From Acidimicrobiaceae bacterium (GTDB taxonomy: Bacteria; Actinomycetota; Acidimicrobiia; Acidimicrobiales; Ilumatobacteraceae): a stretch of 32,451 nt of DNA. The stretch is from positions 1 to 32,451 of the forward strand of contig CANNMD010000009.1 in assembly GCA_947505655.1 (NCBI GenBank). Reading direction: 5' to 3'. Below are positions 1-32,451 of the stretch, piece after piece. The first letter of the stretch is position 1. Every line of letters starts with the position of its first letter. The position numbers and the translations under genes are program-made. The notes below the pieces were generated by a model. It worked only from the letters and a program-made list of their open reading frames with translations, was not told the origin of the DNA and ran no database searches.

Positions 1-1112
1 AGCACCGTGCGCTGCGTTCTCAGATCACCGGTATCACGGCGTTCGACACTCCAACAATCGGCGAACCCGACGAGCGTCTCGTGCCCTCAAACGAGATCCT
101 CACGCAAGAAGAGATCAGCCGTGGCTTGCCTGTGCCCGCACGGCAGTACGCAATGATCGACACTGCGTTGCGGCGCGCTCAAGGCCTCTCTGCCGCAGAG
201 CACATCAGCCTGCTCGCCGACCTATGGAGCAACTTCAGCGCTGTTGCCACCGCCAACCCCGATGCATGGACTCGCGCTCAGGTCGATCGCGACACGTTGG
301 TCAATCCCACTGCGGCGAACCAAATGCTCGCATGGCCCTATACAAAGCTGCACTGCTCGCAGTGGAACGTCGATCAGGCAGCGGGTCTCATCATCTGCAG
401 CGCGTCCACCGCCGAAGAACTCGGGATTGCCCGAGACCGCTGGGTCTTCGCCCATGCGGGTATCGAATCGAATCTGATGGTGCCGCTCACTCGCCGGTTG
501 CAGATGCATCGATCTCCGGCGGTTCACGCCGTAGGCCAGGCCGTGCAGCAGCACTGCAACGTGGCCCCGGCCGACATCGAGCACCTCGATATCTATAGCT
601 GCTTCCCCGCTGCCGTTCGCGTGCAACAAGATGAGCTCGGCATCGGCAACGACCGCCAACTCACTGTCACCGGCGGCATGACCTTCGCGGGCGGCCCGCT
701 GAACAACTACACCTTGCAAGCCACCGCAAAGATGGTGCAGGTGTTGCGCGCCAATCCGTCGGCTCGCGGACTGGTCACCAACGTGAGCGGCATGCTCACC
801 AAATACGGCGCAGCGGCGTGGTCGTGCTCACCGCCAGCACAGCCGTTTGCGGCGCTCGATGTAACCGCTGCTGCCACCGTTGCGACCCCAACGATCGAAG
901 TCGACAGCGACTACGCAGGCGAAGCCACCGTGGTCACCTACACCGCGGTGTTCGACAAGGGTCAACCGGTGCAAGGCATAGTGGTTGGCGAAACCGCCGA
1001 CGGCCGACGCGTCATTGCGTCGTCAAGCGACGCCACCATCGCGGCCGACATGGCCGCCAACGACTGGATCGATCGCTCGATTGAGGTCGACGGAGCGGCG
1101 CTGCTGGGCTGA
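1..1112 (+). CDS. Thiolase-like protein (acetyl-CoA acetyltransferase family), 5' end missing
   Basis: The reading frame is open from the window's left edge (codons in phase from base 3), so the N-terminus lies outside; about 370 C-terminal residues are present. The motifs DIYSCFP, TVTGGMTFAGGPLNNY and the following GMLTKYGAAAWS match the thiolase-like/SCP2-thiolase group annotated as acetyl-CoA acetyltransferase in mycobacteria. The last ~90 residues (from EVDSDYAGEATVVTYTAVF) resemble the extra C-terminal domain of type-1 thiolase-like proteins. It probably acts on acyl-CoA thioesters in the cytoplasm, but members of this group often lack classical thiolase activity, so the reaction is uncertain. 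It ends 15 bp before the convergent OsmC gene. Family is confident; substrate is unknown. Confidence 0.85.
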   Translation, partial: HRALRSQITGITAFDTPTIGEPDERLVPSNEILTQEEISRGLPVPARQYAMIDTALRRAQGLSAAEHISLLADLWSNFSAVATANPDAWTRAQVDRDTLVNPTAANQMLAWPYTKLHCSQWNVDQAAGLIICSASTAEELGIARDRWVFAHAGIESNLMVPLTRRLQMHRSPAVHAVGQAVQQHCNVAPADIEHLDIYSCFPAAVRVQQDELGIGNDRQLTVTGGMTFAGGPLNNYTLQATAKMVQVLRANPSARGLVTNVSGMLTKYGAAAWSCSPPAQPFAALDVTAAATVATPTIEVDSDYAGEATVVTYTAVFDKGQPVQGIVVGETADGRRVIASSSDATIAADMAANDWIDRSIEVDGAALLG

Positions 1113-1127
1113 GCTACGTTGAAATGC

Positions 1128-1637
1128 CTACGCGCGTGACGCCCTGCTGACGGCCAGTGTTGGGGGATGCGCCAAGGTCTGCAGCACCACGCAGTAACGC
1201 TCGGTGAGCCGAACGAGCGTGTCGAGCTGCTCGTCGGTCGCATCGGTGTCGAGATCGAATCTCATCCGAATGTCAACGAAACCGACCGGCGCATCCTTCG
1301 CCACGGCGAGGGTGCCTCTGAAATCGAGGTCACCCTCGGTGTGAACTTCGCCGCTGCGCACATCGATGCCAAGCGATGTGGCCACCGCACCAAGGGTGAC
1401 TCCAGCGCAGGCAGCCAACGCCTCAAGTAACATGTCTCCCGAGCAGAGCGACAATCCATCGCCGCCCGTTGCTGGGTGCAGACCAGCTGTCGCAATTGCC
1501 CGACCCGTGGCCACCGAGCAGGTGACGCCCTCACCAAGGGTTCCCCGAGCCGTCAACGTGAGCCGAGCGCTGCCCGGGTCGTCGCGGTACTGCTGCTTCA
1601 GGGGTTCTTGCTTCGCTCGAAGTGCGTTGATTTCCAT
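1128..1637 (-). CDS. OsmC family peroxiredoxin-like protein
   Basis: A 169-residue OsmC/Ohr-fold protein. OsmC proteins reduce organic hydroperoxides with a pair of cysteines. Here Cys77, in the helix LLEALAACAGVT, and Cys149, in ERYCVV, sit at the usual catalytic positions; Cys65 is extra. The frame is open further upstream to 1706. The ATG at 1637 is chosen because GAGGAGG lies just ahead of it on the minus strand and the product then starts MEINALRAKQ with a normal family length. It is divergent from the small secreted protein at 1784, and the 146-bp gap holds an element shared with another gene. A thiol-dependent detoxification role is inferred; no partner reductase is nearby. Confidence 0.85.
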   Translation of the reverse strand: MEINALRAKQEPLKQQYRDDPGSARLTLTARGTLGEGVTCSVATGRAIATAGLHPATGGDGLSLCSGDMLLEALAACAGVTLGAVATSLGIDVRSGEVHTEGDLDFRGTLAVAKDAPVGFVDIRMRFDLDTDATDEQLDTLVRLTERYCVVLQTLAHPPTLAVSRASRA

Positions 1638-1688
1638 ACGTGGCCTCCTCTTCGTCAATAGCTCATATGAGCGTAGATCAGCGCCAGG

Positions 1689-1750
1689 GCTAGGACCATT
1701 GGACACTGTTCTCTCACACTGTTTTGCTAGATAGTGGCACCGCTACTGGC
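1689..1750 (+). promoter_or_regulatory. Shared upstream element, copy 1
   Basis: Contains GCTAGGACCATTGGACACTGT (1689-1709) and AGTGGCAC (1733-1740), followed by CTACTGG. Both blocks recur upstream of the related secreted protein at 2226 (copy 2, 2127-2175). The two blocks start 44 bp apart here and 34 bp apart in copy 2. CACTGT occurs twice here (1704-1709 and 1717-1722). It is probably the promoter/operator of the 1784 gene, and could also act on the divergent OsmC gene. Confidence 0.55.
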
Positions 1751-1783
1751 ATTTCAGTAGCTGCACACCTACGAGGGACCGTA

Positions 1784-1984
1784 ATGAACACCAGAAAGTT
1801 AGTAGTAGTTGGCTGCCTCATGGCAGGAATGGGGATGGGCGCTATCGGCGCGCACTCGAGCTTTGCGGCTCGCGCAATCGTCGACGGAGCAATTCGGCGC
1901 AGTATCAACACCGGCGGAGTCAACGGCGGCGGAGTCAACGGCGGCGGCGGCAAAGTGCCCAAGATTGTGGTGGCGAAGCCGTGA
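1784..1984 (+). CDS. Small secreted Gly-rich protein, mini-paralogue of the 2226 gene
   Basis: A 66-residue protein of unknown function. It has a signal peptide (basic MNTRK, then hydrophobic residues 6-23, ending near SSFAA) and a short mature part with GGVNGGGVNGGGGK. The segment SSFAARAIVDG (about 25-35) followed by a Gly run and Lys closely matches SSFAGKGIIDG plus Gly run plus Lys at the start of the next gene, so the two are paralogous at their N-termini. The ATG at 1784 is preceded by GAGG at a good distance; the frame extends to 1724 but without a ribosome site. It is probably exported. It looks like either a stripped-down copy or an independent short family member. Confidence 0.65.
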   Translation: MNTRKLVVVGCLMAGMGMGAIGAHSSFAARAIVDGAIRRSINTGGVNGGGVNGGGGKVPKIVVAKP

Positions 1985-2067
1985 TGATCGCAAACCCTCT
2001 GGACGGTTGCAGTTTCTCAGCAACGGCCGCCGCCCAGATCAGTGGCTTGCCAGCATTGCCGACATCA

Positions 2068-2088
2068 CACCAGCTCACTGGTGGTTTT
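2068..2088 (+). terminator. Intrinsic terminator candidate after the 1784 gene
   Basis: Perfect 6-bp stem CACCAG / CTGGTG with loop CTCA, followed by GTTTT. It lies 84 bp after the stop codon of the small secreted protein and 39 bp before the second shared upstream element, so it would separate the two transcripts. The stem is short and the T-run brief. Confidence 0.45.
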
Positions 2089-2126
2089 GGGGCCTGGCCG
2101 ATGGTACTAGAGAAAGTCCAAAAAGA

Positions 2127-2175
2127 GCTAGGACCAATGTCCACTGTCGCTGGCAGAAGAAGTGGCACATACTGG
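2127..2175 (+). promoter_or_regulatory. Shared upstream element, copy 2
   Basis: GCTAGGACCAATGTCCACTGT (2127-2147) and AGTGGCACATACTGG (2161-2175) match copy 1 at 1689-1750. Here the first block contains the inverted repeat GGAC-CAAT-GTCC (2131-2142), which suggests a dimeric regulator. The block loosely resembles DosR/NarL-type palindromes, but that is only an inference. It lies about 50-100 bp upstream of the start at 2226. Confidence 0.55.
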
Positions 2176-2225
2176 AACGTGTTCCAGAGGTATCGGGGAT
2201 ACCGAGGAGAAATTAGGAGATGGTC

Positions 2226-3245
2226 ATGAGGATTCCGAATTGGGTATTGGCAAGCGCACTTGCCGCGGTTGTTGCGCTAGGTGCGGGATCTTCATTCGCC
2301 GGCAAAGGAATCATCGACGGCCTCACCGGCGGCGGCGGCGGTGGTGGCGGCGGCGGCAAAACCAGACCTGTCGAGCCGAAACCAAAGCCAGTGGCACCGA
2401 CCCCAACGCCGGTCGTGGCGCCGGCCAACTGCGCCGTGATCAGTACGGCGACGACCTCCAGCGGCTATTCCGGCATCAACGCCACGATTACCCTGAGCTT
2501 CTCGATCGCTGACAAGTGCGCCACGCCCTCTACTTGGAAAGTCAGCGTCGTCGATTCAAACGGCGCAACTCAATACACCGAGTCGAATACAACCGATGCC
2601 ATGTCTGTGGGCGCGGTCAACGTCGACACCTTGGAGTTCAGCGCAAAGTACAGCGTGAGCTTGACCGTCACCTCGAGCACCGGCACCCAGCTGGCGAAGA
2701 GCACGTTGAGCGTGTCGACCAAGAAGGCAAGAGACTTCTTGGCCTCAGCGCTACAAGATTTGAACAACGCCAACAACGTGTACCTCAGCGCCGCTGCAAC
2801 CGCTGCTAGCGCCGCAACCGCAGCGTCAAACGCTGCTGCTGACGCTGTGTACGCACACGATGTTGCCAACTGGGCCGTAGGTGCCGCCGCCGACGCTGCT
2901 ACTGCCGCCGACGCGGCGGCTGCTGCTGCCGCCGCTGCCGACGCTGCTGTTACTACTGCCGCCGACGCCGCTGCCGCAGCCCCAGACGACGCCGACCTCG
3001 CCGCCGCCTCAGTTGTTGCCGCTGCCGACGCTGCCGCAGCCGCCGACGCCTCAGCGACAGCCGCCGCAACCGCACAGCAGGCCGCGGACTACGCAACAAG
3101 CACCGCCATCGACGCTGCGGCCGCTGACTCAGCTGCTACGACGGCCGCAAGCGCTGCTGCTGCCGCCGACGCCGACGCTGCCGCAGCCCAGGCTGCACTG
3201 ACCGCAGCCCAGGCAGCGTACGACGGCCTCGCCGCCATCGCCTGA
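2226..3245 (+). CDS. Secreted protein with Gly/Pro linker, beta domain and long Ala-rich tail
   Basis: A 339-residue protein of unknown function. It starts with a signal peptide (MRIPNWVLASALAAVVALGA, cleavage near SSFA-G). Next come SFAGKGIIDG, a run of ten glycines, a KTRPVEPKPKPVAPTPTP linker, and a ~100-residue Ser/Thr-rich, probably beta-sandwich domain with two cysteines (about 69 and 98) that may form a disulfide. The final ~150 residues are mostly Ala, broken by Asp, Thr and Ser (AADAA, AAADADAAAAQ), predicting long helices. The ATG at 2226 is chosen for AGGAG six bases ahead; the ATG at 2220 is also possible, with GAGGAG ten bases ahead. A surface stalk, adhesin or ice/particle-binding role is imaginable but unsupported. 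Confidence 0.75.
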   Translation: MRIPNWVLASALAAVVALGAGSSFAGKGIIDGLTGGGGGGGGGGKTRPVEPKPKPVAPTPTPVVAPANCAVISTATTSSGYSGINATITLSFSIADKCATPSTWKVSVVDSNGATQYTESNTTDAMSVGAVNVDTLEFSAKYSVSLTVTSSTGTQLAKSTLSVSTKKARDFLASALQDLNNANNVYLSAAATAASAATAASNAAADAVYAHDVANWAVGAAADAATAADAAAAAAAAADAAVTTAADAAAAAPDDADLAAASVVAAADAAAAADASATAAATAQQAADYATSTAIDAAAADSAATTAASAAAAADADAAAAQAALTAAQAAYDGLAAIA

Positions 3246-3282
3246 GGTTGGTACCTCACCGCAGCGACAACACCCGTACCGC

Positions 3283-3288
3283 TACGGT
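3283..3288 (+). promoter_or_regulatory. Leaderless -10 element (TACGGT) for the CinA-like gene
   Basis: TACGGT ends 6 nt before the ATG at 3295 and there is no Shine-Dalgarno. It is overlapped by two inverted repeats, CCGTA-CCGC-TACGG (3274-3287) and CTCACCG (3255-3261) with CGGTGAG (3285-3291), which could be an operator. Confidence 0.5.
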
Positions 3289-3294
3289 GAGCAC

Positions 3295-3789
3295 ATGCTC
3301 ACACCAACACTGAACAGTCTCGCTCTACGTGCCGCACATCTCCTGCGAGCACGGGGCGAGACTGTTGCGTTAGCCGAGGGTTCTGCGGGAGGTCTCGTTT
3401 CGGCCTCGCTGCTCTCGCTTGCTGGCGCCTCGGCCTATTACCTCGGTGGCGTCGTGGTCTACACCGCAGCGGCACACCGAGCTTTCATCGCCGGCGCCGT
3501 CGACGTGCCGCCCGGCATGCGCGGCGCCACCGAGGCCTTCGCTCAGTACATCGCCCAATCGGCCCAGATCCGCCTCGGAGCCACGTGGGGCGTTGGCGAG
3601 GCGGGCGCTGCTGGCCCACCAAATCCGTATGGTGATCCGGCTGGCCACGTGTGGCTCGCAGTGACAGGCCCCGTGAACGCAACGCGGCATGTGCTCACCG
3701 GTTCCGATGTGCGCGTCGACAACATGATCGCCTTTGCCGAGGCAACCCTCGAACTCTTTGTCGACACGCTCGAGCAGGCCAGCGCCTAA
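3295..3789 (+). CDS. CinA C-terminal-domain protein, divergent
   Basis: A 164-residue stand-alone protein of the CinA C-terminal (PncC, NMN amidohydrolase) family. The conserved core is visible: VALAEGSAGGLVSASLLSLAGASAYYLGGVVVYT, and later WGVGEAGAAGPPNPYGDPAGHVWLAV. The family signature AESCTGG is here AEGSAGG (27-33), and the lysine that usually follows the YTNEA-type motif is replaced by His61. The protein may therefore have lost or changed NMN deamidase activity. It starts at an ATG with a leaderless-type promoter. It converges with the LLM oxidoreductase at 3805 (15-bp gap). Family membership is good; catalytic function is doubtful. Confidence 0.8.
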   Translation: MLTPTLNSLALRAAHLLRARGETVALAEGSAGGLVSASLLSLAGASAYYLGGVVVYTAAAHRAFIAGAVDVPPGMRGATEAFAQYIAQSAQIRLGATWGVGEAGAAGPPNPYGDPAGHVWLAVTGPVNATRHVLTGSDVRVDNMIAFAEATLELFVDTLEQASA

Positions 3790-3804
3790 CAAGACCGATG
3801 TCGG

Positions 3805-4782
3805 TCAGGTGCCAGCGAGGCGCTCGACCACCGGAGCGAATGCCTGCATCACTGTGTCGTTGATGGTGATATAGCTGATGCCGTATTGCTCGCGTCGGCG
3901 ATGCAACTCTTCGACGATTTCGTCGGTGGTTCCGAACAACGAGTGCGGGTGCTGCAACATTTGGTCGGCATCGAGACCAAACAACTTGCCGAACCCCTCG
4001 GCCGTCTGGCGGGCCGCTGGAGTGACGAAGGTGAAGTACGCGCCGATCTCGATTTCGTAATCGAGTGCTGTGCGGCCGACTGCTTCGGCGGCGTCGCGAA
4101 CCCATGCAACCTTGGCAGCGGTGCCTGCTGCGGTGCCGCTGTTGACTCCCGCTGGACCAATCTTGCCGCTGGCATTATTGAAGTTGAGGCTCACGATGTT
4201 TGCCTGCGTGGCGGCAAGACTCAACACGCGTTTCGAGCCGCCGCCAATCATGATCGGTGGATGCGGGGACTGCACGGTGGCGGGCACCTGCGAGAAGCCG
4301 TGCAGACTCACATGCTCGCCAGCGATATTCACTTCGCCGCCAGCGAACAAAGCTTTGATGGCTGCCACTGATTCGGCGAGTCGGGCGACGCGCTGCGGCG
4401 CTGGATCCATCTCGAGACCGATGGCTTCGTATTCGCCCTGCAACCAACCCGCACCAAGCCCAAGTTCGAGACGGCCCTCGCTGAAGAAATCGAGCGTGGC
4501 GGCTTCTTTGGCAAGCACTGCCAGCGGGCGATAGTCGATGCAGAACACGCGGCTACCGATGCGCAGCGTTGAAGTGGCCTCAGCGGCGACTGCCATTGCA
4601 GGCACCGCGGCGAGTCCCTGCACCGGATGGTTGGTGGCCGACAAGGCTGGACCGGGACCGATGTAATGATCGGCCAGGTGCAGCGCCGAGTAGCCGAGTG
4701 CCTCGGCCTCGCGGGCACGGTCGCGCCACTGCTTTGGCGTCTCGGCGCTGAACGACTGCACGCCGAAGCGAAACGCGTTCAT
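3805..4782 (-). CDS. LLM class F420-dependent oxidoreductase (TIGR03621/MSMEG_2516-like)
   Basis: A 325-residue luciferase-like monooxygenase-fold (TIM barrel) protein. N-terminal FRFGVQSFSAETPKQW, LGYSALHLADHY, and the central RLELGLGAGWLQGEYEAIGLEMDPAPQRVARL and PPIMIGGGSKRVL are typical of the F420-dependent LLM group with MSMEG_2516. Such enzymes transfer hydride from F420H2 (or FMN) to carbonyl or alkene substrates; the substrate here is unknown. Its ATG overlaps the stop of the upstream P450 by ATGA (4779-4782), so the two are almost certainly co-transcribed and translationally coupled. This suggests consecutive steps on the same lipid or terpenoid substrate. Confidence 0.88.
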   Translation of the reverse strand: MNAFRFGVQSFSAETPKQWRDRAREAEALGYSALHLADHYIGPGPALSATNHPVQGLAAVPAMAVAAEATSTLRIGSRVFCIDYRPLAVLAKEAATLDFFSEGRLELGLGAGWLQGEYEAIGLEMDPAPQRVARLAESVAAIKALFAGGEVNIAGEHVSLHGFSQVPATVQSPHPPIMIGGGSKRVLSLAATQANIVSLNFNNASGKIGPAGVNSGTAAGTAAKVAWVRDAAEAVGRTALDYEIEIGAYFTFVTPAARQTAEGFGKLFGLDADQMLQHPHSLFGTTDEIVEELHRRREQYGISYITINDTVMQAFAPVVERLAGT

Positions 4783-5969
4783 CGCGCCGTGAAACCGAGC
4801 TGAAAGCTGCGCACAGCGCGGGCGAAGATATTCGACTCAACGTCGGGTTCGGTGATGGGCCGAAGTTGCGTGATACGTGCCGACAGTTGTGTGAACAGCG
4901 AGTGCAGCGTTGCCCGAGCCAGGTTGTTGCCAACACACAGGTGCGTGCCGAAACCAAACGCGATCTGCGGATTCGGGTTGCGGCGAATGTTGAACTCGAA
5001 TGGATTCTCGAAAACTGCTTCGTCGCGGTTGGCCGACGGATACAGCAACACGATGCGATCACCGCGAGAGATCTTCGTGCCATTCAGTTCATCGTCGATT
5101 CCGGCACGACGGAACATGTTGTTGAGCGGCGTGACCCACCGCAACACTTCTTCAACGGCGAGCGGCACCAGCGAAGGGTCCGCAGCCATTGCCTCCCACT
5201 GCTCGGGGTTGTCGCAAAAGGCGCGCAGACCGTGGCTGATTGCCGTGCGCGTGGTCTCGGCCCCACCCGAAATGAACAGACCCACTTCGTGCACCATGGT
5301 GGCCGGAGGCAACGGCTGACCATCGATTTCTGCGTGCAACCACAGCGAGATCAAATCGTCGGCCGGGCACGTCATCTTCTCTTGTGCAATCTGGCCAAGG
5401 GCGCCAATGAACTCCATGTTGGCGTCAATGAAGTCGGTGAAGATGTGGCCATCGCGCTCGCGCATGTCGATGCGCATCAGCCGCTCGCTCCAACTCTTGA
5501 GTTCGCGCCACATCGTCTCGGGATAGCCCAGCAAACGACACGTGAGTCTGGCGGGCAGTTGGCCCGAGATCGCGTCGATGAGTTCGCATTCGCCGTCGTT
5601 GATGATGTTGTCGATGAGTTCGGCTACCAGCGCATCGATCTCGGCGCGGCGATCGCTGACAGCCGAGCGGGTGAACTTGTGCTGCACGAGCATGCGCTGC
5701 TGGCGATGCCGCGGATCGTCTTGAGCGATCATGTTGATCTCGTCGGGCGACCAGATAGCGCGATAGCCCTGGCCGCTGAGGTACACGCTGCTGCGCCGCT
5801 CAACCTCCATCAGATCGGCGTGACGGGTGATGCCCCACAAGCCGTTGCGATGGTCGCGATAGATCGGTTCGTTGGCGCGCATCCACGTATACGCGTCGTG
5901 TGGATTCGATCGGTAGAACTCTGGGTCGAGAAGATCGACCACCAAACGTTCGTTGCTCACAGCAGTCAT
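4779..5969 (-). CDS. Cytochrome P450 (CYP125/CYP142-like group)
   Basis: A complete 396-residue soluble bacterial P450. The heme-binding loop AFGFGTHLCVGNNLAR gives the proximal ligand Cys345. The I-helix oxygen-activation motif is GGAETTR (about 235-241). The K-helix ExxR is E274-R277 (EEVLRWVTPLNNMFRR). The GGxETTR helix and the TPxNNMFR segment recall actinobacterial CYP142/CYP125 steroid-side-chain hydroxylases, but substrate assignment from sequence alone is weak. It needs a ferredoxin and reductase, which are not encoded nearby. It is first in an operon with the LLM oxidoreductase. A near-consensus CAAGGT hexamer lies 7 nt before the ATG, suggesting a leaderless message. Confidence 0.92.
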   Translation of the reverse strand: MTAVSNERLVVDLLDPEFYRSNPHDAYTWMRANEPIYRDHRNGLWGITRHADLMEVERRSSVYLSGQGYRAIWSPDEINMIAQDDPRHRQQRMLVQHKFTRSAVSDRRAEIDALVAELIDNIINDGECELIDAISGQLPARLTCRLLGYPETMWRELKSWSERLMRIDMRERDGHIFTDFIDANMEFIGALGQIAQEKMTCPADDLISLWLHAEIDGQPLPPATMVHEVGLFISGGAETTRTAISHGLRAFCDNPEQWEAMAADPSLVPLAVEEVLRWVTPLNNMFRRAGIDDELNGTKISRGDRIVLLYPSANRDEAVFENPFEFNIRRNPNPQIAFGFGTHLCVGNNLARATLHSLFTQLSARITQLRPITEPDVESNIFARAVRSFQLGFTAR

Positions 5970-6020
5970 AGTCGCGACCTTGCCACGAAGGGTGCCTGCG
6001 GCGCCACACCTACCTGATGA

Positions 6021-8042
6021 TCACGGGGTTGGCGGTGGGAACTCGGGCGTGTATCCCTTGTTATCGGGATTGATCTGACGCGGATTATCGCGACCAAACA
6101 AGGTCACCGCGGCCTTCCATGTGTCGTCCACAAGATCCCAGCCTGCGCTGTTTGTTTCTTCGTAGTGCCCAGGGGGTTCGCCGAGCTCACGACCAAGCGC
6201 CTGACCATAACGACATGAGTCGAGAGCAACCTTGGCGAGATCGGCCGGCACACCGTCGAGGCTGCTTGGGTCGTCGGTGATCTTCTTACAGACCGGCCCG
6301 CTCACGCCATCGACGGTGTCGATGACCCCAGCCTCGAAGGCTCGCTTGCAACCATCGGGAGGCCCAATGATTTCGGCGGCGCAGCGCACTTTCACTTCGT
6401 TGAGCGGAACCCAGTAACCCAGTTCGTCACCGCCAAGACCAACTGTAAACGTGGTCGGTTCATCGACCAGATCGAGCAGGTAGCCCGGCGTTGCATAGTC
6501 GGCGCCGCGGGCGTGCTCTTCGTTGGCATCGCGGTAGTACTTGTCGGTGGCGGTCACGAAGTCGGCGGGCAGCCCGATGACCAACTCGGGAGGCAACTCA
6601 CCCGGCATGAACAAGAAGCCGACCGACCCGAGCGACAGATGGACAAGTCGAGTCTTGAGTACATCGGCCACCCGAATCTGACTTTGGACGAGCGGCGTGA
6701 GCACCGGATCGTCGACGACCTTGCCGTCGTCAGATACGCACGTTTCATCGCTGAACGGCATCGTGCAGTTGTAACCCATTGGGCTCTTCCACCCGAGATC
6801 GCCGTCGGCGAGTAACACCCGGAAGCCAATGTTGGTGAGGCGCGTATAAAACGACTGCTCCCGCCACACCAATGCCGGCACCGTTATTGCCTCGGCAGCG
6901 TCGACAAGCTCCAGCACATGAAGACCCAACTGCGTACCGATCGATTCGGTCTTGGCAAAGCTCCTGCCGAGATAGTCGGTGGCGCCAGGAAGCGGCTTGG
7001 CCCCTGCTGGCACAACCCATCCGTTGCCCTCAGGGTGCTCGGCGTCGATGACCCACGTTGGCGCCTGGCCGGGACCGATCTGGCTGCCGAGTGGACCGTT
7101 GAAGTACATCACCTCGCCGCCGATTTCGCTGCTCACGACATCGCGCAGCACGCCCGGATAATCAGACGTGAAGTAACGCCCGTCGGCTTTGCAGTCGTCG
7201 TCGGTCCAACCCTTGGCCGTGCAGACAGCCGCAATATCAAACCCAGTCTTGGGCTCGAAACCCAATGTGGTTTCGGGGTGACTCGCCCATTGCACAATGG
7301 TGGCAATCACGTCGTCGGTAGCCGTGCTGCGCGCAACCAACACGTTGAGCGCCGGATCAAACACAACAGGATCGCGAACATCGTTCATGCCATATCGATG
7401 CTCGCCGGATGCCACCGCCAATGTTGCTGGCTCGAGCGCGGCGACAGCCTCGTTCACGGTGGCAGCAGTCTCGGCGGCCATCGTCTCGTACCACTTGTCG
7501 TTCACGCTGAACGCAGTGTCGGGACCGTGGTGGTTGTGCGTGGCCGACACGATGATTTTGGCGCTGTCTTTCCACTGCGCAGGCAGGCTCTTGCGCGCCA
7601 TTGCCTCGATCTCGGCAGCGTCGGCGGCGAACACCATGTAGACATCGGCGGTTACCAAGACCACCAGTGAGTCGCCTTCTTGAATTGCTACTGCGGTGGC
7701 CTTCACATCATCGTGCACCCAAGCCGCATCGTTGTTGCCGTTGCCCACATCGACAGCGCCCTGATCGAACGCCGGCACGTAGACGCCAGGGTTATACGGG
7801 TCAACGTTCGACCAGCCCGGAGCGGTTGACACGTAGTCGCGATTGCCGCCCACCGTTGGCAACACCGAGCGACTTGCGGCGCCAACGAGCACATTCGAGG
7901 CGGCTACATCAGAGGTGGCTGTCGCTGAGCTTGTGCCGGTGCCGTCTGCAGAGTTAGAGCCTGGTGATGAACTACTTGAGCATCCCGCCAAGAGACCAAC
8001 ACAGGCAGCGGCGGCAAGCAAACGAATACGGCGTGATGACAT
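6021..8042 (-). CDS. Neutral/alkaline ceramidase-like lipoprotein
   Basis: A 673-residue exported lipoprotein. The signal is MSSRRIRLLAAAACVGLLAGC with lipobox Cys21, then a Ser/Gly/Thr-rich spacer to about residue 50. The body resembles the N-terminal domain of neutral/alkaline non-lysosomal ceramidases: SATHNHHGPDT (166-176; family SATHTHSGP, zinc ligands), QWASHPET with His255, and YFNGPLGSQIGP (313-324) where the family has its catalytic Ser loop. Neutral ceramidases hydrolyse N-acyl-sphingoid bases with zinc. This protein is divergent, so it may be another amidase or esterase. Cys-containing loops around 274-284 suggest disulfides. It starts from a leaderless-type promoter. Confidence 0.75.
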   Translation of the reverse strand: MSSRRIRLLAAAACVGLLAGCSSSSSPGSNSADGTGTSSATATSDVAASNVLVGAASRSVLPTVGGNRDYVSTAPGWSNVDPYNPGVYVPAFDQGAVDVGNGNNDAAWVHDDVKATAVAIQEGDSLVVLVTADVYMVFAADAAEIEAMARKSLPAQWKDSAKIIVSATHNHHGPDTAFSVNDKWYETMAAETAATVNEAVAALEPATLAVASGEHRYGMNDVRDPVVFDPALNVLVARSTATDDVIATIVQWASHPETTLGFEPKTGFDIAAVCTAKGWTDDDCKADGRYFTSDYPGVLRDVVSSEIGGEVMYFNGPLGSQIGPGQAPTWVIDAEHPEGNGWVVPAGAKPLPGATDYLGRSFAKTESIGTQLGLHVLELVDAAEAITVPALVWREQSFYTRLTNIGFRVLLADGDLGWKSPMGYNCTMPFSDETCVSDDGKVVDDPVLTPLVQSQIRVADVLKTRLVHLSLGSVGFLFMPGELPPELVIGLPADFVTATDKYYRDANEEHARGADYATPGYLLDLVDEPTTFTVGLGGDELGYWVPLNEVKVRCAAEIIGPPDGCKRAFEAGVIDTVDGVSGPVCKKITDDPSSLDGVPADLAKVALDSCRYGQALGRELGEPPGHYEETNSAGWDLVDDTWKAAVTLFGRDNPRQINPDNKGYTPEFPPPTP

Positions 8043-8048
8043 CGCCAG

Positions 8049-8054
8049 AATCTA
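8049..8054 (-). promoter_or_regulatory. Leaderless -10 element (TAGATT) for the ceramidase-like gene
   Basis: On the minus strand TAGATT ends 6 nt before the ATG at 8042. An AGGAG lies 15 nt upstream, too far to be a good Shine-Dalgarno, which favours a leaderless start. It lies in the 30-bp gap after the DsrE-like gene. Confidence 0.5.
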
Positions 8055-8072
8055 GTGCTCCTTGGCGCCCGC

Positions 8073-8540
8073 TTACGTGAAGATGATCTGACCGCCCGCC
8101 GCCTTCTCGTAAAACTCGCCGACGGTGATGATGCCTTGTACCTGCGGAACGAGGTCGCTTTGGGTCAGCCCAAACAGATCGACCGACGCTTTACATGCAT
8201 ACAAGCCTGCACCGGTGTCACTGATCATCTCGATGAACTCCGGGATCGATGGGATGTCGAGATGCTCCATCTTCCTTTCCATCATGTGGGTGGTCAGCGA
8301 CGAAACCCCAGGGATTCCGCCAAGCATCGTGGGCATGTGTAAGCCCGGATTTCCAACGGTGGAAATCTTGATGTGCTCGTTACGACCAACGTGAATCACA
8401 TCGAGACCAAAGAACGTGAAGAACAGGTTGGCCTCAATGCCTTCGGCTCGGGCACCGTTAGCCATGATCAATGCCGGGTAAACGCCATCAAGCGAACCCT
8501 TCGAGACGATGATCGAAACCTTCTGAATCGGGTCACTCAC
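8073..8540 (-). CDS. DsrE/DsrF/DrsH-like family protein
   Basis: A 155-residue protein of the DsrE-like superfamily (DrsE_2 type). It begins SIIVSKGSLDGVYPALIMANGARAEGIEANLFFTFFGLDVI and has the characteristic single active-site cysteine Cys116 in GLYACKASVDLFGL. DsrE-type proteins carry persulfide sulfur and hand it to DsrC/TusE or TusA partners. It is the third gene after the SQR-like flavoprotein and the DsrC-like protein, 48 bp downstream of the latter. The start is GTG at 8540, chosen for AAAGGTGG just upstream. Role in a sulfur relay is inferred from family and context. Confidence 0.85.
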   Translation of the reverse strand: MSDPIQKVSIIVSKGSLDGVYPALIMANGARAEGIEANLFFTFFGLDVIHVGRNEHIKISTVGNPGLHMPTMLGGIPGVSSLTTHMMERKMEHLDIPSIPEFIEMISDTGAGLYACKASVDLFGLTQSDLVPQVQGIITVGEFYEKAAGGQIIFT

Positions 8541-8588
8541 GACGCCACCTTTCTGTCGAGCATGCGTGGAGGGCTTGCGACGAATCGC

Positions 8589-8906
8589 CTAAATACATCC
8601 CCGCGGCTTTGGTATGCCAGCAATGCGCGCGGCAACTTTGGCGGGGCCATGAGGGAACAACTCGTAGAGCTCTTTGACCGAAACACCCGACGCCTTGCCG
8701 AGCGTGCGCACTGTCGGGCCAGAGCCGCGACTGAAGTACTCCTGGCGCATAAACCGAATCACCTGCCAATGACGATCGGTGAGCACCGCAATGCCCTCTT
8801 GCCTGGCGAGTTCGTCAGCGATCTCCGGCACCCACTGCTCTGGCTTCTCAAAGAAGCCCTCAGCGTTGAGCTCGACACTTACTCCGGAAATGAGAGTTGC
8901 GGTCAT
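8589..8906 (-). CDS. TusE/DsrC/DsvC family sulfur-carrier protein
   Basis: A 105-residue protein with the full DsrC/TusE pattern: AEGFFEKPEQWVPEIADELARQEGIAVLTDRHWQVIRFMRQEYF, then LYELFPHGPAKVAARIAGIPKPRGCI. The mobile C-terminal arm keeps the penultimate cysteine (Cys104, CysA). The second cysteine of true dissimilatory DsrC, eleven residues upstream, is Ala93. It therefore resembles TusE-like single-cysteine carriers that relay a persulfide rather than form the DsrC trisulfide. Its ATG overlaps the stop of the SQR-like gene (ATGA, 8903-8906), indicating coupled translation. No dsrAB or tusBCD genes are visible in the window. Confidence 0.88.
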   Translation of the reverse strand: MTATLISGVSVELNAEGFFEKPEQWVPEIADELARQEGIAVLTDRHWQVIRFMRQEYFSRGSGPTVRTLGKASGVSVKELYELFPHGPAKVAARIAGIPKPRGCI

Positions 8907-10207
8907 GACACCTTCTCAGGCTTGGGCCCTTCCTTGGGCCGTTCGATCGAGCGCAATCGTTGGGGGCCGCCAAGTTCGACGCGCTTGCCGGCGGTGGGCA
9001 TCTTTGATTTGATCCCAGGGATGCGCCGACCTGCGAGCAGAGCGTGCCAATACAGCCATTGAAACGTGACCTTGCCCCAGTGGTTGAGTCGGCTCTCCTT
9101 GAGCAGCGGGAGCCCAACCGTGCCGGGGAACCGGCCGGGCATCGGCTCGGTGTCGTAGTTGAAGTCGATGAGCAATGCCTTCCCGAATCCCGATTCGATG
9201 AAGCAGTTGGTGTGCCCGTCGTAGCTGGCATCGAGCGTTTCGCCATTGATGAAATGCACCACGTTCGCCACCAACGCATCGCCTTCGAAATGCGCAACCG
9301 AGCCAGCCTTTGACGCCGGGATGTTTGCGGCGTCGCCGATCACGAAGATGTTTGGCCGCACCAACGATTGCATCGTGTGTGGATCGGTCGGCACGAAGTT
9401 GTTCTCGTCGCCGAGGCCATTCGAACGCCCGACATAGACGGCCCCGCTGTGCATCGGGATCACTACGGCCAGATCGAACGGCACCTCGCGACCGTCGTAG
9501 CCGACAAGTCGGCGCTTGATTCCGTCGACACTGCCGGTGTTGAAATCGGGTATCAGCCGAATGTTCTTTTCGGTGAGCAAGCTCCCGAGCGTGTCGCTTG
9601 CAATCGGCTTGGTGAACGCGCCATCCAACGGAGTCACATAGGTGATCTCTACCCGATCACGAATGCCCCGTTGATGGAAATACCAGTCGGCCAAGAAACA
9701 GAACTCAAGAGGAGCTACCGGACACTTAATGGGATTGTCCACCACGTTGACAACCAAGCGACCACCGTCGAAACGATCGAGTGCTGCTTCCAATACTTCG
9801 GCAGCATGCAAGGTGTAGAAATGATGCACTGCGTTCATCGCAATCGCATCGGATAGCCCCTCGGTTTCATCGGGGGACAACACAGAGCCCGTGGCCACGA
9901 TGAGCACGTCGTAGGGAACCTCTTCACCGTCGCGTAGAACAACTGTGTTCCGATCAGCATCGACGTGGTCGATGAGCCGTTCGATGTAGAGAATGTCGCT
10001 ATTCAGCTGACTCTGTCGTGGCCGTTCGAGGTGATGCGGCCGAGCAAGCCCAAACGGTACGAACAACAACCCAGGTTGATACACATGCACATCATCGAGA
10101 TCGATCACGGTAATTTCCGCGCCCCGACGCCCGAGTTCTCGATGCAAACGGTTGGCGGCCAGAGTGCCGCCCGTGCCTGCACCGAGAATCACAATCCGAG
10201 AACTCAT
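8903..10207 (-). CDS. Sulfide:quinone oxidoreductase-like FAD protein
   Basis: A 434-residue two-dinucleotide-fold flavoprotein. It has the N-terminal FAD motif RIVILGAGTGGTLAANRL, the second-domain motifs VLIVATGS and FVIGDAANIP, and an amphipathic C-terminal part (WGKVTFQWLYWHALLAGRRIPG) that could bind the membrane. Cys162 (PIKCPVAP) and Cys335 (HTNCFIESG) sit at the positions of the redox cysteine pair of SQRs; Cys170 is extra. SQR oxidises sulfide to sulfane sulfur and passes electrons to quinone. The start is ATG 10207, with AAGGAG just ahead, rather than the upstream frame extension to 10225. It leads an operon with DsrC- and DsrE-like carriers, which fits transfer of the sulfane sulfur. 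Confidence 0.85.
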   Translation of the reverse strand: MSSRIVILGAGTGGTLAANRLHRELGRRGAEITVIDLDDVHVYQPGLLFVPFGLARPHHLERPRQSQLNSDILYIERLIDHVDADRNTVVLRDGEEVPYDVLIVATGSVLSPDETEGLSDAIAMNAVHHFYTLHAAEVLEAALDRFDGGRLVVNVVDNPIKCPVAPLEFCFLADWYFHQRGIRDRVEITYVTPLDGAFTKPIASDTLGSLLTEKNIRLIPDFNTGSVDGIKRRLVGYDGREVPFDLAVVIPMHSGAVYVGRSNGLGDENNFVPTDPHTMQSLVRPNIFVIGDAANIPASKAGSVAHFEGDALVANVVHFINGETLDASYDGHTNCFIESGFGKALLIDFNYDTEPMPGRFPGTVGLPLLKESRLNHWGKVTFQWLYWHALLAGRRIPGIKSKMPTAGKRVELGGPQRLRSIERPKEGPKPEKVS

Positions 10208-10224
10208 TGCGACTCCTTCACGCA

Positions 10225-10230
10225 TGTATA
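10225..10230 (-). promoter_or_regulatory. Putative -10 (TATACA) of the sulfur operon
   Basis: On the minus strand TATACA lies 17 nt upstream of the SQR-like ATG and ahead of its Shine-Dalgarno AAGGAG. The DosR-like palindrome centre (10265) would fall near -47 from a start site at about 10218, a usual activator position. Confidence 0.4.
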
Positions 10231-10257
10231 TGGTGCGTCACGAAGGCCGGCATGGTT

Positions 10258-10272
10258 AGGGCACAAAGTCCC
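10258..10272 (-). promoter_or_regulatory. DosR/DevR-like binding site
   Basis: On the minus strand the site reads GGGACTTTGTGCCCT. It matches 11 of the 12 fixed positions of the published mycobacterial DosR core GGGACTTNNGNCCCT; only the central G differs. It lies in the 70-bp gap between the oxidoreductase gene stop and the SQR-like start, 50 bp before that start. It predicts hypoxia-, NO- or redox-responsive activation by a DosR-like response regulator; no such regulator is encoded in the window. Confidence 0.6.
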
Positions 10273-10277
10273 TTGTT

Positions 10278-13200
10278 TTAGTCCGCTGGCACAGAATCCG
10301 GCACGGCAGAACCCGACGGGTTCATCAACGCGGCCAGGCGGGCCCGGTAGTTCACCAACGACTCGAGCTTGATCGACTCGTAGCCGCGCACCAGTTCGGG
10401 CAGACCGGCGGCCTCCAGCGTTACGACCGCTGGCGCGTTGGCCCGAACAAGCACCGTGATCGAGTCGGCGTATTCGCCTGCGAGTGCACGCTCGATACGA
10501 CGCAGCTTGGTCATGCCCGGCAGGTCGAATGGTGTGCCACGTAGACGGCGGCCAGCCCGCAGGCCAACCATCAACGGCGTGGCCCAACGACCCAACGAGA
10601 TCTTGTTCTTCATGCCCAGCGAGCGAAGCATCGGCGGATGTAGCTGCCACTGAACTCGGGCACCCTCGCCAGCGATGGCTTCGGCCGCGGCACGCGCCTC
10701 TGGGGCCAGCAACAGCCGAGCGACTTCGTACTCGTCTTTATAGGCCATCAGCTTGTGCAGATTTGTTGCAAACACATCAACCGTTTCGGCCGAAGCGCCA
10801 GCCGTGCGCAGCGTCTCGATGCGATCGAGATACAGCTGCGAATACGCCTGCGACTGATACGCCACGAGGTCGGCTGCACGCATCGCAATCGGATCGAGCG
10901 GCTCGGCTGATGCCTCGACCGAAGAGTGCACGCCCGCCGCCTTGGCGACCGAGTCGGAATCGATGATCCATTGGCGGCCCCACGCAAACGCAGCAAGGTT
11001 GCGATCGACTGCAACGCCATTGAGCGAGATGGCCCGCTCGAGGCTGATGGTAGACACCGGCAGCACGCCCGCCTGATGAGCCACACCAAGAAGGAACACG
11101 TTGGCCGTGGTGGTGTCGCCGAAGAGACCATTGACCAACTCGAATACTGGCGCGTACCGATTGAGTTCGGCACGGCTGGTGGCGTTGAGGCGACCAACGA
11201 GATCGTCGAGTTCGGGATACGCCACCGTCGGATGGAGCACCATCTTGCCGGTAGGTGTGGGCGAATCGGAGCCGATGACGATTGTGCGATCCACCGAGGC
11301 ACCGCGAAGTTGCGCGTCGGTTGCGGCGCCGAGCAAGTCGAAGGCGATCAGCACATCGACGCTTCCTGCAGCGGCCTTGTTGGAGCCGACGTGCTCGTCG
11401 CGACTGATGAACACATCGCTCACTACCAGACCGGCTTTTTGTGACAGTCCTGTTTGGTCGAGGCCACGAACTTGTAGCCCATCGAGCATCGCTGCGGTGC
11501 CAAGGATCTGGCTGACAGTGACAACACCAGTGCCACCAATGCCTGGCATACGAACCATCAGACCATCGATTGGATCAACCAGAGTCGCGGCCGCAAGATC
11601 GGAGGGAGCCCTCGTGAAACGGGTCTTCACCTTGATGGGTCGCTTTGGCTCAAGCACCTTCACGAAGCTCGGGCAGTCGCCGCGCAGACACGAGTAATCG
11701 AGATTGCACGAACTCTGATCGATGTGTGTCTTGCGCCCGAACTCGGTCTCTACGGGTTGCACAGACAGGCAGTTGCTCTGTTGCCCACAGTCGCCACAGC
11801 CCTCGCACACGCGCTCGTTGATGAGTACCCGAAACGCTGGCTTGGCGACCTTGTCGCGTTTGCGCAGACGGCGCTTCTCGGCAGCGCACAGCTGATCGTG
11901 GATCAGCACCGTGACACCCGGGATCGCTGCCAACCGTTCTTGCGCCTCGACCATTCGGGTGCGGTCCCAGACCTCAACTTCGTTGGGCAATCCAATCGAG
12001 TTGTACCGGTCAAGGTCGTCGGTAGTCACCATCACGGTGCGCACGCCTTGCAGCAGCAAGATGCGCGCCATCGTGGGCACGTCGACGGCGCCAGTTGCGT
12101 CTTGCCCGCCGGTCATCGCCACAACACCGTTCACCAAGATCTTGTAGGTGATGTTGACGCCAGCGGCGATCGCACCTCGAATAGCCAATTGGCCGCTGTG
12201 CGCGTAGGTGCCGTCGCCGATGTTCTGAATGAGATGAGGCGTATCGACAAACGGAGCCATGCCCACCCACTGAGCTCCTTCGTTGCCCATACAGGTGAGC
12301 CCGACAATTTCGCCAACGCGTGACGAGTCCATCATTGCGACCATCGAGTGGCAGCCGATGCCGCCGCCCACCAGCGACCCAGCAGGTACCTCGGTGCTCA
12401 CGTTGTGCGGACAGCCGCTACAGAAATACGGCGTGCGATTCAGCGTGAGCGGAATGAGCACCCGAGGGCGAGCAGCGGAACGCAACGGAGCGAGTCGATC
12501 GTCGGTGAGTCGCTCAACGAGACGCGACCGCAACGGGCCCACGATCGAGTCGGCATCAAGCGAACCGTGCGCTGCCAGAAGATGGCGACCTTGTTCGTCG
12601 TTCTTGCCCGTGATTGTCGGTCGATCGGGCGACGACCAGAGCGCCTCTTTGAGCATGGCCTCGAGTGTGGGCGTCTTATCTTCGACCACGAAAATCTCGG
12701 TGAGTCCGACGCCGAAGCGACGCAACAGCGCATGGTCGATAGGCGAGATCAACCGAAGGTGAAGCAAGCGAATGCCGGCATCGGCAATGTGCTCATCGGT
12801 GGCCAACCCCAACATGCGCAACGCCTGACGGACCTCGGTGTAGGTGTGCCCAGCGGCAGCAATACCGATCCACGCGTCGTCGGGATTGACATCGATGGTG
12901 TTGAGATTGTTCTCGGTGCCATAGGCCCGCGCCAGCTCGAGACGAATCTCGTACAACTCGCGTTCGAGGTCGAGCGTGTGCGGCGTGAGTAGCCCGCCGT
13001 CGGCATGGGGCACGAACGTGTAGCCCTCGAAGTCGACCTTCGGCGCAACCGTAGAGACGCGATCGAGCGCAAGGTCGATGGCTTCGGTTCCGTCGGCAAC
13101 GGCTGCCACAATCTTGAGCGCCGACCACAGTCCGCTGGCGCGAGACATCGCTACGGCATGGCGTCCGAGATCGAGCGCCGACTGCACATCTCCCGGAAAG

Positions 13201-13730
13201 AGGATGGGCATATGCAACCCAATCAAGGTGGAGTCCGATGCACTTGGCAAGGTAGACGACTTGGCCGCGCCATCGTCGCCGACGAACGCCACTGCGCCCG
13301 AGTTGCGATGCACACCGGCGAACATCGCGTGTCGTATTGCATCGCTGGCGCGATCGACACCCGGAGTCTTTCCGTACCAGTAGCCAACAATGCCGTCGTA
13401 ACGACAATCGGGTCGCTCGGCCGCCAACTGGCTACCCATGACTGCGGTAGCCGCAAGCTCTTCGTTGAGCGCGTGGCGGTGCACGTAGTTGAGCTCGCCT
13501 GCCGACTTCGCGGCAACGTCGGCTTCACGATCGAGCCCCGCCAGCGGCGAGCCCGGATAGCCCGTGACGAAGGCTGCTGTGTTGAGCCCATTGCTGCGGT
13601 CGACACGCATTTGCTCGAGCGGCAATCGAGCGAGCGCCTGAACACCCGACAAGAAGACGCGACCCGAATCACGGTCGTAACGACTGGAGAGTTTGTAGTC
13701 GCTCAGCTCTGGCTCGACAATGTCAGTCAC
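10278..13730 (-). CDS. Indolepyruvate ferredoxin oxidoreductase family protein, fused subunits
   Basis: A 1150-residue single-chain 2-oxoacid:ferredoxin oxidoreductase of the indolepyruvate (IOR) type. The N-terminal pyrimidine-binding part has TGYPGSPLAGL (~56-66). The thiamine-diphosphate part, about 440-600, has GGGIGCHSMVAMMD and HLIQNIGDGTYAHSG. An iron-sulfur segment, about 635-690, has CEGCGDCGQQSNC and further cysteines (SSCNLDYSCLRGDCPS). The gamma-type domain begins VRMPGIGGTGVVTVSQILG. The C-terminal ~200 residues are typical of the fused form. It converts aryl- or branched 2-oxoacids to acyl-CoA and reduces ferredoxin. It starts with GTG 14 bp after an acyl-CoA dehydrogenase stop, with no clear ribosome site, so it is probably in that operon and may act in amino-acid or acyl-CoA catabolism. 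Confidence 0.92.
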   Translation of the reverse strand: MTDIVEPELSDYKLSSRYDRDSGRVFLSGVQALARLPLEQMRVDRSNGLNTAAFVTGYPGSPLAGLDREADVAAKSAGELNYVHRHALNEELAATAVMGSQLAAERPDCRYDGIVGYWYGKTPGVDRASDAIRHAMFAGVHRNSGAVAFVGDDGAAKSSTLPSASDSTLIGLHMPILFPGDVQSALDLGRHAVAMSRASGLWSALKIVAAVADGTEAIDLALDRVSTVAPKVDFEGYTFVPHADGGLLTPHTLDLERELYEIRLELARAYGTENNLNTIDVNPDDAWIGIAAAGHTYTEVRQALRMLGLATDEHIADAGIRLLHLRLISPIDHALLRRFGVGLTEIFVVEDKTPTLEAMLKEALWSSPDRPTITGKNDEQGRHLLAAHGSLDADSIVGPLRSRLVERLTDDRLAPLRSAARPRVLIPLTLNRTPYFCSGCPHNVSTEVPAGSLVGGGIGCHSMVAMMDSSRVGEIVGLTCMGNEGAQWVGMAPFVDTPHLIQNIGDGTYAHSGQLAIRGAIAAGVNITYKILVNGVVAMTGGQDATGAVDVPTMARILLLQGVRTVMVTTDDLDRYNSIGLPNEVEVWDRTRMVEAQERLAAIPGVTVLIHDQLCAAEKRRLRKRDKVAKPAFRVLINERVCEGCGDCGQQSNCLSVQPVETEFGRKTHIDQSSCNLDYSCLRGDCPSFVKVLEPKRPIKVKTRFTRAPSDLAAATLVDPIDGLMVRMPGIGGTGVVTVSQILGTAAMLDGLQVRGLDQTGLSQKAGLVVSDVFISRDEHVGSNKAAAGSVDVLIAFDLLGAATDAQLRGASVDRTIVIGSDSPTPTGKMVLHPTVAYPELDDLVGRLNATSRAELNRYAPVFELVNGLFGDTTTANVFLLGVAHQAGVLPVSTISLERAISLNGVAVDRNLAAFAWGRQWIIDSDSVAKAAGVHSSVEASAEPLDPIAMRAADLVAYQSQAYSQLYLDRIETLRTAGASAETVDVFATNLHKLMAYKDEYEVARLLLAPEARAAAEAIAGEGARVQWQLHPPMLRSLGMKNKISLGRWATPLMVGLRAGRRLRGTPFDLPGMTKLRRIERALAGEYADSITVLVRANAPAVVTLEAAGLPELVRGYESIKLESLVNYRARLAALMNPSGSAVPDSVPAD

Positions 13731-13744
13731 GTATCAATGCTTTC

Positions 13745-14968
13745 TTATCGAGATCCGGATCGCTGCGTCTCGGCCCAAGTTAGGCCAATCTGAACATCGA
13801 TATCGTGAGGCAACCCCAACACACGCTCGGCCACGATGTTGCGCTGCACGTCGCCGGTGCCGCCACCAATGGTGAGCGCTTGGCTGAACATGTAACCGTC
13901 GTACCAACCTGGGTGACCGAGATCGTTTGGCGGGCGACCAGGCCCAAGACCCTTAGTGTCGGTGCCCGGCACAAACTCATCACGGCCCTCGCTGCTCGTG
14001 AGCATTCCCGAAGCGCCAAGCAGATCGCGAGCGACGGCCATCACGTGTTGTCCGTGCTCGTCGGCCATGATCTTGCGGATGCTGGCCTCGGGTCCGGGCT
14101 GCTCGCCGCGCAGCTTGGCAGACAACGTGCGCAACCGGATGAGGTCGAGCACCATGTGCTCGATGTAGATCGATGCAAGCCGCTGGCGCATATGCACATC
14201 GGTGACGGGACCATTGGCGCGAACTGCATCGAGCATCTCAAGAGCCGTTGGACCATTGCCCCACAGCACGCCGCCGGTTGACAACGACACGCGCTCGTTG
14301 CCCAAGGTGACCTTGGCGAGACGCCAACCATCATTGAGATCGCCAATGAGGTTCTCGGCGGGAATACGAACATCGGTGAAGAACACCTCATTGAAGGTGT
14401 GCCCGCCGGTCATCTCGGTGATGGGCCTGATCTCGATACCGGGAGCGTCCATCGGGCAAACGAAATACGAGATGCCCTTGTGCTTGGGTAGGTCGGGATC
14501 GGTGCGCGCAATCAGGATTCCGTACTTCGCGTGCTGAGCGCCGCTGGTCCAGATCTTTTGACCGTTCACGATGAACTCGTCGCCATCGCGCAGTGCTCGC
14601 GTGCCCAGGCTGGCGAGGTCACTGCCGCTGCCGGGCTCGCTGAACAGTTGACACCAGAAGTCTTCGCCGCTGAGCAGCCGATCGAGGTAGCGATCCTTTT
14701 GTTCCTGTGTGCCTGCGTACAACAGCGTTGGTCCGGCCCACCCAATGCCAATCGGATTCGTAGGCCGACGCACAGCTGCTCGGTTGAGTTCGTCGTCGAT
14801 AATCAGCTGATGAATTGGGTCGGCTTCGAGGCCCCACGGTGCCGGCCAATGTGGCGCCACATAGCCGGCTTTGGCCAAGGTGGAGCCCGATGGTTTCGGG
14901 TTCGCTTTGATCCACTCGCGCACCACTAAGCGTCGCGGGTCATCCTCGGTAGGCAACTGAAAGTCCAT
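13745..14968 (-). CDS. Acyl-CoA dehydrogenase (FadE-like)
   Basis: A 407-residue flavoprotein of the acyl-CoA dehydrogenase family. It shows WCQLFSEPGSGSDLASLGTRA and FIVNGQKIWTSGAQHAKYGILIARTD, the FAD/substrate-binding middle domain, and C-terminal GGGTGDVQRNIVAERVLGLP. It oxidises acyl-CoA to enoyl-CoA and passes electrons to ETF. The long insertion EFVPGTDTKGLGPGRPPNDLGHPGWYDGYM before the last helix is common in actinobacterial FadE proteins acting on branched or steroid-derived acyl chains; substrate is not assignable. It is the first gene of a two-gene unit with the fused IOR, and is divergent from an LLM oxidoreductase. Confidence 0.93.
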   Translation of the reverse strand: MDFQLPTEDDPRRLVVREWIKANPKPSGSTLAKAGYVAPHWPAPWGLEADPIHQLIIDDELNRAAVRRPTNPIGIGWAGPTLLYAGTQEQKDRYLDRLLSGEDFWCQLFSEPGSGSDLASLGTRALRDGDEFIVNGQKIWTSGAQHAKYGILIARTDPDLPKHKGISYFVCPMDAPGIEIRPITEMTGGHTFNEVFFTDVRIPAENLIGDLNDGWRLAKVTLGNERVSLSTGGVLWGNGPTALEMLDAVRANGPVTDVHMRQRLASIYIEHMVLDLIRLRTLSAKLRGEQPGPEASIRKIMADEHGQHVMAVARDLLGASGMLTSSEGRDEFVPGTDTKGLGPGRPPNDLGHPGWYDGYMFSQALTIGGGTGDVQRNIVAERVLGLPHDIDVQIGLTWAETQRSGSR

Positions 14969-14975
14969 GCCGCCA

Positions 14976-14981
14976 ACATTA
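14976..14981 (-). promoter_or_regulatory. Leaderless -10 element (TAATGT) for the acyl-CoA dehydrogenase
   Basis: On the minus strand TAATGT ends 7 nt before the ATG at 14968, with no Shine-Dalgarno. It lies in the 69-bp divergent gap shared with the LLM gene at 15038. Confidence 0.5.
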
Positions 14982-15037
14982 CGACTACTGAACCAGCGCC
15001 GGTTGCGTCGGCCCGATTATGGGTAGAGGATGCGGGC

Positions 15038-15844
15038 ATGAAGTTCGGCTTTGTCGTTCCCTGGGGCGACGCACGAGATGTCGCCGAAATGGCGTCTGTG
15101 GCAGAGCACAACGGATGGGACGCGCTGTTCGTGTGGGAGGGCATCTACGGAACCGACGCATGGATGTCGCTTGCCGCCGCAGCGATGCAAACGAAGTCAC
15201 TTCGCCTCGGAACCTTGCTCACTCCCGTTTCGCGGCGCAAGCCATGGGAAGTCGCAGGACAAGCAGCAACGCTCGACCGCCTGTCGAACGGTCGGCTCAC
15301 GTTGTCGGTCGGACTCGGAGCGCCAGAGACGGGGTTTGCGAACTTCGGCGAAGAGACCGACCGGCGCACCAGAGCCGAACTGCTCGACGAAGGTCTTGCC
15401 ATCATGTGCGCGTTGTGGAGCGGCGAGCCGGTGTCGTTCGAAGGCAAGCACTACCGCATCACGCCAAGTGACTTTCCGTCGATCAAACATGTGATCCAAC
15501 AACCGCGCCCACCGGTGTGGTGCGTGGGCGCGTTGGTCTCGCCGCGCTCGATGCATCGAGCATTGAGCTGGGACGGGCTGTTGCCGCAAACTGTCGACAA
15601 TGGCATCGCTCGCCAAGCAACCCTCGAAGAGTTGATGGCGGCAATGCCCGCTATTCGCGCCACCGTTGCCGAGCGCCCCTACGACATCGTCATCGAGGGC
15701 AGCAACCAAGAGCACTCCCCCGCAGCGTGGGCTTCAGCCGGCGCCACATGGTGGATCGAGAGTTTGTGGGATGCAATACACGGCGTCGATCCGGTGGCTT
15801 CATCGCTCGACCGCCTCCGCGAAGGCCCTCCATCGCTGGCCTGA
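15038..15844 (+). CDS. LLM class flavin-dependent oxidoreductase
   Basis: A 268-residue luciferase-like TIM-barrel protein, shorter than the other two LLM proteins here. Typical segments are MKFGFVVPWGDARDVAEMA, GWDALFVWEGIYGTDAWMSLAAAAMQT, LRLGTLLTPVSRRKPWEVAGQAATLDRLSNGRLTLSVGLG and, later, PPVWCVGALVSPRSMHRAL. It likely binds FMN or F420; substrate unknown. The ATG has no ribosome site; a near-consensus TAGAGG ends 8 nt upstream, so the transcript may be leaderless. It is divergent from the FadE-like gene and followed 54 bp later by the acyl-CoA synthetase. Confidence 0.88.
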   Translation: MKFGFVVPWGDARDVAEMASVAEHNGWDALFVWEGIYGTDAWMSLAAAAMQTKSLRLGTLLTPVSRRKPWEVAGQAATLDRLSNGRLTLSVGLGAPETGFANFGEETDRRTRAELLDEGLAIMCALWSGEPVSFEGKHYRITPSDFPSIKHVIQQPRPPVWCVGALVSPRSMHRALSWDGLLPQTVDNGIARQATLEELMAAMPAIRATVAERPYDIVIEGSNQEHSPAAWASAGATWWIESLWDAIHGVDPVASSLDRLREGPPSLA

Positions 15845-15885
15845 CTCCGCATTCAACCGATTCAGGGTTCGCTCCAAGGCCGCTC

Positions 15886-15891
15886 TAGATT
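15886..15891 (+). promoter_or_regulatory. Leaderless -10 element (TAGATT) for the acyl-CoA synthetase
   Basis: TAGATT ends 7 nt before the GTG start at 15899, and there is no Shine-Dalgarno. It supports this GTG as the true start. Confidence 0.5.
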
Positions 15892-15898
15892 CAGTGCC

Positions 15899-17527
15899 GT
15901 GACTACCTCAGGTTGGAATTTTGCTGAAATGTGGGAGCACCACGCCGATCGCTTTCCCGATGCAACGGCGCAGGTGCAAGGCGACCGCGTGTTCACGTGG
16001 AGCCAGTTCGATCGTCGCTCCGACGGCATCGCTGCAACGCTGCTCGCTGCGGGCGCCCAGCACCAAGACAAAGTGGCGCAGTACATGTACAACTGCCCCG
16101 AGTACCTCGAGAGCATGTTCGGTATGTACAAAGCCGGACTCGTTCCGGTCAATACCAACTACCGCTACACCGACGACGAACTGAAGTACCTCTGGAACAA
16201 CGCCGACGCCGTTGCCGTGGTCTTCCATGGCTCGTTCGCAGCGCGCTGCGCCACGCTGCGCGAACAACTGCCGGCCATTCGCACATGGATCTGGGTCGAT
16301 GATGGCAGCGAGCCATGCCCCGAGTGGGCAATCGCTTACGAGACTGCTGCGGCATCCGCTACATCACGCACCGTCGCTCCATGGGGTCGCAGCCCCGACG
16401 ATTTGTACATGCTCTACACAGGCGGCACCACCGGCATGCCCAAGGGCGTGATGTGGCGCCAAGACGATGTCATCGGCAGCCTCGATGCGGCTTCCAAGCA
16501 ACCGCTGCCGTCCGTGCCCGGTTGGGCCCAGCTCGAACAGCGCATCGTCAAGCCGGGCCCTCGCAACCTTCCGGCCGCTCCGCTCATGCACGGCACCGGC
16601 GCATTCAACGCGATGTGGAACCTATCGCTCGCCGGATCAGTGGTCACCTTGCAGGGACGCCACTTTGACCCCATCGAACTGCTCGACACCATCGCGTTGC
16701 AGCGCGTCAACAGCATGTCCATCGTGGGCGACGCATTCGCGAAACCGCTGCTGCGCGCCCTCGACGCGGAACCCAACCGATGGGACATCTCATCGTTGCG
16801 AGTCATCGTCTCAAGCGGCGTGATGTGGTCTGCTGCATCGAAGGCCGGCCTGCTGCGTCACAACGCACGATTGATCCTCATCGACAGCCTCGGCAGCAGT
16901 GAGGCCATCGGTATGGCCAACAACACCACCTCGGCCGACGGTGCCGGCGAGACCGCCAAGTTCACGCTCACACCGCACACCAAGGTGCTCACCGACGATG
17001 GCCGCGAGGTCGTACCCGGCAGCGGCGAACGTGGTCGGGTCGCGCTTCGCGGACGCACTCCGGTGGGCTATTACAAAGACCCCGAAAAGTCAGCCAGCAC
17101 CTTCATCACGTTCGATGGTGTGCGCTGGAGCATTCCCGGCGACTTCGCCGAAGTTGAAGCCGACGGCACCGTCAAGCTGCTTGGTCGCGGCAGCCAGTGC
17201 ATTAACACCGGCGGCGAGAAGGTGTACCCCGAAGAAGTCGAAGAGGCGCTGAAACACCACCCCACCGTGGCCGATGCAGCAGTGGTCGGTCTGCCCGACG
17301 AGCGCTTCGGCGAAGCCATCACCGCGCTTGTTGAACCACACGATGGCGCCGTCATCAACGAGGCCGAGCTCATTGCCCACGTGAAGATTCACCTCGCTGC
17401 GTACAAGGCACCAAAGCGAGTGCTCACCATCGACACCATCGGCCGCGCAGCCAACGGCAAGCTCGATTACAAGCGCCTCAAAGCCGAAGCCGTTGCCCAG
17501 CTCGGCGGGCCCGCCGACGCTGGTTGA
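15899..17527 (+). CDS. Acyl-CoA synthetase (FadD19-like, ANL superfamily)
   Basis: A 542-residue AMP-forming ligase. The P-loop-like motif YTGGTTGMPKGVMWR lies near residues 173-187. A SLGSSEAIG adenine-site motif follows, and the C-terminal part has VGYYKDPEKSA, IPGDFAEVEADGTVKLLGRGS, NTGGEKVYPEEVEEALKHHP and a final NGKLDYKRL with the catalytic lysine. The order and wording closely follow FadD19 of mycobacteria, which activates C24 branched steroid side chains, and related medium/long-chain FadD proteins. It converts a carboxylate, ATP and CoA to acyl-CoA. It is followed by an Hsd4B-like SDR. The family is certain; the steroid role is inferred. Confidence 0.92.
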   Translation: MTTSGWNFAEMWEHHADRFPDATAQVQGDRVFTWSQFDRRSDGIAATLLAAGAQHQDKVAQYMYNCPEYLESMFGMYKAGLVPVNTNYRYTDDELKYLWNNADAVAVVFHGSFAARCATLREQLPAIRTWIWVDDGSEPCPEWAIAYETAAASATSRTVAPWGRSPDDLYMLYTGGTTGMPKGVMWRQDDVIGSLDAASKQPLPSVPGWAQLEQRIVKPGPRNLPAAPLMHGTGAFNAMWNLSLAGSVVTLQGRHFDPIELLDTIALQRVNSMSIVGDAFAKPLLRALDAEPNRWDISSLRVIVSSGVMWSAASKAGLLRHNARLILIDSLGSSEAIGMANNTTSADGAGETAKFTLTPHTKVLTDDGREVVPGSGERGRVALRGRTPVGYYKDPEKSASTFITFDGVRWSIPGDFAEVEADGTVKLLGRGSQCINTGGEKVYPEEVEEALKHHPTVADAAVVGLPDERFGEAITALVEPHDGAVINEAELIAHVKIHLAAYKAPKRVLTIDTIGRAANGKLDYKRLKAEAVAQLGGPADAG

Positions 17528-17572
17528 TCCACCGATAACCGACCGAACTAGCGGATACGGGTTCGACCTCGC

Positions 17573-17578
17573 TAACTT
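17573..17578 (+). promoter_or_regulatory. Leaderless -10 element (TAACTT) for the SDR gene
   Basis: TAACTT ends 8 nt before the ATG at 17587. No Shine-Dalgarno is present in the 59-bp gap after the acyl-CoA synthetase. Confidence 0.5.
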
Positions 17579-17586
17579 CTCTCGTT

Positions 17587-18480
17587 ATGAGCGACGTTGG
17601 ATTTGACGGCAAGGTAGCAATCATTACTGGCGCAGGCGGTGGCCTTGGCCGCCAGCATGCACTCTTGATGGCGTCGCGTGGCGCCCTCATCGTGGTCAAC
17701 GACCTCGGTGGTTCGGTAGATGGCACCGGCAGCAACAAGGGCGCCGCTGACCTTATCGTCGACGAAATCCGCGCTGCGGGCGGCGAGGCAGTTGCCGACA
17801 CCAACAGCGTTGCCACCACCGAAGGCGGCGCCGCAATCGTGAAGACCGCTATCGATGCGTTCGGCAAGATCGACATCGTCATCAACAACGCAGGCATCTT
17901 GCGCGACAAGGCGTTCCACAACATGGGACCCGACCTCATCGACCCGGTGCTCGACGTTCACCTTCGCGGAGCGTTCAACGTGACCCAGCCAGCATGGATC
18001 CACATGCGCGAGCAGGGCTACGGCCGAATCATTAGCACCTCATCGGCTGCGGGCATCTTCGGCAACTTCGGCCAGGCCAACTATGGCGCCGCAAAGATGG
18101 GGCTCGTTGGATTCACCCGCGTGCTCGCCGTCGAGGGCGCCAAGTACAACATCAAAGCCAACGCCATTGCACCATTGGCGCTCACCCGCATGACCGAGAG
18201 CTTGCTCGGCGCGCTCGGCAACAAGCTCGACCCAGGCCTCATTTCGCCATTGGTCACCTACCTCGCCAGCGAGCAGTGTGAGCCAAGCGGCCGACTGTTT
18301 AGCGTGGGCGGCGGCCGCGTGGCCGAAGTGTTCCTTGGCGAGACCCAGGGCTATCACCACGCCAACCTCAGCCCCGAAGATGTGCGCGATAACTGGGACA
18401 CCATCACCAGTCGCGAGGGTTACGCCGTTCCGGCAAACCTCTCGGAAGAAACGGCAATGTTCTTGCCGTTCTTGGCCTAA
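17587..18480 (+). CDS. SDR family oxidoreductase (Hsd4B/ChsB1-like hydroxyacyl-CoA dehydrogenase)
   Basis: A 297-residue short-chain dehydrogenase. The NAD-binding motif TGAGGGLG is at 14-21, NNAG at 100-103, catalytic Ser about 152, and Tyr166-x3-Lys170 (YGAAK). The sequence VVNDLGGSVDGTGSNKGAADLIVDEIRAAGGEAVAD is typical of the (3R)-hydroxyacyl-CoA dehydrogenase part of peroxisomal multifunctional enzyme type 2 and of mycobacterial Hsd4B/ChsB1, which oxidises 3-hydroxyacyl-CoA in steroid side-chain degradation. It follows a FadD19-like ligase by 59 bp, which supports a beta-oxidation role. The stop codon sits in the first unit of a four-copy tandem repeat. Confidence 0.92.
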   Translation: MSDVGFDGKVAIITGAGGGLGRQHALLMASRGALIVVNDLGGSVDGTGSNKGAADLIVDEIRAAGGEAVADTNSVATTEGGAAIVKTAIDAFGKIDIVINNAGILRDKAFHNMGPDLIDPVLDVHLRGAFNVTQPAWIHMREQGYGRIISTSSAAGIFGNFGQANYGAAKMGLVGFTRVLAVEGAKYNIKANAIAPLALTRMTESLLGALGNKLDPGLISPLVTYLASEQCEPSGRLFSVGGGRVAEVFLGETQGYHHANLSPEDVRDNWDTITSREGYAVPANLSEETAMFLPFLA

Positions 18481-18532
18481 GCGCTTCTTGCCCTAAGTGC
18501 TTCTCGGCCGAGTGGGTTCTCGGCCGAAACAC
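18469..18532. repeat. Four imperfect 16-bp tandem repeats over the SDR stop codon
   Basis: Units start at 18469, 18485, 18501 and 18517: TTCTTGGCCTAAGCGC, TTCTTGCCCTAAGTGC, TTCTCGGCCGAGTGGG, TTCTCGGCCGAAACAC. The first contains the gene's TAA; the second carries another TAA. They occupy most of the convergent gap before the lipoprotein gene. Confidence 0.65.
18504..18527. terminator. Bidirectional hairpin between convergent genes
   Basis: The palindrome TCGGCCGA occurs at 18504-18511 and 18520-18527 with an 8-nt loop, forming an 8-bp stem in the last two 16-bp repeats. There is no T-run. It could end transcription from the SDR gene and the opposing lipoprotein gene. Confidence 0.4.
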
Positions 18533-18578
18533 ACGGGACCTCGCAGGCCCAGCGCCCACGAAGTCCCGCGCGAATTGT

Positions 18579-19236
18579 TTAGATCTTCGGAACCGTCACT
18601 GGCGACGTATCGACCAGTGCCGTGATGTCGGTGCGCACTTCGGCAGCACCGCCATCGGATGTGCTGCTATAGCTCAGTGAGCTCAGCGCCGAACCGTTGA
18701 TCGTGAACACCACATCTACCGCTGCATCACCCGGCAGCGAAAGCGCCGACGCCGGGTAGCTCGCCGTGAGCACCGTTGGCGCACCCGCGCCCGACGACGT
18801 AACCGTCACCGAAGTTGGCGCTCGAAGTGCACCGATCGGATCAGCAGGCGCCGTGTCGTCGGTGACCTCAGACCATGTGCCGTCCTTGTTCACCCATGTA
18901 GCGGTGGGGGTGACCACATAGTCAACCGCCGCGCCATTTGATGACACGTTCATGCGTGTGCTGTCGCCCACTCGGTCGCCTGCAGCGGTGACTGCTGCGG
19001 TGCCGTTCACCGTGGCCGTGCTCGAGAAGTGATAGCCCGGCGCTAACTGGTCAATGGCAGTCTGCAAAACAGTGACCCCATCGACCGCTTGATCGATTGC
19101 GATCGACGTGGCTGACGACTGGTCAGCCTGACCCGCATTGACGCCTGGATCATTCCCGCTGCACGACGATGCGAGCATTGCAACGAGCAAAGGCCCGGCT
19201 CCCCAGATGAGGAGCCGGGCCTTTGAAGGAGTGAAA

Positions 19237-19244
<8 letters not shown>
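18579..19244 (-). CDS. Putative lipoprotein, LppX/LprG-like fold possible
   Basis: A 221-residue exported protein starting MADFTPSKARLLIWGAGPLLVAMLASSC, with a hydrophobic segment and a lipobox-like LASSC. Beyond the Cys it has SGNDPGVNAGQAD, an amphipathic helix (DQAVDGVTVLQTAIDQL), then Ser/Thr-rich beta strands with ATWVNKDGTWSEV. This loosely recalls mycobacterial LprG/LppX or LolA-like lipid-binding lipoproteins, but I do not recognise a specific family. The ATG overlaps the stop of the upstream gene by 8 bp, so the two probably form an operon. Unusually, codons for the signal peptide contain a perfect 14-bp hairpin. The frame is open upstream to 19520, but that region is the antisense-frame shadow of the Asp repeats. 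Confidence 0.7.
19189..19224 (-). terminator. Strong hairpin inside lipoprotein signal-peptide codons
   Basis: Perfect 14-bp inverted repeat: AAAGGCCCGGCTCC (19189-19202) and GGAGCCGGGCCTTT (19211-19224), loop of 8. Reading the minus strand it begins 13 nt after the stop codon of the Asp-rich protein gene, the usual place of an intrinsic terminator, and ends in TTT. It lies wholly inside codons ~7-19 of the overlapping lipoprotein gene. Confidence 0.6.
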
Positions 19245-20349
<1,105 letters not shown>

Positions 20350-20463
20350 GAATACCTCCCTGAAATAGATGTGAATTCGAACAACTGATTGCTGAATGCA
20401 GTCGAACTGTAATTTATGTATCGGCAGCGTTCGCCCTAGCTGGAGTAAAGACTTATCCAAGAA

Positions 20464-20482
20464 ACCCTTACGGTATAAGGGT
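20464..20482. promoter_or_regulatory. Palindrome ACCCTTA-CGGTA-TAAGGGT in divergent gap
   Basis: A perfect 7-bp inverted repeat with a 5-nt spacer lies between the divergent Asp-rich protein (start 20349) and acyl-CoA dehydrogenase (start 20538) genes, 42 bp upstream of the latter's -10 element. It could be an operator or a small hairpin. The rest of this 188-bp gap is relatively AT-rich. Confidence 0.35.
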
Positions 20483-20523
20483 CAACAAGTAGCGCCACCA
20501 CGTTGCTCCCAATGCGGCAGCAC

Positions 20524-20529
20524 TAACGT
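20524..20529 (+). promoter_or_regulatory. Leaderless -10 element (TAACGT) for the acyl-CoA dehydrogenase
   Basis: TAACGT ends 8 nt before the ATG at 20538, with no Shine-Dalgarno upstream. Confidence 0.5.
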
Positions 20530-20537
20530 GCACACCA

Positions 20538-21674
20538 ATGGAACAAGCACCCGAAACACTCGACCTCGACGAGTTCCGCGCCTCGGTGCAGACCTGGCTC
20601 AGCGCCAACAAAGCCACCGCCCCGCGCGACTACGGCGCGATCTGCCCACCCGACCTCATCAGCGCCGGTATCGAGTGGCAGCAGCGCATCTTTGAGGCCG
20701 GCTTCGCTGGCATTCATTGGCCCGTCGAACACGGCGGTCGCGGCCTCAGCTCGGCACACCAAGCGGTATGGATGCACGAGTGCGCATTGGCTGGCGTGCC
20801 ACCCGTGCTCAACATGGTGGGTCTGGTCTTGGCCGGCGGGTCGATCATGAAATTCGGAACGCCCGAACAACAGCAGCAGCACCTGTTACCTACGTTGCAG
20901 GCCAACCGCGTGTGGTGTCAGTTGTTCAGCGAACCGGGCGCCGGCAGCGACCTCGGCTCGTTGAGCACCCGCGCCGAACGCGACGGTGATCGCTTCATCA
21001 TCAACGGTCAAAAAGTGTGGTGCAGCGGAGGTCGTTATAGCGACTGGGGCATCTTGATGGCGCGCACCAATCCCGAGGCAAAAAAGCACGACGGCATCTC
21101 GTTCTTCTTGTTCCCGATGAACCTGCCCGGCGTCGAGATTCGTCCGCTGAAGCAGCTCACCGGCGAGGCCGAATTCGACGAGGTGTTCTTCACCGATGTC
21201 GAGTTGCCAGCCGACCAACTCCTGGGCCCGCTGCATGGCGGATGGGGTGTGGGAATGGCAGTGCTCACAAACGAGCGCGGCCACATTGGCGCCAGCGTCA
21301 TCGGACTCGAGCGACGCCTCGAATCGATGGCTCGCATTGCCGATGGCCGCGACCTCAACGCCGTACAACGTCAGTCGTTAGCCCAGCTGATCAGCCGCGG
21401 CAACGCGTTCAAGGCAATGGGGCAGCGCCAAGGTCCGGTGGCCTCTACAGCGGCGTCGCTGATGAAGCTCGGCATCACCGAGATGATGTTCGATTCGGCA
21501 ATGCTCCGCGGCGACCTTGCGGGCGCAGCAGCAATGCTGGTGGGCCCCGATTCGCAAGGGATGCTTGCGGCTCCCGGCGGCCGCATTGCAGGTGGCACCA
21601 GCCAAGTGCAACGCAATATCATCGGCGAGCGCTTGCTCGGATTGCCACGCGAACCAAAGCCAACGGGCACATGA
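20538..21674 (+). CDS. Acyl-CoA dehydrogenase
   Basis: A 378-residue acyl-CoA dehydrogenase. The N-terminal helical domain has WPVEHGGRGLSSAHQAVW. The middle domain has VWCQLFSEPGAGSDLGSLSTRAERDGDRFIINGQKVW and GGRYSDWGILMARTNPEAKKHDGISFFL. The C-terminal domain ends AGGTSQVQRNIIGERLLGLPREPK. It oxidises an acyl-CoA with FAD and ETF; chain specificity is unknown. It resembles the FadE-like protein at 13745 in general layout but is shorter, lacking that protein's insertion before the last helix. It is divergent from the Asp-rich secreted protein gene and lies 24 bp upstream of the LapA-domain gene. Confidence 0.93.
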   Translation: MEQAPETLDLDEFRASVQTWLSANKATAPRDYGAICPPDLISAGIEWQQRIFEAGFAGIHWPVEHGGRGLSSAHQAVWMHECALAGVPPVLNMVGLVLAGGSIMKFGTPEQQQQHLLPTLQANRVWCQLFSEPGAGSDLGSLSTRAERDGDRFIINGQKVWCSGGRYSDWGILMARTNPEAKKHDGISFFLFPMNLPGVEIRPLKQLTGEAEFDEVFFTDVELPADQLLGPLHGGWGVGMAVLTNERGHIGASVIGLERRLESMARIADGRDLNAVQRQSLAQLISRGNAFKAMGQRQGPVASTAASLMKLGITEMMFDSAMLRGDLAGAAAMLVGPDSQGMLAAPGGRIAGGTSQVQRNIIGERLLGLPREPKPTGT

Positions 21675-21698
21675 TGCATCACAACTGCGGAGGCCACC

Positions 21699-22004
21699 AT
21701 GACTGACAACGACAACATCGCCAAGAACGACACGGCCAAGTGGGGCGGCAAACACCACCCCACTGCCAGCGGCAGAAGCGGGCCCAACCTGGCCCTGCTC
21801 GCCACCGGGGTGGTTGCAGCGCTGTGCCTCGCGTTCATTCTGAAGAACAACCACGAGACATCAATCCATTTTGTGTTCTTCACCAAGACCACAACAATTC
21901 GTTGGCTGATCCTGATGACCATCATCCTCGGCGCCGTCGCCGACCGACTCTTCAGCATCTGGTGGCGCCGTCGACGCCGCAAATCTGTCGAAGCCAAGAA
22001 CTAG
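21699..22004 (+). CDS. LapA-domain (DUF1049) membrane protein
   Basis: A 101-residue protein. A polar N-terminus (~30 residues) is followed by two transmembrane segments (about LALLATGVVAALCLAFIL and TIRWLILMTIILGAVADRLF) and a basic tail WWRRRRRK. The pattern LAFILKNNHETSIHFVFFTKTTTIRWLILMTIILGAV is that of LapA/YciS-like domains, which in proteobacteria help LPS assembly; in actinobacteria the role is unknown. The start has GGAGG well placed upstream. It lies 24 bp after the acyl-CoA dehydrogenase and 7 bp before the hydrolase, so it is probably co-transcribed. Confidence 0.85.
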   Translation: MTDNDNIAKNDTAKWGGKHHPTASGRSGPNLALLATGVVAALCLAFILKNNHETSIHFVFFTKTTTIRWLILMTIILGAVADRLFSIWWRRRRRKSVEAKN

Positions 22005-22011
22005 TTCACTC

Positions 22012-22827
22012 GTGCCCACACCAATCAACGCCGTGTACGACCTCGGCGGCACCGGTCCTACCACGCTGTATTCGCACGCCACTGGGTTTCATGCGATGTG
22101 CTGGCAACCCATCGCCAACCGCCTCAGCAATCACCACAACATCGCCTACGACGCTCGCGGCCACGGCAACACCCCGGTCGATCCCGAGTGGATCGTCGAT
22201 TGGCAAACGCACGGCGCCGATGCCGCGGCCGTGGCGGCCACGCTGTACGACAACGGACCCATGCTGGGCGTGGGCCACAGCATGGGTGGAGCCGCAATGC
22301 TGATGGCCGCACTTGCCCAGCCGCAACTGTTCCGCGGGCTCATCGTGTACGAGCCAATCGTGACGCCCCCCGAGGTGAGCATCCCCGGCAATGGTGGCGG
22401 CAACTTCTTGGCAGTTGGGGCACGCAAGCGTCGCAGCACGTTCGAATCATTCGATGCAGCGATTGCCAACTACAGCGCCAAGCCGCCGCTCAACGTGTTC
22501 GACCCTGAGTGTCTTGAGGCCTATGTGCGCGGCGGATTCGCCGAGGGACCCGATGGTCATGTGCACCTCAAGTGTGCGCCCGAGTCCGAGGCCCGCAACT
22601 ACGAAGCAGGCGGCAACCACAACACGTGGATCCGCCTCGGCGAACTGCGCATTCCGGTGTGGGTTATCAGTGGGTTGCCACAGCCGATGCAACCGTCGTC
22701 GCGCATGCGCGCCCTGGCCGAGCAGATTCCGTCGGCTCGCTACATCGAGCTCGACAACCTGGGTCACTTCGGACCGATGCAGGCACCGGCCCAAATTGCC
22801 GAGATCATTGCTTCATTCCCTGCCTGA
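22012..22827 (+). CDS. Alpha/beta hydrolase
   Basis: A 271-residue alpha/beta-fold hydrolase. SHATGFHAMCWQPIA corresponds to the oxyanion-hole region, AYDARGHGNTP to the next loop, and the nucleophile elbow is GHSMGGAA (Ser near residue 87). The catalytic His is in NLGHFGPM near the end. The likely acid lies in the segment before it. Substrate unknown: esters, lactones or thioesters are possible. It starts with GTG, 7 bp after the LapA-domain gene, and has no leaderless-type hexamer, consistent with operon expression. Confidence 0.88.
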   Translation: MPTPINAVYDLGGTGPTTLYSHATGFHAMCWQPIANRLSNHHNIAYDARGHGNTPVDPEWIVDWQTHGADAAAVAATLYDNGPMLGVGHSMGGAAMLMAALAQPQLFRGLIVYEPIVTPPEVSIPGNGGGNFLAVGARKRRSTFESFDAAIANYSAKPPLNVFDPECLEAYVRGGFAEGPDGHVHLKCAPESEARNYEAGGNHNTWIRLGELRIPVWVISGLPQPMQPSSRMRALAEQIPSARYIELDNLGHFGPMQAPAQIAEIIASFPA

Positions 22828-22850
22828 CCAACCTTGTCGCAGGCCTGCTC

Positions 22851-22856
22851 TACGAT
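22851..22856 (+). promoter_or_regulatory. Leaderless -10 element (TACGAT) for the RecB-like gene
   Basis: TACGAT ends 6 nt before the ATG at 22863. It supports this start over the long upstream frame extension to 22572, which overlaps the hydrolase gene. Confidence 0.5.
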
Positions 22857-22862
22857 CAACGC

Positions 22863-23684
22863 ATGTTTCCGGTACCCAACAGCTTGTCGCCAAGCCGCGT
22901 GCAGTCGTTCCTCTCGTGCCCAATGGCCTTTCGCTTTGCCAGCATCGAGAAACTGCCCGAGCCACCCAGCGTGCACACCACCCGCGGCTCGCTGGTGCAC
23001 CGCGCCCTCGAGCTGTTGTTCATGCTCGAGCCATCAGCTCGCACCAACGCAGCCGCCCAGCTGTCGCTCGATACCGCGTTCGCCGAATACCAAACCAACG
23101 CTGAGTACACCGAGCTCGGCCTCACCGAAGCGCAGTCACGTGTGTTCTTCGGCGAGTCGAGCTCGTTGGTCGATGCGTACTTCGCGATCGAAGATCCAAC
23201 CAGCATTCGCGAGATTGGCCTCGAGCTCCGCCTCGAGGCCGCAGTAGGCGGACTCACGTTGCGCGGCATCATCGATCGCCTCGAGCTCGATGCCGACGGC
23301 GAACTCGTTGTCACCGACTACAAAACAGGTCGGGCACCCAGCGCCAAATACGAACAGAGCTCGCTCAGTGGCGTGCACTTCTATTCGTTCTTGTGCCACG
23401 CCGTGCTTGGTCGTCGGCCATCAAAGATCCGCCTGATGTATCTCAAGAGCGGCGACATCATCGAGCTCGCACCCACCGAGCAATCGGTGCGCGCCGTGGT
23501 CACCCGCACCACAGCCGTGTGGAAAGCAGTCGAGAAGGCCTGCCTCAAGAACGACTTCCAGCCACGCACCAGTGGCCTGTGCAATAGCTGCACCTTCAAG
23601 ACCTGGTGTCCCGCATTCGGCGGCGATCCCTCGAAAGCGGCCGCAGAAATTCCGCGACCGCTCGCTACCGTTGCGGCTTCATGA
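22863..23684 (+). CDS. RecB-like PD-(D/E)XK exonuclease with Fe-S cysteines
   Basis: A 273-residue stand-alone nuclease-domain protein. It opens SPSRVQSFLSCPMAFRF (Cys19), then RGSLVHRALELLF with the His46 motif, and later ELVVTDYKTGRAPS with the catalytic Asp and Lys (about 153 and 155). The C-terminus has CNSCTFKTWC (cysteines about 240, 243, 249). One N-terminal plus three C-terminal cysteines is the [4Fe-4S] pattern of Cas4/AddB-like RecB-family nucleases. It processes DNA ends in repair; no helicase partner or CRISPR locus is nearby. It ends 13 bp before the PAP2 gene. Confidence 0.9.
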   Translation: MFPVPNSLSPSRVQSFLSCPMAFRFASIEKLPEPPSVHTTRGSLVHRALELLFMLEPSARTNAAAQLSLDTAFAEYQTNAEYTELGLTEAQSRVFFGESSSLVDAYFAIEDPTSIREIGLELRLEAAVGGLTLRGIIDRLELDADGELVVTDYKTGRAPSAKYEQSSLSGVHFYSFLCHAVLGRRPSKIRLMYLKSGDIIELAPTEQSVRAVVTRTTAVWKAVEKACLKNDFQPRTSGLCNSCTFKTWCPAFGGDPSKAAAEIPRPLATVAAS

Positions 23685-23697
23685 CTCGAATCGCTCG

Positions 23698-24276
23698 ATG
23701 AGCACGCCCGAATCAGGCCAGACCGTGAACACCGATCAGCATTTCGGTGCCACGGTTGCGCGCCTCGATCAATGGGCCGACCATCAGCTCGAGAAGCTCC
23801 GCGGCAACCCCATCGCCGATGCGTTGTTCACCACCGCTAGCCACGTGGGCGACTTCAGCGTGTTGTGGCACATCATCGGTATTGCCCGCGGCGTCACCAA
23901 CCAACAACGCTCTCGTCAGACCCTTGTGCTGTCGTCGGTGCTGGGCATCGAGAGCCTCATCGTGAACCAAGGCGTGAAGCGCCTCTTTCGCCGGGTTCGA
24001 CCAACGGTGGCCGGCGACGACCGATTCGATGTGCGTCAACCCTCTACGAGCAGCTTCCCCAGCGGGCACGCCTCGTCAGCATTCACGGCAGCCACGTTGC
24101 TCGTTGCGTGGGATGGCCGCCGCACTGCCCCGATGTGGTTTGGTCTGGCGTGCATCGTGGGCCTCAGCCGGGCCTACGTGCGTATCCATCACGTCAGCGA
24201 TGTGGTGGGCGGGGCCCTCTTGGGCCTCACGCTTGGCGCTATCGCCAAGCGAGTTGTGCGCAAGATCTTGGGCTAG
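23698..24276 (+). CDS. PAP2 superfamily phosphatase
   Basis: A 192-residue protein with the three PAP2 motifs: Lys94-x6-Arg101-Pro102 (KRLFRRVRP), PSGH at 121-124 in SSFPSGHASSAF, and SR-x5-H-x3-D at 157-168 (SRAYVRIHHVSD). Hydrophobic segments around 51-63, 76-90, 126-138, 145-156 and 168-181 suggest membrane spans. PAP2 enzymes dephosphorylate phosphatidate, polyprenyl or other lipid phosphates. The start at 23698 is preceded by a 6-codon mini-frame (ATG 23681) whose TGA overlaps this ATG. It could feed lipid synthesis by the following WS/DGAT. Confidence 0.87.
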   Translation: MSTPESGQTVNTDQHFGATVARLDQWADHQLEKLRGNPIADALFTTASHVGDFSVLWHIIGIARGVTNQQRSRQTLVLSSVLGIESLIVNQGVKRLFRRVRPTVAGDDRFDVRQPSTSSFPSGHASSAFTAATLLVAWDGRRTAPMWFGLACIVGLSRAYVRIHHVSDVVGGALLGLTLGAIAKRVVRKILG

Positions 24277-24324
24277 GTCCAGCAACGCCCTTGGGCGCCG
24301 GGTAGCGCCGACCCACAAACGGCG

Positions 24325-24330
24325 TAGCCT
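24325..24330 (+). promoter_or_regulatory. Leaderless -10 element (TAGCCT) for the WS/DGAT gene
   Basis: TAGCCT ends 8 nt before the ATG at 24339, favouring that ATG over the TTG at 24333. Confidence 0.5.
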
Positions 24331-24338
24331 CGTTGGCT

Positions 24339-25724
24339 ATGGCCGACTCGCCCACCTTCGACAACAAGATGTCTGATGCCGAAGGCCTGATGTGGCGGAT
24401 GGAGAAAGACCCGCACCTGTCGTCCACGTTTGCCAACGTGACCATCCTCGACAAGCGGCCCGACATGGACCGCATCATGCGCACCATGGAGCGCGCCACT
24501 CACGTGGTGCCCCGTCTCCGCCAGCGTGTACAACCCGCACCTGCCAACCTCACGGCACCGATGTGGGTCGACGATGCCAACTTCGACCTGAAGTACCACG
24601 TTCGCCACATTGCGCTGCCCAAGCCCGGCAACCTTCGCCAGCTGCTCGACCTTGCCAGCATCATCACCGCCGACCCGTTCGACCGGACCCGCCCGCTGTG
24701 GCAATTCACCGTGGTCGAAGGCCTGCGCGGCGGCAAGTGCGCGCTCATTCAAAAGCTGCATCACACCATCACCGATGGCGAAGGCGGCGTGAAGCTCAGT
24801 CTTGAATTTCTGGACTTTGCTGCCGACACGCCCGAGCGCCCACCGCACAACGCCGACGACATCGCCGCAGCCCGCGAGCAGTCGCAGCCCAGCAGCAGCG
24901 AAACCCTGCGCGATCTCGTGGCCGGCAGCTTGCGCATGCCGCTTGGTCTGCTGCGTCAGGTGCGCGACTTGCTCGCCGACCCCACTCAGTTGCCCGAGGC
25001 CGGCACTGCAGCCGCAGACACCATCCGCGGCATTATCAGCCAGCTCAGCGATCTCGAGCAGGCCCGCTCGCCGCTGTGGACTCAGCGTTCGCTGCGCCGC
25101 CAGATCGAGGTGTTGCAAGCCCCCTACGCCGAGACACGAGCGGTTGCAGCCAAGCTCGGCGGAAAGCTCAATACAGCGTTTCTTACCGTGGCCGCCGAGG
25201 CCTCAAGTCGCTATCACATTGCACTCGGGGCACCCGTCGACACGCTTCGCGCCTCGATGGCCATCAGCACCCGCGGCGAATCGTCAGGGGCCAACGCGTT
25301 CTCGCTCGCCCGCATTGAGGTCCCCACGGCAGCGATGTCGGTAGCCGAACGATTCATTGCAATCAACGAAGCATCACAAGCTGCCCGTGACAGTGCAGCG
25401 CCGGCGTCACTCGAGACTCTGGCGGCTGTGGCCTCGACCCTGCCCACCTCGCTGGTCACCCGGTTAGCTCGCACTCAGGCACACACCATCGACTTCGCCA
25501 CAAGCAATGTTCGTGGCGCTCCCGTGGCGTTGTTCATGGGCGGCGCACAGGTGTTACAGAACTATCCGGTGGGACCACTTGGCGGGGTGGCGTTCAATCT
25601 CACCCTGTTGAGCTACATGGGCAGCCTCGACATGGGCGCGAACATTGACACTGCAGCGGTTGCTGATCCGGCATTACTGCACCGATGTCTGGTCGGCGCA
25701 TTCAAAGACCTGCTGGCTATCTAG
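24339..25724 (+). CDS. Wax ester synthase/diacylglycerol acyltransferase (WS/DGAT)
   Basis: A 461-residue acyltransferase. The catalytic motif HHxxxDG is HHTITDG at 141-147. RTRPLWQFTVVEGL just before it matches the family PLW segment. The C-terminal WS/DGAT domain has SNVRGAPVALFMGGAQVLQNYPVGPLGGVAFNLTLLSYMGSLDMG, near the usual ND/VSNVPG-type region. It esterifies acyl-CoA to diacylglycerol or fatty alcohol, making storage lipid at the membrane. It follows a PAP2 phosphatase, which could provide diacylglycerol, though it has its own promoter. It ends 26 bp before a convergent small gene. Confidence 0.92.
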   Translation: MADSPTFDNKMSDAEGLMWRMEKDPHLSSTFANVTILDKRPDMDRIMRTMERATHVVPRLRQRVQPAPANLTAPMWVDDANFDLKYHVRHIALPKPGNLRQLLDLASIITADPFDRTRPLWQFTVVEGLRGGKCALIQKLHHTITDGEGGVKLSLEFLDFAADTPERPPHNADDIAAAREQSQPSSSETLRDLVAGSLRMPLGLLRQVRDLLADPTQLPEAGTAAADTIRGIISQLSDLEQARSPLWTQRSLRRQIEVLQAPYAETRAVAAKLGGKLNTAFLTVAAEASSRYHIALGAPVDTLRASMAISTRGESSGANAFSLARIEVPTAAMSVAERFIAINEASQAARDSAAPASLETLAAVASTLPTSLVTRLARTQAHTIDFATSNVRGAPVALFMGGAQVLQNYPVGPLGGVAFNLTLLSYMGSLDMGANIDTAAVADPALLHRCLVGAFKDLLAI

Positions 25725-25741
25725 CGCCCAACGCGTGGGCG
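25725..25741. terminator. Short hairpin in the convergent gap after WS/DGAT
   Basis: CGCCCA / TGGGCG stem of 6 bp with loop ACGCG, starting directly after the WS/DGAT stop. It could serve both convergent genes. There is no T-run. Confidence 0.35.
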
Positions 25742-25750
25742 AGACGAGGC

Positions 25751-25915
25751 TCAGGCAGGTGCGGTGGTTGCTGGATGCGTGAGCAAGGTGCGCACATCGA
25801 GCAACAGGTCGGCGACTTCGCCGGTTGACACGAGCTCGCGACGCAGCATTTCTGCCAGCGCTTTGTCGATAACCGCCAAGGCGTCGGCAATCACTGCCTC
25901 GTTCGAATCGGTCAT
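25751..25915 (-). CDS. Small hypothetical protein
   Basis: A 54-residue acidic, probably all-helical protein (MTDSNEAVIADALAVIDKALAEMLRRELVSTGEVADLLLDVRTLL) with no recognised family. The frame extends to 25963, but GAGGGGAG ahead of the ATG at 25915 favours the shorter form. It is convergent with WS/DGAT. No signal peptide, no membrane span. Moderately confident it is coding, because of the strong ribosome site. Confidence 0.55.
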   Translation of the reverse strand: MTDSNEAVIADALAVIDKALAEMLRRELVSTGEVADLLLDVRTLLTHPATTAPA

Positions 25916-26086
25916 CGGCTGCTCCCCTCGTTTGGACTCAATCTTCATTGACTCACTGCTCACGACGTCACCGTAACTCGGTAACGCTTACTGCCGGTGC
26001 ATGGTATCTCTCAAGCTTCAGATTCGCGGTCGTGACATTCGTCCGCATCTCCCAATCCGATCACACCGCATCGCCATGCCGAGGCC

Positions 26087-26092
26087 TACCAT
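26087..26092 (+). promoter_or_regulatory. Leaderless -10 element (TACCAT) for the SDR gene
   Basis: TACCAT ends 7 nt before the ATG at 26100, which supports that start over the upstream frame extension to 26001. The rest of the 184-bp gap before it shows no other clear signal. Confidence 0.45.
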
Positions 26093-26099
26093 CTCGATA

Positions 26100-26906
26100 A
26101 TGGATCTCTCTGGCAAGCATGTAGTTGTAACGGGCTCAGCAAACGGAATCGGCAAGGCGCTCGCCGAACGGTTCCACGCTGCGGGTGCGCGCGTGGTCGT
26201 CGCCGACCTCGATGGTGCTGGCGCCCAGCAGGTTTCGCAAGCGCTCAACGCCCTCCGCGCCGGCTCAAGCATTGGCGTCGCCGCCGACGTGTCAAGCGAA
26301 CAAGGCAACGTGCAACTGATCAACGATGCAGTCGCTGCGTTCGGACCCATCGACTTGTTCTGGGCCAACGCTGGCGTGGGCATCGGCACCGACCTCAGCA
26401 CCACCGAAGACGTGTGGGACGCAGCGTTCAACATCAACGTGCATGCCCATCGGTGGGCTGCCAAGCACCTGTTGCCCGGTTGGCTCGAGCGCGGCCACGG
26501 CTACTTCTGCTCCACAGCCTCGGCCGCCGGGTTGCTGTCGCAGATCGGCTCGGCGCCATACAGCCTTACGAAGCACGCCGCTGTCGCCTTCGCCGAATGG
26601 ATGAGCCTTACCTACGGAGACCAAGGTCTGCGCGTGAGTTGCCTGTGTCCGCAGGGCGTGAACACCAACATGCTGCGCCAAGGCGATGAGCCAGGCGTGG
26701 GCGGCTCAAGCAGTGTGGTGCGATCGGCCGGCGTGGTGCTTGAGCCTGCCGAGGTTGCCGAGGCTGCGCTCGCCGTCATCGAAGCCGAGACCTTTCTCGT
26801 CGCTCCGCACCCAGAGGTGCTCACCTACTGGTCGCGCAAAGTCGCCGACTACGACCGTTGGTTGGCCGGCATGCGCAAGCTGCAGGCCCGCATCGTTGGC
26901 GGTTAG
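26100..26906 (+). CDS. SDR family oxidoreductase
   Basis: A 268-residue short-chain dehydrogenase. TGSANGIG at 11-18 binds NAD(P). ANAG is at 89-92, Ser about 141, and Tyr154-x3-Lys158 (YSLTK). The Asp36-containing VVADLDG after strand 2 suggests NAD preference. The C-terminal part (CLCPQGVNTNMLRQGDEPG, FLVAPHPEVLTYWSRKVADYDRWLAGMRKLQ) is common in actinobacterial SDRs of unknown substrate. It is followed after 3 bp by a small gene, so probably in an operon with it. Confidence 0.9.
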   Translation: MDLSGKHVVVTGSANGIGKALAERFHAAGARVVVADLDGAGAQQVSQALNALRAGSSIGVAADVSSEQGNVQLINDAVAAFGPIDLFWANAGVGIGTDLSTTEDVWDAAFNINVHAHRWAAKHLLPGWLERGHGYFCSTASAAGLLSQIGSAPYSLTKHAAVAFAEWMSLTYGDQGLRVSCLCPQGVNTNMLRQGDEPGVGGSSSVVRSAGVVLEPAEVAEAALAVIEAETFLVAPHPEVLTYWSRKVADYDRWLAGMRKLQARIVGG

Positions 26907-26909
26907 TCG

Positions 26910-27194
26910 TTGGTCGAAGCAGTCGTGCTCGAAAAGATTGGCCTGAAAGCTGGCGAAGCCGTGCGGTTCCGTCGCGGCGAAACCGGACGATGGGTGCAAG
27001 GCCGCGTGGCACGGGTCAACCCCGACGGCAGCATCACATTGCACGACATCGATGGCGCAGCGCGTTCGTTGCGTCCCGATCGGCTCGAGGTGCGCCGCCC
27101 CGGATCACGCGGGCGGCTGTCGTGGCAGAACATCGAGAATGTCGCGATCACGTGGGAACAACTCAGCCTGTGGCCCATCGAAAGCGGCTTGTAA
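26910..27194 (+). CDS. Small conserved-looking basic protein
   Basis: A 94-residue protein with no recognised family. The core KAGEAVRFRRGETGRWVQGRVARVNPDGSITLHDIDGAARSLRPDRLEVRRPG looks like a small SH3-like/Tudor-like beta barrel. A Trp-containing tail (GRLSWQNIENVAITWEQLSLW) follows. It starts at TTG 26910, 3 bp after the SDR stop, or at GTG 26925; no ribosome site is obvious, so coupling to the SDR is likely. The regular domain pattern argues that it is coding. Confidence 0.6.
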   Translation: MVEAVVLEKIGLKAGEAVRFRRGETGRWVQGRVARVNPDGSITLHDIDGAARSLRPDRLEVRRPGSRGRLSWQNIENVAITWEQLSLWPIESGL

Positions 27195-27241
27195 TTCTGC
27201 CGCTGCCAGCGGCCACTGCGGATCGCTGAGCGCTTTGCGCT

Positions 27242-27247
27242 TAGGGT
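27242..27247 (+). promoter_or_regulatory. Leaderless -10 element (TAGGGT) for the DUF7064-like gene
   Basis: TAGGGT ends 7 nt before the ATG at 27255. A GAGG lies only three bases before the ATG, too close for a normal ribosome site. Confidence 0.45.
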
Positions 27248-27254
27248 GAGGCGC

Positions 27255-28280
27255 ATGGCAATACGTCTTGATCCTTCCGACGAATACATGCACGAACTCG
27301 GCCCTGAGTCGAACTTCAACGAGAGCATGTACATCAACTGTTTCGACCCAACCCACCAGGTGGGCGGCTGGTTCCGCATCGGTAACCGCGCCAACGAGGG
27401 CTACGCCGAGATGACCGTATGCATCTACTTGCCCGACGGCAAGGTGGGCTTTATGTTCAAGCGCCCCACCATCACGAACAACGATGCGTTCAACGCCGGT
27501 GGCCTCACCTGGACCATGGTGAAGCCGTTCGAAGAACTGCGCATCGATTACAGCGGCAAGGTTGTCGTGCTCGACGACCCACTGCAGATGGCCAACCCCA
27601 AAGAGGCCTTCACCAACAATCCATACGCCGAATGCGAAGTGCACATCACCTTCACCGGCAAAGGTAAGCCCTCGATGTTTGGCGGCGAACCCGATCAGCC
27701 GCACGAGACGCCTGGCGAAGAGTTCGCGAAGGGCCACTACGAGCAACTCGTCGAAGCGCACGGCACCATTCGCGTTGGCGATCAAGAATTCGACATTGCC
27801 GGCTGTGGTCTGCGCGACCACTCGTGGGGCCCTCGCTACTGGCAGGCACCGTGGTACTACCGCTGGCTCACTGCCAACTTCGGACCCGACCTTGGGTTCA
27901 TGGCTAGCCGCGTCGCCAAGAAAGACGGCCCTGGCACCCGCGGTGGTTTCGTGTGGGACAACGGCCAGATGCACTACTGCGATCATTTCGAGCTCACCAC
28001 CGAGTTCGAAGGCGACGACACGTATCACCAACGCATCTCGGGTCTACTCAAGTCGTCACGCAGCGAACGCGAATGGAAATTCACCGGCGAGGTCATGGAC
28101 CTCATCCCGTTGCGTAACCGTCGCCAGGACCCAGACGGCAATTGGTTGGTCACTCGCATCAGCGAGGGCATGACCCGCTGGACCATGGCTTCAGGCGAGC
28201 ACGATGGCGCCGTGGGCTACGGCTTGTCCGAGTACCTCGACCAGATCATCGACAACAAGCCCGTGGGCTTCAACGAATAG
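27255..28280 (+). CDS. DUF7064/CrtC-like lipocalin-fold protein
   Basis: A 341-residue protein. An early segment NESMYINCFDPTHQVGGWFRIGNRANEGYAEMTV and the central RDHSWGPRYW (187-196) match proteins annotated as DUF7064/DUF7065 or hydroxyneurosporene-synthase-like. These are related to CrtC carotenoid hydratases and tocopherol cyclase and consist of two lipocalin-like beta barrels. Members act on or carry hydrophobic isoprenoid or acyl molecules; function here is not known. There is no signal peptide. It ends 17 bp before a convergent hydrolase gene. Confidence 0.75.
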   Translation: MAIRLDPSDEYMHELGPESNFNESMYINCFDPTHQVGGWFRIGNRANEGYAEMTVCIYLPDGKVGFMFKRPTITNNDAFNAGGLTWTMVKPFEELRIDYSGKVVVLDDPLQMANPKEAFTNNPYAECEVHITFTGKGKPSMFGGEPDQPHETPGEEFAKGHYEQLVEAHGTIRVGDQEFDIAGCGLRDHSWGPRYWQAPWYYRWLTANFGPDLGFMASRVAKKDGPGTRGGFVWDNGQMHYCDHFELTTEFEGDDTYHQRISGLLKSSRSEREWKFTGEVMDLIPLRNRRQDPDGNWLVTRISEGMTRWTMASGEHDGAVGYGLSEYLDQIIDNKPVGFNE

Positions 28281-28297
28281 ATCTGTGCGCCCGCCGG

Positions 28298-29104
28298 TCA
28301 GTGGGCGAGCAAGAACTCGATCACATCGGGGAACGCTGCGCGGTCCTGATAAAAGAACGCATGCCCGCCTTCGTATGCACGAAACTGCGCGCCCGAGATC
28401 TGCGCTGCAATCGCCTCACCGTTTGAGGCCGGGGCGATGCCGTCGTACAGCCCAGACGCCACCAACGTTGGGCACGTGATTACCGGCAACCGGTCGTACA
28501 CGTCGTGCACGCTGCGCGCCTGCAGTTGCAGCGTCTCGCCACGCAGCACTTCGGCTGGCTTCTCGCCGCCGCGCTGAGCCATCGCGTCGCTGAGCATCCG
28601 GTCGCCCGGATGAGCGTCGAACCAATCAGGCGTGAACCGCTGATCGAGGATGCGCAAACCGATCTCGGCGCGCTCGACCGGATCGAGGCTCGCCAACGTG
28701 TGCAACGGATACGACGATCCCCCGGCGCCACCCGGCGATGTGCAGATGAGGGCGAGACGCTCGAGGCGCTGCGGAAACGTGACCGCCAGCTCTTGCGCCA
28801 CCATGCCACCAAAGCTGACACCCACTACCGAATAGGTGTGCCAGCCGAGATGCTCGACAAGCGCCGCAGCATCGGCGGCGTATTGAGCCATTGTGTACGG
28901 CCCATCGGGAATGCTGGTGCGTCCGAGACCGCGCTGGTCGTGTGCCACGAGATCGAAGTGTTTGGCAAACAGGCTGAGCATCGGTTGGCTGGCGGCCAGG
29001 GTGGCACCCGAACCGTTGACGAACAACAACTTTGGCGCAGTGCCCTGACGATCGCCGTAGCGCTCGTAGTAGATGTCGATGTCGTTGAGATGAGCCACGG
29101 GCAT
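28298..29104 (-). CDS. Alpha/beta hydrolase
   Basis: A 268-residue alpha/beta-fold hydrolase. LLFVNGSGATLAASQPML is the oxyanion loop, VAHDQRGLGRTS the following loop, and GVSFGGMVAQELA the nucleophile elbow (Ser near residue 97). LVASGLYDGIAP carries the probable acid and EGGHAFFYQ the His. The layout resembles haloalkane dehalogenase/3-oxoadipate enol-lactonase-like enzymes; substrate unknown. ATG 29104 is preferred to the in-frame GTG at 29110. The gene is downstream of an MDMPI-family gene, 30 bp away, but has its own leaderless-type hexamer. Confidence 0.88.
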   Translation of the reverse strand: MPVAHLNDIDIYYERYGDRQGTAPKLLFVNGSGATLAASQPMLSLFAKHFDLVAHDQRGLGRTSIPDGPYTMAQYAADAAALVEHLGWHTYSVVGVSFGGMVAQELAVTFPQRLERLALICTSPGGAGGSSYPLHTLASLDPVERAEIGLRILDQRFTPDWFDAHPGDRMLSDAMAQRGGEKPAEVLRGETLQLQARSVHDVYDRLPVITCPTLVASGLYDGIAPASNGEAIAAQISGAQFRAYEGGHAFFYQDRAAFPDVIEFLLAH

Positions 29105-29112
29105 GAGCACGA

Positions 29113-29118
29113 ACCGTA
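29113..29118 (-). promoter_or_regulatory. Leaderless -10 element (TACGGT) for the alpha/beta hydrolase
   Basis: On the minus strand TACGGT ends 8 nt before the ATG at 29104, inside the 30-bp gap after the MDMPI-family gene. Confidence 0.45.
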
Positions 29119-29134
29119 CTCGCCGTGGGGCTTG

Positions 29135-29872
29135 CTAGGTGAGGTTGGCCGAAGCCACAAACCGAGCGCCGACCGCCGCATCGCCGATGACTTCGACGGC
29201 CTCAACCGGAATTCGGCGCCACAGTGCGAGCAACAAATCACTTGCGGGCCCACGAAGCGCGCAATCGCCTTTGGCGTGTTCGCGGGCAACGTCGAACGCA
29301 TCGCCGCTCGATGTAGTGATCGGACGAATGGTCCACTCGCCGGGCACGTCGGTGCAGTGAATATGAACCGAGCCAGCAACTGGCTCAGCGTCATCGGCGA
29401 TGTCGTTGACGAAGTGTTCTAAGAACTCGTCGATGCCGTCGCTGGCAAGCGTTGGCTCGATCGGGGCTGGCAGCCCGGCAGCCTGCTCGGCGTCCCAACG
29501 ATGTACGGCTGTCTCTTGCGCCATGCGACGGATCACGAAGCTCACATCGTGTTGGTCCGACCATGACCACACCTTGGTGGCGGGGTCGGCTGCAGACAAC
29601 ACAGCAAGAACCCTCGCCAGATACTTGTCGTATGCATCGAACAGTTCGTCGTTGCTCACGCGAGTGATGAGCGTGACCTCGTTCCACTCAACAGCACGAA
29701 GGTCAACAATCGATGCCCAGAAGTAATGCACCTCGGCGTGATGCCACACCAGATCTGCCATGAGCCAACCTGGACACGACGCAACGGGTGCGTCGAGACC
29801 GGCTGCGCGCGCCGCTGCGGCAAACGCAGCGCCATCACGACGTAGTGCAGCGAGGTAATCGGCCGTGTTCAC
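29135..29872 (-). CDS. Maleylpyruvate isomerase (MDMPI) family mycothiol-dependent-type protein
   Basis: A 245-residue protein of the DinB/MDMPI fold. The N-terminal metal-binding helix bundle has CPGWLMADLVWHHAEVHYFW (His about 44-49) and RRMAQETAVHRWDAEQAAG (Glu120, His124), giving the three metal ligands of the family. Family members use mycothiol, and a zinc ion, for isomerisation or thiol transfer, a hallmark of actinobacteria. The GTG at 29872 gives the expected MNTADYLAALRRDG start; the upstream frame extension overlaps the LLM gene. The gap to that gene is 13 bp, so co-transcription is likely. Confidence 0.83.
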   Translation of the reverse strand: MNTADYLAALRRDGAAFAAAARAAGLDAPVASCPGWLMADLVWHHAEVHYFWASIVDLRAVEWNEVTLITRVSNDELFDAYDKYLARVLAVLSAADPATKVWSWSDQHDVSFVIRRMAQETAVHRWDAEQAAGLPAPIEPTLASDGIDEFLEHFVNDIADDAEPVAGSVHIHCTDVPGEWTIRPITTSSGDAFDVAREHAKGDCALRGPASDLLLALWRRIPVEAVEVIGDAAVGARFVASANLT

Positions 29873-29885
29873 AACGCCAACCTGG

Positions 29886-30770
29886 TCACAGCGACGGCAG
29901 CGCCGAGGCCAACTCGCGCCACTCGGCCATTGGCAACCCAACTCCATCGGATGGCAGCACCTGCACACACACGTGGTCGGCGCCGGCATCGAGATGCGCC
30001 TGCACGCGAGCGACGATGGTCTCGAGCGACCCCCACACAACGATCGCGTCGACCAGTTTGTCGCTGCCACCGTTGAGCAGATCATCGTCGCCCCAGCCGA
30101 GGCGGCGAAGGTTGTTGGTGTAGTTCGGCAAGCCGAGGTAGGTGCTCATCGCACCGCGGGCAATTGCCCGAGCCTTGTCAGGGTCGGTCTCGAAGACTGC
30201 CATCTGCTCTGGCGCCAACAGCGCACCGGCGCCCATTGTTTCGCGAGCCAGGGCGGTGTGCTCGACCGGCACGAAATATGGGTGAGCGCCGAGTCCGCGT
30301 TCGGCGGCCAACTTCAACATCTTGGGGCCAAGGGCAGCAAGCACGCGCTGGGGCTGAGCCACTGGCGGCGCAGCGAAATACATGCCGCGATCCATCGCGT
30401 CGAGATAGGCGACCATCGTGCTGTATGGCTTGTCATACGAGTGACCGTGAATGCCTTCGACCATTGGCTGATGGCTGGTGCCAATTCCGAGCAAGAACCG
30501 ATCGGGGAATGCCTCGGTGAGTGTCTTCCATCCGGCCTGCATGGTCATGGCCGTGCGGGCATGCATGCTGGCGATACCCGTGCCAATGATGAGCGACTCG
30601 GTTGCCGACAACAGCAACGCCGAGTTCGCAAACGGTTCGCGGCCCACGGCTTCGGGTATCCACACCGTCTTGTAACCAAGCGATTCGATTTCGGCAACTG
30701 CCTCGCGCGCACGCGCCATCGGCTGCATGTCGAGTTGAAATGTCCATAAGCCCATACGTCCAAGATTCAT
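29886..30770 (-). CDS. LLM class F420-dependent oxidoreductase (TIGR03620/MSMEG_4141-like)
   Basis: A 294-residue LLM-fold protein. LGYKTVWIPEAVGREPFANSALLLSATESLIIGTGIASMHARTAMTM and FPDRFLLGIGTSHQPMVEGIHGHSYDKPYSTMVAYLDAMD are typical of the MSMEG_4141-like F420-dependent group. RVLAALGPKMLKLAAERGLGAHPYFVPVEHT follows. It probably binds F420; the substrate is unknown. It heads a unit with an MDMPI-family protein (13-bp gap), suggesting a thiol- and F420-dependent pathway. It starts from a leaderless-type promoter. Confidence 0.9.
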   Translation of the reverse strand: MNLGRMGLWTFQLDMQPMARAREAVAEIESLGYKTVWIPEAVGREPFANSALLLSATESLIIGTGIASMHARTAMTMQAGWKTLTEAFPDRFLLGIGTSHQPMVEGIHGHSYDKPYSTMVAYLDAMDRGMYFAAPPVAQPQRVLAALGPKMLKLAAERGLGAHPYFVPVEHTALARETMGAGALLAPEQMAVFETDPDKARAIARGAMSTYLGLPNYTNNLRRLGWGDDDLLNGGSDKLVDAIVVWGSLETIVARVQAHLDAGADHVCVQVLPSDGVGLPMAEWRELASALPSL

Positions 30771-30777
30771 GGTCTGC

Positions 30778-30783
30778 AGGCTA
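30778..30783 (-). promoter_or_regulatory. Leaderless -10 element (TAGCCT) for the LLM oxidoreductase
   Basis: On the minus strand TAGCCT ends 7 nt before the ATG at 30770. No Shine-Dalgarno is present. Confidence 0.5.
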
Positions 30784-30819
30784 GATGAGCGACCGTTTGA
30801 TACCTCAGCCGTGGCGGCC

Positions 30820-30847
30820 TCAGCCGTCGATCAGCCGTCGATCAGCC
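30820..30847. repeat. 11-bp tandem repeat at the NudC stop codon
   Basis: TCAGCCGTCGA occurs twice in tandem (30820-30830, 30831-30841), followed by a partial TCAGCC. The NudC stop is inside it, so a duplication has extended or repeated the C-terminal Ile-Asp-Gly-stop codons. Confidence 0.7.
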
Positions 30848-31637
30848 AAGCATCAATGAGCTTGCGGGCGATGCTGATGCCGGGCGGAATTGAAGGCAAC
30901 GCATCGCGGCGATACCACTGGGCATCGACGATCTCGCTGGGATCACACACGATGTCTCCGCTGAGGTACTCGGCTTGGAAACCAAGCATGAGGCTGTGCG
31001 GAAACGGCCACGGCTGGCTGCCCCAATAACGAACGTTGGTGACCCCAAGGCCGACCTCTTCGCGTACCTCGCGGATGACCGCGCCTTCAAGCGTTTCGCC
31101 AGGCTCTACGAAGCCAGCGAGGCAGCTATACATCGGCGCTCGAAACTGCACGCCGCGAGCGAGCAGCGCTTCTTGGTCGGCGCCTTCGCCGCGGGTGACC
31201 AACGTGATCATCGCTGGCGCCAAGCGCGGAAACGCCAACATTGCGCATGCCGGACATTTCATCGCGCGCTCGCCAGGAGCCTGAACCGTTGGCGTGCCGC
31301 ATCGGCCGCAGAAGCGATGCGTGCGCGCCCACTCGACGATCTGCACCGCTCGCCCGGCGATGAGCCAATCGGTTTCGCTGGCCCTACCGAAGTAGCTGAA
31401 CAAATCTGAGGCGGCACCATCGGCGGGGTCGAGGCCGCGAGGCACATCGACGCCCCACATGGCATGGCCGCCACGCATACCCAAGAAATGAAGGTCCCAT
31501 TCGGAGTCGACGGGTTCGTCATGAACCCACACATTCGAGCCGACCACGTGCACGTATCGATGCGACTCGATCTCGTGGGTTGGCGGGTTCACCAAGGGGA
31601 CAAACTCGGACTGATTCGTTGGTTGATTCTCTGGCAC
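30831..31637 (-). CDS. nudC: NAD(+) diphosphatase NudC
   Basis: A 268-residue Nudix hydrolase with the NudC layout: an N-terminal domain, a zinc ribbon with FCGRCG and KCPAC, then the Nudix box GFVEPGETLEGAVIREVREEVGL and the NudC-specific SQPWPFPHSLMLGF. It splits NADH/NAD+ to NMNH/NMN and AMP, and in some bacteria removes NAD caps from RNA. The start is uncertain. GTG 31637 is chosen because it leaves room for the divergent thiolase promoter and has a CATGCT hexamer 6 nt upstream; TTG 31679 would overlap the thiolase. Confidence 0.9.
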   Translation of the reverse strand: MPENQPTNQSEFVPLVNPPTHEIESHRYVHVVGSNVWVHDEPVDSEWDLHFLGMRGGHAMWGVDVPRGLDPADGAASDLFSYFGRASETDWLIAGRAVQIVEWARTHRFCGRCGTPTVQAPGERAMKCPACAMLAFPRLAPAMITLVTRGEGADQEALLARGVQFRAPMYSCLAGFVEPGETLEGAVIREVREEVGLGVTNVRYWGSQPWPFPHSLMLGFQAEYLSGDIVCDPSEIVDAQWYRRDALPSIPPGISIARKLIDAWLIDG

Positions 31638-31660
31638 CTGCTCAGCATGGCACGGCGAGA

Positions 31661-31666
31661 TAGCGT
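31661..31666 (+). promoter_or_regulatory. Leaderless -10 element (TAGCGT) for the thiolase
   Basis: TAGCGT ends 6 nt before the ATG at 31673, with no Shine-Dalgarno. It lies in the short divergent gap with nudC. Confidence 0.5.
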
Positions 31667-31672
31667 GAGCGC

Positions 31673-32451
31673 ATGACAAACGTAGTGATTGTTGACGCTG
31701 TCCGTACCCCTATCGGCCGCCGCGGTGGCGGATTGGCCTCTGTGCACCCAGCCGAGTTGCTGTCCATCGTGCAAAAGGGCCTCATCGATCGCACGGGCAT
31801 CGACCCCGCCCTCGTTGGCCAAGTCGTGTCTGGCTGTGTCAGCCAGGTCGGCGAGCAGAGCTTCAACATCGGTCGCACCGCCTGGTTGTCGGCTGGCTTG
31901 CCATTGGGCGTAGCCGCCACCACCATCGACACGCAGTGCGGCTCGAGCCAGCAGGCAACCAGCCTGGCCAGCGCTCTGGTGGGCTCGGGTCTGGTCGATG
32001 TGGCCATTGGTTGTGGTGTCGAAGTGATGAGCCGTGTGCCCATCGGGTCCAACTCGGGCAAGAAGCTCGGCCTCGGCGTTCCAATTCCACGCACCTACTT
32101 TGGCCAGTACGAAATGACCTCACAGTTCGAGGGCGCCGAGCGCATCGCCGACAAGTGGGGCATCAGCCGCGAAGACACCGATGCGTTCGGCCTGTTGAGC
32201 CAGCAGCGCGCCGCTCAGGCATGGGCCGAAGATCGCTTCGCTGGGCAATACATCTCCATCGATGCCCCCGACCTCGACGAAGAGGGCAAGCCAACCGGTA
32301 CTACCCACCGCGTCAGCCGCGACGAAGGCTTGCGCGAGACAACCCTTGAGAAGCTGCAGTCGCTCAAGCCCGTGGCCCGCGAAAACGGCGTGCACACTGC
32401 AGGCAACTCGTCGCAGATCAGCGACGGCGCCGCCGCAGTGCTGATGATGAC
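31673..32451 (+). CDS. Acetyl-CoA acetyltransferase/thiolase, 3' end missing
   Basis: The first 259 codons of a thiolase run off the window's right edge. MTNVVIVDAVRTPIGRRGGGLASVHPAELL is the usual thiolase N-terminus. The nucleophile is Cys89 in TTIDTQCGSSQQA, followed by GVEVMSRVPIGSN and TAGNSSQISDGAAAVL. The QCGSSQQA version of the active-site loop is common in actinobacterial 3-ketoacyl-CoA thiolases of the FadA6 type used in steroid ring or long-chain degradation. It would cleave 3-ketoacyl-CoA or condense acetyl-CoA. The C-terminal catalytic Cys/His region is outside the window. Confidence 0.92.
   Translation, partial: MTNVVIVDAVRTPIGRRGGGLASVHPAELLSIVQKGLIDRTGIDPALVGQVVSGCVSQVGEQSFNIGRTAWLSAGLPLGVAATTIDTQCGSSQQATSLASALVGSGLVDVAIGCGVEVMSRVPIGSNSGKKLGLGVPIPRTYFGQYEMTSQFEGAERIADKWGISREDTDAFGLLSQQRAAQAWAEDRFAGQYISIDAPDLDEEGKPTGTTHRVSRDEGLRETTLEKLQSLKPVARENGVHTAGNSSQISDGAAAVLMM

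Follow-up and report, generated by a model that had tools for sequence, protein, structure and literature searches.

The locus examined here raises the question of what a strong hairpin does when it lies directly behind the stop codon of one gene while its bases also encode the signal peptide of the next. It forms part of a stretch of 32,451 nucleotides that was analysed as a whole (the window), and its features are listed in Table 1. The upstream gene (gene 1) encodes a secreted Asp-rich protein and is preceded by a Shine-Dalgarno-like GGAGG at 20359-20355, whereas in the ortholog sequences no well-placed Shine-Dalgarno sequence was found upstream of the lipoprotein gene (gene 2), which makes translational coupling of gene 2 to gene 1 likely. 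The 8-bp overlap described previously is confirmed as the 8-nt ATGGCTGA. A later lipoprotein start, at a TTG or ATG past the stem, was considered and rejected, as divergent orthologs retain the overlap start, the basic R10 and the lipobox cysteine C28.

Table 1. Coordinates of the features of the locus within the window.
Feature	Position	Strand	Details
Gene 1, secreted Asp-rich protein, 370 aa (P0002)	19237..20349	minus	ATG 20349, stop TGA 19239-19237
Gene 2, lipoprotein, 221 aa (P0001), lipobox LASSC	18579..19244	minus	predicted LprG/LprF-like fold
Stop/start overlap of gene 1 and gene 2, 8 nt, ATGGCTGA	19237..19244	minus	
Hairpin	19188..19225	minus	5' arm 19225-19211, loop 19210-19203, 3' arm 19202-19188
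Gene-end hairpin of the operon, 19 bp, 6 nt past gene 2 stop	18530..18572	minus	ordinary 3'-end stem

On the minus strand the stem reads CAAAGGCCCGGCTCC, with the loop TCATCTGG and the second arm GGAGCCGGGCCTTTG, and comprises 15 perfect base pairs; RNAfold adds an inner U-G and C-G pair, giving 17 pairs, a 4-nt loop and -36.2 kcal/mol. It begins 11 nt past the TGA of gene 1 and spans nt +20 to +57 of gene 2, that is, codons 7-19. A preliminary description of the locus had placed a perfect 14-bp stem 13 nt past the stop and within the first 20 lipoprotein codons; the stem gains one pair and the placement holds, but the distance is shorter. The hairpin is the best short inverted repeat across the 32-kb window, and none of 200 dinucleotide shuffles (z -7.7) and none of 300 synonymous recodings (z -6.2) is as stable. 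A search of Rfam gave no match at the gathering score, and none of the sub-threshold matches lies at the hairpin.

The pair was followed through 28 orthologs of gene 2 from one actinobacterial family, drawn from relatives in the same genus and family together with named genomes, the latter contributing 11 loci from Ilumatobacteraceae/Acidimicrobiales-type metagenome-assembled genomes (MAGs); overall, most of the genomes compared are MAGs. A gene 1 homolog lies directly upstream in all 26 orthologs with sufficient upstream sequence. The junction is tight throughout: 13 of the 28 share the 8-nt overlap, and in the remainder the two genes overlap by another short length or stand a few nucleotides apart.

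Selection on the stem itself was assessed ortholog by ortholog: the most stable 42-nt fold within the initial 102 nt of gene 2 was set against 300 synonymous recodings, with codon usage pooled over the orthologs, and codons 61-94 served as the control. The mean z is -3.0 at the start of gene 2 and -0.06 in the control region, which indicates that the recoding method has no overall bias, and in half of the orthologs (14/28) none of the 300 recodings is as stable as the observed stem. Furthermore, strong hairpins (simple stem score of at least 33) occur in 20 of 28 windows covering the first 190 nt of gene 2, as compared to 0/60 windows later in gene 2 and 2/131 in gene 1. A 1.75-kb profile has a single outstanding bin, which covers nt 0-41 of gene 2 at a mean minimum z of -3.7, and the operon end comes next.

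The letters of the stem differ among genomes while the pairing persists. When the 15 orthologs with a 4-nt loop are aligned on that loop and reduced to 13 distinct sequences, both sides have changed in 11 of 17 pairs, and covariation scores 0.541, as compared to 0.255 after shuffling and about 0.1 for slid structures. The loops are mostly of the NUCG type (UUCG, CUCG, AUCG), as in the stems CGGCGAGTGCGGCTGCTC-TTCG-GAGCGGCCGCACTCGCCG of G018 and CAGCAGCCCGACTCCTC-CTCG-GGGGGGTCGGGCTGCTG of G022. Within one genus, G154 and G158 carry CGGCCAGG.../...CCTGGCCG and CGGCGAGG.../...CCTCGCCG, respectively, and the compensatory change exchanges Trp and Ser. Clearly different stem sequences number about 10, many of the aligned rows being close relatives. 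Across the 13 inner pairs of the 15 orthologs there are 168 Watson-Crick, 25 G-U and 2 unpaired cells, which are not independent of each other; the 25:2 preference for G-U over mismatch implies that the sense RNA is conserved and not a DNA palindrome. Together, the recoding test and the covariation indicate that the hairpin is a selected, sense-strand RNA element and no by-product of the codons. Of the earlier proposal, the double use of these bases, for the signal peptide and for an RNA element, is borne out. The comparison of stem and codons in relatives that it suggested gave the reverse of stem loss with retained codons: the stem is kept through compensatory changes although its sequence has changed.

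The place of the element is less strictly kept than its pairing. The stem starts no less than 13 nt from the first base of the gene 2 start codon and about 10 nt or more past the stop of gene 1; counted from the gene 2 start codon, the loop of the main group falls at +28 to +37, and counted from the gene 1 stop, at 24 to 39. In G023, G025 and G241, no stem above expectation is found within the first 102 nt of gene 2, and 14-15 bp stems are displaced to +86, +88 and +147, respectively, in the linker behind the lipobox, as expected if a stem behind gene 1 is what counts. Three further loci, L020 (G005), L043 (G243) and L015 (G004), carry stems that, though imperfect, still surpass their recodings. 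No convincing hairpin was found in five of the 28 orthologs, G006 (L018), G242 (L028), G030 (L029), G240 (L032) and G244 (L042), where the gene pair is intact. This drift and loss suggest that the element is favoured but not essential, and that its exact place is flexible.

To which class of stem the element belongs can be judged from the gene ends of these genomes. In 0.4 Mb each of G000 and G018, surveyed with home-made gene calls, most of the strongest stems occupy gaps that follow gene ends; their tails are poor in U, and in G000 nearly all top-class stems are within 60 nt of a stop. Several of the gene-end stems in the genome of the window have the form AAGGCCCGG...CCGGGCCTTnnGTT. The 19-bp stem behind gene 2 is nearly identical in G007 and G002, and next to it, between convergent genes, lies a second inverted repeat (18497-18534). 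Tail T content is 0.25 for the embedded stems and 0.22 for the stems at the operon ends of these loci, and 12 gene-end stems of G000 have 0.36. The embedded stem is thus of the normal 3'-end stem class of these genomes, in which terminator and protector look alike at the sequence level: since the gene-end stems of the same loci are also free of a U-tract, the U-tract test cannot part termination from protection.

Comparable stems at tight gene junctions are rare. Among 264 tight tandem pairs from two genomes (133 + 131, home-made gene calls), only four hairpins score at least 32 behind the first stop: this locus in both genomes, and two others in G000, which by their translations are the junctions of a BMP-type solute-binding protein with an ABC ATPase and of metK with priA. 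In both of these cases the first gene is likely to be highly expressed and its product is expected to be in excess, and metK/priA is a probable further pair of high and low expression. At the solute-binding protein/ABC ATPase junction the hairpin persists at each of the 11 loci that could be read, its own and those of 10 relatives; it lies within the start codons called for the ATPase in the G000 group and is intergenic in most of the other loci. In G000 itself (L080:16239-16277, contig 3), an 18-bp hairpin occupies the first codons of the ATPase, whose sole GTG start is at 16224, behind the gene of the BMP-type solute-binding lipoprotein; it is kept in G007 and G002, and in eight further relatives its counterpart is a stem 19-65 nt past the stop. 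At the metK/priA junction (L097, about 14931, minus strand), a 13-bp stem extends from the metK stop into the priA start.

What the element does can be approached from four observations, namely the stem itself, its selection as sense-strand RNA, its place and its linkage to gene 1. The reading that we favour, at roughly even chances, is that of an operon stoichiometry hairpin embedded in coding sequence, which would protect the 3' end of the gene 1 mRNA or form it, and would thereby probably raise the output of the gene 1 protein relative to the lipoprotein. The two genes would be co-transcribed, and the sense RNA would fold a 14-18 bp stem just past the gene 1 stop, within the first codons of gene 2 and just beyond the space covered by an initiating ribosome; at the observed position there is space both for a ribosome that terminates on gene 1 and for another that initiates on gene 2. 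Following cleavage, or Rho-type termination, inside gene 2, 3'-5' exonucleases would halt at the stem, leaving a stable gene 1 mRNA while the lipoprotein part decays. In addition, the stem may contribute partial termination, and, at the overlap, it may reduce coupled re-initiation. The net outcome would be a high level of the gene 1 product and a low level of the lipoprotein.

The nearest published precedent for a stem that has no U-tract and lies in the coding sequence of the next gene concerns protection against 3'-5' exonucleases and not attenuation (PMC5927463). In E. coli, the downstream coding sequence holds 17 of 26 protective stems, which lack a U-tract and are conserved, and such stems are found 107 +/- 56 nt into the gene (PMC5927463), whereas most stems described here lie at +14 to +60. 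Four features of protective hairpins, namely excess stability, a place in the downstream coding sequence, conservation and no U-tract (tail T content 0.25), are present. Like the protective 3' hairpins of the malE-malF type (Dar and Sorek 2018, PMC5927463), which are mostly inside the downstream coding sequence, U-tract-free, conserved and often found in transport operons, the element is a stable stem behind the first gene. It differs from them in that it occurs in uncultured actinobacteria, lies nearer the start, in signal-peptide codons, and has had its sequence largely replaced from genome to genome.

The main rival to protection is partial termination at an I-shaped stem that lacks a U-tract, with or without ribosome control: some polymerases would stop after gene 1, and in the attenuator version re-initiating ribosomes would lessen this stopping. 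This is possible but less probable. The preliminary description called the hairpin terminator-like, and it does share its class with the long stems after gene ends. The G+C-rich stem of a canonical intrinsic terminator is present and the U-tract directly after it is absent, the tail T content of the embedded stems is close to background, and a simple terminator scan did not list the hairpin because it lacks a run of T. At the window locus the tail is borderline, since the foot of the stem closes with three T followed by CTCGTTG, which might allow weak termination, and the stems between the solute-binding protein and ABC ATPase genes have T-richer tails. Furthermore, an I-shaped stem in a Mycobacterium tuberculosis operon reduced a downstream reporter in vivo (PMC5335608), although in vitro work on mycobacterial RNA polymerase reportedly showed a dependence on the U-tract (Czyz et al. 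2014, as cited in PMC5335608). The actinobacterial I-shaped terminators (e.g. T-tsaD, PMC5335608) likewise have a long, G+C-rich, U-tract-free stem behind a gene within an operon; the hairpin described here resembles them in stem form and differs in that translated codons of gene 2 run through it. The attenuator of the preliminary description, in which ribosomes coming through the overlap would melt the stem and allow the lipoprotein to be made, is possible in that the overlap and the missing Shine-Dalgarno sequence, with the coupling that the latter makes likely, would permit it, but no sign of regulation is seen in the sequence.

An effect on translation alone, in which a stem ahead of the initiating ribosome tunes termination and re-initiation and thereby affects only the translation of gene 2, appears unlikely. 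Coupling at an overlapping stop and start (PMC12548453) has the 8-nt overlap and a second gene without a Shine-Dalgarno sequence in common with this locus, but known coupling structures usually cover the start region, whereas the stem here lies behind the start. A library study, as summarized in a review (PMC12548453), found that structure right past the stop lowers coupling, and in the main group the loop position is steadier from the start codon than from the stop. That constancy is weak evidence, however, as the position is tied by homology to the signal-peptide codons. The displaced stems of G023, G025 and G241 are out of reach of initiation, which makes a purely translational role less likely, and the solute-binding protein/ABC ATPase stems are mostly intergenic.

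That the hairpin merely follows from the signal-peptide codons or from G+C-rich sequence, without an RNA function, is very improbable: the codons of the aligned R-L-L-x-G-x-A/G motif (e.g. RLLFGGAAL) can pair mutually and five orthologs lack the stem, but the stability beyond all recodings in half of the orthologs, compensatory changes of which some alter amino acids, and the linker stems of three genomes, in genes that have no such stems elsewhere, argue against it. A DNA-level inverted repeat, such as an operator or the end of a mobile element, is the least credible reading, for although the repeat in the window is a perfect palindrome with a spacer, its sequence is not conserved among genomes, the preference for G-U is sensible solely for sense RNA, and the exact stem pattern is found once in the genome, on which ground membership in a repeat family was also rejected.

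The locus carries two codes on the same bases, a signal peptide and a 14-18 bp stem, kept over family-level divergence while the letters change. It suggests that little-studied actinobacteria set the protein ratios of tight operons by stems hidden in the next gene, a form of ratio-setting that has so far been measured mainly in enterobacteria. The excess over synonymous shuffles at the starts of second genes offers an approach that can be used on any genome to find further cases. A more far-reaching idea, which we regard as doubtful, is a family-wide RNA switch in signal-peptide codons, in which translation through the overlap would govern folding, lipoprotein output would report translation of the Asp-rich protein, and the stem would have been reinvented repeatedly under the joint constraint of coding and pairing.

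Neither protein has a match in Pfam. The predicted model of the lipoprotein has a mean pLDDT of 77.9, with a core above 90, and the closest solved structures are M. tuberculosis LprG and M. bovis LprF (best 3mh8, 3mh9 and 4qa8; E 3e-6 to 4e-6). A lipid-binding lipoprotein of the LppX/LprAFG type is therefore a reasonable lead for the gene 2 product, which resembles these mycobacterial lipoproteins in predicted fold but is only 14-16% identical to them, with a TM score of about 0.5. Always paired in this actinobacterial family, the lipoprotein and gene 1 families may constitute an undescribed two-gene unit of the cell envelope. The Asp-rich tail of the gene 1 protein is encoded by a GAC/GAT repeat (window positions 19300-19380, minus strand), and among the orthologs this tail differs in length and composition, being Asp-, His- or Gly-rich, while the tight junction is kept.
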